A stretch of DNA of 51,374 bases, taken from Candidatus Parcubacteria bacterium. Its GTDB lineage: Bacteria > Patescibacteriota > Minisyncoccia > Phycocordibacterales > Zambryskibacteraceae. Made by a program: the position numbers and the translations under genes. The notes under the pieces were generated by a model. That model did not search any database and was not told the DNA's origin. It saw nothing but the letters and a program-made list of their open reading frames with translations. Below are positions 1-51,374 of the stretch, piece by piece (the stretch's first letter is position 1; each line of letters begins with the position of its first letter). Where the stretch lies: NCBI GenBank assembly GCA_019661785.1, contig JAIFWP010000004.1, forward strand, positions 1 to 51,374, read 5' to 3'.

Positions 1-604
1 GGACAGAGAAGATGTCTCCAGTTGGAATGGTTGAGATGATACTGAAGGTGCCGTTGTTCTGCTCATAGTTATTGACGAAGAGATCGGTGAAGGTGCCGAT
101 AGATGAGAAGAGAGATGTTGAGGTGGCGTGGGTGGAGGTGGCATATGTGGTCGAGGCAATATTGCCGACGACATTTTGCGCTACGAAGGCGGCTGGCACG
201 GCGCCTATCACCTTCCTCGGAGACATCTCCCCATCCCACACAGGGGTGATACTGTCGCTGCCGCCTATCTCCACTCCAAGGTAGAGAGTTTGGTTGAAAT
301 CCACACCGGTAAAAGGTGTCGTCGAGCCAAGCATTATAGAGAAGAGGCCCTTCGTAACCTCTACCCTGTTGGTCCCTGTAAGAGTCTCAGTCCATATAGC
401 TGCTGTGCCCGAGGCTGCAGTATATAAATTGAAGCGCATATTATAAGAGCCGTCGGTCACGGCCACGTTCTGCGGAGTGATGAGGCGTCCTTGGTAATTC
501 ACCTGCGCATTGAAGGCGGCATGAACCGGAGCGGCGAATGCCAAATGGCAAATAACCAAGAGAGCTGCGAATGCCAAATGGCGAATGTTGAATTTATTAG
601 TCAT
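1..604 (-). CDS. Secreted/surface protein, partial (runs off left edge)
   Basis: Not in the ORF track because it is open to the window edge. Minus-strand translation: MTNKFNIRHLAFAALLVICHLAFAAPVHAAFNAQVNYQGRLITPQNVAVTDGSYNMRFNLYTAASGTAAIWTETLTGTNRVEV...; signal peptide; start overlaps the stop of the upstream gene (ATGACTAA). Confidence 0.8.
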   Translation of the reverse strand, partial: MTNKFNIRHLAFAALLVICHLAFAAPVHAAFNAQVNYQGRLITPQNVAVTDGSYNMRFNLYTAASGTAAIWTETLTGTNRVEVTKGLFSIMLGSTTPFTGVDFNQTLYLGVEIGGSDSITPVWDGEMSPRKVIGAVPAAFVAQNVVGNIASTTYATSTHATSTSLFSSIGTFTDLFVNNYEQNNGTFSIISTIPTGDIFSV

Positions 605-2312
605 TGGACATTTGGGCTTTAGACATTTTTCCCACAAGCGCTGTCCATGGCTCCTCCTCTATAATAGTGAGCTCCTTATACTTGCGGCGGGTGAACCATA
701 CATATAGGCCAGCCACAAGCACTACGGCTATCCCGTAGCCAAAGAATTTCTTGCTCTTCTCGTCGAGAAGGAAGAGCTTTATCTCACCGAGCTTCACGGC
801 GATAGTACCCTTGAGGCTCTTCAACCCATGGTTTGCATAGTCGAGGATGTCGAGCTTGAGCTTGTAGACAGTCGGGTCGCCCAAGCTCGCCACTGTGGCC
901 TCGTACCTAGTGTGGTCGGTGTTCGGACGCAGGATAAAGGTGAATCGCTTATAGTCTGCAGTGACCATGGATACTGCTATCGTCTTTAGCACTGGCGGCA
1001 GGTGGTAGGCCCTAAGAGCCACGGTCAGGTTCTCATTCCCCACTACGCTCACGAGACCGTCTTTTACAGGCAAGCTGTCGCCGTTTTGTATGAAGAGGAA
1101 ATCATTTAAGGAGAGCTTGCCAATCTTGGGATCGACTACGCCTGCGGCAGCCAAGTTCTCAAGCGGAGATGTACCGACTTGCGCGAGCACGCCTGAGGAA
1201 TAGTTCCCCGCCAAGTCGACAGTGAAGATGGCGTAGAAGTATGTGCCATCCTGCCTCACATTTGCATCAGCGAAGCTCTCAACCCCTGAAGCGTCCTTAT
1301 TCTCGAATATCTTTTCTCCATCCTCGGGAGAGGTTGGGTAGAAGTCTTCTCGCCTGACTATACGCACCCCTACTACTCGCTTGTCGATTGGCAGCTTCCA
1401 AGCTAGGTCAACACTGGCCTGTCTTCCGCTCGTGGAAGGACTCATGGTCGCGGTAAAATTTGTAACATTGGCTGGACGCGCAGAGAGAGCGATATTCGCC
1501 GTACGGAAAGTCATATAGTAAGTGGTCACATGGTCATAGCCATCGCGGAGAAGCACCTTGACCATATAGAGAGTCCCCGGCGAGAGATGCTCTAGGAGGA
1601 AGGTGTGTAGATCAGCGAATCCCTGCGAGAGATGCCCATCAGCATAGGATGCATCTTTCCCCCACAAGAGCTCTGCCTTGAGCGTGGTTGTGGTGACAAA
1701 GGAGATGACAGCACTCTCGTCGCTGGCTGAGACGCTCCAATGTATTACCGAAGAGCCCAATATCCCAGGAGTGGGCGCGCCCCCAGGTATCGAGCCTGAG
1801 AATGTCCTCGCAGTGACTGGGTCAGACAGAGGACCTTCGTTCCCCGCAGCATCTACGGCCGAGACTCTGTAGACATATTGAGTATTGGCGCTCAACCCTG
1901 AGTCGACATAATCCCGTGGGAAGCTTGCTACATCATTCACCTTCACTCCGTCGCGGTATATGTAGTAGCGATCTATGCCATAGTCGTCGAAAGCCTCTCC
2001 CCAAGCAAGCTCTATCTCATCTGTACTAAGAGGTGTCGCGCTCAAGGATGGCGTAATGCCTGGCGGTACTATGTCGAGCTGCATGAACTCGTATCCCTGT
2101 AGGCCTGTGTAGTTCGTCGAGCTAGAGACTCCAGAGACTAGTTCTCCGGCTGTATCTTGAAGGGCATAGCTCCCCGACTCCGAGCGAGCGCCTGCGATGT
2201 TCACGCTGTCAGATTGGATCTTGTAAACGCTTGAGGACATAGCCTGCTGCGCATAAGCAATCTGCGTTGTAGAGAGCGAGAGTATGCAGATAGTTAATAG
2301 AGTCCTTTTCAT
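597..2312 (-). CDS. Secreted protein with fibronectin type III-like repeats and C-terminal TM anchor
   Basis: 571 aa; N-terminal signal peptide, FN3-like motifs (YYIYRDGVKV...YVDSGLSANTQYVYRVSAVDAAGNEG), C-terminal hydrophobic helix followed by RRK. Confidence 0.75.
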   Translation of the reverse strand: MKRTLLTICILSLSTTQIAYAQQAMSSSVYKIQSDSVNIAGARSESGSYALQDTAGELVSGVSSSTNYTGLQGYEFMQLDIVPPGITPSLSATPLSTDEIELAWGEAFDDYGIDRYYIYRDGVKVNDVASFPRDYVDSGLSANTQYVYRVSAVDAAGNEGPLSDPVTARTFSGSIPGGAPTPGILGSSVIHWSVSASDESAVISFVTTTTLKAELLWGKDASYADGHLSQGFADLHTFLLEHLSPGTLYMVKVLLRDGYDHVTTYYMTFRTANIALSARPANVTNFTATMSPSTSGRQASVDLAWKLPIDKRVVGVRIVRREDFYPTSPEDGEKIFENKDASGVESFADANVRQDGTYFYAIFTVDLAGNYSSGVLAQVGTSPLENLAAAGVVDPKIGKLSLNDFLFIQNGDSLPVKDGLVSVVGNENLTVALRAYHLPPVLKTIAVSMVTADYKRFTFILRPNTDHTRYEATVASLGDPTVYKLKLDILDYANHGLKSLKGTIAVKLGEIKLFLLDEKSKKFFGYGIAVVLVAGLYVWFTRRKYKELTIIEEEPWTALVGKMSKAQMSND

Positions 2313-2318
2313 TGCTTT

Positions 2319-3437
2319 CTAGTTGTTCTCTTTATTTTTGTCTTTGATAGGCACGAGAACATATGTGTATGAGCCGGTGGAAGAGCTCTCTTTGAAAACC
2401 GGAGTGATTATGCCAGACGCGCCGTCCGCATCGCCGTATATGGACACTTCATCTGAGAAGATGTTTTTGATCTTCTGCACTGTACCTAAGTGGTCGCCAC
2501 CATCTTCTGTCACGACTACGCCCTCGGCGAGAGGCTTCGTCTTGACCTCTGCGACCTGAGGCGCTGCGACAGGAGTTACTCCAGATAATATGCCAGAGAA
2601 GAAGTCCTTCACCCCGCTGCCCAAAGCCGAGGCTAAGTGCGAGGAGCCTGTTCGTACTGGGGCCATCACCACGTCCGCGGTGTTCATAGCTAGAGCTATC
2701 TTCATGTCTATGCTGTCAGCGGAACTAGGCGAGAGGAAACCAATCCAAGAGTAAGACACAGCGGAGATAATCATGAGCGAGAGCGAGACTGTGACAGTGT
2801 GGCGCATCATGCGCGAGTAGTTTGTCTGAGGCTTTTCCTTAGAGAGGTTTGGCAATGGAGAGAGTTTCTCAGGCAAGTACGATATGCTCTTCGATTTAAC
2901 TTCTGATTTAACTTGAGCTTTGGGCAAAAGTTTTGGGAGTACACGAGCAGTTGGATATTTGTTTACTGATCGTATGACAGGAAGACTGGGTGCTGTTATC
3001 ACCAGTTCCTGCGGAAGTTTTGCAGAGAAAGAATTTTGCTTCTTATAGGCGAGCAATGACTTGCGAGATACATACCAAGCCCGGCCCATCATCTTGCCTT
3101 CTACAACTCCACCTCTTATGAGCTGTCCAACATAATCCGTCGTATACCCCGACTCCCTTGCGGCTACGATACTTGATATGAACTTCTCTCCGTTTATGTA
3201 AATCTCCTTTTTTCCTAAGGCTGGTCTACCGAGCTTAATGCTCTTCTCTGAGCCATTGTCCTTCCTGTATCGCAAGAGTGATCTCCTAGAGACAAACCAG
3301 GTCCTGCCGACCATCTTTCCTGACACCGCACCAGACCTTGCTAACTGGCCGATATAATCCGCAGAGTACCCGAGATCTAGTCCTGCTCGTTTAGCCGAGA
3401 TAAATTTCTCGCCATCAATTAAAAGGTCCTTATTCAT
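2319..3437 (-). CDS. Membrane-anchored protein with tandem excisionase/HTH_17-like domains
   Basis: Two copies of a ~50-aa module (INGEKFIS..AA..GY..DY.GQL.R.G.V.GKM.GR.W.VSR.SLL.Y.K), then a TM helix and an outer domain. ATG at 3437; the track starts at TTG 3440. Confidence 0.6.
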   Translation of the reverse strand: MNKDLLIDGEKFISAKRAGLDLGYSADYIGQLARSGAVSGKMVGRTWFVSRRSLLRYRKDNGSEKSIKLGRPALGKKEIYINGEKFISSIVAARESGYTTDYVGQLIRGGVVEGKMMGRAWYVSRKSLLAYKKQNSFSAKLPQELVITAPSLPVIRSVNKYPTARVLPKLLPKAQVKSEVKSKSISYLPEKLSPLPNLSKEKPQTNYSRMMRHTVTVSLSLMIISAVSYSWIGFLSPSSADSIDMKIALAMNTADVVMAPVRTGSSHLASALGSGVKDFFSGILSGVTPVAAPQVAEVKTKPLAEGVVVTEDGGDHLGTVQKIKNIFSDEVSIYGDADGASGIITPVFKESSSTGSYTYVLVPIKDKNKENN

Positions 3438-3445
3438 CAACGTAA

Positions 3446-3451
3446 ATTATA
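3446..3451 (-). promoter_or_regulatory. -10 box TATAAT, 8 nt before ATG (leaderless-type)
   Basis: TATAAT-TTACGTTG-ATG read on the minus strand. Confidence 0.5.
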
Positions 3452-3689
3452 GTTCCAATCTCGGCAGTTGCATACGAAATTAAATAAGAGATATGGGGAC
3501 AAGTCTTAGATAAATTGGCTCACTGAGTATCAATTATTCGACCAGGGCTGAATTACGTAGTTAAGCCGTATTCTGGGATCCAAGAGCTAAGGGCCTTTCT
3601 TCTCCACAGACAGGATAGCTTAACCTTGATAACCTATATGAAAAGATATAAGATTATCTATATAGCTTTAGTAATGTTTAGATAAGACT

Positions 3690-3926
3690 ATGTCAGAAAT
3701 CTACTTCTCAGTTAAAGAAGCCGCCGAGATACTTGGAGTCACTCCGCTTACTCTTCGCAATTGGGATAAGTCCGGCAAGTTCCCCGCCCAGAGGCATCCT
3801 ATGAATAACTACCGTGTGTATAAGCACTCCTCACTCCTTAAGGTCATTGATGATATAGAGAACGGCACTAGCAAGTCGAACGCCGAGAAGCGCATCAAGC
3901 GCCTCATGATAAAGCATCTAGACTAA
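3690..3926 (+). CDS. MerR/HTH_17-like DNA-binding protein
   Basis: 78 aa: YFSVKEAAEILGVTPLTLRNWDKSGKFPAQRHPMNNYRVYKHSSL, typical MerR-type HTH. Confidence 0.7.
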   Translation: MSEIYFSVKEAAEILGVTPLTLRNWDKSGKFPAQRHPMNNYRVYKHSSLLKVIDDIENGTSKSNAEKRIKRLMIKHLD

Positions 3927-5273
3927 CTCGGAGAAGATTTTCTTCAGCACTTGAGGATTCGCTCTGCCCTTTGTAGCTTTGATACCCTGACCAACCAAAA
4001 AGTCTACTATCTTAACATTTGGATTCTCCGCGATGACTTTCTCCGCTATAAGGCGCAGCTCGCTCTCATTACTCATTTGTATTAAATTATTTTTCTCGGC
4101 AATCTGTCGAGGGAGAGTGTCGTTATTCCCTTCCAATTCCTTCAGTATTATCTTTGCGCTAGTTGATGACACTTCGCCATCTGAGATGAGCTGCATTGTG
4201 GCGATAACGCTCTCTGGAGTCGCCTTGAGGACACTCGGGTTCGTGGCAATGTAGTTTGAAGCCAGTTTTAGCAGTGTTTTATTCGACGTTAAATCAATCA
4301 GCTTGTCGAGGTATTGACCTCTCTCAATATCTCTCGTGTAAGACTCGGCGGACTCCAGAGTAAGTTCGATACCCTTCATGTACCTTTCTCGCCTCTCCCA
4401 AGGCAGCTCGGGCAAGGACTTAGCCAACTCACCTAATGCGAACTCCGGTATCTCACCTATAAATAGCTTGGGTAGGTCTGGGTCGGGGAAATAGCGGTAG
4501 TCATGCGACTCCTCCTTAGCTCTCTGAGAGAACGTCGCTTCCTTGTTCTCATCCCAACCTCTCGTCTCCTGAGCAACACGCTCTCCCCTCTCAAGAATCT
4601 CTGTCTGTCTGTCCACTTCGTATTTGATAGCCTTCTCCACTGCGCGGAAAGAGTTGAGATTCTTCACCTCAACCTTGGTACCAAGTTCATCATCCTTACT
4701 TATTGAAATGTTGGCCTCGACTCTCATCTCACCCTTCTCCATATTGGCTTCAGAGGCGCCTAGATAGCGGAGCAGGAGCTGGAGCTCCTTGGCGAAGTCA
4801 GAAGCTTTAACAGCATCATGTATAACCGGCTCCGTGACTAGCTCCATGAGCGGCACTCCAGCTCTGTTGAAATCAACCAGCGAAGAGTCTTCGGAGTGTT
4901 TAGAGTTGGCAGTATCCTCCTCAAGATGGATGCGGGTGAGCTTAACCCCAGCTATCTCTCCGCCTTCGACTAGGGGGTGCTTGTACTGGCTTATCTGGTA
5001 GCCCTTAGGTATATCTGGGTAGAAGTAGTTCTTGCGGTCGAACTCAGTGTAATCGGCGAGCTTGCCCTTGGCTGCAGCCCCTACACGGAGCACTTGGCGC
5101 ACAGCCTCCTTATTTATAACGGGCAAAGTCCCAGGATATCCTAGGCAAACCGGGCATATATGGGTATTGGGCTCAGAGTCAAAAGGGCTATTAGCCGAGT
5201 CACAGAACATCTTCGTCCTAGTCCGGAGCTCTGCGTGTATCTCGAGGCCTATAGTGGGCTTGTAGTCGCTCAT
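3918..5273 (-). CDS. gatB: Aspartyl/glutamyl-tRNA(Asn/Gln) amidotransferase subunit B
   Basis: 451 aa; GLEIHAELRTRTKMFC, KNYFYPDIPKGYQISQY, PDLPKL motifs of GatB. Confidence 0.95.
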   Translation of the reverse strand: MSDYKPTIGLEIHAELRTRTKMFCDSANSPFDSEPNTHICPVCLGYPGTLPVINKEAVRQVLRVGAAAKGKLADYTEFDRKNYFYPDIPKGYQISQYKHPLVEGGEIAGVKLTRIHLEEDTANSKHSEDSSLVDFNRAGVPLMELVTEPVIHDAVKASDFAKELQLLLRYLGASEANMEKGEMRVEANISISKDDELGTKVEVKNLNSFRAVEKAIKYEVDRQTEILERGERVAQETRGWDENKEATFSQRAKEESHDYRYFPDPDLPKLFIGEIPEFALGELAKSLPELPWERRERYMKGIELTLESAESYTRDIERGQYLDKLIDLTSNKTLLKLASNYIATNPSVLKATPESVIATMQLISDGEVSSTSAKIILKELEGNNDTLPRQIAEKNNLIQMSNESELRLIAEKVIAENPNVKIVDFLVGQGIKATKGRANPQVLKKIFSELV

Positions 5274-6229
5274 GAGAAGCTCGTCAAGTAATCCTTCAAG
5301 TTCTTTATAAGAATATCATCTATTATGGATACTGGTAGTACTGTCCTCTTGAGACCCTTGAGGAGCTTCATCCTCTCCTCCCTCTCCTCCTCTGATACGG
5401 TGTCGATTTTTGTGAGAAGTATTATCTCCTGCTTGTCAGCGATATCCTTGTTATATAAGAGGAGCTCCTTGCGCACCACATCATAGGCCTTCAGAGGGTC
5501 TGGCTCATCAGCTGAAATACAATGGAGCAGAGCCTTGGTCCTCCTTACATGGCGGAGGAACTTGTGCCCCAAGCCCTTGCCCTCCGCAGCACCCTCAATG
5601 AGGCCCGGTATGTCGGCCAAAATGAAGCCAAAGAGCTCGCCCAAGTTAGGCTCGAGCGTTGTGAAGGCGAAAGCCCCTACCTTGGCCTCGGCTCGCGTGA
5701 GAGCATTTAAGAGGCTCGACTTGCCAGCATTTGGCAACCCTATAAGGCCGAAGTCGGCCACGAGCATCACCTCTATATGTATATCTGCTTCCTCCCCCTC
5801 CTTACCGGGAGTCGACTCCTTGGGACTCACGTTCACAGAAGACTTGAAGGATTCATTGCCCCGGCCTCCATTGCCGCCTGAGAGAAGCTTCAGCCTCTGG
5901 CCCTCCTCCGAAAGGTCGAAGGTATGGCCTGTAGTCATGTTCTTAAGCACCGAGCCTATCGGGAACTTCATGGTAATGTCCTTGCCGTCTGCTCCATGCT
6001 TCCTGTCCTTCATGCCGTCCTCGCCATCGCCCGCGGCAAAGACCTTCACATCCCTGTACGAAGCTAGGATGCCTATATCGCGCACGGCCTCGGCATACAC
6101 GTCGCCGCCAGAGCCGCCGTTGCCGCCTGAGGGACCGCCTGAGTCCTTGCCCTTCTCATGCCTCCAGCGCACTACTCCGTCGCCGCCCTTGCCTGCCTTG
6201 AGATGCAGAGTGATTTCGTCTATGAACAT
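5270..6229 (-). CDS. obgE: Obg family GTPase
   Basis: Obg Gly-rich N-domain (MFIDEITLHLKAGKGGDGVVRWRHEKG..GGPSGGNGGSGGDVY) and G motifs GLPNAGKSSLL, DIPGLIEGA. Confidence 0.95.
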   Translation of the reverse strand: MFIDEITLHLKAGKGGDGVVRWRHEKGKDSGGPSGGNGGSGGDVYAEAVRDIGILASYRDVKVFAAGDGEDGMKDRKHGADGKDITMKFPIGSVLKNMTTGHTFDLSEEGQRLKLLSGGNGGRGNESFKSSVNVSPKESTPGKEGEEADIHIEVMLVADFGLIGLPNAGKSSLLNALTRAEAKVGAFAFTTLEPNLGELFGFILADIPGLIEGAAEGKGLGHKFLRHVRRTKALLHCISADEPDPLKAYDVVRKELLLYNKDIADKQEIILLTKIDTVSEEEREERMKLLKGLKRTVLPVSIIDDILIKNLKDYLTSFS

Positions 6230-6238
6230 ATCCTAACC

Positions 6239-7141
6239 TTACTGTTCGAGAGCCTTCTTCGCAAGGGCTAGCGCGCCTTCCTTGCTAGCAGCAAGACACA
6301 TAAAACCGCTCCTATGGCAGAACTTAGCATCCTTAACTCCTGTAGCCTGTTCAAGCTCTTGGCCGTCTTTGGCTCGCCAAGACTCTGGCAAAGGCTTACG
6401 AGATGCGAATGTCGCAGGGTCCTTCTTGATAGCTAGGACTTGCCACGAGGTTCCAGCTCTCTCAGCACGGTAGAGCACTGCATATATAGGCTCAGGGAAA
6501 TTCACTAAAGTGTTCATAACTATTTCTCGTCCGAAGTCGTGCGACTCATCCATGATAATGAGCCGCCTATCAGTAGATTTTTCGTATGCATCTTTAACAA
6601 ATTTTTGCGCCTCAAAAGCATCGGAGGTTATCTTGATTTCCCTAGTGATTATCCATTTGGCCAAGCGCACAGCTTCGAAAAAGCTCTTATCCCAGTTTTC
6701 CTCTTCCTTCCATGTAGGACGATACAAATCTACGATTCCGTTCACAGTAAAAGGAAACACATTGGGAAAATTCGGAGTAATTATGTCCTGCCCATTGTCT
6801 CCGGCATCAATAAGCTGAGTAAGTGTTTGGTCTATCTTTGCCGCTACCTCTGGCAATCCAGCAATCTTATCTCCATAAGTCTTCCATATAAGGCCGAAAG
6901 AGGCGTATTGGATGCCATTATCCCTCTTCCCCGCCCCGCCCATCTGATGATGGTCAAACCTATTCTTTGCCGGATCAAAGACTCCTCCAAGATCCAATGC
7001 GTAGTCTGCTGCATTAACCAAGCCCGCATCTCGAGTACGTGTGACTTCGACATTTTCCTCACCTAGCAGGAGATACAGAGCGGCGACACCAAAAACATCA
7101 TCAGCGTGGAACTTAGCATCATGGGTGACTATCTTAATCAT
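6239..7141 (-). CDS. MYG1/UPF0160 family protein
   Basis: THDAKFHADDVFGVAALYLL, NRFDHHQMGGAGKRDNGIQYASFGLIWKTYG, CHRSGFMCLAASKEGAL are MYG1 hallmarks. Confidence 0.9.
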   Translation of the reverse strand: MIKIVTHDAKFHADDVFGVAALYLLLGEENVEVTRTRDAGLVNAADYALDLGGVFDPAKNRFDHHQMGGAGKRDNGIQYASFGLIWKTYGDKIAGLPEVAAKIDQTLTQLIDAGDNGQDIITPNFPNVFPFTVNGIVDLYRPTWKEEENWDKSFFEAVRLAKWIITREIKITSDAFEAQKFVKDAYEKSTDRRLIIMDESHDFGREIVMNTLVNFPEPIYAVLYRAERAGTSWQVLAIKKDPATFASRKPLPESWRAKDGQELEQATGVKDAKFCHRSGFMCLAASKEGALALAKKALEQ

Positions 7142-7637
7142 GCTTCTTGCTTATATAAGCCAGCAGCAAAAGGTAGGCGCAAACAGTAAGGCTCATAACA
7201 GGGATAGTGATGTAGCCGAAGGCGTGTACATAGACCTTGAGGCAGGCTCCGCCTGCCGAGGTGCAGGCGAGGAGAGACTTGCCGCCAGACTGGGCATATA
7301 TCTGATAGAGAGACACCGCAGCCGCCAGAGCCGTAAGCCGCCATGAATACCTGAAGACTCCCCCATCCTTATGCTTTAAAGCGGTCAAGAAGAGGATGAG
7401 CTGAGGATACAAAAGGATTCTTTGCCACCAACATAGCTCACAAGGCTCATATCCAAGGCCAAGCGAGTAGTAAAGGCTTCCGATAATAGACGCCAAAACA
7501 ACGAGTAGGCCAAGGACCACTGAGTGCTTGCCTATCCACGACGTGATGCTCGGAACCTTAAATACTAAAGCCAACACGACAAGCACAAAAACAATATTGG
7601 ATATGAGGACAAGCGGAGGGATTATCTGTGTAATCAC
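7134..7637 (-). CDS. DsbB-like disulfide bond formation protein
   Basis: 167 aa, four TM helices, GYEPCELCWWQRILLYPQ motif. Confidence 0.85.
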   Translation of the reverse strand: MITQIIPPLVLISNIVFVLVVLALVFKVPSITSWIGKHSVVLGLLVVLASIIGSLYYSLGLGYEPCELCWWQRILLYPQLILFLTALKHKDGGVFRYSWRLTALAAAVSLYQIYAQSGGKSLLACTSAGGACLKVYVHAFGYITIPVMSLTVCAYLLLLAYISKKHD

Positions 7638-8008
7638 TGTGGCAATGGACAGTTAGTTTTCTCTGCCAGAGTCTTCAGGGTCTGTTCGCCAGTAATCCTA
7701 GAGCCATCTCTGAACTGCCATGTTGGATAGCTCTCTATCTTCGCGGCATTGCAGACTGCATTCTGCGATTGGCCATCTGGGTTTGAGCACTCTATATAGG
7801 GCAGGAGCTTCTGCGAAGAGCCGAAGAGGGCCTTGGTGGCCTGGCAGTGCGGACACCAGAAGGCTCCGTAGAATGTGGCTCCGGAGTCCTTGATACAAGT
7901 TGCCAAGCTATCGAGCTTGCCAGTCTTGCCTGGAGTGACTATAAGCCACACTACCAAAGCTACGAAAACTACTGCTACAACGCTCCATATAAGGGTGTTC
8001 TTTTTCAT
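7634..8008 (-). CDS. Membrane-anchored thioredoxin-like protein
   Basis: MKKNTLIWSVVAVVFVALVVWLIV (TM) then FYGAFWCPHCQATKALF. The ORF-track start at 8206 is an extension; ATG 8008 is preceded by TATAAT-N6. Confidence 0.8.
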   Translation of the reverse strand: MKKNTLIWSVVAVVFVALVVWLIVTPGKTGKLDSLATCIKDSGATFYGAFWCPHCQATKALFGSSQKLLPYIECSNPDGQSQNAVCNAAKIESYPTWQFRDGSRITGEQTLKTLAEKTNCPLPQ

Positions 8009-8014
8009 AATCTT

Positions 8015-8020
8015 ATTATA
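8015..8020 (-). promoter_or_regulatory. -10 box TATAAT, 6 nt before ATG 8008
   Basis: TGTATAAT-AAGATT-ATG on the minus strand. Confidence 0.6.
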
Positions 8021-8025
8021 CAGAA

Positions 8026-8556
8026 TTATTTGAATATGCTCTGACCGAATATAAACGCTCCAACGAAGAGCCCCGCCACACGCACGAAGATGCCTCCAAA
8101 GGTGAGCAGGATAAACTTCCAGACATTCATGCGCACGATACCGGCGAGGACAGTTACTATAGTCGTCGGAGTGTATGGTATGCAGCGCGAGACGAAGACC
8201 GTCCACTCGTCGGAGTGCTTGGAAGCGAGCTTCACCCTCACCTTCTCCACTTCATCCCAAGAGAAGCCGAGATACTTCGAGAACTTGGTGATAGCTACGC
8301 GCCCGCCGCTGTAAGCGATGCCGAAGACAACAAGCGAACCCAAAGTAGCGCCAAAAGTGATGGGCAATATGACAGTCCCGAGCATTTTTCCTATGGCAGC
8401 TATCGTAATAGGTTTGCCGAAGAAAAAAGCCACCCCGACAAGGAGCAAGGGAGACGGCAGGGGGAAGGCTACTTCCTCTAGGAATGCCCCGACGAAGAAG
8501 CCGAGAGTACTCCACGCTCCTGCCTGCAAAATCCAATTTTGGACGAATGCGAACAT
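8026..8556 (-). CDS. DedA/VTT-domain membrane protein
   Basis: AFLEEVAFPLPSPLLLVGVAFFFG...VSRCIPYTPTTIVTVLAGIVRMNVWKF. Confidence 0.7.
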   Translation of the reverse strand: MFAFVQNWILQAGAWSTLGFFVGAFLEEVAFPLPSPLLLVGVAFFFGKPITIAAIGKMLGTVILPITFGATLGSLVVFGIAYSGGRVAITKFSKYLGFSWDEVEKVRVKLASKHSDEWTVFVSRCIPYTPTTIVTVLAGIVRMNVWKFILLTFGGIFVRVAGLFVGAFIFGQSIFK

Positions 8557-8565
8557 TACTCTATT

Positions 8566-11043
8566 TTAATTCTGGGCCCCGTGGCATTTTTTATACTTTT
8601 TGCCTGAACCGCACCAGCAGGGGTCGTTGCGGCCTAGCTCTTTGCCTTTGTCGTCAACCGGCACAGCAGTCACCTCGGTTATAGACAAGGCTTCCTTCTC
8701 TACTGACGTTTGAGGAGCCACGAAGCTGACACCTGCATCGATATTTACTATGAACTCGGCGACCTTAACGGCAATGTTCGCCTGCATATCCTTAAAGTAG
8801 CGCAGCCCCTCTCTCTTATACTCGACAAGCGGATCTCTCTGGCCATAGGCGCGCAAGGTGACGCTTCCTCGCAGGTACTCCATGGTCTCAAGATGGTCTA
8901 CCCAGAGCTCGTCATGAGTCTGGAGGATGACACGGCGGAGAGTGGGTAGAGCCTCAGGCTTCTCCATGAGCTCGGCAGTCTTCTTCACGAACTTCTCCCG
9001 CATCTCCTCGCTTAGGAGCATAGAGGCCTCGTCTATGTATGCGGCGAGGTCTGACTTCTCGCCAGAGAGCACCTCTCTGCGGCGCTTATATATAATAGTG
9101 CGCTGATAGTTAAGCACATCGTCGTACTCAAGGACGTGCTTCCTCGCGTCGAAGTTGAAGCCCTCTATCTTCTCTTGAGCTTTCTCGAGCGCGTTAGTGA
9201 TGAGCTTGTTCTCTATAGGCTCATCCTCAGGGATGTTGAAGCGGCCCATCATCTTCTTGATAGTGTCCGTGGCAAAGATGCGCATAAGGTTGTCCTCCAA
9301 GGAGACATAGAACTGCGTCTCGCCCGGGTCTCCCTGGCGGCCAGAGCGTCCGCGGAGCTGGTTGTCTATGCGCCTAGCGTCGTGGCGCTCCGTACCAAGG
9401 ACGAAGAGTCCTCCCCTGCCTTTGATATCCTCATAAGCCTCAAGTGTTCCTGGATTGCCTCCGAGCTTGATGTCGACTCCGCGTCCTGCCATGTTGGTGG
9501 CGATAGTCACAGCGGAGAGCTTGCCAGCTTGAGCGATAATCTCGCCCTCGCGCTCGTGGTTCTTGGCATTCAAGACCTCAAACGGTATGTCGGCGGACTT
9601 CAAGTACTCTGAGAGCACTTCGTTATCCTCGATAGACACCGTGCCGATGAGCACTGGCTGGCCCTTCTTGTGGAGTTCGCCAACCTTCTTCACCACTGCT
9701 TTGTACTTGCCCTTATCGCTCTGAAAGATGAGGTCGTTGTGGTCGAGGCGGGCTACGTCTTTGTTGGTAGGGATAGGATAAACCTCAAGTCCGTAAACTT
9801 TGTAGAACTCCTCCTTCGAAGTTAGGGCCGTACCCGTCATGCCCGAGAGCTTGCCGTACATCCTGAAGAAGTTCTGGAAGGTTATCGACGCGAAAGTGCG
9901 CGACTCCTGCTTTATCTTCACTCCTTCCTTGGCCTCTATAGCCTGGTGCAAACCCTCAGACCAGCGCCGTCCGGGCTGGAGACGACCTGTGAAGGTGTCC
10001 ACGATGACAACCTCACCATCTTTGACCACATAGTCGACGTTTTGCAGATAGAGAGCCTTGGCCCGGACTGCTGTCTCAAGGTGGTGCACGAATCTAACTC
10101 CTCCCTCGCTATAGATATTGCTCATGCCGAGGAGCCTCTCGGCCTTGTTGATGCCCGCATCCGTCATAGAGATGGCACGGCGCTTCTCGTCGACTTCAAA
10201 GTCGGTGTCGCGCTCCATGCCGCTCGCAATCTTCGCGAACTGCACATACAAGTCGCTCGCCTCTGTCGTCGGAGCCGAGATGATAAGCGGCGTACGAGCC
10301 TCGTCGATAAGGATAGAGTCTATCTCGTCGACCAAAGCGTAGTGGAAGCCTCTCTGCGAGAGTTGCGAAGCGTCATAGACCAAGTTGTCGCGGAGGTAGT
10401 CGAAGCCGAATTCATTGTTCGTACCATAAGTTATATCCGCGCGGTAAGCCTCTGCCTTCGATACTGGCCTTAGGAACTCGTGCACTACATGGAAGGAGCC
10501 TGTCTCGTCTCTCTCTTTGTCCTGCTTTTGATATAAGTCTGTATGAGTTGCATCGTATATATAAGACTCAGCATGGTTAAGCACTCCAACTGACAGTCCC
10601 AGCGCATTGTAAATCTGTCCCATCCAAGCGGCATCACGTCGAGAGAGGTAATCGTTCACCGTGACCACGTGCACGCCCTTACCCTCTAGCGCATTGAGAT
10701 ATGCTGGGAGTGTGGCGACAAGAGTTTTGCCTTCTCCAGTGCGCATCTCGGAGATACCGCCCTTGTGGAGCGCGATGCCGCCCAATATCTGCACATCGAA
10801 GTGGCGCTGGCCTAAAGTGCGCTTGCTGGCCTCTCTCACCGCAGCGTAGGCCTCTGGCAGGAGCTCGTCGAGAGTCTCGCCCTCGCTTAGGCGCTTCCTG
10901 AATTCCTCAGTCTTAGACTTAAGCTCATCTAGAGAGAACTTCTCGAACTCACTCTCAAGAGCGTTTATCGACACCACAAGAGGCCCCCAAGACTTGAGGG
11001 CTTTAGACTCTGAACTGCCGAAAATGGAGCTAAGGAAGGCCAT
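8566..11043 (-). CDS. secA: Protein translocase subunit SecA
   Basis: 825 aa; MRTGEGKTLVATLPAYLNAL, DEIDSILIDEARTPLIIS, C-terminal SEC-C zinc motif GRNDPCWCGSGKKYKKCHG. Confidence 0.98.
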   Translation of the reverse strand: MAFLSSIFGSSESKALKSWGPLVVSINALESEFEKFSLDELKSKTEEFRKRLSEGETLDELLPEAYAAVREASKRTLGQRHFDVQILGGIALHKGGISEMRTGEGKTLVATLPAYLNALEGKGVHVVTVNDYLSRRDAAWMGQIYNALGLSVGVLNHAESYIYDATHTDLYQKQDKERDETGSFHVVHEFLRPVSKAEAYRADITYGTNNEFGFDYLRDNLVYDASQLSQRGFHYALVDEIDSILIDEARTPLIISAPTTEASDLYVQFAKIASGMERDTDFEVDEKRRAISMTDAGINKAERLLGMSNIYSEGGVRFVHHLETAVRAKALYLQNVDYVVKDGEVVIVDTFTGRLQPGRRWSEGLHQAIEAKEGVKIKQESRTFASITFQNFFRMYGKLSGMTGTALTSKEEFYKVYGLEVYPIPTNKDVARLDHNDLIFQSDKGKYKAVVKKVGELHKKGQPVLIGTVSIEDNEVLSEYLKSADIPFEVLNAKNHEREGEIIAQAGKLSAVTIATNMAGRGVDIKLGGNPGTLEAYEDIKGRGGLFVLGTERHDARRIDNQLRGRSGRQGDPGETQFYVSLEDNLMRIFATDTIKKMMGRFNIPEDEPIENKLITNALEKAQEKIEGFNFDARKHVLEYDDVLNYQRTIIYKRRREVLSGEKSDLAAYIDEASMLLSEEMREKFVKKTAELMEKPEALPTLRRVILQTHDELWVDHLETMEYLRGSVTLRAYGQRDPLVEYKREGLRYFKDMQANIAVKVAEFIVNIDAGVSFVAPQTSVEKEALSITEVTAVPVDDKGKELGRNDPCWCGSGKKYKKCHGAQN

Positions 11044-11052
11044 ATTGGGTCT

Positions 11053-11058
11053 ATTTTA
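11053..11058 (-). promoter_or_regulatory. -10 box TAAAAT, 9 nt before secA ATG
   Basis: TAAAAT-AGACCCAAT-ATG on the minus strand. Confidence 0.45.
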
Positions 11059-11077
11059 GCATTTTTCAAGGGTAAAG

Positions 11078-11109
11078 AAAAACGCTCCGGTTGCGGCCGG
11101 AGCGTTTTT
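11078..11109 (-). terminator. Bidirectional intrinsic terminator
   Basis: AAAAACGCTCCGG-TTGCGG-CCGGAGCGTTTTT perfect inverted repeat with flanking A/T tracts. Confidence 0.85.
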
Positions 11110-11122
11110 CAGAGAACCGAGA

Positions 11123-11197
11123 CTATGCTCGCTTCTTCTTGCGGGAAGACTTCTTCTTGGTTGTCTTCTTCGCTGCCTTTCTTTTTTTTGCTGCCAT
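11123..11197 (-). CDS. 24-aa highly basic (Lys/Arg/Ala) microprotein
   Basis: Minus strand: MAAKKRKAAKKTTKKKSSRKKKRA*. Below the ORF-track cutoff; bounded downstream by the terminator at 11078-11109. Confidence 0.55.
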   Translation of the reverse strand: MAAKKRKAAKKTTKKKSSRKKKRA

Positions 11198-11367
11198 TGT
11201 ATTTTTTTCCGTGCGCCCCACCGAAGTGAGACAAGGCGGAATATTTTCTGTTAAGGTCGCAGAGAATATTCTTGAAAATATTTTCTACGTGCGACTGAGT
11301 TAATTATCGTACGCGCAAGATGCACATACAATAGTCTAAACGTGCAATATGTGGATAACTTTCAAAA

Positions 11368-13419
11368 TTATTTCGTCGCGTTTTGTATCTGCTGTATGTA
11401 AGTTTCGGCTTGCGGAGCGAGATTAGGGAATTTGTTTTCGATATTTCGGAAAGTTGAGATGAGGAGAGAGTATTGCTTGTGCTGATACATGGCCGAGAGG
11501 ACTTGGGCGTCGTTTATGAATTCTTGTGCTGGCATTTCGGCAAGGAGCTTCTGTTCAAGAGCCATATCGCCTGCGTAGATAGCGCCTACAAGGTATGCTG
11601 ACTTGGCTTGGTAGTACCCCGGCGCTAAGTCATAGGCGTGCTTTAGAGTAGCGAGGGCTCCTTGATAGTCGCCTCTGTTGATTTGGCTTGAAGCTAGCTC
11701 GAAGTATATAACCTGCTTGTCTGGCATCTCCTCTATAGCCCTCTTGAGATACGCCTCTCCGGCTGCATACTGACCAGTACGAGTCAGGAAGTCCCCTGCA
11801 AGCATCTGATAGCGAGCATCATCTGGCACCTCGGCAGCTTGTCCTTCAACAGCAGTGCGTGCGAAGTTGTAGAAGCTATTCTTCTCCTCGAGAGTTGCGT
11901 TGCTAGCAAGAAGTGCCGGTGAGTTAGCAGCCATTTGCTCCACCACTTCAGGGCGGCCAAGCCTCGACTCGCCGTAAGCCTTGCGGAATTCGTTCATCGA
12001 AGCAGTCGGGTTGCCTGACTGCATATCTCGCAAGGCGGAGATGATGGTGGTGTTCGTAATAATAGGCCGGATGTTGACGAAGTAGAGCAGAGCGAGGAGC
12101 AAAATACCCGCAAGCGGCGCTGCCATGCTCTTCGTGCTGTCTTCGCTCACCATCTTGCCTGCGAATCTCTCCGTAACTGATGCAGATTCGACGAAAGCCA
12201 GGAAGAAGATGAAGAGAATATAGCTTATGAGATGGTCGAAGACGAAGAGGTTGTGGAAGAAGTAAGCTGCAAGAAGTCCGGTGAAGACAGCTCTCTCGGT
12301 CTTAGTGAAGGTCGACGCAGGCCTCCACAGATAGTAGAGCAGGCTAGCGTAGAGAGACAGGTATGCTATGAGGCCCAAGAGGCCTCCAGCGATAGCCCAG
12401 TCGAGGAAGATGTTATGAGCTCGGTCAAACCATGGTTCGAGGTTATACATCTCCGGTGAGTAATGCTCGTTGAAAACGTAGTTGAAGTTGTCTTGGCCCC
12501 AGCCTAGGACAGGATGCTCCATCACTCCCTTCAAGGCCATAGGCCAAACGAAGGCGCGGCCCTCGCTCTTCCACTCCGAAGCACTCAGGTTGGCGAAACG
12601 AGAGAGCACCGGGCTCCCCTGCACCAAGCTCGTATGCCTTAGAGAGAAGAAGAGCCCTATGACAACCACGAACCCTACTAAGTACGAGATGCCGAGACGG
12701 CGGAGCCTGTTGTCCTCCCTATTCCTAAGCGAAAGCACGCTTGCGACAAGAAGCCCTCCCAAGAGGCCGAGTATTGCTCCGCGAGTAGCGGTGAAGTAAA
12801 GCATGAGAGACTCGAGCAAGATGAGCGAGCCATAAAGCCACTTGAGCCCTCTCCCGCTCTCTCTTAGCCAGAAGTAGATAGCTATGAAGATGTGGAACAG
12901 GAGGTAAACCGCTAGGTATGCAGCATTGCCGAGAGTGCCATCTACGCGCGCACCGCCTTGATGTATCTCAAGCACTCCCAAGAGCTGGAAGATACAATAT
13001 ATAGACATGAGAGCTGACGCACCCAAGGAGACTTGCCACCAGCGCCTCCAGTCGAGCTCGCGGAAGAAGGACGAACCTACAAGGTAGAGCATGGTGAGGT
13101 GGAGGAGCGTGACGTAACCCTCCATTCTCTCGGCATTGGACCAGAAGCTCTTCATTGGTGCGGCGCCAAAGATGTCCGCAACTCCGATAACCGCGACAAA
13201 GGCTAGCAAAGCATAGAGTATGAAAGAGCGCTTGGGCCTATACTCGGCGTTAGCGAGGGCGAGCAGGGCCCAAGCAGCGAAGATTACCTCGACTATAATC
13301 CTCCAAGCGAAGGCCTTAGTGGTGATAAACGGAAAGAAGAGCGAGCTAGAGACAAGGAAGGGCACAAACGGAATAGCGAAGAGCCCTATATATATGATGG
13401 TCTTAAGGTGTTTTTGCAT
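11368..13419 (-). CDS. O-antigen ligase family membrane protein with C-terminal TPR repeats
   Basis: 683 aa, multiple TM helices, MEHPVLGWGQDNFNYVFNEHYSPEMY and FDRAHNIFLDWAIAGGLLGLIAY; TPR-like tail. Confidence 0.85.
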   Translation of the reverse strand: MQKHLKTIIYIGLFAIPFVPFLVSSSLFFPFITTKAFAWRIIVEVIFAAWALLALANAEYRPKRSFILYALLAFVAVIGVADIFGAAPMKSFWSNAERMEGYVTLLHLTMLYLVGSSFFRELDWRRWWQVSLGASALMSIYCIFQLLGVLEIHQGGARVDGTLGNAAYLAVYLLFHIFIAIYFWLRESGRGLKWLYGSLILLESLMLYFTATRGAILGLLGGLLVASVLSLRNREDNRLRRLGISYLVGFVVVIGLFFSLRHTSLVQGSPVLSRFANLSASEWKSEGRAFVWPMALKGVMEHPVLGWGQDNFNYVFNEHYSPEMYNLEPWFDRAHNIFLDWAIAGGLLGLIAYLSLYASLLYYLWRPASTFTKTERAVFTGLLAAYFFHNLFVFDHLISYILFIFFLAFVESASVTERFAGKMVSEDSTKSMAAPLAGILLLALLYFVNIRPIITNTTIISALRDMQSGNPTASMNEFRKAYGESRLGRPEVVEQMAANSPALLASNATLEEKNSFYNFARTAVEGQAAEVPDDARYQMLAGDFLTRTGQYAAGEAYLKRAIEEMPDKQVIYFELASSQINRGDYQGALATLKHAYDLAPGYYQAKSAYLVGAIYAGDMALEQKLLAEMPAQEFINDAQVLSAMYQHKQYSLLISTFRNIENKFPNLAPQAETYIQQIQNATK

Positions 13420-13432
13420 AGGAAAAACTATA

Positions 13433-14446
13433 TCACAAACCCTTCCTCAGCTTATTGACCGCCGCTCGGAACAAATTCCAAGCCTCCCAGCCCCACTTCC
13501 CTGTCTTAATAACGATTTTATCTAAAAGAGTCACCACCTCCCCCTTAGTCTCCTGCCTGAAGTGGAAGTATCTCTCCCAGTCAGTGCTTATGAGTGCGGG
13601 AATGTTGTACTTCCTGCCGCCTTGCTTGTGCTCAAGTAGCGAGGAAACATGGTCCTTCTCATAATGAGCTCCTCTCCACAGAGTAGACCAGAACACATCC
13701 GGATCTATAGAGAAGAAGACATGCGTGAACATATAATCGAATATCTTCCTCGTATCCGCGCTTACTCCAACGGGCGGGTAGAATGGAAAGTAAGCATAGT
13801 CCGGCACGCCAATAACCTCTCTGTACTCCGAGTAAGCATGCTTCAAGACCATCTCTCTGTGCACCGAGGAAATGAATTCAAATCTGTCGTAGGCGAGTAT
13901 CGCTTCGCAGAACTCTATCATCGCCTTCGTAGTAGAGGCGAAGTACAGGTCATGCAAGAGGAAGGTCGAGGGCTGTATGGCTGTGGCGTATATCGCTCGT
14001 GAGTTTGTGTTCGACTCAACATCGGCAAGGAAGGAGTCAACCAGCTTCTTTATATCTAAATACGTATCAGTCCTGGTTTTGATTGCATAATCTATGCCGC
14101 TCTTCTCGAGCTCCTTGAGGCCGTTAAGCGTGCTAAGAAACTGTCTGAACTTGTTGTTGTCCTTGTAGTGTCCAACCTGCTTCAAGCCTCCGGGGTCCGG
14201 AGCCGACACGAGCTTCACTCCCTTCCAGCCATCGCCCTCCTTGACCTCATTATCCCAAGTTGAGACTACTATCTCATCGAAGAGGTGCCCGAAGTCATCG
14301 ACTATCCTCTGGATATTCTCCCTGCAGTCGAAGTGCACTATGCCTCCGTCTTTAGCCAGCTGCTCCGGTGTATCGTGTAGCCTATTCCCCGCCCTGCCTA
14401 TAGACATGAGGGGCCCCTGTATGACCAAACCGATCTTCTTGTTCAT
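13433..14446 (-). CDS. WavE-like LPS/glycan biosynthesis protein
   Basis: IGLVIQGPLMS...IVVSTWDNE...YAIKTRTDTYLD pattern. Confidence 0.65.
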   Translation of the reverse strand: MNKKIGLVIQGPLMSIGRAGNRLHDTPEQLAKDGGIVHFDCRENIQRIVDDFGHLFDEIVVSTWDNEVKEGDGWKGVKLVSAPDPGGLKQVGHYKDNNKFRQFLSTLNGLKELEKSGIDYAIKTRTDTYLDIKKLVDSFLADVESNTNSRAIYATAIQPSTFLLHDLYFASTTKAMIEFCEAILAYDRFEFISSVHREMVLKHAYSEYREVIGVPDYAYFPFYPPVGVSADTRKIFDYMFTHVFFSIDPDVFWSTLWRGAHYEKDHVSSLLEHKQGGRKYNIPALISTDWERYFHFRQETKGEVVTLLDKIVIKTGKWGWEAWNLFRAAVNKLRKGL

Positions 14447-14479
14447 TTAGAGCCAAATCATAGCACTGGTTCTTACCTC

Positions 14480-14508
14480 TTGACAATTAGATTTATAATA
14501 GGTATTGT
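14480..14508 (+). promoter_or_regulatory. Sigma70-type promoter TTGACA-N17-TATTGT
   Basis: -35 at 14480-14485, 17-bp spacer, -10 at 14503-14508; SD GGAGGAG at 14551-14557 precedes ATG 14560. Confidence 0.7.
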
Positions 14509-14559
14509 CACTCCAGAAGCTCAGTATCAAACTATTGCTTACAACCCCATGGAGGAGAG

Positions 14560-15426
14560 ATGGACCTCAAGGATTTGAAAACCCAGCGTCTGTTAAATGA
14601 CGCGGTGAGAGCAGGCATGTCTGTCGTTCGAAATTCTCAGGGTGGTCTAATCGATAACCCTGAAATCAAAGACGACAAGACCCTCGTCACCACGACCGAT
14701 CGACTCTCGGAAGAGAAGATCGTCAGCATCATCCGTCAGGAGTTCCCTAACATCCGCATCGTGAGGGAAGAAGGGGCCGAGAGCGGAGACAGCGAGATTG
14801 GGTTGCTGATTGACCCTCTCGACGGGACGCGCGCCTTTGCTAGCGGACTGGCGACGTCGACCGTTATCATCGGAGTCTACGACTTCGTGAAGAAGCAAGT
14901 CGTCGGCTGCGTGATTGGTGAGGCTGCCACAGGTAGAGTGCGGTCAGCTTTCGAGGGTGACAGGACTTTCTTCATGTCACCCATGGATTCGAGCCACGTC
15001 TGGGACGGACCTCTCGACGAGCAGTCGACAGTCTTCCTCGATGTCTCACACGGCTTCAGCCGGAAGGGCCGCCAAATCCTCACCGACGAGCATGTGGCCA
15101 GACTCTTCGGCAGGCTGAACGGCAAGATGAAGCTCGCCATCCCCGGCTCGAATGGTCTCATCCAGTCTCTGGTGGCGAACGGCGGACAGCGGGCAGCAGG
15201 CTCCATCACCACCGCTATCGGCGGTCCATGGGACGTCTGCGGCGTGAAGCTCGTACTGAATGCTGGAGGGTCAGCCAGAGCCTTTTCGACCCAGTGGAGG
15301 AATAGCGGGTGCGCTCTAACAGAGCAAGACCCGCTTGATGTCATGGGCTACGACATCCTCATCTGCGGTAATTCAACGCAGACCGTGAAAACTCTCGTGA
15401 ATGAGCTGATCCAGTGCATTTTCTAG
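14560..15426 (+). CDS. Inositol monophosphatase / bisphosphate nucleotidase family protein
   Basis: 288 aa; TTTDRLSEEKIVSIIRQEFPNIRIVREEGAESG, LLIDPLDGTRAFASG, GGPWDVCGVKLVLNAGG. Confidence 0.85.
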   Translation: MDLKDLKTQRLLNDAVRAGMSVVRNSQGGLIDNPEIKDDKTLVTTTDRLSEEKIVSIIRQEFPNIRIVREEGAESGDSEIGLLIDPLDGTRAFASGLATSTVIIGVYDFVKKQVVGCVIGEAATGRVRSAFEGDRTFFMSPMDSSHVWDGPLDEQSTVFLDVSHGFSRKGRQILTDEHVARLFGRLNGKMKLAIPGSNGLIQSLVANGGQRAAGSITTAIGGPWDVCGVKLVLNAGGSARAFSTQWRNSGCALTEQDPLDVMGYDILICGNSTQTVKTLVNELIQCIF

Positions 15427-15432
15427 ACAGAT

Positions 15433-15461
15433 GCCCCCGTACACTACACGCGTACGGGGGC
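15433..15461 (+). terminator. Intrinsic terminator
   Basis: GCCCCCGTAC-ACTACACGC-GTACGGGGGC followed by GTTCTTATTT. Confidence 0.85.
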
Positions 15462-15483
15462 GTTCTTATTTAGAAAATCATGC

Positions 15484-15489
15484 TACAAT
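15484..15489 (+). promoter_or_regulatory. -10 box TACAAT, 9 nt before ATG 15499
   Basis: TACAAT-TTTGGACTT-ATG. Confidence 0.5.
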
Positions 15490-15498
15490 TTTGGACTT

Positions 15499-16200
15499 AT
15501 GAAGCTGTCAAAGCTTAAAAACCTCATCGGTAGGCGCCTGAATCAGCACTACACCAAGAAGGGCCGCATGGTCGCTATATTTGCCGACCTCAAAGATAGC
15601 GAGGATGCCAAGGGGCTCAGGCTAGTACAAGAGATTAAGGGAGAGACAGACATGCTCTTGAAGCATCAAGAAGCCTTCCTTATATATAAGACTGTGAAGA
15701 AGACCGAGAAGATTGCTGGTGACATAGCCGAGGTCGGCGTCTACAAAGGTGGCTCGGCAAAGCTCATACGCGAGGCTACGAGCAAGACCCTGCACTTGTT
15801 CGACACCTTCGAAGGCCTGCCCGAGACGACCTCCAAGGATAACCAGCAGAAGTTCAAGCAAGGCGAGTTGGCTGCGTCTCTAGAAGGCGTGCAGGACTAT
15901 CTGAAGGGCTACTCGGATGTATATTTCTACAAAGGACTGTTCCCGGAGACGAGCGGCCCCGTAGAGAATAAGAAATTCTCTTTCGTACACCTTGACGTCG
16001 ACTTATACAAATCGACCCTGGACTGCTTGGACTTCTTTTATCCTCGCATGACGACCGGAGGAGTCATCATGAGCCACAACTACCGCGACCTAGTGGGAGT
16101 GAGGAAGGCTTTTGATGAATTCTTCAAAGATAAGCCCGAGATAATCATCGAGCCCTCTGGCACGAGCCAAGCTCTTGTGGTGAAAACTGCTGTTTTATAG
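15499..16200 (+). CDS. TylF/macrocin O-methyltransferase-like protein
   Basis: GDIAEVGVYKGGSAKLIREA..LHLFDTFEGLPETT...FVHLDVDLYKSTLDCLDFFYPRMTTGGVI. Confidence 0.85.
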   Translation: MKLSKLKNLIGRRLNQHYTKKGRMVAIFADLKDSEDAKGLRLVQEIKGETDMLLKHQEAFLIYKTVKKTEKIAGDIAEVGVYKGGSAKLIREATSKTLHLFDTFEGLPETTSKDNQQKFKQGELAASLEGVQDYLKGYSDVYFYKGLFPETSGPVENKKFSFVHLDVDLYKSTLDCLDFFYPRMTTGGVIMSHNYRDLVGVRKAFDEFFKDKPEIIIEPSGTSQALVVKTAVL

Positions 16201-17778
16201 CTTGCGGAGCACATCGTTCTCCTTGAGAGATCTCCAGAGATTCAACTTTCCATAGTAGTAGAGGAAGTGGTTAAACGGATAATGATGCAGAGGAGCCATG
16301 TTGAGCCAGATGAGGGCCGTGAGCTGGCGAATCTTCCTAGTGTCGTATTTATATTTGCGGATGAAGTCGAAGAAGGTCACTTGGCAGTCCACCAAGGAGC
16401 TTGAGCGCATAATCTCCACGCGAACATTCCTCCCATCAGACTCCACGGTAAACAGGTTGTTGTTGATGACGCCGTGGTTCACTGTCAGGTTGTGGTTCAA
16501 TTTTGCCAAGTCATAGTAGCGATCTCCCCCACGCAGAAGCCCGCCGAAGTCCTGCCGCCAGTCGAGGAGGCAGTAGCCGTAGTCTGTCTTCAAGATATTG
16601 TCGAGTATAAAGTCTCCATGGAACCTCGACTGCAAGCCCTCGAATAGCCTGGCAAAATCCACGAGCTTGAGCACTTCTCTGAGCGCCGGTATCTGCTCTC
16701 CGTTTATAACATGGTCCGTGTCCTTCAAGTCATTGGCTTTCAAGAACTGGTCTATCCTCCTATTGGTCTTATCTACATAAAACGACCTACAAGCCTCCCT
16801 GAACACATCTTCCTTGGCCTCGTTCTCCTCTCTCCAGAAGCTATTCTGCGCCCACTCGAGGAACTTCTTGAAGTCCGTCGGCTGCACTATATGTGAGTAG
16901 AGCTCCCCCGGCACTAACTTATACCTGTAGAAGTTCCCTACTACTCCCTCCATGTCTGGGACGAACCCTTTAAGCATCTTGCCGCGCTCGGCACGGTCTC
17001 TCACTATCTTCTCATCAGAGAAAAACTTAATGACGAACGTATCGAACATGAAAACCGCTTCGCCTGCCTTGTCGAGGTCATCAAGCGAGCTCCCTGCATC
17101 ACGACGTGCAGCCTGCAGAGCAGTAGGATTGCCGATATCATGCCACACAGGGAACTCGGTGAGCTCCATGGGCACACCCTTCTCTATCATCTTGGAGAGG
17201 GTCTGACAGTCGTTTAGCGTCTTGTTGTCTGGATTAGAGGCATACAACTTCCCTAGTTCGTCCCAGAAGGATGCGAAGTCATGAATCCCGACTAAACCGA
17301 TGTGGAGGAAATCGGCATTAATAGCCCCTTTTTCATTGAACTGCAATTTGCCGTCACGCAAGACCCATGAGGCATACTGTGTAGTGTCGCTTCCTTTGTA
17401 TACGCCAATCCAATTCTTGTCCGGCATGGGCACCGGTCCATCGATAAGCGTGTCACACGCATGGAAAATGAAGGGACACTGCAGAGCACTCTTGGCATCA
17501 AGCATAGAGAGGCCGAGGCTCGAGCCTGGACCATCATAATTCTTCACTTCAACATATTCGAAATGTCCTTGCGGATAAGTAAGCGAGAGGAAGTCTCTCA
17601 CCTGTTTGCCGAAGTGCCCTATCGTCACCACGAAGCGAGTATCCTTGGGATACTCCTCGATTATGTGCGAGATGGCCGGCTTCGTGCCTATCCTTACCAA
17701 AGACTTATTGGTGTAGGCAGTAAGAGGACCCAGCCGCGAGCCAATGCCCGAGGTCGTTATGAGGACTTTATGATTCAT
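16195..17778 (-). CDS. Nucleotidyltransferase fused to APH/choline kinase-like phosphotransferase
   Basis: N-term VLITTSGIGSRLGPLTAYTNKSLVRIGTKPAISHII (NTP transferase); C-term FHGDFILDNIL...YCLLDWRQDFGG (kinase). Confidence 0.8.
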   Translation of the reverse strand: MNHKVLITTSGIGSRLGPLTAYTNKSLVRIGTKPAISHIIEEYPKDTRFVVTIGHFGKQVRDFLSLTYPQGHFEYVEVKNYDGPGSSLGLSMLDAKSALQCPFIFHACDTLIDGPVPMPDKNWIGVYKGSDTTQYASWVLRDGKLQFNEKGAINADFLHIGLVGIHDFASFWDELGKLYASNPDNKTLNDCQTLSKMIEKGVPMELTEFPVWHDIGNPTALQAARRDAGSSLDDLDKAGEAVFMFDTFVIKFFSDEKIVRDRAERGKMLKGFVPDMEGVVGNFYRYKLVPGELYSHIVQPTDFKKFLEWAQNSFWREENEAKEDVFREACRSFYVDKTNRRIDQFLKANDLKDTDHVINGEQIPALREVLKLVDFARLFEGLQSRFHGDFILDNILKTDYGYCLLDWRQDFGGLLRGGDRYYDLAKLNHNLTVNHGVINNNLFTVESDGRNVRVEIMRSSSLVDCQVTFFDFIRKYKYDTRKIRQLTALIWLNMAPLHHYPFNHFLYYYGKLNLWRSLKENDVLRKL

Positions 17779-18470
17779 TGAAGAGTTCCGTCTATGGTCT
17801 TGCGCAAGTCTCTTAGCTTATTCTCAAGCGTATCTTCATGCGGACGATATATAGTTCCGGTACCACAGACTAGCATGCTAGCTCCACGCCTGACCATCTC
17901 AGGAGCGGACTCAGGAGTGACACCGCCATCAATCTCTATTATAACCTCAGTCCTATGCTTGAACTTCTCCCGAGTGTCAGAAATCTTCTGCATCGTCTCA
18001 GGTATTAGCTTCTGTCCCAAGATGCCCGGCTGTATAGCCATGAGCATGACGAGATCAACTTCACCCAGCACCGAGTCCAAGACGCTGAGCGGTGTCTCTG
18101 GCTTCAAAGCAACTCCTACTAACACGCCCTGCCCTTTGATACCTCTAACGGCAGCGGCAATATCTGGGACAGCTTCCGCATGTATGGCTATGAGGTCTGC
18201 ACCTGCTTTAACAAAAAGCGGCACATACTTCTCGGGATTATCTATCATGAGATGTACATCGATTGGGATATCCGTGACAGAGGTTATGGCCTTAAGCATC
18301 TCCGGATAGAGGCCGAGGCGCGGTACGAAGCTCCCATCCATGACATCGAAATGGAGCGAGTCCGCATCCGCTCTCTCAAGTGCTTGCAGCTCGGTTTTGA
18401 GCTCAAGCGGATTGCCGCATATGAGCGACGCGCTAATAAGATAAGGCCTGTCTTTGGAAAACCATTTCAT
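17775..18470 (-). CDS. Ribulose-phosphate 3-epimerase family protein
   Basis: ISASLICGNPLEL..LHFDVMDGSFVPRLGLYPEM..DVHLMIDNPEKYV, IEIDGGVTPE. Confidence 0.9.
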   Translation of the reverse strand: MKWFSKDRPYLISASLICGNPLELKTELQALERADADSLHFDVMDGSFVPRLGLYPEMLKAITSVTDIPIDVHLMIDNPEKYVPLFVKAGADLIAIHAEAVPDIAAAVRGIKGQGVLVGVALKPETPLSVLDSVLGEVDLVMLMAIQPGILGQKLIPETMQKISDTREKFKHRTEVIIEIDGGVTPESAPEMVRRGASMLVCGTGTIYRPHEDTLENKLRDLRKTIDGTLQ

Positions 18471-18479
18471 AAATAGAGT

Positions 18480-19034
18480 TTACTCCAAGTTGGAGTGCCG
18501 TGCCCACATAGTCTCGTGAGTCTCCCCCATCTCTTCCATAAGCCTCAAGACTATGGCGTCGAAGAGTATGCCGAGGCTTTGTTCATTAAGGGTCGTCATC
18601 GGCTGGACCGATTTGAGGCCTTCTACTGCTTTGACCTTGGAGGGCGCAGAGACTTTGACGATGATGTCAGCGAGCTCGCCCATGCGCGACTGAGGATTGC
18701 CAGTGATGAGAGCTACACCAGCACCGTTCTTCTTGGCAATGTTCACTATCTGGTAGATAGTCTCGGTTTCGCCCGAGCCAGACGCGACAAACAAGAGGTC
18801 TCCGTGAGCGACAGAAGGCACCGTAGCATCGCCTACCATATGAGAGGCAAGACCCAAATGCCCTAAGCGCATCGCAAAACCCCTCACAGCCATGCCAACT
18901 CTGCCAGCTCCGACTGAAACGACCTTCTTTGCCTCAGTGATAGCGCTCAATAACTTATCGATTTCGCTATCATCGACCTTCGATAAGACTGTTCGTATCT
19001 CTTCGAGGATAGCTTCTACTTGTTTTTTGGCCAT
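18480..19034 (-). CDS. SIS-domain sugar-phosphate isomerase (HxlB-like)
   Basis: KKVVSVGAGRVGMAVRGFAMRLGHLGLASHMVGDATVPSVAHGDLLFVASGSGETETI. Confidence 0.85.
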   Translation of the reverse strand: MAKKQVEAILEEIRTVLSKVDDSEIDKLLSAITEAKKVVSVGAGRVGMAVRGFAMRLGHLGLASHMVGDATVPSVAHGDLLFVASGSGETETIYQIVNIAKKNGAGVALITGNPQSRMGELADIIVKVSAPSKVKAVEGLKSVQPMTTLNEQSLGILFDAIVLRLMEEMGETHETMWARHSNLE

Positions 19035-19511
19035 TTATTTGAAGAATTTATCCTTAATATGCAGACAAGCCTCGGCCACCGCTCCCTCTCCGGCCCTGTG
19101 AGTAGTCACGAAGCTCGCCTTTTCACGAGCTAGGTAGAAGGCGCTTGCCGGCGCGATGCTGTAGGCCACGTGAGCAAAGATGTCGACATCGTGCATGCCG
19201 TCTCCCATATATATAGTCTCAGTGAGATCGAAATTCTTCTTGAACCACTCAAGCCTCTCATCCTCGCTCACAAGGTCAAGCTTGAGCTTCATGTCTTCCG
19301 ACACACGCTTCTGTGTTATATCGAAGCCTCTTCTGTCAGCAGAGATGGCTTGGATGTTCATGAGTCCGCTCAGCATCTTAATGCCGTCGTTGTCATGAGG
19401 TCCAAAGACCTTGGCGAACTTCCCATCCTTCGTATACAAAAATTGTCCTGTAGTCAGGACTCCATCAACGTCTAAAATAAGATTCTTCACGTCTCGTTTT
19501 GGCTTGTCCAT
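19035..19511 (-). CDS. KdsC-like HAD phosphatase
   Basis: KNLILDVDGVLTTGQFLYTKDGKFAKVFGPHDNDGIKML...YMGDGMHDVDIF. Start MDKPKRDVKN at 19511; the track start at 19598 overlaps the divergent gene. Confidence 0.85.
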   Translation of the reverse strand: MDKPKRDVKNLILDVDGVLTTGQFLYTKDGKFAKVFGPHDNDGIKMLSGLMNIQAISADRRGFDITQKRVSEDMKLKLDLVSEDERLEWFKKNFDLTETIYMGDGMHDVDIFAHVAYSIAPASAFYLAREKASFVTTHRAGEGAVAEACLHIKDKFFK

Positions 19512-19539
19512 TTGTGCTACCATACCATAATACTGGCAT

Positions 19540-20826
19540 ATGCAAAGCCTAAGGAGTAAGTTCATATCACTCTTGCGCAGAGGGGAGCGCATTTTCAAGC
19601 TGGATATGACTTATATAGTCAAAGGCAGCTTCTGGACGACTTTGGCTTTCACCATAGGCACCGTAGCCTCTATTGCTACTGGCATAGCCTTCGGCAACTT
19701 ACTGCCGAAGGAGAGCTATGGTATATACAACTATCTGCTGTCTCTCGGAGCTACCCTCTCCTTCCTCACTCTCTCCGGCACAAGTACCGCAGTGATACGC
19801 GCTGTAGCCCGCGGGTATGAGAATGTCGTCCCGGCAGCGCTCCGCCTACAGCTCAAGTACAACCTCATAGCCATGAGTATGGTGCTCTGCGGCGCAGCTT
19901 ACTATGCTTATAAGGCCAATATGCTGTTTGCCGCGGCGCTCGCGATGCTTGCGTTCGCTTATCCCATCTCTCAAGCCTTCCATATACACTATCAAGTCCT
20001 CACAGGTAGAAAGCGCTTCGATCTCTTAACGAAGATTAGCTGCATCGTTACGCCAATCTCCATGTTCTCGACTTTGGCAGCCTTACTTCTTACGCATAAT
20101 GTGCTTATCCTTATAGCGACCTTCGCCTTTGTCTCTATAGTGTCGAACATCGCTGTATACAAATTCGTCACTAGGGATATCGACAAGTCCACTCCGGACC
20201 CAGAACAGATTAAGGAGATGCGCCGCACCTCCTTCCATCTTACAGGAGCCGGACTCATAGGCACTGCCGCGCAATATATAGACAAGATAGTGCTCTTCCA
20301 TGTCTCCGGCGCTGCGCCGCTCGCTATATACGCCTTCGCCTTGGCCGGACCGGACAGGCTGCAAAGCCTCGTGAAGAACTGGCTCAGCATCGCTCTGCCA
20401 AACTTGGCTCAGAGGACGCTGCCTGAGATACGCCAGGTCGTATATAAGCGCATAGGCTACTCCATGCTCATAGGCGCAGCCCTGTTCTTGGCTTACTTCA
20501 TTGCGGCTCCGTTCCTCTTCAAGCTCCTCTTGCCGCGCTACTTGGATGCGATCTTGTACTCTAGAGTGCAGGCGCTCAGCCTTATCATCATCCCCGCTTC
20601 TATATACATGGGAAGCGTCTTCTCTCAGCAGAATATGCTTCGAGCCACTTACGCCCAAAGCACGGGAAGCCAGGTTATCTACATACTGCTAGTACTCCTC
20701 TTCGGAGCTAAATGGCACATATGGGGTCTTATCGCCGCGTCGCTCCTGTCGACGACAATGAATGCCGTGTACAGCATCATCGTATGGGAAATAGAATCCC
20801 GCCGCCTAATCAAGAAGAATGCCTAA
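19540..20826 (+). CDS. Wzx/MATE-like polysaccharide flippase
   Basis: 428 aa, multiple TM helices; GSFWTTLAFTIGTVASIATGIAFGNLLPKESYGIYNYLLS. Confidence 0.85.
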   Translation: MQSLRSKFISLLRRGERIFKLDMTYIVKGSFWTTLAFTIGTVASIATGIAFGNLLPKESYGIYNYLLSLGATLSFLTLSGTSTAVIRAVARGYENVVPAALRLQLKYNLIAMSMVLCGAAYYAYKANMLFAAALAMLAFAYPISQAFHIHYQVLTGRKRFDLLTKISCIVTPISMFSTLAALLLTHNVLILIATFAFVSIVSNIAVYKFVTRDIDKSTPDPEQIKEMRRTSFHLTGAGLIGTAAQYIDKIVLFHVSGAAPLAIYAFALAGPDRLQSLVKNWLSIALPNLAQRTLPEIRQVVYKRIGYSMLIGAALFLAYFIAAPFLFKLLLPRYLDAILYSRVQALSLIIIPASIYMGSVFSQQNMLRATYAQSTGSQVIYILLVLLFGAKWHIWGLIAASLLSTTMNAVYSIIVWEIESRRLIKKNA

Positions 20827-21469
20827 ACAGCGCACGTCGCTCTCCATCTCGGTGAGAAGACATTTCGTAGACCAATTCTTTTTCTCCCACTCGAGCCTTT
20901 TCAAGAGCGGAGTAGAGGTGATAGACATCGGGGGCAAAAAGGTGGGCAAACGCGGACTCTTCGATATCGGCAAACTCAGTGCGCACGTGACTTATGTAAA
21001 TATCGAAGAGAAGGATGCGCCAGACATCATTGCTGATGCCTCAAGCATCCCTGTGGCTGACAGCTCGTATGACATCGCTCTAGCTGGCGAACTCATGGAA
21101 CATGTGCCAAATCCAAGCCTTGTCCTTAAAGAAGCCTATCGTTTGCTAAAGCCCGGAGGCAAACTCCTTATCACGGTGCCTTTCCTCTACCCTGTGCACG
21201 CAGACCCTTTCGACTACGGACGATATACGGACTACTACTGGCAGAGAGCATCCGATTCCACAGGCTTCAAGAGCATACATATAGAGCGCCAAGGAGCCGT
21301 ATTCGCTGTAGCGGCCCTTATGGTCCAGCACATCTTCAGAGCCAAGCAAAAGTCTTGGAGTCCTATACAGAACACTCTTGTGAAGTTCTTCATGTGGCTC
21401 GACAGCAAGACTGCATCCCCTCTCCTTAAGGCCTGGACAACCGGCTACGGTATAATACTGACCAAATGA
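20819..21469 (+). CDS. Class I SAM-dependent methyltransferase
   Basis: VIDIGGKK...ADASSIPVADSSYDIALAGELMEHVPNPSLVLKEAYRLLKPGGKLLITVPF. Confidence 0.85.
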   Translation: MPKQRTSLSISVRRHFVDQFFFSHSSLFKSGVEVIDIGGKKVGKRGLFDIGKLSAHVTYVNIEEKDAPDIIADASSIPVADSSYDIALAGELMEHVPNPSLVLKEAYRLLKPGGKLLITVPFLYPVHADPFDYGRYTDYYWQRASDSTGFKSIHIERQGAVFAVAALMVQHIFRAKQKSWSPIQNTLVKFFMWLDSKTASPLLKAWTTGYGIILTK

Positions 21470-23226
21470 AGATATTAGGGATATCACTTGGACACGACTC
21501 GAACTTTGCCTTGGTCGAAGACGGTAAGATTGTAGCCATGATGGAGGCCGAACGCTTCTTCCGGCAGAAGCGCTACAAGCTCTCGGCAGAGAGGCTCGAA
21601 GCAGGCAAATTCATAAGCACTTACCAGTATGTCGACATAGAAGACCTCAAGCGCTTCCTTGATATGGTGAAGGGCGAGTGGGGTAAGGATTTTGACGCGG
21701 TGGCCGTGCAGAACCAAGGACGCAAGCAGGAATTCGACAATCTCCTCACCGTCTTGAAGGATAAAGGTTTTGTCTGGAAGTATGCTCACCATATAAACCA
21801 TCACCTCTCGCACGCCGCTCTCTCTTACTTCACCTCCCCCTTCAGCGAATCCTTAGTGCTCTCATACGATGGCATAGGGAACGACGGCAGGACAGTCTTC
21901 TTCCATGGACATGGCAATAAACTCGATTATTTATCGAATATCCCTATCGCCTTTGGCCAGAGTTACAACAACTTGGGATATATCCTTGGTATCAAACCAG
22001 AGATTGATGGCAGTACGGCAGGTAAGCTCATGGGCCTCACCTCATATGGCGCAGTGCGCGAGTCTTGGGTATCGCAAATACGTAAATATGTTTTAAATTA
22101 CAGGAAGCTATCATCACTCGACCTTGAGGAGCTCCAGCAAGCCGGCAAAGGAGCTCAGTTCAATGCTCTATATCTTGAAGACATCCCCGAGCTCGCCAAA
22201 TACCGCACCCTGCGAGCTACGCCCAAGAACTTCAAAGACAAGCTGAAGCTCTTCTTAGGCCTCTTGCCACGCTATGACTTGCTTCTCCCTGGTCCCAAGG
22301 ACAAGGACTCCCAGGATTTAGCCGCTACTCTCCAGCAGGTCTGGACCGAGGAAGTGATGAACCTTATACGAGGACACAAGAGCAACTTCAAGAACCTCTG
22401 CGTCGTCGGCGGCTGCGCGCTAAATGGCACAACAAACTATGTGATAGAGAAGAGTCGCCTCTTTGAGCGAGCTCATTTCATACCGAACCCTTCTGACTGC
22501 GGGCTCTCCGGTGGCGCAGCTCTCTACGCTTACTACGCTCTGCATGGGCATGAGTTCAAGGGCCGAGAGGAGTACTACTCCCCTTACCTCGGCTCTCTGC
22601 CGTACGACATGTCGAGGCTCGACACATTGCGCCAAGCCTATCCGCACAAAGAAGTAGCTCCTGAAAAGATGCCCGAGACTCTGGCCAAGCTCGTATCGCG
22701 AGACCTTATCATCGGCTACATAAATGGCAGGTACGAAGTGGGCCCGCGTGCGCTCGGCAATCGCTCTATCTTCTGCAATCCCTTGAACAAAGACATGCGC
22801 GAGATACTTAACGACAAGGTCAAGCACAGAGAGTGGTACCGTCCCTTCGCTCCCATGGTCACCGAGGAAGACTCGAAGAAATACTTCACGAACGAGGCTC
22901 CGGTCCCCTATATGTCTGTCATCTGTTATACGCGAGAGGAGTATCGCGACAAGCTCCCTTCTATTACCCACGTCGACGGCAGCGCAAGGATACAAACCAT
23001 AAATCCTGGCCAAAACCCTCTTATATACAAAGCCTTGAAGGAGTTCGAGCAATTAAGCGGCATGCCCATCTTCCTCAACACCTCATACAACCCGGCTGGC
23101 GAACCGATACTCAACTTCGTAGAAGCCGGGGTTAAGATGCTCGACGACACAGATATGGACTTGGTTATTGTCGGCAATACTGTATTCTCTACTCATGCTA
23201 AGAGCTCTCTTCTCGAAACCCTATAG
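21466..23226 (+). CDS. NodU/CmcH-family carbamoyltransferase
   Basis: 586 aa; ILGISLGHDSNFALVEDGKIV, HHLSHAALSYFTSPF, GGCALNGTTNYVI, EVGPRALGNRSIFCNP. Confidence 0.92.
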   Translation: MKILGISLGHDSNFALVEDGKIVAMMEAERFFRQKRYKLSAERLEAGKFISTYQYVDIEDLKRFLDMVKGEWGKDFDAVAVQNQGRKQEFDNLLTVLKDKGFVWKYAHHINHHLSHAALSYFTSPFSESLVLSYDGIGNDGRTVFFHGHGNKLDYLSNIPIAFGQSYNNLGYILGIKPEIDGSTAGKLMGLTSYGAVRESWVSQIRKYVLNYRKLSSLDLEELQQAGKGAQFNALYLEDIPELAKYRTLRATPKNFKDKLKLFLGLLPRYDLLLPGPKDKDSQDLAATLQQVWTEEVMNLIRGHKSNFKNLCVVGGCALNGTTNYVIEKSRLFERAHFIPNPSDCGLSGGAALYAYYALHGHEFKGREEYYSPYLGSLPYDMSRLDTLRQAYPHKEVAPEKMPETLAKLVSRDLIIGYINGRYEVGPRALGNRSIFCNPLNKDMREILNDKVKHREWYRPFAPMVTEEDSKKYFTNEAPVPYMSVICYTREEYRDKLPSITHVDGSARIQTINPGQNPLIYKALKEFEQLSGMPIFLNTSYNPAGEPILNFVEAGVKMLDDTDMDLVIVGNTVFSTHAKSSLLETL

Positions 23227-24235
23227 CCGACTCTTCATCGTCGGCGACAACGCCGGCTGGGTCATCGACGACGAGGCTCGCGCCCTCCTCTCTACAGCAA
23301 GCGAACTCAGCATCCCGGCCGAGCAGGTCAAGCATGTCAGGTGGAATCTCCCTCGAGCCGTGCACTATATGTCACAGTTTAGCCTCATCGATGAGTCCAT
23401 ATACAAAAACAAACATCGCATCTCGGTAGACTACTTCCACGGCAAACCAGACCAGCAGGAAAGCTTCAGGCTATGCTTTGAAGCTATAAGAAAGCATCAT
23501 GGCAACATAGCAAGAGTCAGAGTCTCGACTAAAGAGATGGGAGAGCTCATAAAGACGACTGGCATCGACCCAAAGAAGGTCATGCGCATACCAATAGCCG
23601 TGGATACAGAACTCTTCACGCCCGTCACAGCGAAGAAAAGAGCTCATGCGCGCGCAAGACTCGGTATATCAGAGAGTGCTGTAGTAGTCGGCTCCTTCCA
23701 GAAGGATGGCAACGGCTGGGACGAGGGCAATGAGCCCAAGCTCATCAAAGGCCCCGACATCTTCCTTAAGGCTGTCGGTGAATTAAAGCAGAGCATACCC
23801 AATTTACACATCCTTCTCTCCGGTCCTGCGCGCGGATATGTCAAAAACGGCTTGGATAAACTTTCTATTCCCTACCACCACGAGTATCTCAAGGACCCCA
23901 ATGACGTCGCAGAACTCTACGATGCCCTGGACCTATACATTATCGCCTCGCGCGAGGAGGGCGGCCCCAAGGCCTGTCTCGACTCTATGGCCAAGGGCAT
24001 CCCTCTCGTTACTACCAAAGTCGGACAATGTGCAGACCTTGTAGTGCATGGCAAGAACGGCATGATGACCCCTATTGAAGATACCCATGCCTTAGCCGCC
24101 TCTGCGCTCGAAGTGCTTGGCAATGACGCTCTCAGAAACTCTCTAAGGGAGAATGGTATTCTCACTGCCTTAGAGAACAACCACGAGTCTCAACTCCCGC
24201 TCTGGAAAGAATATTTAACTGCTCTCGTCGACTAA
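23195..24235 (+). CDS. Glycosyltransferase family 4
   Basis: GPDIFLKAVGEL..LHILLSGPARGY...YIIASREEGGPKACLDSMAKGIPLVTTKVGQCADLV. ATG 23195 chosen over the TTG at 23168. Confidence 0.85.
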   Translation: MLRALFSKPYSRLFIVGDNAGWVIDDEARALLSTASELSIPAEQVKHVRWNLPRAVHYMSQFSLIDESIYKNKHRISVDYFHGKPDQQESFRLCFEAIRKHHGNIARVRVSTKEMGELIKTTGIDPKKVMRIPIAVDTELFTPVTAKKRAHARARLGISESAVVVGSFQKDGNGWDEGNEPKLIKGPDIFLKAVGELKQSIPNLHILLSGPARGYVKNGLDKLSIPYHHEYLKDPNDVAELYDALDLYIIASREEGGPKACLDSMAKGIPLVTTKVGQCADLVVHGKNGMMTPIEDTHALAASALEVLGNDALRNSLRENGILTALENNHESQLPLWKEYLTALVD

Positions 24236-24236
24236 T

Positions 24237-25010
24237 ATGAACCGTACTTGGACTGCGCTCAAGAGATCTGTATATATCTTCTTCTACTCGCTCACATTCA
24301 TACCGTTCTTGGTTTGGCTTAGGTTCTGGTTCACTTTTGAGAATGAGACACCGATATCGCTCGATGGCCTCCGAGTATATATGAGGACCGGGAGCATGAG
24401 GTCAAAAATCGTGGACTTATACATGGCTGTGGGCGACATACTTTGGAGACAGTACGAGCAGCCTGACTACAAGCTAAGCAAGGACGCTGTCGTACTCGAA
24501 ATCGGCAGCCACATAGGCTCCTTCGCCCTCCTCGCGAGCATAGAGGCCGGACGCGTTATAACCTTTGAGCCCGATAAAAGGAACTTCGACATCTTAAAGA
24601 AAAATATCGAGGCCAACGGTGCAACGAACATCACAGCAGTAAACAAGGCTGTGTCCGACACCACAGGCAAAATCCTTCTCTATAAAGATGAGCGCAACAG
24701 TGCGGCTCATAGCATTGTCACAGGCAAGGGCGTGGCGGAAGAAGTCGAAAGCCTCTCTCTCAATGATATGTTCGATAACTTCGGCATAGAGACTTGCCAC
24801 TTCATGAAGTTAGACTGCGAGGGCGCTGAATTCGCCATCCTTAGAGGAACGAGTCTCGAGACGCTCCGCAAGATAAAACGCATCTCTATGGAATACCACG
24901 AGGGTTACGCTCTAGAAGATTTACTCGACATCTTAACCAACTCTGGTTTTGAGATAACAAAGAATGAGCCCGATACTGCTTACCAGGGCCAAATATGGGC
25001 CAAGCGGTAA
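24237..25010 (+). CDS. FkbM family methyltransferase
   Basis: VVLEIGSHIGSFALLASIEAGRVITFEPDKRNFDILKKNIEANG...LKLDCEGAEFAIL. Confidence 0.9.
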   Translation: MNRTWTALKRSVYIFFYSLTFIPFLVWLRFWFTFENETPISLDGLRVYMRTGSMRSKIVDLYMAVGDILWRQYEQPDYKLSKDAVVLEIGSHIGSFALLASIEAGRVITFEPDKRNFDILKKNIEANGATNITAVNKAVSDTTGKILLYKDERNSAAHSIVTGKGVAEEVESLSLNDMFDNFGIETCHFMKLDCEGAEFAILRGTSLETLRKIKRISMEYHEGYALEDLLDILTNSGFEITKNEPDTAYQGQIWAKR

Positions 25011-26102
25011 CTACTTTCTAAAGAGTCTCTTGTAAGCAAAGAAGCTCCATACGGCAATGATAGCGCTCGCGCAAGCCTGAGCTAGGACGTAGTGCATGCG
25101 CAAACGCTCCACCAAGATATACAAAATGGCATCGTTGGCTGCCAGATTCAATAGGCCAACAAGCAGATATGTAAAAACTTGTCCGGGCAAGCGCTCGCGT
25201 GATGCGTCAGCGAAGGCCCAGAACTTCTGCAAGTAGAAGCTCACCCCCAAAGCAATCATGAAAGATGCTGTGGCCGAGAGGATATACCAAAAGCCAAATA
25301 CAGAGGTGAGGATATATAGCAGCAAGATGTTTGTGCCCGCGCCTATAGCCCCAGCCACTAGGAAGAAAGCCACAGCCCTGCCCCTCTCGGGAGTATTAAA
25401 TCTGGCTATGTCATAGAGAGCCGAGACGCCATCCTGCCACTTAACCTTCTTGCCCTCAAGAACTGAGCGCCCATAATAAGAGATTGGGACTTCGACTATG
25501 CGGAATTTCTTTATGCGGGCAGTCATCTCCGGCTCGATACTGAATCCCTGTGAGACGAGTTCCATCTTGATGGCATCAACTACAGGACGGCTGAACATCT
25601 TGTAGCAAGTCTCCATGTCCTCTATGCGTAGGCCAGTGAAGAGGTTCGACCAAAAAGTAAGGAGCCGGTTTGCCATCTTGCTAATGGACCTCATGCCAGA
25701 GGGTCTGCCGGCGTGAAGGAAGCGCGAACCATAGACCACGTCCGCCTTGCCGTCGAGTATGGGAGCTAAGAGCTTGGCATAATCGTTCGGGTCATACTCC
25801 AAGTCCGCGTCTTGGATTATGACGAAGTCCCCCTTGGCCGCTCTAAGACCATCGATGACAGATGCGCCCTTGCCCCTGTTCCTCTCATGCTGGATGATGA
25901 CATGTCTCGATGGCAAGTACTTAATGATGTCTAAAGTGCGGTCCGTAGAGCCGTCATCAACCACGATAATCTCTCGGCTTATGTTCGCTGGGAGGGGGGC
26001 CCTCTCTACCCTATCTAAGAGCTCTTTTAGAGTTTTCTCTTCGTTGTATGTAGGGACAATAATAGAGAGAAGAAGGTCTTTTTCGGGCCGTCCGGATTTC
26101 AT
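25011..26102 (-). CDS. GT2 (DPM1-like) fused to GtrA-like membrane domain
   Basis: LSIIVPTYNEEKTLKELLDR..VVDDGSTDRT..DADLEYDPNDY; C-term four-TM GtrA-like domain. Confidence 0.88.
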   Translation of the reverse strand: MKSGRPEKDLLLSIIVPTYNEEKTLKELLDRVERAPLPANISREIIVVDDGSTDRTLDIIKYLPSRHVIIQHERNRGKGASVIDGLRAAKGDFVIIQDADLEYDPNDYAKLLAPILDGKADVVYGSRFLHAGRPSGMRSISKMANRLLTFWSNLFTGLRIEDMETCYKMFSRPVVDAIKMELVSQGFSIEPEMTARIKKFRIVEVPISYYGRSVLEGKKVKWQDGVSALYDIARFNTPERGRAVAFFLVAGAIGAGTNILLLYILTSVFGFWYILSATASFMIALGVSFYLQKFWAFADASRERLPGQVFTYLLVGLLNLAANDAILYILVERLRMHYVLAQACASAIIAVWSFFAYKRLFRK

Positions 26103-26111
26103 ATATCATGC

Positions 26112-26118
26112 TAGTATA
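26112..26118. promoter_or_regulatory. Overlapping divergent -10 boxes (TAGTAT +, TATACT -)
   Basis: Shared TAGTATA lies in the 25-bp gap between start codons 26102(-) and 26128(+); each -10 is 10 nt from its start. Confidence 0.45.
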
Positions 26119-26127
26119 CGCTATAAC

Positions 26128-27405
26128 ATGAGCCGGATTAAATCCCTGTGGCACACCTTGCCAGAGCGTCCATATATGGTCATAGCCGGGATAATCGTGA
26201 GCATTTTCCTCATCTCGGTCAACATGGCCTGGCTCAACCCTGACTCAGCCTACGTGATAAAAACAAACCCGAGGATACCGATACTCTGGCAGTACAACGG
26301 CGACGCCGCGGTCGAATTCCTCTCTGCGGCCTACTTCCCAGAATACTTCCGAGTCGACAAGACTCGCACCAATAGGCCGGGCTACCCCGTCATAGCCAAA
26401 GCTCTCGGTGAAGTCTATGGACTCATCGCTCTGCCCATACACAAACTGAATCCTTTGCAAAAAGGCATCCTCGGCTATATGACCATGAAGCTCCTCGTCT
26501 ACTTCTTTGCCGCTGCGGGCTTATACCAAATAGTCAGGCGCTGGGCCTCCAAGAACGTGGCTCTCCTCTCGGTGGTCCTTACTTTCTTCCATCCTTTCGC
26601 CGTGCGCTACAGCGGGACCTTCCACACTTCGGAACTCCAGTTTATTACTCCGATATTCTTCGTCTGGCTCTGGCTTAAGCTCGGCGACAGTTACTCGCAC
26701 AAGAAGAACATCTTCTTCTCTCTCCTCGCCGGCTTTATGATGCTCGTAAAGCAAAACTACGCTCCATATCTCGCCATCCTCCTGTATAGCTTCTTCGTCA
26801 AAAGGAAATACAAGGAATCAGTGCTGAGCTTTATCGCGCACCTCGTGCCGCTCGCAATATGGCTCCTAGCTTTGAAGTTCCTACACCTCCCCTACTACAA
26901 CCACGAAGCCGCGACAAACGGCGACGGCATCTGGATACTGCAGTTGTTTGTGAAGAATCCGCTCGAGGTACTTGGAGTTTTGTTCTCAACGACTAAGGAC
27001 TGGCTCGCTATGATAGCGGGGTACTTCACCATCTTCGCCTTCCTCGCTCCTCTCGCCTTCTCCATACCAGAGCTGCGAAACACATTCACCAAGGAGCTGC
27101 AAGCCTTCCTCTTCATTCTTATGGGCGCTAATTGGCTCCAGTTCTTGGCTGCTAAGAGCCTTGCTCCATACCTCACTTCAGACTTGGCAATATTTATTTT
27201 CCCCCTATCCGCATACCTCATATACGCCTTCATTGAGCGCCGCAACCTTAAAAGATTCATCCCCGTCTTTGCTGGCCTATATCTCCTTGTAGGACTCATA
27301 AGCATCATCCATTTCCCATGGGTACACCCGTTTAACCAGCAGGGCATAACGAACCCCGACCGCGTAAAGCTCCTAGAAGAAGGTAGATTGGTGCCTAGGC
27401 AATAA
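26128..27405 (+). CDS. Polytopic membrane protein, possibly GT-C-like
   Basis: MSRIKSLWHTLPERPYMVIAGIIVSIFLISVNMAWLNPDSAYVI... many TM helices. The ORF-track start at 25819 overlaps the divergent GT2 gene. Confidence 0.75.
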   Translation: MSRIKSLWHTLPERPYMVIAGIIVSIFLISVNMAWLNPDSAYVIKTNPRIPILWQYNGDAAVEFLSAAYFPEYFRVDKTRTNRPGYPVIAKALGEVYGLIALPIHKLNPLQKGILGYMTMKLLVYFFAAAGLYQIVRRWASKNVALLSVVLTFFHPFAVRYSGTFHTSELQFITPIFFVWLWLKLGDSYSHKKNIFFSLLAGFMMLVKQNYAPYLAILLYSFFVKRKYKESVLSFIAHLVPLAIWLLALKFLHLPYYNHEAATNGDGIWILQLFVKNPLEVLGVLFSTTKDWLAMIAGYFTIFAFLAPLAFSIPELRNTFTKELQAFLFILMGANWLQFLAAKSLAPYLTSDLAIFIFPLSAYLIYAFIERRNLKRFIPVFAGLYLLVGLISIIHFPWVHPFNQQGITNPDRVKLLEEGRLVPRQ

Positions 27406-27409
27406 GAGG

Positions 27410-27415
27410 TATAAT
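27410..27415 (+). promoter_or_regulatory. -10 box TATAAT, 6 nt before ATG 27422
   Basis: TATAAT-GCCTGT-ATG. Confidence 0.6.
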
Positions 27416-27421
27416 GCCTGT

Positions 27422-28375
27422 ATGGATATCTTAAAAGGGCTCAAACGCTTGGTAAATGGGCCGGAAATCTCTATCTTTCATAAGTTCCAGAAGCCCCCTT
27501 ATGGCGGCGGGAACCAGTTCCTCATGGCTCTGACCAAAGAGATTAAAAGCCGCGGTGTCGACATTGGCCAGAATGCCATAGGTCCGAGTACGAAGTCTGT
27601 CCTCTTCAACTCCTTCGAATTCGACAAGAACGACCTCGCCAGAGGCCGAGAGAGGTTCCACCCGCGCATGATACAGCGCCTCGCCGGACCCATAGGCACT
27701 TACCGCGGCACTGACGACAAAGTAGACCGCGAGATATGGGCCTGGAACGAGCAGTTCGCCGACGCAACGATATTCATCTCCGACTATTCGTATAAAAAGT
27801 ATCTTGAGCTCGGTCTTGTATACAAAGAGCCCCGCACTATATTGAATGCCTGCGACCCCGACATCTTCAACAGGCACGGACGCTCCGCTCCTCCAGACGG
27901 CTCGCGCAAGGTGCGCCTCATAGCCACAGCTTGGTCCGACAATGTGAAGAAGGGCGGCCCTCTCCTCTCATGGCTCGATGCGCATCTCGACCACTCCAAA
28001 TACGAGCTCACCTTCGTTGGGCGCACTAAGGCCGAGTTCAAGGGGGCCAAGGTTATAGAACCTGTACCCTCAGAGAAGCTCGCCGAAATACTCAAGCAAA
28101 ATGACATCTACATCGCTCCGAGCCAAGACGACCCATGCTCGAACGCTCTTGTCGAAGCCCTAACCTGCGGCTTGCCAGCCGTGTTCCTTAAGTCTGGCGG
28201 CCATCCCGAGCTAGTCAAAGAAGGAGGTGAAGCCTTCACCGGAGAAAATGACGTGCTCGAAGCCATCGACAAGGTAGCGGCAAACTATGCGAGATACCAA
28301 GGTCTCATATCCAACCCGACCATGCGCGAGACTGCGGATAAGTATCTCGAAGTCTTCTTGCCCAAGCGAACATAG
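27422..28375 (+). CDS. Glycosyltransferase family 4
   Basis: QKPPYGGGNQFLMAL..YIAPSQDDPCSNALVEALTCGLPAVFLKSGGHPELV. Confidence 0.88.
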   Translation: MDILKGLKRLVNGPEISIFHKFQKPPYGGGNQFLMALTKEIKSRGVDIGQNAIGPSTKSVLFNSFEFDKNDLARGRERFHPRMIQRLAGPIGTYRGTDDKVDREIWAWNEQFADATIFISDYSYKKYLELGLVYKEPRTILNACDPDIFNRHGRSAPPDGSRKVRLIATAWSDNVKKGGPLLSWLDAHLDHSKYELTFVGRTKAEFKGAKVIEPVPSEKLAEILKQNDIYIAPSQDDPCSNALVEALTCGLPAVFLKSGGHPELVKEGGEAFTGENDVLEAIDKVAANYARYQGLISNPTMRETADKYLEVFLPKRT

Positions 28376-28377
28376 AG

Positions 28378-29493
28378 ATGAATCTGAACAAGATACCCAA
28401 GGGCATACGTTCCGCGCTACCATACTCACTCAAGCGCTTCTTGGTGCGCCAGTACGTACGCTGGAACATGCGCAAGTCACCGGGAAGCCTCGACGCACCC
28501 CGCATTAGCTTCGCGAGCATATTGCCGTCACAAGGCTCCTTCATCCGCGGAGGCAAGGTCAAGCTGACATATTTGCGCAAGAGATTCGGCGAATTCGCCA
28601 CGGGATACAATATCCTCTACCTCGTATCGAGCACCCTGCCCGGCTTCGCCGATATCTGGGTCGACGAGGCTAAGCGCAAAGGCATCAAAGTGGTTTGGAA
28701 CCAGAACGGCGTTGGCTATCCTGCTTGGACGAGCGACTGGAAGAAGGTGAACGACTTGATGAAGCCGATAACCAAAGCCGACTATGTCATTTACCAGAGC
28801 GACTTCTGCCGCAAGGAATGCGATGAGATGGTTGCCAAGTATAACGGCCCTCAAACAGTCCTCGTGAACTGCGTCGACACCGACAAGGCCACCCCGGCGA
28901 ACCCTCCCTTGCCTCTCGACCCTCTTAACCTTCTCATCACTGGCACTCATATGACGCCCGAGAAGGTACTCTTGCCTCTCGACGCCATGCGCATCTTGCT
29001 CGACCGAGGCATGAATGTCCGCGCCCTCGTCTACGGTCCCAGCGACTGGCCTAATGCAGACTCTGACATTGAGGCTAAGATTGCCGAGCTAAAGCTGGAA
29101 GGCCTGGTTGAAGTCCACGGCAAATATCTCCACGACGACTCTAGTGCCATATATAAGCGCGGGCACATCTTCCTTCACCTTAAGTACATGGACCCATCGC
29201 CAAACACCGTCCTCTCGGCCATGTCTTCAGGTCTCCCTGTGGTAGGCTCTAAGAGCGGTGGTACAGTGGAGCTAGTACCCCCTAGCGCTGGTATACTCCT
29301 AGATGTGCCCATCTCCCACGAGGCTCTGCATTACCCGAGTCCAGAGGAGGTGGCTAACGCTGTAGAGACGATAAGCAAAGACTGGTCGGCTTATAGCCAG
29401 AGCGCTAGAGCCCAGGCTGTCGCAGAGTTAAGCGTCGCTCACTGGCTTAAGGCCCATGAAGAAATATTCAAAAGTGTTTTAAAACATGAATAA
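28378..29493 (+). CDS. Glycosyltransferase family 4
   Basis: LLITGTHMTPEKVLLPLDAMRIL..IFLHLKYMDPSPNTVLSAMSSGLPVVGSKSGGTVELV. Confidence 0.88.
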   Translation: MNLNKIPKGIRSALPYSLKRFLVRQYVRWNMRKSPGSLDAPRISFASILPSQGSFIRGGKVKLTYLRKRFGEFATGYNILYLVSSTLPGFADIWVDEAKRKGIKVVWNQNGVGYPAWTSDWKKVNDLMKPITKADYVIYQSDFCRKECDEMVAKYNGPQTVLVNCVDTDKATPANPPLPLDPLNLLITGTHMTPEKVLLPLDAMRILLDRGMNVRALVYGPSDWPNADSDIEAKIAELKLEGLVEVHGKYLHDDSSAIYKRGHIFLHLKYMDPSPNTVLSAMSSGLPVVGSKSGGTVELVPPSAGILLDVPISHEALHYPSPEEVANAVETISKDWSAYSQSARAQAVAELSVAHWLKAHEEIFKSVLKHE

Positions 29494-30418
29494 CAACAAG
29501 CCCACCATCTCAGTCCTCATGCCCGTCTACAACGGCGAGAGGTACGTTGCCGAGGCCATAGAAAGCATTCTCAGCCAAACATACTCAGACTTCGAATTTA
29601 TCATTATTAACGACGGCTCGACGGATAGTACTGAGAAGATAATAAAATCCTTCAACGACTCTCGCATTGTATATATAGACAATGGCGCGAACCTCGGCCT
29701 CTCCAAATCCTTCAACCTAGGTATCGATCGAGCTCGAGGCGAGTTTATCGCTCGCATGGATGCCGACGACGTGAGCGAGCCCAAGCGCTTCGAGCGACAG
29801 GTGCAGTTCCTAAAGAAGCGCCCTCATGTGGGCATAGTCGGCTCGAGCATGAGCCTCATAGACGAAGACGGCCGTATAAGGCGAGTCTACAGGCGCCAGC
29901 TCGATCACATGAATATCAAATTCGCGAGCCTCTTCTCTACCCCAATCATGCATCCAACCATCATGGGTCGGACAGAGGTCTTCAAGACTCACCACTATAA
30001 CGAAGGATTATCGAACTCCGAAGACTATGAGCTCTGGAGCCGGCTCCTCTTCGAGTCAGAGACTCACTTTGCCAATATCCGCGAGCCGCTTCTCCGTTAT
30101 CGCACTTATCCGCATTCCTTCACTCAGACCTTGAACCTCGACAAGAGAGTCGTCTCTGCGCATAACTCCATACGCAACATGGAACGCTACACGAAGCTCT
30201 CCGAGCGAGAGAAGAGGCTCATAGTCCGCATGCGCCAAGAGCAGAACATTTCCTTGTCTGACATGTTCGCCGCTACCGCGCTCTACTTCAGAGCCGCGCG
30301 CAACTTCTGCCGCAAGGAGCATCTTGGCAAACGCAAGACCTTTCGCATCTATATACAAGTCCTGCCAAACCTCTATTTCTTGGCTAAATATAAGCTCAAA
30401 AGGCTCTTGAATAGATAG
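29486..30418 (+). CDS. Glycosyltransferase family 2
   Basis: TISVLMPVYNGERYVAEAIESILSQTYSDFEFIIINDGSTDST...ARMDADDVS. Confidence 0.95.
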   Translation: MNNNKPTISVLMPVYNGERYVAEAIESILSQTYSDFEFIIINDGSTDSTEKIIKSFNDSRIVYIDNGANLGLSKSFNLGIDRARGEFIARMDADDVSEPKRFERQVQFLKKRPHVGIVGSSMSLIDEDGRIRRVYRRQLDHMNIKFASLFSTPIMHPTIMGRTEVFKTHHYNEGLSNSEDYELWSRLLFESETHFANIREPLLRYRTYPHSFTQTLNLDKRVVSAHNSIRNMERYTKLSEREKRLIVRMRQEQNISLSDMFAATALYFRAARNFCRKEHLGKRKTFRIYIQVLPNLYFLAKYKLKRLLNR

Positions 30419-30420
30419 TT

Positions 30421-31221
30421 ATGAAGATAGCTCTTATCGGTACTGGTCGCTGGGGTAAGGTGCTCCTTCACGAGCTTGCGAAGCAGGCCGAGGTCAAATA
30501 CCAGTGCGACAGCGAGAGCGATTTAAATCAGGTTTTTAACGACAAAGAGGTAGAAGCAGTTTTCATCGCGACTCCTACCAGCACTCATTTTGATATTGCG
30601 AGTCGAGCGCTCGAGGCCGGCAAGCACGTCTTCTTGGAGAAGCCAGGGACCGAGAGCGCAAGCAACCTGGAGAAGTTAGTGAACAAAGCCAAAGAGAAAA
30701 ACTTAAAGTTTGCTATAGGTTACGAGTTCCCTCATCACAAAGCCGCCAAAAAGCTCAAAGAGCTCATTCAAGGCAAACAAGTGCGGAGTGTGCGCTTCGA
30801 CTGGCAGAAGTGGGGTACCTTCAAAGACAGCGCCATCCCCCATCTCCTATCACACGAGATATCTATCGCGCACTCGCTTGGCATTAATATGGAGCCGGTG
30901 TCACACAAAGTTACGAAAGTCGTATCAGACACCGACATACTAGAGACAGAGTTTCAGAACAATATCAAATCTGTCATAAATCGCGTAAGTCCTGTAAAAC
31001 AGAAGACTCTTACTATCCTAACCGATGATGGCAGCTACATCTGGAGCAACAACGAACTCTTTGAGATAGATGGCGATACGCTTAAGACAATTGATTTGTC
31101 TGAGGCAACTCCTGTAGCCGAGGAGATAAAAGACTTTTTGGATGCTATCCAAGAGAACCGCGAACCGTTTTGTAACGGCAACTTCGCCCTCGGCGTATAC
31201 GGGGTTATTGAGAGGATTTAG
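30421..31221 (+). CDS. Gfo/Idh/MocA family oxidoreductase
   Basis: MKIALIGTGRWGKVLLHEL...VFIATPTSTHFDIASRALEAGKHVFLEKPG. Confidence 0.92.
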   Translation: MKIALIGTGRWGKVLLHELAKQAEVKYQCDSESDLNQVFNDKEVEAVFIATPTSTHFDIASRALEAGKHVFLEKPGTESASNLEKLVNKAKEKNLKFAIGYEFPHHKAAKKLKELIQGKQVRSVRFDWQKWGTFKDSAIPHLLSHEISIAHSLGINMEPVSHKVTKVVSDTDILETEFQNNIKSVINRVSPVKQKTLTILTDDGSYIWSNNELFEIDGDTLKTIDLSEATPVAEEIKDFLDAIQENREPFCNGNFALGVYGVIERI

Positions 31222-32263
31222 CGAGTCTTAGGACTTCGCTGGCTGCTTCCATACAGTTGCCGATTTTGCCTGAGAAGACATGGATAATTTTGTCACCCAC
31301 TTTAGACACCAGTGTCGGACGCTCGTCGGTCTTGTCGACATTTGGCAATACAGTCCGCACAGTAAACATTGAGCCAACATACTCGGCGTCTTTCAAATCG
31401 GGCATAAACTTGGTTGCTACTTGCAAGAAACGCTCAATGTTCGTCACAGGAGGATTCTTCACAATGCCTTTATTCAAAAGAGGTTTGATGTCGTCCGGCA
31501 CTATAGGGAAAAATCCTGTATTAGAGGCGTGTATAGCATGCACAACATTGCCCATGACATGCATATCTGTAATGCTGTAGGGGTCAATGCAAAAGAAGGG
31601 CCCATCCATGACCACGATGCTCTTGCCCTTATACTTCGTGGGGAGCCTTAGGACAGGCTTCTCACAGACTTCGAACTGATACTCTTTCCTAGCCTCTGGG
31701 AAGTTCTCCAGGATGAAGTTCGAATTGGCATAAGTGCAGTTAACCACAAGGTCGTACTCGCCCATGTCGCTCGGCGTGAAAGCCGTGTCGAGTCGGAGAT
31801 TTACCCTAGAGCTGTCGAGCTTCTGCCTAGCTATCTCACGGAGCTTCACCGGATCCATCAGCGATTCTCTACCTCGAATGGATATATCCACGAAAGGAGC
31901 GCTCACATGCTCGTCGAGGTTCACCTCCTCATGCTCGAGCTCGCACTCCTTGCAGAAGTTTAAGTACTCCTCTCCGGTGACCTTGCTGTCCTCCTTGGCA
32001 ATGACGTAGTAATGCTCGTTGTCTTCGAGCACTGCCTCTCCATACTCCTCTCGAAATGAGTCTTCGGCATACTTAGACGAGAGAGCTGTAGCCTTCGACC
32101 TTGGGTAGTGATAGCCGCGATGCAGGCGGTACTGGTTGATGCCGGAGGCAGCGGAGAGGATGTCATTGTTCTTCTCGTAGAGTACGACATCATGTCCTGC
32201 CTTCGAGAGCTTCACGGCTGCGCTCACTCCGAATATTCCCGCGCCTACAACAGCTATCTTCAT
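31205..32263 (-). CDS. FAD-dependent oxidoreductase (DAO family)
   Basis: MKIAVVGAGIFGVSAAVKLSKAGHDVVLYEKNNDILSAASGINQYRLHRGYHYPRS. Confidence 0.9.
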   Translation of the reverse strand: MKIAVVGAGIFGVSAAVKLSKAGHDVVLYEKNNDILSAASGINQYRLHRGYHYPRSKATALSSKYAEDSFREEYGEAVLEDNEHYYVIAKEDSKVTGEEYLNFCKECELEHEEVNLDEHVSAPFVDISIRGRESLMDPVKLREIARQKLDSSRVNLRLDTAFTPSDMGEYDLVVNCTYANSNFILENFPEARKEYQFEVCEKPVLRLPTKYKGKSIVVMDGPFFCIDPYSITDMHVMGNVVHAIHASNTGFFPIVPDDIKPLLNKGIVKNPPVTNIERFLQVATKFMPDLKDAEYVGSMFTVRTVLPNVDKTDERPTLVSKVGDKIIHVFSGKIGNCMEAASEVLRLAKSSQ

Positions 32264-32883
32264 GCCCAGTTTAAGTCAATATTAGATAGGCCCAGGGATT
32301 TTATCCTTGCCTTGAGCCTTTCTGTCGGCTCTTTGAGCGTTGGGAAGCGCTCATGAGTCTCTACGGCTATGTGCCTAATGCCCTCAATGAGTCCTCTGTC
32401 GATGAGCTTATTTAGGACCTTCACTTCCTCTCCTTCAATGTCCATCTTGAGGAGTCCTACAGGCTTGCCGAGACTCTCTATGAATTCGGCCAGGTCAACA
32501 ACCTCGACTTCGCTCACTTGGCTCTTGTCCAAATGAGGCTTCTCAGCGATGAGCGTCGAGCCCGTGGACCACTTCTCAGGGTCTTCGCTGTAACGGTCGT
32601 TAACATAAAATCTCTCTCGGCCATTGTGGTCAGAGACAGCTTTGTTTATACAAGTAACCCCTGTTACTCCATCAAATTTCTTCTTTAGCGCGCCATAAGC
32701 GCTTTTATCAGGCTCGAAGGCGTAGACTATGACCCCAGGCTTTACCATTCTCTCGGTGACGCCTCCCACATTGGCTCCGCAATCTATAGCAACCTCACCA
32801 GGCTGAAGCGAGCTGAAAAACTTCTTGTACCGCAGCTTCCGCAGATAGGGACCAATCTTAGGCCAGTCGTAGATGTTTACCAT
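32260..32883 (-). CDS. FkbM family methyltransferase
   Basis: VAIDCGANVGGVTERMVKPGVIVYAFEPDKSAYGALKKKF...LLKMDIEGEEVKVLNKL. Confidence 0.9.
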   Translation of the reverse strand: MVNIYDWPKIGPYLRKLRYKKFFSSLQPGEVAIDCGANVGGVTERMVKPGVIVYAFEPDKSAYGALKKKFDGVTGVTCINKAVSDHNGRERFYVNDRYSEDPEKWSTGSTLIAEKPHLDKSQVSEVEVVDLAEFIESLGKPVGLLKMDIEGEEVKVLNKLIDRGLIEGIRHIAVETHERFPTLKEPTERLKARIKSLGLSNIDLNWA

Positions 32884-33788
32884 ATCGCTTTCTTAGGGTG
32901 AGAGTGGATTATGAGGACCCAGAAGATAGGCGAGCTTGAGGGCTGCTTCACATCCTGTTCTATAGAGCTTACCACTTCGGCATTATATTTCTTGAGGTCC
33001 TTATCAAAGGTGGCTTTGCCGCGCTTCAATAGGAGTGGCCAGGTGAAGTGCTTCCACTGCACCTTCTTCCCCGCTTCTCCTCCAAGACCATATAGATAAA
33101 ACTTAGTATCATCGCCAAAGAGGCGCGTTATCTTAGAGATATTCCTCGGTGTATACTGTCGCACCCCATGGAAGAGGTATAGCGGCAATATGGCCTTAGC
33201 TGGGAAGTTATGTATTTGTATGACGGGCTTGTCTGTCGAAGCCACAAAACTTCTTATTTGCTCGAAGAAAGCCACATCCTCGTCAAAATGCTCTATGGCC
33301 GACTGCGTGACGAACATGTTGGCCTTCTTGGGGGTGAGCGGGAGAATGTCGCTCGATGTCGACTGGATGAAGCTGAAGTTCTTATGCTCGGCTTTGAGCT
33401 TGGACCAGTTCTCGCGCCTCTTGGCGTCTACCCCTGTATAGGAGTCGACACGCCCTCCGCTCGCATCAAGAAGTCTAGTAGCATAATTCCCCTGTCCGCA
33501 GCCCGTGTCGAAGATGTGTATCTCACCAAGCTCCTCTTTGATTTCTTCCCAAGGCAAAGTCCGCCAGAAGAGGTCCGAGAGGCGCCTCCCTACTGAGCTC
33601 GCTTCAAAGGTGCTCCCGAGATGCTCTTTCCACTCCTCGCCGCCGAAGCTCCTTATATCTATCCTCTTATCGACGCGAGCATAAGGGAAAAGGTTGTTCG
33701 CCCAATTGAGGAAGAGATACGCCAATTTAACCAGAGGGTTAAGGCCCCTGTCGGCGTTAAGACTGTGAATAGAGGTAGATTTCTTCAT
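32877..33788 (-). CDS. Class I SAM methyltransferase
   Basis: HIFDTGCGQGNYATRLL.. Start MKKSTSIHSLN at 33788; the track N-term extension overlaps the upstream gene. Confidence 0.8.
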   Translation of the reverse strand: MKKSTSIHSLNADRGLNPLVKLAYLFLNWANNLFPYARVDKRIDIRSFGGEEWKEHLGSTFEASSVGRRLSDLFWRTLPWEEIKEELGEIHIFDTGCGQGNYATRLLDASGGRVDSYTGVDAKRRENWSKLKAEHKNFSFIQSTSSDILPLTPKKANMFVTQSAIEHFDEDVAFFEQIRSFVASTDKPVIQIHNFPAKAILPLYLFHGVRQYTPRNISKITRLFGDDTKFYLYGLGGEAGKKVQWKHFTWPLLLKRGKATFDKDLKKYNAEVVSSIEQDVKQPSSSPIFWVLIIHSHPKKAIW

Positions 33789-33789
33789 A

Positions 33790-34521
33790 TCAATCTTTGG
33801 CTGCGAGGAGATACATCTTCTCGTGGAAGAGGTTTGGCACGAGGCTCTTAAGCATAGGCTCAATGATGCGATGCATGAGGCCTGCCAAGCTAGGTGCTCG
33901 CCAGATGAGCGGCATGTGGAGACCAAATACTTCGCCATGCAGGATGTTGAAATGCTCCTTGAGCTTGCTGTCGTACTCGCCAAAGCTCATGTGGTTCCTA
34001 AATCCCCCTTGTATGGGCACGAACTTATTGCGGCTCGATGTAACCGATGCGACAGAGCATATATAAAAGCCGTTAGGCTTCATAAGCTTCTTGGCTAAGA
34101 CGAGTTCGCTATCGAGGTCGGTCAAATTGAGCACACCCACTTCTACCACTAAATCATATTGATATACCGGCCCCTCTCCCCTTACATAAAACTCTATGGC
34201 TGGGTATCTCTCCTTAGCCTCGCGTATCATCTGAGGCGATATATCGACGCCTACGAGCCTAGAGAATTGAGGATACTGCCTGTGTATGCTCTCTAAAATG
34301 ACGCCATCGGCGCAGCCGACTTCCATGAGAGTGGGCGAGCTTAGTCTAGGCAACACTCTGGCGATAAGCCCCATTAACATGTCCCTCCTCCTTTTGAAAA
34401 AGAAGTGTACATAATCCATATCCTTCTCCGGATATCTCTTGCTTGAGTACGAGCCACTTTCCGAGTCGTAGAAGGCGGTGTCGCGCTTTATAATTGCTTT
34501 GTCTGTTACTTTTTCTTGCAT
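33790..34521 (-). CDS. Class I SAM methyltransferase
   Basis: TLMEVGCADGVILESIHRQYPQFSRLVGVDISPQMIREAKERYP. Confidence 0.85.
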   Translation of the reverse strand: MQEKVTDKAIIKRDTAFYDSESGSYSSKRYPEKDMDYVHFFFKRRRDMLMGLIARVLPRLSSPTLMEVGCADGVILESIHRQYPQFSRLVGVDISPQMIREAKERYPAIEFYVRGEGPVYQYDLVVEVGVLNLTDLDSELVLAKKLMKPNGFYICSVASVTSSRNKFVPIQGGFRNHMSFGEYDSKLKEHFNILHGEVFGLHMPLIWRAPSLAGLMHRIIEPMLKSLVPNLFHEKMYLLAAKD

Positions 34522-35150
34522 ACTATGTAGTAGCCAGTGGTCATTATATTCTTGTCTCTCCCAACATGCTTGATATCGCCATACTCCCTTAGGGTAAGGC
34601 CATTCAAGTGATCCAGTATAAAGGCGAGCAAGAACAGCACCAATTTGGAGAGTTTATTGAAGCGTAATTCCGACTGGAAGGCGAGCCTCTGTAAGAGCGC
34701 CCCAATAGCGGAGAAGTTCTCTGTCTCCTCTACTATTTCGACTATCTCCCATTCTTTGAAGAGCTCTCTGAGGCCATACTTCGTATACCTCCAATAATCA
34801 TGAGGGGTATCGTGGAGCGGGAAGACAAAGCGGGTCGACAATATGAGTTGCCCACCCCTCTTTGCCACTCGTCGAAGCTCGCTCTCGACCTTGAAGGGAT
34901 TCTTCACATGTTCGAGCACCTCCGTGCAGAGTATCACCTCGAACTCTTCATCCTTGAAGGGTAGGTCGTGAGCGTCCGCGACCACTTCAGGCTTGCGAGT
35001 TGGATCCAAGTCCATCGTAAGTCTATCTGGAAAATATTTGCTATACGCTGAACCGCCAGAGCCCACATCCAAGGTCCTCTTTGTAGTAGCGTGCCTCTGC
35101 AGGAATCTCTCTAGATTCTTTCTTGTGATTTTCTTAAACATTTTCGACAA
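34506..35150 (-). CDS. Class I SAM methyltransferase
   Basis: RTLDVGSGGSAYSKYFPDRLTMDLDP...EVILCTEVLEHVKNPFKVESELRRVAKRGGQLILSTRF. Confidence 0.88.
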   Translation of the reverse strand: MSKMFKKITRKNLERFLQRHATTKRTLDVGSGGSAYSKYFPDRLTMDLDPTRKPEVVADAHDLPFKDEEFEVILCTEVLEHVKNPFKVESELRRVAKRGGQLILSTRFVFPLHDTPHDYWRYTKYGLRELFKEWEIVEIVEETENFSAIGALLQRLAFQSELRFNKLSKLVLFLLAFILDHLNGLTLREYGDIKHVGRDKNIMTTGYYIVCKKK

Positions 35151-36255
35151 ATTTTACTATCTTCTCTGCGCGACTCTTCCACGAGTAGCCTCTGACTTTG
35201 TTTAGGGCTCGCTCGGCCCTTTGTTTTGACTCTTCCTGCTCGCCTAGAGCCCGATCTATACTCTCTGCGAGGCTCTTGGCATCATCAGGTTTGAAGAAGT
35301 AAGCATCGGTATGGCCGAGTATCTCACGCAGAGACGGCAAGTCCGACGCCACGATAGGCACTCCGCTAGCCATATAGCCGAACATCTTCATAGGAGAGGT
35401 ATAGAGCTTAGAGATATCCTCTTTAGCGCTGTTTGGTATCACCAAGAGGTCTGCTGCCTTCTGGAAGATAGGCGTCTCTTGGCGCGGCCTATTGCCCATG
35501 AGAAGCAGGCTGTCGTGAGGGAACTCAGTCCTTATCCTCTCCTCCTCATCAGGCAGACCACCGATGAAGACAATCTTCACCTCAGGAGTATTTACATATC
35601 TAGCCGATTCTGCCAGAGTCTCAACCCCCTTCCACTTACCAAAGGAACCTTTATACAAGACTATTTTGCATTGGTTTGGCAGACCGAGCTTTTTTCTAGC
35701 TTCGTCCTGTGAGATATCGATGTCAAAGCGCTCTATATCTGCTCCATCTGGCGCTACCATGATGTCGCTCTTCCCCACTCCCATGGATACATAGAGGTCC
35801 TTGAGACCTTGGCTTATAACTACAATCTTCAACCCGAACAAGACGAGGAGCTTAACCACAAAGTTGCGGTGGCCCATATGAGCCTCCCAAGCCACTCTCT
35901 TGCCCATGAGACTGAGCGCCACAGCCACAAGCTCATCGCGTGTATAGAAGATATCGTCCTTGCCTAGCGAGAAAAAAGCCGCCATCTTCGCGAAGGATAG
36001 CAATCCCAGGAGATATCCAAACTTGCCCCACCTTTGAATGTCGAGCGACCAGAGTTTCCTTATAGAGAAGATTGGCTTGATATCATAGAACTCAAATGGG
36101 TCTTCCTTAACCTTGAGACGGCGCGTGGGTATGAGTAGCTCCACCTCACGGCCAAGGAGAGCAAAGGCTTGGCACATCTCCATTATCTGGATGCCATGGG
36201 CCCGCGTTGTCGGGATCTTCACATTAGCAATGTAGTAGATTTTCTTCATGCGCAT
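35134..36255 (-). CDS. Glycosyltransferase family 4
   Basis: IPTTRAHGIQIMEMCQAFALLGREVELLIP..SPMKMFGYMASGVPIVASDLPSLREIL. Confidence 0.9.
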   Translation of the reverse strand: MRMKKIYYIANVKIPTTRAHGIQIMEMCQAFALLGREVELLIPTRRLKVKEDPFEFYDIKPIFSIRKLWSLDIQRWGKFGYLLGLLSFAKMAAFFSLGKDDIFYTRDELVAVALSLMGKRVAWEAHMGHRNFVVKLLVLFGLKIVVISQGLKDLYVSMGVGKSDIMVAPDGADIERFDIDISQDEARKKLGLPNQCKIVLYKGSFGKWKGVETLAESARYVNTPEVKIVFIGGLPDEEERIRTEFPHDSLLLMGNRPRQETPIFQKAADLLVIPNSAKEDISKLYTSPMKMFGYMASGVPIVASDLPSLREILGHTDAYFFKPDDAKSLAESIDRALGEQEESKQRAERALNKVRGYSWKSRAEKIVKFVENV

Positions 36256-38405
36256 CTGCTTAGCTCTCTAACTATTATCTCTATGGTCTTCTCAAGGCCG
36301 TGGCTCTCCTCAACATACTTCTTCTGCGCGTGAGTAATGGCTTGTTTCTGCTCTGCCGACATGTTTAAAGCGTCCTCTAGTTTATTGGCAAAGTCTCTGG
36401 CATCATTTTCATTAAACATTAGCTCACTCGACACCACGCCAGCAAAAGAGGTATTCGACAGCACGACGAGAGAGCCCGACATCATGGCCGAGAGCACGGT
36501 CTTGTCAAAGGAGCCTGAGTTAGTCATATTCACAAAGATTTCATGCGAACCATACATCTCTGGAGTCTTTGTATTTGGCACAGACGGTCGGAAGACGAGT
36601 TTGCCCTTCTCCACAAGTGCCTGGGACTCTTTCTGCAAGGCTTCATAGTAACCCTGGTCGCTTGCCTCGGCATCACCCACTATAGACGCGACGAAGTCTG
36701 CACCTTCATCGTCGAGAATCTTCAAAGCTCTTACCAACACATCGAGATTCTTCACCGGACCTATGCGGCCCATCGAGAGTATAGACCTAGGCATGCGAGT
36801 GACGCTCAGAGTATCCTTGAATTTACTCAAGTCTGTACCAGCTGGCACTACCTTGGTCTTCTTGTATCTCGCAGTGAAGGATTGCGGCGAGGTGCAGAAA
36901 ACAACGTTGGATAACCACACAGCTATGGGAGTCTTCCAAGTACCTTGGATATGGTTCCTAAACATAGCTACAGGCCTCCCTGTAAGCCTCCACCACCATC
37001 CAGCAAGGAGTACGTATTCCTCGTTCATGTGCACAAAGACCGCATCGTAGTTTCCTCTCTCCTGCCATATATATTTATAAAAGCGCGCAAGATAGCCTGG
37101 CCTGGACAAGCCTGCTTCTTTGCCAAGAGAGAGGACTTTTACCCCATGAGACAGGCTCATCTCGCCTTGTTCAAGGCAAATAACCGTAAGCGGATCAGAG
37201 TATTTGTGGAATTCCTCTATCCAGCGATGATATGCCCCAAGCACAGGGTCGTTCTTACTTACTTTCTGTGTGATGACTAGTAGCTTCATATTTTTGCGTT
37301 GAGCCAAGAGGCCCTGCCAAGCGCTAGCCATGCGGCCCAAGTACTCAGTCTTCGTAAGGAGAGTTGTGTCGAGCTTGTCGCGCAGACTCATGCGCATAGT
37401 CTCGCGCTTGGCATTATCCTCTATAAGCGCGTGTGCGCCCCTAAGCAAGCACTCGGTATCGCCCACCGGGCAGATGATGGCGTCCTTGTCATTCTCGAGA
37501 TCGTTTGCGATGCCTACCGCTGTAGTGAGCACCGGTAATCCTGCCAAACCCGCCTCGACCAAAGACAGGCCATAACCCTCGAAGTCTGAAGTCTGGAGGA
37601 AGAGGTTCGCGCTCCTGTAGTAGGAAGTCAGGTCCTCTTGCCACCCAGCGAATGCCACATTCTTCTCTACACCAAGAGACTTAGATAGAGAACGCAGATG
37701 TCCCTCCTCTGGTCCGGAACCTACGATAACGAGACCGATGTTTGGGAAGATGAGCTTGGCTTTCTCTAAGACCTTGAGCGCGAGGGGTAGATTCTTCTCT
37801 TTAGTGAGTCTTGAGACTGTGAGCATCACGAACTGCCAACCAAAACGCTCATGGAGGTCGAATGGGACCGAACCTGTGTCGAGTCGAGCCCGGTCTACAT
37901 ATATTGGCAAAATGCTCACTCTCCCCGCGGACAAGTTAAAACGCTTTATGAGTTTGTCAGCAACGGCTGAGCTAACCACTCGCAGACTATCTGCTTCGGC
38001 AATAACGCGCTCGGCGATAATCTTCCTAATGCTATTCAAAAAACCGCCGAACCTCTCTGAGAACGGATCAGTATGGAGCTGCACTTCGAGCGGGATGCGT
38101 AGAGCCTTCTTCACTTTGAGTCCCGCCCATCCGCATTCAAATGGGTCTTGAGCAGTTATAAGGTCGCAGACTATGCCTCGGCCTATCCGCGCAGCATCTA
38201 TCGGTCGCAGGAACTTGTTTATTGAGTTGGTTGGATATACCCAGAGATTGTCAGAGAGCTTCGTATTAGAGAGGTTGTGCCCACGGTCTGAGAGCAGCAC
38301 GACATGGAGCTCATCGACCAGTCCCGCATACTCCTTAAGCCGCGAGGAAACCGCGCTTCCAGGCGTTAGAGCCATCCTGTCACTGCCTATCATTAGGACC
38401 TTCAC
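36246..38405 (-). CDS. Tandem two-domain GT4-GT4 glycosyltransferase (GTG start)
   Basis: 719 aa; two complete GT4 modules (DFEGYGLSLVEAGLAGLPVLTT and SGSFDKTVLSAMMSGSLVVLSN) joined at ..LAQRKNMKLLVITQKV... Confidence 0.88.
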   Translation of the reverse strand: MKVLMIGSDRMALTPGSAVSSRLKEYAGLVDELHVVLLSDRGHNLSNTKLSDNLWVYPTNSINKFLRPIDAARIGRGIVCDLITAQDPFECGWAGLKVKKALRIPLEVQLHTDPFSERFGGFLNSIRKIIAERVIAEADSLRVVSSAVADKLIKRFNLSAGRVSILPIYVDRARLDTGSVPFDLHERFGWQFVMLTVSRLTKEKNLPLALKVLEKAKLIFPNIGLVIVGSGPEEGHLRSLSKSLGVEKNVAFAGWQEDLTSYYRSANLFLQTSDFEGYGLSLVEAGLAGLPVLTTAVGIANDLENDKDAIICPVGDTECLLRGAHALIEDNAKRETMRMSLRDKLDTTLLTKTEYLGRMASAWQGLLAQRKNMKLLVITQKVSKNDPVLGAYHRWIEEFHKYSDPLTVICLEQGEMSLSHGVKVLSLGKEAGLSRPGYLARFYKYIWQERGNYDAVFVHMNEEYVLLAGWWWRLTGRPVAMFRNHIQGTWKTPIAVWLSNVVFCTSPQSFTARYKKTKVVPAGTDLSKFKDTLSVTRMPRSILSMGRIGPVKNLDVLVRALKILDDEGADFVASIVGDAEASDQGYYEALQKESQALVEKGKLVFRPSVPNTKTPEMYGSHEIFVNMTNSGSFDKTVLSAMMSGSLVVLSNTSFAGVVSSELMFNENDARDFANKLEDALNMSAEQKQAITHAQKKYVEESHGLEKTIEIIVRELSRCA

Positions 38406-38411
38406 AGGCCG

Positions 38412-38417
38412 ATTATA
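38412..38417 (-). promoter_or_regulatory. -10 box TATAAT, 6 nt before GTG 38405
   Basis: TATAAT-CGGCCT-GTG on the minus strand. Confidence 0.6.
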
Positions 38418-38442
38418 CCTTTATTTTGGGCCTTTTTAAAGC

Positions 38443-38448
38443 TATAAT
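38443..38448 (+). promoter_or_regulatory. -10 box TATAAT, 6 nt before ATG 38455
   Basis: TATAAT-GGCCCC-ATG. Confidence 0.6.
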
Positions 38449-38454
38449 GGCCCC

Positions 38455-39612
38455 ATGAAAATCATCCTAGCCACACCCATTTACCCGCCCGAGATAGGCG
38501 GCCCAGCCACCTATGTGAAGGAGCTCTGCGAGAGGCTACACGGTAAGCACGACATCACTGTGATTGCCTATACCGATGTTCGCGAACCCTTCCCTCATGT
38601 AAAGCTCATAGGCGTAAGCAAGCGCCGACCCCTCCCTGTGAGGCTCGTTAAGTTCTTCCTGGCTCTATGGCACGCGTCTCAAGGAGTCGACATGATATAT
38701 GTGCAAAATGCCATGGCTGCAGGACTGCCGGTATCACTCGTCAGTCTTCTGCGCGGAGTACCGTACGTAGTTAAATTCGTCGGTGACGAGGCTTGGGAGC
38801 GCGCTTCTCAGCACAAACTCACAGACAAGCGTCTGGAGGAATTTTTGAAGAAGCCTGAAGCCCCGTTCCGTATCCGCCTCATGATGGCGGTGCAAGGATT
38901 CGTCCTCCGACATGCTACTAAAGTAACGACTCCATCAGAATACCTCGGTAAAGCTATAGAGAAAGCCTACCGCATAGATCCGCGCCGAGTTGTCACTAAC
39001 TACAATGCTGCCGAGGAAACCGAGACACTGCCCTTCGCCCCCAAAACTGTGCCTCACCAGATAGCCGCTACCGCCCGCTTAGTATCCTTCAAGGGCATCG
39101 ACGGCATTATCCGCGCTACAGCAATACTCAAAAACAAATATAACGATATCCGCTTAGTCATCGCTGGCGAGGGTCCGGATATGGAGAGGCTCCAAGCTCT
39201 TGCGAAAGAGCTCAACCTTGAGGAGAACATCTCCTTCCTTGGCAAGATATCGAGGGCCGAGACTTGGCAACTCCGCAAGAACTCCGAGGTCTATGTCTTG
39301 AACTCAACATACGAAGGGCTCCCGCACACTGTACTCACTAGTTTCGCAGCCGGCATACCTACAGTAGCAACCAACATTTCCGGCACAAACGAGGCGGTAT
39401 ATGATGGCAAAACAGGCCTCTTGGTAGAGCCAGGCGATGACGAGGGCTTGGCCAAAGCTATATCTAGGATATTCGACGACAAGGCCTTGGGCGAGAGGCT
39501 TGTACAAAATGCCACAGAGCTCCTCCATGAGAAATTCTCCTGGGACAAGCACATCGAGAATCTCGAAGCGATATTAAAGTCTGTTCTCCTTAAACCAGTC
39601 CACAAAGATTGA
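38455..39612 (+). CDS. Glycosyltransferase family 4
   Basis: YPPEIGGPATYVKELCERL..VYVLNSTYEGLPHTVLTSFAAGIPTVATNISGTNEAV. Confidence 0.93.
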   Translation: MKIILATPIYPPEIGGPATYVKELCERLHGKHDITVIAYTDVREPFPHVKLIGVSKRRPLPVRLVKFFLALWHASQGVDMIYVQNAMAAGLPVSLVSLLRGVPYVVKFVGDEAWERASQHKLTDKRLEEFLKKPEAPFRIRLMMAVQGFVLRHATKVTTPSEYLGKAIEKAYRIDPRRVVTNYNAAEETETLPFAPKTVPHQIAATARLVSFKGIDGIIRATAILKNKYNDIRLVIAGEGPDMERLQALAKELNLEENISFLGKISRAETWQLRKNSEVYVLNSTYEGLPHTVLTSFAAGIPTVATNISGTNEAVYDGKTGLLVEPGDDEGLAKAISRIFDDKALGERLVQNATELLHEKFSWDKHIENLEAILKSVLLKPVHKD

Positions 39613-40533
39613 TACCCCCTTCTCCATACTAGTCTTAGGCTTCCAGCCAAGGACCTTTTTGGCTTTACTGACATCAGCATAAGTGAGCTCGACGCTTGCC
39701 TTAGAGCTTGGGCGAGACTTCACCAGAGCCTTCTTGCGAGTGACTTTCTCTATGATACGGAGGAGTTCCTTCAGAGTTATAGGGCTTGAGTTGCCCACAT
39801 TGACGATTTCATATCCAACATCTGCCTTGAGAGCCCTGTCGACAGCCTCGACGATATCCCCGACATAAGTGAAATCGCGCTTCCTTGTGCCAGTGCCGGA
39901 CATCTCAATAACCTTGCCGCCCATGATGCTCTCTACCCACTTGTAGAGCACGAGACTCGGTCGAAGACGCGGTCCATAAGCATTGAAGATGCGGAAACAG
40001 ACTATAGGCAACCCAAAGTTGAAGAAATATGTATACGCGAGTACTTCACCGGCGATCTTCGTGGCGCCATAAGGAGCGAGGGGAAAGTTCAACATATCAG
40101 TCTCCTTGAAAGGAGGCTTGGCTGTGTTGCCATAGACTGACGAGGAAGAGAAGAACACCACTTTCTTAACCTTGTGGTCTTTGGCCAGGTCGAAGATGTT
40201 CAAAGTCCCGAGGATATTCACGCTCTCATGCTCGGCTGCTTCATGCACGGAGCTTCTTGTGTCGGTCTTGGCGGCCAAGTGGACTACATAATCAGGCTTC
40301 TCCTTTTTAAAAATAGCTTCAAGAGCTTTACGGTCGCGTATATCCTTCTTGTAGAACTTGAACTTCTTGCTTGGCAAAAGGAGAGAGAGGTTCTCCTTCT
40401 TGTATTTGACAGGGTAGGTCGGATCGAGGTTATCGATGCATACAACTCTCTTCACCTTGGGGTCTCGAAGAAGATGCTCGCACAAGTGCGAGCCAATGAA
40501 CCCCGCTCCCCCTGTAATGAGTACTGTCTTCAT
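39574..40533 (-). CDS. NAD-dependent epimerase/dehydratase (extended SDR)
   Basis: MKTVLITGGAGFIGSHLCEHLL...SSSSVYGNTAKPPFKETD..YGATKIAGE. A TTG start at 40554 is also possible. Confidence 0.92.
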   Translation of the reverse strand: MKTVLITGGAGFIGSHLCEHLLRDPKVKRVVCIDNLDPTYPVKYKKENLSLLLPSKKFKFYKKDIRDRKALEAIFKKEKPDYVVHLAAKTDTRSSVHEAAEHESVNILGTLNIFDLAKDHKVKKVVFFSSSSVYGNTAKPPFKETDMLNFPLAPYGATKIAGEVLAYTYFFNFGLPIVCFRIFNAYGPRLRPSLVLYKWVESIMGGKVIEMSGTGTRKRDFTYVGDIVEAVDRALKADVGYEIVNVGNSSPITLKELLRIIEKVTRKKALVKSRPSSKASVELTYADVSKAKKVLGWKPKTSMEKGVSIFVDWFKENRL

Positions 40534-40545
40534 AATCTTGAAAAA

Positions 40546-41589
40546 ATGGCTCAAATACTATACTATAAAGCCGTTATAGAATCAATACTCGACATATTGG
40601 GCTACAAGCTGGAGCCGAATCAGCCCCATCTAAGCGACGAGGGGCTCTTACTTATGCGCGACAAACGAGTTCTCATCGGCAGACGGTCGTCAGACAACTT
40701 GAGAGTCATCATTAAATTGAGCACCTCTAGAGGAGGAAGAAAGGAAATTGCAGATGAGAAGGCGGCGCAAGACACATTGTCTCAAGCTATTTTCTCCCAA
40801 GAGCAAATACTTTTCCCAAAAGAGATTGATTACTGGGAGGATTACAAAGCTGGTGAAAATTATACGATTAGGATTACGGAGTTCATAGAGCAGGAACAAG
40901 TCTTCGCGGCGCTGCCTTTGGAGAAGCAGTTCTTCATGATAATGAGAGAGTTCGAGGCCGAGGAGAGCTTCTATGCTAATACCTATGAGCACATCAACGT
41001 GGTTAAGAAGGTCTTCCCTGTCACTCATGCCAATGACTACATAGAGAAGTTCGAGAGCTTCGATGTTGGCGAGCGCAAGACTGAAGCCGCCGAGCTCCTC
41101 CGCAAGAACAAGGAGCTTATCGAGACGCGCTCTAACTATCTGACTCACACAGACTTCGCTCCATCGAACTTTAGAGTTAAGAATGGGAAGATTTATATGA
41201 TAGACCTCTCCTCGATGCACTTCGGCAACCGCTATGAGGGCCTGGCTCGCATGCTGAATTATTGCATCATCCACGACCCTGAGCTTGGCCGCTTTATCGT
41301 CGAGTATATTAAGACGAACAGGAACGAGGGCGAGTACTTGTGCCTCCGACTTATGAGGATATACAAAGCCGGCTTCCTTATTAACCATTATGCGAAAGCT
41401 CTAGGCAAGACCTCGGACAACCTACACAAGCTCACCGAGATACGTCTCAAGCTCTGGCGCACTATCCTTGGTCACCTTATCGACGACTCGCCCGTCGAGA
41501 GCTCGCTCATCGATAGCTACAAAGCTGAGAGAGACTCATTGCGCTCAGCAAGCGAGCTTGAGAGGCAAAAGCAATTCAATCTCCTATGA
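40546..41589 (+). CDS. APH/choline kinase-like phosphotransferase, tandem paralog 1
   Basis: MAQILYYKAVIESILDILGYKLEP..; NYLTHTDFAPSNFRVKNGKIYMIDLSSMHFGNRYEGLARMLNY (HxDxxxxN...D). The ORF-track start at 40174 overlaps the divergent epimerase gene. Confidence 0.65.
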   Translation: MAQILYYKAVIESILDILGYKLEPNQPHLSDEGLLLMRDKRVLIGRRSSDNLRVIIKLSTSRGGRKEIADEKAAQDTLSQAIFSQEQILFPKEIDYWEDYKAGENYTIRITEFIEQEQVFAALPLEKQFFMIMREFEAEESFYANTYEHINVVKKVFPVTHANDYIEKFESFDVGERKTEAAELLRKNKELIETRSNYLTHTDFAPSNFRVKNGKIYMIDLSSMHFGNRYEGLARMLNYCIIHDPELGRFIVEYIKTNRNEGEYLCLRLMRIYKAGFLINHYAKALGKTSDNLHKLTEIRLKLWRTILGHLIDDSPVESSLIDSYKAERDSLRSASELERQKQFNLL

Positions 41590-42650
41590 CAGACCTAACA
41601 AACATAGCCAATATACTGAGCGGCCTCGGCTACATACTAGACGCAGAACAGCCTCATATAGAGGGGGAGAGATTCCTTATGGCTAAGGAGAAGCTCGTCT
41701 TAGTTGGCACTCGCCAGAAGGATGGTCTCCGGGTAGCAATTAAGATTAGCAACCGCGAGAGCGGCAAGAAGGACATCCGCGACGAGAAGCGCGCCCGCGA
41801 CCTCTTGGAGTCCATATCCTTCGCCGATGGAGCACTCCTCTTCCCTAAAGAGATTTTCTGGGGAGAGAAAGATGGATACCTCATATGGGTTATCGAGTTT
41901 ATCGAGCAGGAGAAGGTCTTCGTGGCTTATACGCTTGAGGAACAGTTCTTCTTTGCTCTCAAGGCCTTTGAGGCGCAAGAGGGCTTCCATGCCACGACTT
42001 ACGAACATCTCGAGACGGTCAAAAAGATCTTCCCCGTACTCTATGGCCAAGACTACTTCAGAGAATTCAGAGAGTATAAAAAGATAGTGGAGGATGCATC
42101 CCTAGACTCTAGCCTTGGAGATACTCTGAGTCGGGCCGAGGAGATGCTTCTTTCTCACAAGAGCGACATAGACGATTATGCGAACTACCTTACTCACACT
42201 GACTTTGTCCCGCACAACTTCCGAATTAGGAAAAACCTGGTCTACATCCTCGACTGCGCCCCTGAGTATCGTACGGTCCATTTCGGCAATAAGTATGAGG
42301 GATGGGCCAGATTCTTAAACTACATGGTCATACATAACCCGAGCCTCGAGCGCCTCTTGGCTAGGTACATTCGAGACAACCGCGGAATGAAGGACTTTCT
42401 CAACTTGCGGCTCATGCGAGCTTATAAGATAGGTTTCCTCCTTAAGTTCTATGCCGAGTCACTCGCAAACACATCGGGTGATTTGCGCACTCTCACCCTA
42501 GAACGCATCGACTTTTGGCACGAGATACTCAAATATGTGCTCGATGATAGAGAGATACCCGAAGACTTCGTCGAAAGATATAAGAAGAAGCGAGACGCCC
42601 TAAGGAGCGAGGAAGAGAAGAAGCGCCAGCGCGAGTTCGCAGTGGCTTAA
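41586..42650 (+). CDS. APH/choline kinase-like phosphotransferase, tandem paralog 2
   Basis: YLTHTDFVPHNFRIRKNLVYILD...HFGNKYEGWARFLNYMVIHNPSL; clear paralog of 40546..41589; ATGA overlap. Confidence 0.65.
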   Translation: MTDLTNIANILSGLGYILDAEQPHIEGERFLMAKEKLVLVGTRQKDGLRVAIKISNRESGKKDIRDEKRARDLLESISFADGALLFPKEIFWGEKDGYLIWVIEFIEQEKVFVAYTLEEQFFFALKAFEAQEGFHATTYEHLETVKKIFPVLYGQDYFREFREYKKIVEDASLDSSLGDTLSRAEEMLLSHKSDIDDYANYLTHTDFVPHNFRIRKNLVYILDCAPEYRTVHFGNKYEGWARFLNYMVIHNPSLERLLARYIRDNRGMKDFLNLRLMRAYKIGFLLKFYAESLANTSGDLRTLTLERIDFWHEILKYVLDDREIPEDFVERYKKKRDALRSEEEKKRQREFAVA

Positions 42651-43420
42651 AGAGCAGCTCTTAAGGCGCTTAGTATTTCTTGATTATTTGCTGCTATAAG
42701 TATTTGGGGGACTTTTGACATTGGATCAAGAGCACCCGACTTCCCCTCAGCCAGACCCCCGGCTTCCTCTAAAATACCGATAGCCGCAATGACATCAATG
42801 GTTGTAAGATTCGCGTATATACAAGCCTCAGATCTACCTGCTGCAACAGAACATATATCGAGCCCAGAAGACGCTATACCTCTGACCGAGTGAGAATATT
42901 CTAGCAGGAAGCGATACATTTTTGTCCCCCACTCCCATTGCTCCTGATTCCGCCCTGTAGTCAGAAAGATAGTGGACTCTTTCAATTCAGTCTTGTTCGA
43001 GACATGGATGGGAATCTGATTAAGAAAAGCTCCTCGACCCCTCTCAAAACTATATAGCTCCTTAGTAATTGGGTTATAGACTGCTCCTACTGAAGCCTTG
43101 TCTTTTTCTACATAAGCAATGACGACTGAGAACATGGGAAATCCTCTAACGAAATTCTTCGTTCCGTCTATCGGGTCAATGGCCCAGAAAGAGCCGCTTG
43201 AGATATCATCATCAGCCTCTTCAGAGTAAATCTTCTCTCCAGGAAAGCTCTCACCTATCCTCTGAGATATGAACTGGCTTACCTCAATGTCCACATTAGT
43301 TACCAGGTCTCTGGGGTCGTTGTTCTTTATTGATATGTCGACATGCTTCTCTCTGGCTTGAAGCACTTTCTCCCCAGCCTCCTTAGCCAAGGCCACCACA
43401 AAGTCGTACCTGTTTTGCAT
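42647..43420 (-). CDS. Inositol monophosphatase family protein
   Basis: MQNRYDFVVALAKEAGEKVLQA..DLVTNVDIEVSQFI..WAIDPIDGTKNFVRGFPMFSVVIA. ATG at 43420 follows TATAGT-GGCCCC. Confidence 0.92.
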   Translation of the reverse strand: MQNRYDFVVALAKEAGEKVLQAREKHVDISIKNNDPRDLVTNVDIEVSQFISQRIGESFPGEKIYSEEADDDISSGSFWAIDPIDGTKNFVRGFPMFSVVIAYVEKDKASVGAVYNPITKELYSFERGRGAFLNQIPIHVSNKTELKESTIFLTTGRNQEQWEWGTKMYRFLLEYSHSVRGIASSGLDICSVAAGRSEACIYANLTTIDVIAAIGILEEAGGLAEGKSGALDPMSKVPQILIAANNQEILSALRAAL

Positions 43421-43426
43421 GGGGCC

Positions 43427-43432
43427 ACTATA
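43427..43432 (-). promoter_or_regulatory. -10 box TATAGT (TGC-extended), 6 nt before ATG 43420
   Basis: TGCTATAGT-GGCCCC-ATG on the minus strand. Confidence 0.6.
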
Positions 43433-43444
43433 GCACAAGAAAAG

Positions 43445-43470
43445 GGCGCCACCGTCTGAGGTGGCGCCCT
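43445..43470 (-). terminator. Intrinsic terminator
   Basis: GGGCGCCACC-TCAGAC-GGTGGCGCCC followed by TTTTCTTG on the minus strand. Confidence 0.88.
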
Positions 43471-43485
43471 GTTGGAACACGGAGA

Positions 43486-43899
43486 TCAGCGACTGCGGTC
43501 TGCCGACGTCGCGACTCGCGTCTTCGGCCGATCATCGAGCAGAAGATCAGCCTTGTACGGCAGCTCCTGCCGCTTCCTCATGAAGAGTTCGAAGGCTTTC
43601 GCTCCCTCTTTGGTGTGAAGACCTCCAACCATGTTATTCGTCATCCAAATCAGGTCTTCCTGTGTACGGGCAAGCTCGACCATCTTCGGGTACATGGCGA
43701 CGTCGAACTCGTTCTGCACTTCACGCAGCGCATGACCTTCCTCACGGAAGCCATTGATGTGACGAGATCCTTCATCGAAGTTCTTCGTCACACTCGCGAC
43801 GTAGCGATAGCCGCGGATGCGCTGCGCCTTGTCGAAGAACGGCCGGATGGTCCAGCCAAGAATGGTGGCGGCGAAACCAACAATGAATGTGGTGATCAT
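43486..43899 (-). CDS. Small N-terminally membrane-anchored protein of unknown function
   Basis: 137 aa MITTFIVGFAATILGWTIRPFFDKAQRIRGY..; SD AGGAGG (43904-43909) 4 nt before ATG. Confidence 0.7.
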   Translation of the reverse strand: MITTFIVGFAATILGWTIRPFFDKAQRIRGYRYVASVTKNFDEGSRHINGFREEGHALREVQNEFDVAMYPKMVELARTQEDLIWMTNNMVGGLHTKEGAKAFELFMRKRQELPYKADLLLDDRPKTRVATSADRSR

Positions 43900-43933
43900 G
43901 GAGCCTCCTGGCTCTATTGATTGTCTACCTTAA

Positions 43934-43962
43934 ATCATACACCCAAAATGATACTTTGTCAA
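43934..43962 (-). promoter_or_regulatory. Sigma70-type promoter TTGACA-N17-TATGAT
   Basis: -35 at 43957-43962, -10 at 43934-43939 on the minus strand. Confidence 0.78.
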
Positions 43963-43971
43963 TAGGAGATT

Positions 43972-45096
43972 CTAGGCCTCAAACACTCGTCTTTTCATAG
44001 TCTCAGCAATCAAATCCCAGTCATACTTCTCACGGACCATGCGTTTGGCGTTCCCTACCAGAGTGTCGCGGAGATTCTCATTATTCATAAGCCTAGTCAC
44101 CTGCTTGGCTATGCTCTCTGGATTCTCTACCTCGACGAAGAGGCCTGTAGGAGGATGCTCGGGAGTCTTGTCGGGGTCGAAGAGGAAGTCAGGTATGCCT
44201 CCCACAGGAGTAGCGAGCACCGGGAGCCCGGCGGCCATAGCCTCTATAAACGAGTTCCCCATCCCCTCGGACAAGGAAGGCCGTATGAAAATATCTGCTG
44301 TATGCAAATGATTAGGTATCTCCTTCATATCAACGAAGCCAACGAACTTCACTCGGCCAAGGAGCTTCTCCTCCCTTACCTGTTTGTTGAGTTCACTCAT
44401 GAGCGGTCCAGAACCAAGGATGTGGAACTTCACATTCTCCGGTAGTAACTTCAGGGCCGATATGACATATCTTATGCCGTTCTTCTCTACCAAACGCGAA
44501 GTGGTAATGAGAACGGTGTCTTCATGTTCGATTCTCTGCCCTTCAAATTTTTTAGTATCTACGCCATTCGGCACTACCTCTACCCTGCCCTTGTAGCCCA
44601 CCTTCCTTGCCCATCCAGCCAAGAAGTGCGAGATGGTCTGGATGACAGAAGCATTGCGGAATCCTCGCGTGAGTAGGGGCTTGAATATGCGTATGCGCAA
44701 GCGCTTGAAGACATGCTCGAAGGGGTCACCATCCTGGAGCGTAATAATGTACGGAGTCTTATTACCGAATAGACGAAGAAGCGAGATGGGGAAGGTCATA
44801 TTGGTCATGATGGCCCAATACTTGGCATACCTCTTGTCTTTGCCTAGGCGCCAGGCCTTCCAAGCGGCTCGAGGCACAAAAAAGATTTTGTTTATATACG
44901 ATGAGCCAGAACCAACACGGTAAACATTTACATTGCCCATGCGTTCAAACGGCTTATGTGTAGCGTCAAGCCTCATCGTCACCATGTCGAACTCATACTC
45001 GAGCAGCCTATCTGTAATCTCCTTCACCGCCACCTCCGCCCCGCCAACCAGCGGGTAATAAGTAAGCGAAAATATTAAAATTTTCTTGCTAGCCAT
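43972..45096 (-). CDS. Glycosyltransferase family 4
   Basis: LTYYPLVGGAEVAVKEITDRL..IFIRPSLSEGMGNSFIEAMAAGLPVLATPVGGIPDFL. Confidence 0.93.
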   Translation of the reverse strand: MASKKILIFSLTYYPLVGGAEVAVKEITDRLLEYEFDMVTMRLDATHKPFERMGNVNVYRVGSGSSYINKIFFVPRAAWKAWRLGKDKRYAKYWAIMTNMTFPISLLRLFGNKTPYIITLQDGDPFEHVFKRLRIRIFKPLLTRGFRNASVIQTISHFLAGWARKVGYKGRVEVVPNGVDTKKFEGQRIEHEDTVLITTSRLVEKNGIRYVISALKLLPENVKFHILGSGPLMSELNKQVREEKLLGRVKFVGFVDMKEIPNHLHTADIFIRPSLSEGMGNSFIEAMAAGLPVLATPVGGIPDFLFDPDKTPEHPPTGLFVEVENPESIAKQVTRLMNNENLRDTLVGNAKRMVREKYDWDLIAETMKRRVFEA

Positions 45097-46810
45097 TGAG
45101 TATCGCCTTCAACTCTTCGGGAGTTGGCTCTTTCTTCTTGTACTGTGGATTGTCCTGGGTAGCCTTTGGCGGAGCAGGAGGTTGACTCGGCGAAACTTTA
45201 GCTATATTAGCCAGAGCGCTCTTGAGATCACTCACATTCTTCTGTGAAGCAGGACGCTGGTTGTTCGAGCTCTCCTTTAACTTGTCGAGTGATATGGACT
45301 TGATAGGTGTGAATCCTGCGTCATCCTGAGGTATGTCTGGCTTTGGCACCGGTCTAGGCGCAGATGGTGGTGGAGATACTTGAGCAACTGGACGAGGCGC
45401 GTAGGCGGGCTTCGGAGTATACGCTCTCTCAGTTTGCCTTCTCGGTTCCACGCGGCGCTCAGGTTCATATCTCCTCTTTGGGAAAGGGTCACTCGGCATC
45501 GGAGCTTTGGTTGCGGTCTTGCCCTGGTCATGCCAATCCTGTATCACCTTCTCGACCTCGGCCTTTGGGTGAGCATAGGTCCTGCGCGACTGGCGGATAA
45601 TCTCGTCGACATGCGAGGCCTCAGCAGGCTTAATAGGCGGTAGTGTCGTAGCGGAGAAGGGCTGCGACGTCACATCGTCTATCATGAGCTTCAAGCATAT
45701 CTGACGAAGACCTAGGTTCACCAAGTCCTCGGCAGTAAATACCGGAGCAAACTCCTTCTCGAGCACCTCAGCATCATAAGCACCGACGCGGAAGGTTATC
45801 ATAGTGCCCACGTTGCCGAAGACGGCATCGCGCACCTCCTCCTCCATCTGCTCGATGTACTGGTGGGCCATGGTGAGGTTCAACTTATATTTGCGAGCCT
45901 CGGATAGGATATCGGCGAAGGACTTGTCGGCGAAGGACTGGAACTCATCCACATGGAGATAAAGGTTGGGTAGCTTCTGCAAGACCTCCTTCGGCTCGTC
46001 GGCGCGGCTCATGGCTGCGAGATAAATCTTCGTGATAAGCATCGAGCCCAAGAGTCTGGCATTACCCTCGCCGACACGGCCCTTGGAGAGGTTCACTATC
46101 ATGATCTTCTGCGTATCCATAATCTGTCGCAAGTCGAAAGAGGACTTGGGTTGGCCGATGATATTACGTATAAGAGGATTGCCGGCGAACTGGCCTATCT
46201 TGTTTTGTATAGCTGGGGTAGCTTCCTGAGCGTATTTGTCGGTGTATTTGGCATACTCCTCAGTCCAGAAGCTCTTAACCGAGACGTCCGTAACATTGTC
46301 GACCACCTTGAGGCGGAACTCCTTGTCCGTATACATGCGGTTCACCGCGAGGAGTGTTGCGCCTGGGTACTCGAGGAGAGCGAGGAGGGTGTTCTGCAAG
46401 ATGTAGGCCATGCGGGCTGACCAGGCGTCCTCCCAGATCTTCTCGAAGACGGACATGAGGCCATTCACCACAAGGTGCCTTTTGTCTGCACCGACATCCT
46501 CCATGATGTTGAAGGCTATAGGGTTGTCCATGTCGAAGGGCGCGAAGTAGATGACATCTTTAATACGGCTCTCGGGTACATACTCAAGGAGCTTCTCGGC
46601 GGTGCCGCCGTGCGGGTCGATGAAGACGATACCTTCCCCGCTCTGGATGTCCTGGATAGCCATGTTCTCAAGAAGCGTGGACTTACCCATACCGGTCTTA
46701 CCAATGACATAGACGTGCTTGGAGCGGTCCCTGGCCTTGATGCCAAAGGATACGTGCTTATTACGGGAGTCAGTCTCGCCGAAGTATGTAATCTTCTCCG
46801 GATTGTACAT
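45089..46810 (-). CDS. TraG/VirD4-like (HerA-FtsK superfamily) ATPase with Pro-rich C-terminus
   Basis: HVYVIGKTGMGKSTLLENMAIQDIQSGEGIVFIDPHGG (Walker A); LYLHVDEFQSFADKSFADILSEARKYKLNLTMAHQYIEQM (Walker B). Confidence 0.85.
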   Translation of the reverse strand: MYNPEKITYFGETDSRNKHVSFGIKARDRSKHVYVIGKTGMGKSTLLENMAIQDIQSGEGIVFIDPHGGTAEKLLEYVPESRIKDVIYFAPFDMDNPIAFNIMEDVGADKRHLVVNGLMSVFEKIWEDAWSARMAYILQNTLLALLEYPGATLLAVNRMYTDKEFRLKVVDNVTDVSVKSFWTEEYAKYTDKYAQEATPAIQNKIGQFAGNPLIRNIIGQPKSSFDLRQIMDTQKIMIVNLSKGRVGEGNARLLGSMLITKIYLAAMSRADEPKEVLQKLPNLYLHVDEFQSFADKSFADILSEARKYKLNLTMAHQYIEQMEEEVRDAVFGNVGTMITFRVGAYDAEVLEKEFAPVFTAEDLVNLGLRQICLKLMIDDVTSQPFSATTLPPIKPAEASHVDEIIRQSRRTYAHPKAEVEKVIQDWHDQGKTATKAPMPSDPFPKRRYEPERRVEPRRQTERAYTPKPAYAPRPVAQVSPPPSAPRPVPKPDIPQDDAGFTPIKSISLDKLKESSNNQRPASQKNVSDLKSALANIAKVSPSQPPAPPKATQDNPQYKKKEPTPEELKAILNG

Positions 46811-46842
46811 TTGCCTTATTTTACAACAAAATCAGCGAAGAG

Positions 46843-48003
46843 TCAGTTCGGTAAGTAGGCTTTTTGCGTATATTTGTTCGAGGCGTCCCAGGAGAGCCAG
46901 GAGGTGAGCCCTACGTCGTATGTGGCGCGCATCTGAGCTTGTACCTCAGGCACACCATAAGCGACTCCTAAGAGCTTGAAGTCTTGTATCCAAGGGCGGA
47001 GCTTAGAGGGAGTAGATGAGGCAATGCCCATGATGGCGTTGAGAGCCTGTTCCTTCCTCACTCCGCTTGCCATGGAGTACTGGATGATCTCGTATGGATG
47101 CTCAGCCGGGCTCGCATAACCGTCAGCCCCCGAGGCAAAGTGTGATGGATATACCATGGGGTCAATATAGTCGAAGTATGGCAAGGCCTTCTCCAAGACT
47201 TGGCCTATGCCCATATCATCATTAACTAAGGTCGAGAGGCCGAAGAGGTCTGCGGAAGTCTTCATACCCGAGCCCAGCAAGTGGTCATGGAGGTAGGAGA
47301 AGAAGCTCTCAAGCATCTCGGACTTGGTTGAGCTCGCAACGGTCCATGTATAAGAAGCGTCCTTCATATTGCCGTCAGACGGATAGCGCACGTAGTCGAA
47401 GTTTATCTCATCAAAGCCGAGACCATAGCTCCTCTTAGCAAGCTCCACTATATAGTCCCAGTAAGGCCTTGCGCCGACGTCGATGAAGGCGAGCCCCTTA
47501 TGGTCGTGCCACACTCCCCCGCTCTTAGACTGCACGGCTAGGTCTGGATGAAGCTTCGCATATGAAGGGTCCTGGAAGACAGTTACGCGGCCAATAGCAT
47601 AGATGCCGCTCTTGTGGAGCTCGCCTATGTACTCTTTCAAATCTCTGACGTAGCAGTTGGCGCCCGGCTCGAAGGATATAGAACCTGAATAGTCTTTGAC
47701 ATCAATAACGATGGAGTTCAACTCCGTCTCCTCGACGAATTTCTTCAAGCTCTCGCGCCATGACGGAGTGGCGGCCACGCAGGCTGTCATATATATAGCC
47801 TTGGTCGGCTCAGGCGTGGGCACATGGGTGACGACGAAGGTCGCGGCGCTAGTCGTGGCTACTGGCGAAGCTATGAGCGTCTCAGCCGAGGACTCGTAGC
47901 TCTTCTTCAAGACGAGAGGCAGGACGAAAATTATGAGACAGCCGAAGAGGACCGCCGAAGCCGCCCAGGAAAAAGTCTTCTTACTGGAGCGGGGCTTCTT
48001 CAT
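46843..48003 (-). CDS. Putative glycoside hydrolase (DUF4015-like), membrane anchored
   Basis: LNSIVIDVKDYSGSISFEPG..YAIGRVTVFQDPSYAKLHPDLAVQSKSGGVWHDHKGLAFIDVGARPYWDYIVELAKRSYGLGFDEINFDYVRYPSDG. Confidence 0.8.
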   Translation of the reverse strand: MKKPRSSKKTFSWAASAVLFGCLIIFVLPLVLKKSYESSAETLIASPVATTSAATFVVTHVPTPEPTKAIYMTACVAATPSWRESLKKFVEETELNSIVIDVKDYSGSISFEPGANCYVRDLKEYIGELHKSGIYAIGRVTVFQDPSYAKLHPDLAVQSKSGGVWHDHKGLAFIDVGARPYWDYIVELAKRSYGLGFDEINFDYVRYPSDGNMKDASYTWTVASSTKSEMLESFFSYLHDHLLGSGMKTSADLFGLSTLVNDDMGIGQVLEKALPYFDYIDPMVYPSHFASGADGYASPAEHPYEIIQYSMASGVRKEQALNAIMGIASSTPSKLRPWIQDFKLLGVAYGVPEVQAQMRATYDVGLTSWLSWDASNKYTQKAYLPN

Positions 48004-48250
48004 TTGTGGTATTAAGGCTCGGTTCCTCCATGGGCATATCGGGGCGTGTCTTGGCTCGTCTGGTAGCTAGGCGCCTCTCGGCCTTGACCTTCAAGGACAG
48101 GCGCTTGTCGATAGCTATGAGCACAGAGAGACAGACAATGCCTAAGCCTCCAACTATCTCGAAGAAGGATTCCCAAGCGTGCGGGAAGCCGAGCACAGGC
48201 AAGAGAGCGATGAAAAGTCCTATGGCAAGTATGATTCTACTCTTTGGCAT
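47981..48250 (-). CDS. Small two-TM membrane protein
   Basis: 89 aa; two hydrophobic helices; overlaps the neighbouring genes in an operon. Confidence 0.55.
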   Translation of the reverse strand: MPKSRIILAIGLFIALLPVLGFPHAWESFFEIVGGLGIVCLSVLIAIDKRLSLKVKAERRLATRRAKTRPDMPMEEPSLNTTNEEAPLQ

Positions 48251-48848
48251 GGTGTTCTTTGCTCCGAGTATTATACACGATGAAGAAGACTACTACACCG
48301 ATAATAAATGTGGAGAAGAGAAGATGTTGCGCCGACTGGATGGCTGCTATGACCGCGGCGACGCGAGTATGGAAAATGTACCCAATGAAGGCGTAGAAGG
48401 GTCCATAGGCCAGGGCTGATATAAGCGTATATAGAGTGAATTTCTTCCAAGGCATCTGGGTCACCCCAGCAATAATCGGGTTCATGAAGCGCCAGCCAGG
48501 GATAAAGTGCGAGAAGAATACGAGAGCGAAGAGGTGCCTCTCTTCAGCTCGCTCATATCTGCCACGGAGGGCATGGCTTGCCCCCTTGGAGAACTTCATA
48601 GCAAGCTCGCTCCCAGAGAGGGAGAGAGTGTACATGATGAGGTCAACGAAGACGGTGGTGAAAATGCCCACAGCGAGCACTGCCCAGATCTTCACCTTGC
48701 CTAGCGCTGACAGGTAGCCCAAGAGGATGAGTACGACGGACTCGGGCACTGGCACCACATGTCCGCTCGACAGGAGCACCAGGAACATCTTCCAGTAAGT
48801 GAGGTGGCTTAGGAACTCGAGATTATGGGCGAAGGAGGTTAAGTGCAT
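48237..48848 (-). CDS. DedA family membrane protein
   Basis: SSGHVVPVPESVVLILLGYLSALGKVKIWAVL..FFSHFIPGWRFMNPIIAGVTQMPWKKFTLY. Confidence 0.8.
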   Translation of the reverse strand: MHLTSFAHNLEFLSHLTYWKMFLVLLSSGHVVPVPESVVLILLGYLSALGKVKIWAVLAVGIFTTVFVDLIMYTLSLSGSELAMKFSKGASHALRGRYERAEERHLFALVFFSHFIPGWRFMNPIIAGVTQMPWKKFTLYTLISALAYGPFYAFIGYIFHTRVAAVIAAIQSAQHLLFSTFIIGVVVFFIVYNTRSKEHHAKE

Positions 48849-49700
48849 TTATTTACCGTATATGCCCTCAAGTATATCTGCATCCTTGCCGCTATCACGG
48901 AGCAGGGCGTTGTTCTTGTCGCGGATAGACTCAAGCACCTTTAGGCCTACTTCGTCCTGAACATGCTCTTTGTGGAACTGGAGAAGAGCCTCAAAGTCCT
49001 TGGGGAAGCAATGTCCGCCCGCCCCGCGCCCTGTCGAGCGCTCTGAGGTATGCACAGGCTGCATGTGAGAGGTACCAATGCGAGAGTCGTGGGAAACGGC
49101 CTCGCTCACCTTGGCCCAGTCTGCGTCAATTTTCTCAGCAATGTCATACATAAGATTCATGAATATGACTTTAGTGTAGAGGAAGTTGTTGCCAATATAC
49201 TTAACCAGCTCAGACTCTTTGGATAGAAGAACTTTCTCATACGGAGCCTTGGGCAAAACGCTTAGTACGAGCTCGGCCTTCTGCCTCAACTCCTCTGTGT
49301 CCCTTGGCACGCCAATGATGTTCCTCTCTGGATGCTTAGTGTCCTCCTTGGCAGTCTTCGCTACCAAGAACTCTGGGGAATGCAGTACGAATATATCTGG
49401 GTTCTCTGCTTGTAGGAGCTCGGTAGTGCCGGGAAGGATAGTGGACTTGATGACGACAATCTTGTCCTTGCCCACGAGCTTGATTTCATTTCTAAGTATC
49501 GAGAAGTCGAACCCCTCTGGCCTAGTTGGAGTTGGTACCGCCACGAAGACGATATCCGCCTCCTTAACCCTATCCTTATTGCCCACATACTCAGGCTCAA
49601 GAGCGTAGCGGATAGTGTCATATCCTCGCTCAGTGAAATCATCGGCCAAATTCTTGCCGACGAAACCCTGTCCGATGAATCCTATGGTCAGTTTACTCAT
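48849..49700 (-). CDS. Short UDP-glucose/GDP-mannose dehydrogenase family protein
   Basis: 283 aa; IGFIGQGFVGKNLADDFTERG..VVIKSTILPGTTE..KYIGNNFLYTKVIFMN..GRGAGGHCFPKDFEALL; no C-terminal NDP-sugar-binding domain. Confidence 0.85.
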   Translation of the reverse strand: MSKLTIGFIGQGFVGKNLADDFTERGYDTIRYALEPEYVGNKDRVKEADIVFVAVPTPTRPEGFDFSILRNEIKLVGKDKIVVIKSTILPGTTELLQAENPDIFVLHSPEFLVAKTAKEDTKHPERNIIGVPRDTEELRQKAELVLSVLPKAPYEKVLLSKESELVKYIGNNFLYTKVIFMNLMYDIAEKIDADWAKVSEAVSHDSRIGTSHMQPVHTSERSTGRGAGGHCFPKDFEALLQFHKEHVQDEVGLKVLESIRDKNNALLRDSGKDADILEGIYGK

Positions 49701-49729
49701 TAGTTCGGTTATTGTATCATGCAGGCAAC

Positions 49730-49805
49730 GCGCGTGTAGCTCAGCTGGTAGAGCAATCGACTGATACTCGGTAGGTCCCAGGTTCGACCCCTGGCACGCG
49801 CACCA
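49730..49805 (+). tRNA. tRNA-Ile(GAT), CCA encoded
   Basis: Cloverleaf: acceptor GCGCGTG/CACGCGC, D-arm GCTCAGCTGGTAGAGC, anticodon loop CTGATAC (anticodon GAT), T-arm CCAGGTTCGACCCCTGG, ACCA end. Confidence 0.93.
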
Positions 49806-49810
49806 AATGG

Positions 49811-49842
49811 AAATGCCAGCTCCTGACTGAGAGCTGGCATTT
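49811..49842. terminator. Bidirectional terminator between tRNA-Ile and convergent gene
   Basis: AAATGCCAGCTC-CTGACTGA-GAGCTGGCATTT. Confidence 0.75.
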
Positions 49843-49856
49843 TGCGCGAGGCGCGG

Positions 49857-50066
49857 CTAGCGGAAGAAGTACGTCGCGATCTGGGGCCCAAAGATGATGC
49901 TGAGCCCCACGAGGACAGCGATGCCAACGCCAAGCCAGATGTTCCTGGTCGACTTCTGTTCGACGATCGTCTTGTGCGGTGCAGGATGCACGGCAGCCTG
50001 CTGCCACCGCGCCTTGCTTGGACGATTCCGCTCAGATCTGCCATCAATTGTTCCCAAGTTCCCCTC
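49857..50066 (-). CDS. Small single-TM protein (alternative TTG start)
   Basis: ..GTIDGRSERNRPSKARWQQAAVHPAPHKTIVEQKSTRNIWLGVGIAVLVGLSIIFGPQIATYFFR*. The exact start is uncertain (TTG at 50057, or just upstream behind AGGAGGGGAAC). Confidence 0.5.
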   Translation of the reverse strand, partial: EGNLGTIDGRSERNRPSKARWQQAAVHPAPHKTIVEQKSTRNIWLGVGIAVLVGLSIIFGPQIATYFFR

Positions 50067-50120
50067 CTAGGGACGAGTTCTAGCCCCAATCTACGCTTCT
50101 CTATATTTTTTGCAAACGAA

Positions 50121-50148
50121 AAGGCCCTGTATCGAAACACAGAGCCTT
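50121..50148 (-). terminator. Intrinsic terminator
   Basis: Minus strand AAGGCUCUGU-GUUUCGAU-ACAGGGCCUU followed by UUCGUUU. Confidence 0.7.
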
Positions 50149-50163
50149 GACCAAAATAACTGG

Positions 50164-50331
50164 TCAAACGCAAAGCATTGCGCAGCCGCCGCCGAAGAAC
50201 CAGCGAGCGGCGAAGAACAGGAGAATCAGGAGGATACTAGTCCCTATTGCGAGTATGGGAGGACTCGTCCAAATGGTCCGCCCCCACGGGTTACTGCGAG
50301 GTCCTGGACCGCCGATAGTTCCGCCTGCCAT
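50164..50331 (-). CDS. Small single-TM protein
   Basis: MAGGTIGGPGPRSNPWGRTIWTSPPILAIGTSILLILLFFAARWFFGGGCAMLCV*; SD GGAGG 4 nt before ATG. Confidence 0.6.
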   Translation of the reverse strand: MAGGTIGGPGPRSNPWGRTIWTSPPILAIGTSILLILLFFAARWFFGGGCAMLCV

Positions 50332-50407
50332 GTGCCCTCCAAAGAGTAGGAAGCATTCATAATCTAAACTCACCCTACTCTTCCCCCAACTTTTTGCAAA
50401 TGAAAAA

Positions 50408-50433
50408 GGGCGGGAGTTTTTTGACTCCCGCCC
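50408..50433 (-). terminator. Intrinsic terminator
   Basis: Minus strand GGGCGGGAGT-CAAAAA-ACTCCCGCCC followed by TTTTTC. Confidence 0.88.
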
Positions 50434-50453
50434 TCGTAACCCCGTGCGATACC

Positions 50454-50969
50454 CTACTTGGCGTAATCGCACTCCATGAACGACTTGCACGGCCCAGGCG
50501 TCATCCCGTCAGGGTAGACCTCCGAGAAGCCGATGAAGCCCGGACTGACAGCCGGCCAGTTCGGCGCGTTGTCGGGTCCGTGAATGTGCAGGTAGATCCA
50601 GAGCGTCTTGTCGGTCGAGTTGTGACGGACCGTGAAGGAGCTGTGGCGTCCATCTGCGTACCGGACGTACAGGCGGAACTTCGCCATTCGCCGACTCGGC
50701 GCCTTGATCAAGAGGTGAGAGTTTGAGGATTCGCTCTCGACATCTCCGAACGTACCGCGTGCGCACTCTCCGAGAGTGTCGCAGATACTCACTCGAGCAT
50801 TGGCGAAGGCCTGGTTCCCGGTGTAGACCAGAAACGAATCAGGACTCACCGGACGGACCACCACGCCCTTCACGACGGGAACCGTCGCCTTCGGCGCATC
50901 CTTCTGGTCTGCCTTCTGGCTCGGCGCGCAGGCCACAAGGGCAAGCAACGCCAGGATGTTCATCCTCAT
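50454..50969 (-). CDS. Putative lipoprotein of unknown function
   Basis: 171 aa; MRMNILALLALVACAPS lipobox (LVAC). Confidence 0.7.
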   Translation of the reverse strand: MRMNILALLALVACAPSQKADQKDAPKATVPVVKGVVVRPVSPDSFLVYTGNQAFANARVSICDTLGECARGTFGDVESESSNSHLLIKAPSRRMAKFRLYVRYADGRHSSFTVRHNSTDKTLWIYLHIHGPDNAPNWPAVSPGFIGFSEVYPDGMTPGPCKSFMECDYAK

Positions 50970-51014
50970 TGGAAATCCCTTGAATCTGGTTGACGATATG
51001 CAATCTCTTCTTCT

Positions 51015-51042
51015 ATTATATCATATATAAGTATACTGTCAA
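51015..51042 (-). promoter_or_regulatory. Sigma70-type promoter TTGACA-N16-TATAAT
   Basis: -35 at 51037-51042, -10 at 51015-51020 on the minus strand. Confidence 0.78.
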
Positions 51043-51070
51043 GTACCAATTATAAGGCTCAACGGCAACA

Positions 51071-51094
51071 CAAAAGCCCCTTGCGGGGCTTTTG
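51071..51094 (-). terminator. Intrinsic terminator downstream of 16S rRNA
   Basis: CAAAAGCCCC-GCAA-GGGGCTTTTG. Confidence 0.8.
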
Positions 51095-51249
51095 CTATCG
51101 TACTCTATTTTGTTCCGTTCACTCAGTGCTTTCCTGAGAGTCATATGCATTTTAGGACTTTGTCATAATTGTCCATCATCCCTCCAGCTTGCGCTGGTCG
51201 GGACGATATCGACTCTGTAACCTTCGCATTAGCGAAAGATTTTCTAATT

Positions 51250-51374
51250 GAATTACTCCACGAGCAGCTTCCGCTACCCGTGCCTTGTTACGACTTACTC
51301 CCTGTCGATGAGCTTACCGTGGGCCCGCTTGCGCGAGACTTCGGGTACTCCCATCTCCCTTGAGTTGACGGGCG
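51250..51374 (-). rRNA. 16S rRNA, 3' end (partial; runs off right edge; exact 3' end uncertain)
   Basis: Minus strand: CGCCCGTCAACTCAAGGGAGATGGGAGTACCCGAAGTC...AGTAAGTCGTAACAAGGCACGGGTAGCGGAAGCTGC (helix 44 strand, 1492-region motif, helix 45). Confidence 0.93.

Follow-up and report, generated by a model that had tools for sequence, protein, structure and literature searches.

An order of Paceibacteria without the anti-Shine-Dalgarno sequence in its 16S rRNA, and a covarying hairpin in the remaining tail

The anti-Shine-Dalgarno (anti-SD) sequence has been lost for good from the 16S rRNA of a lineage of Paceibacteria, and every relative checked, from about 80 families of its order, shares this fixed loss. 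Few bacterial sequences are as conserved as the anti-SD, which most Bacteria use to find the starts of their genes. The window analysed here, a stretch of 51,374 nucleotides, is contig C3 of a 545-kb genome (six contigs, 95% complete) which, judging from kinship within the genome collection, belongs to the Nomura-/Zambryskibacteria order of Paceibacteria.

The explanation which we hold with high confidence as a whole combines anti-SD loss, initiation free of pairing, partly leaderless starts and a hairpin in the tail. SD use would have faded first and the anti-SD would then have been lost, with the absence of Era freeing GAUCACCUCC from a second constraint. Between one fifth and one quarter of the genes would be transcribed from a -10 box placed at -12 into leaderless mRNAs, with direct reading of their AUG, and the remaining ones would probably rely on coupling inside tight operons and on unstructured, A/U-rich starts. 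The constraint left on the tail would be that of a small hairpin in which tail positions 6-9 pair with the beginning of the trailer. An order devoid of the anti-SD, next to relatives that have it intact, half eroded or no longer at all, represents a natural series for the study of what maintains this element, and it bears on the order in which SD use, Era and the anti-SD vanish and on the later choice of start sites. In practice, rRNA annotation, SD-based gene-start callers and 16S 3' ends defined by CCUCC can err in genomes of this order.

The 3' end of the 16S rRNA gene in the window

The 16S fragment at the contig end (Table 1) matches the Rfam model from position 1391 to 1533 with 83.4 bits, and shares 95% identity across 129 nt with the complete gene of a same-genus genome, G003. 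Helix 45, for which the initial annotation had proposed a valid structure with a GGAA loop, is confirmed as complete (CACGGGTAGC-GGAA-GCTGCTCGTG; 10 bp, two of which are G-U). Beyond this intact helix, the tail begins at 51258 and reads GAGTAATTCAATTAG (GAGTAATTCAATTAGAAAATC) against the usual bacterial GATCACCTCCTTT; as a 13-nt readout, it is GAGUAAUUCAAUU in place of GAUCACCUCCUUU. It contains no CCTCC, in agreement with the earlier claim of a tail lacking a recognisable anti-SD. The same annotation described a retained GGA followed by a replacement with GTAATTC; the replacement holds and its register needs correction, as it is the first seven bases after GA (UCACCUC) that read GUAAUUC.

Table 1. 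Features at the 3' end of the 16S rRNA gene, in window coordinates
Feature	Position	Strand	Basis
16S rRNA gene, 3' part; 5' side ends at contig end	51246..51374	-	Rfam RF00177
Helix 45, GGAA tetraloop, KsgA/RsmA substrate	51259..51282	-	sequence and fold
13-nt tail, GAGTAATTCAATT where GATCACCTCCTTT is expected; anti-SD lost	51246..51258	-	sequence, Rfam match, relatives' tails
Hairpin 5' arm (UUC), tail index 6-8	51250..51252	-	covariation, 127 families, register-specific
Hairpin 3' arm (GAA), tail index 14-16, probably precursor trailer	51242..51244	-	sequence and covariation
AAAAGCCCC-GCAA-GGGGCTTTT hairpin, probable intrinsic terminator	51072..51093	-	read directly from sequence; absent from pattern-scan list

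The mature rRNA might carry an anti-SD after all, if the tail harboured an intron or if a second intact 16S gene had been left unassembled or unbinned. Matches to 16S are indeed frequently split in this lineage, as introns would split them, and the single 16S detected here is itself broken by contig ends, with its 3' end on C3 and its 5' 395 nt on C5:1-395, in a genome which is 95% complete. We nevertheless consider such a hidden anti-SD extremely improbable. Conservation of the tail spans 80 families and gives way to divergence beyond it, and an intron restoring CACCTCC was sought downstream with none found within 3 kb, the nearest downstream CCTCC being 996 nt off. No second 16S copy was found in this genome, and near-complete relatives (the single-contig G032 and the three-contig G003) have one 16S with a like tail. 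Moreover, the complete 16S genes of two independent same-genus genomes, G002 and G003, end in GGAGTAATTCAATTTGAA, the same kind of tail, which argues against an assembly error. Seemingly intact CCTCC copies in four other genomes of the order (G245, G740, G792, G753) were rejected as contaminants, residing on foreign contigs: three carry an archaeal SSU and one an unrelated bacterial rrn operon (16S-tRNA-tRNA-23S-5S), about 90% identical to a 16S in an Acinetobacter phage record.

The rRNA operon of this genome is split, and in the region that follows the 16S (51093-51015, minus strand) come the probable terminator and an unrelated gene whose promoter is a perfect TTGACA-16-TATAAT. The AAAAGCCCC-GCAA-GGGGCTTTT hairpin probably closes the 16S transcript as an intrinsic terminator, with no 23S after the 16S. 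The 23S and 5S are located on contig C5 (L171 8457-9269), with some 8 kb between them and the downstream 5' end of the 16S (1-395). In the 16S leader (L171 ~396-460), about 33 bp, TTTTCTCTTTTGTTCCGTTCATTTCAATTAG, are duplicated in tandem immediately before that end. For many 16S genes of the order (e.g. L020-L025), the Rfam match is split or overlong, as would be expected with large introns or insertions.

Loss across the order and erosion across the class

The order was sampled through relatives of Nomura-, Zambryski-, Taylor-, Adler- and Campbellbacteria, in the class Paceibacteria. None of its 119 tails, from 80 families, contains CCTCC or CTCC, and the columns which characterise the altered tail are strongly conserved, with GA at 97-100% and UUC at 87-97%. 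At least 120 contigs among GTDB representatives match the tail pattern, and the lineage-naming titles among the matches listed refer to Nomura-, Zambryski-, Taylor-, Adler-, Campbell- and Yonathbacteria and their relatives. The loss had initially been regarded as a lone case; the loss itself stands, but it is fixed order-wide and represents the far end of an erosion extending over the class.

In the wider class, several families retain the canonical tail (f40, f195, f198, f48, f216), others have partly eroded ones (GATCATCTCC, GATCACTTCT, GATTATCTCT), and in further families the tail is lost (GATCATTTATTT, GATCACTACATT). Intact and damaged tails also occur side by side within families f189, f205 and f209, and because each of the three mixes both states, the anti-SD was lost more than once in the class, as gauged from these within-family mixtures.

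Loss of the anti-SD in single genomes is already known. Organisms scarce in SD motifs and without CCUCC form category iv of a previous survey (PMC10783764, PLoS One 2024), in which one Candidatus Campbellbacteria and one Wolfebacteria genome are among those lacking CCUCC. The present order resembles that category, being without CCUCC and with few or no SD motifs, and the matches listed for its tail pattern include a Campbellbacteria genome; unlike in those isolated genomes, the loss is here fixed in about 80 families and accompanied by an intermediate series and a covarying hairpin. The order-wide scope, the erosion series and the covarying hairpin are absent from the papers found and look new, a provisional assessment given that most subscription journals and preprints were outside the literature search. 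According to the available part of another source (PMC6107228), the anti-SD is also missing from Flavobacteriia (Chryseobacterium, Riemerella), Carsonella, Hodgkinia and Mycoplasma, where, as here, both anti-SD and SD motifs are lost and no replacement anti-SD was found; these are, however, unrelated lineages, for which that part of the source reports neither a leaderless -12 box nor a tail hairpin. In SD-scarce Bacteroidota with CCUCC, the anti-SD is intact yet unused, a state proposed as a transition towards loss (PMC10783764), and the tested anti-SD-bearing Paceibacteria similarly keep CCUCC with SD motifs near background.

Start signals of the genes

Start signals were assessed on long ORFs with an unambiguous ATG, by comparing SD cores at -19 to -4 with flanking windows. 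SD cores precede 15.2% of the genes of this genome against a background of 14.2% (0.152/0.142, a ratio of 1.08), and the identical script applied to E. coli as a positive control returned 0.522 vs 0.054, a 9.6-fold enrichment. The ratio in genomes of the class which retain the anti-SD was 0.62, 1.33 and 1.45 (n=3), and because these sampled relatives have little or no SD enrichment, SD disuse probably preceded the loss of the anti-SD.

The strong conservation of the tail throughout the order is what a pairing site would display, and it might be taken to indicate that the tail was rewritten as a new anti-SD with a partner motif (TTGAAT- or AATTACT-like) upstream of genes. This is very improbable in our estimation, as hybridisation of the native tail to upstream regions was no better than shuffled (z = -1.1 for this genome, -1.1 for the genus and +1.9 for the order), unbiased k-mers turned out to be -10-like motifs at a fixed position and not the complement of the tail, and the conservation of the tail is accounted for by the hairpin covariation described below. 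Since the native tail lacks upstream pairing, no replacement anti-SD appears to have evolved. Initiation without 16S-mRNA pairing is thus supported by both the absence of SD motifs and the absence of native-tail pairing. Complementarity between the tail and the 16S 5' end amounted to six bases at most, with no consistent site.

In 64 of 302 genes (~21%), a TAnnnT motif has its first base exactly at -12, compared with 7.3 in shuffled sequences (max 14), and the same placement is found in 27% of the genes in G003, 23% in G032 and 2% in E. coli. In this genome, TG is enriched at -15/-14 alongside the boxes, as in extended -10 promoters, with no enrichment of a -35 element. With the usual spacing of a -10 box, a box at -12 puts the transcription start at the AUG. 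The leaderless architecture which the initial annotation ascribed to the whole window is therefore supported, but only for ~21-27% of genes, and about one fifth of the 40 genes listed in the window fit the box. Leaderless starts would consequently concern a substantial minority of genes, the box being observed and the transcripts deduced from it; 18 of the 64 boxes fall inside operons, a less expected place for a promoter. Deinococcus and Mycobacterium, both rich in leaderless genes, also have a -10 box that sets the transcription start at the start codon, and they keep a functional anti-SD; the order described here is like them in the placement of the box and unlike both in having lost the anti-SD.

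TAnnnT at -12 was also observed in 27% of the genes of G168, from another CPR class with an intact anti-SD, so leaderless starts and anti-SD loss do not correspond one-to-one. Furthermore, a T at -1 of the ATG occurs in 77-79% of the genes of two class relatives of family f195 (G590, G574), in 60% in G082, 50% in G439 and 33% in the present genome, possibly a start-codon context signal in anti-SD-bearing relatives that make no use of SD.

The tail hairpin and ribosome factors

The hairpin joins tail positions 6-9 to a downstream arm, as CUCC/GGAG in relatives bearing the anti-SD and elsewhere as CUCU/AGAG, UUCU/AGAA, UUCC/GGAA, UUCA/UGAA, GUCA/UGAC or AACU/AGUU; of these forms, UUCA/UGAA, UUCC/GGAA and GUCA/UGAC are those of the present lineage. 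When one tail per family was taken, four Watson-Crick pairs at register 6 were present in a mean of 67.6 of 127 families, against 21.0 after permutation of the arms (max 31), and no other register displayed comparable covariation in this set. The complementary arms stay paired through compensatory change, and the hairpin outlives the anti-SD. Because the 3' arm lies beyond the expected 13-nt tail, the hairpin is probably present in the precursor, where it likely serves 16S 3'-end maturation or the masking of the tail.

Decay of the tail free of any constraint after SD disuse, with the hairpin as an incidental feature, would fit the class-wide mosaic of partly eroded tails, the lack of a clear stem in about one third of the order tails and the weak stem of this genome, which has only 3 bp, with 4 bp in the same-genus G003. 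It is unlikely, however, given that the covariation, computed with one tail per family, is specific to the register and far exceeds permutation, and that the GA and UUC columns are 87-100% conserved in the order. A proposal to which we assign even chances goes further: the tail of Paceibacteria would be selected for its part in a processing hairpin, of which it forms the 5' arm, and not for mRNA pairing, the hairpin would be older than the loss of the anti-SD, and it would have undergone many compensatory rewrites as that loss recurred. If true, a near-universal ribosomal element would have been replaced by a maturation element throughout a whole order. Duplex folding of a leader-trailer helix gave z values of 0.2 and -0.2.

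Era binds GAUCACCUCC (PMC10582724). It exceeded the cut-off in one of 60 genomes, the lone positive falling outside the class, and its class-wide absence agrees with a previous report (PMC12641178). A second constraint on GAUCACCUCC would thereby be removed, which may have contributed to the loss of the anti-SD. As the sole cause of the order-level loss, the absence of Era was rejected, since Era is missing from anti-SD-bearing and anti-SD-lacking groups alike. The protein bS21, reported to sequester the anti-SD in Bacteroidota (PMC10783764), is divergent here, with weak matches in about half of both the anti-SD-bearing and the anti-SD-lacking genomes. KsgA is kept in nearly all genomes tested, including the present one (G000:C6:85255-86043).
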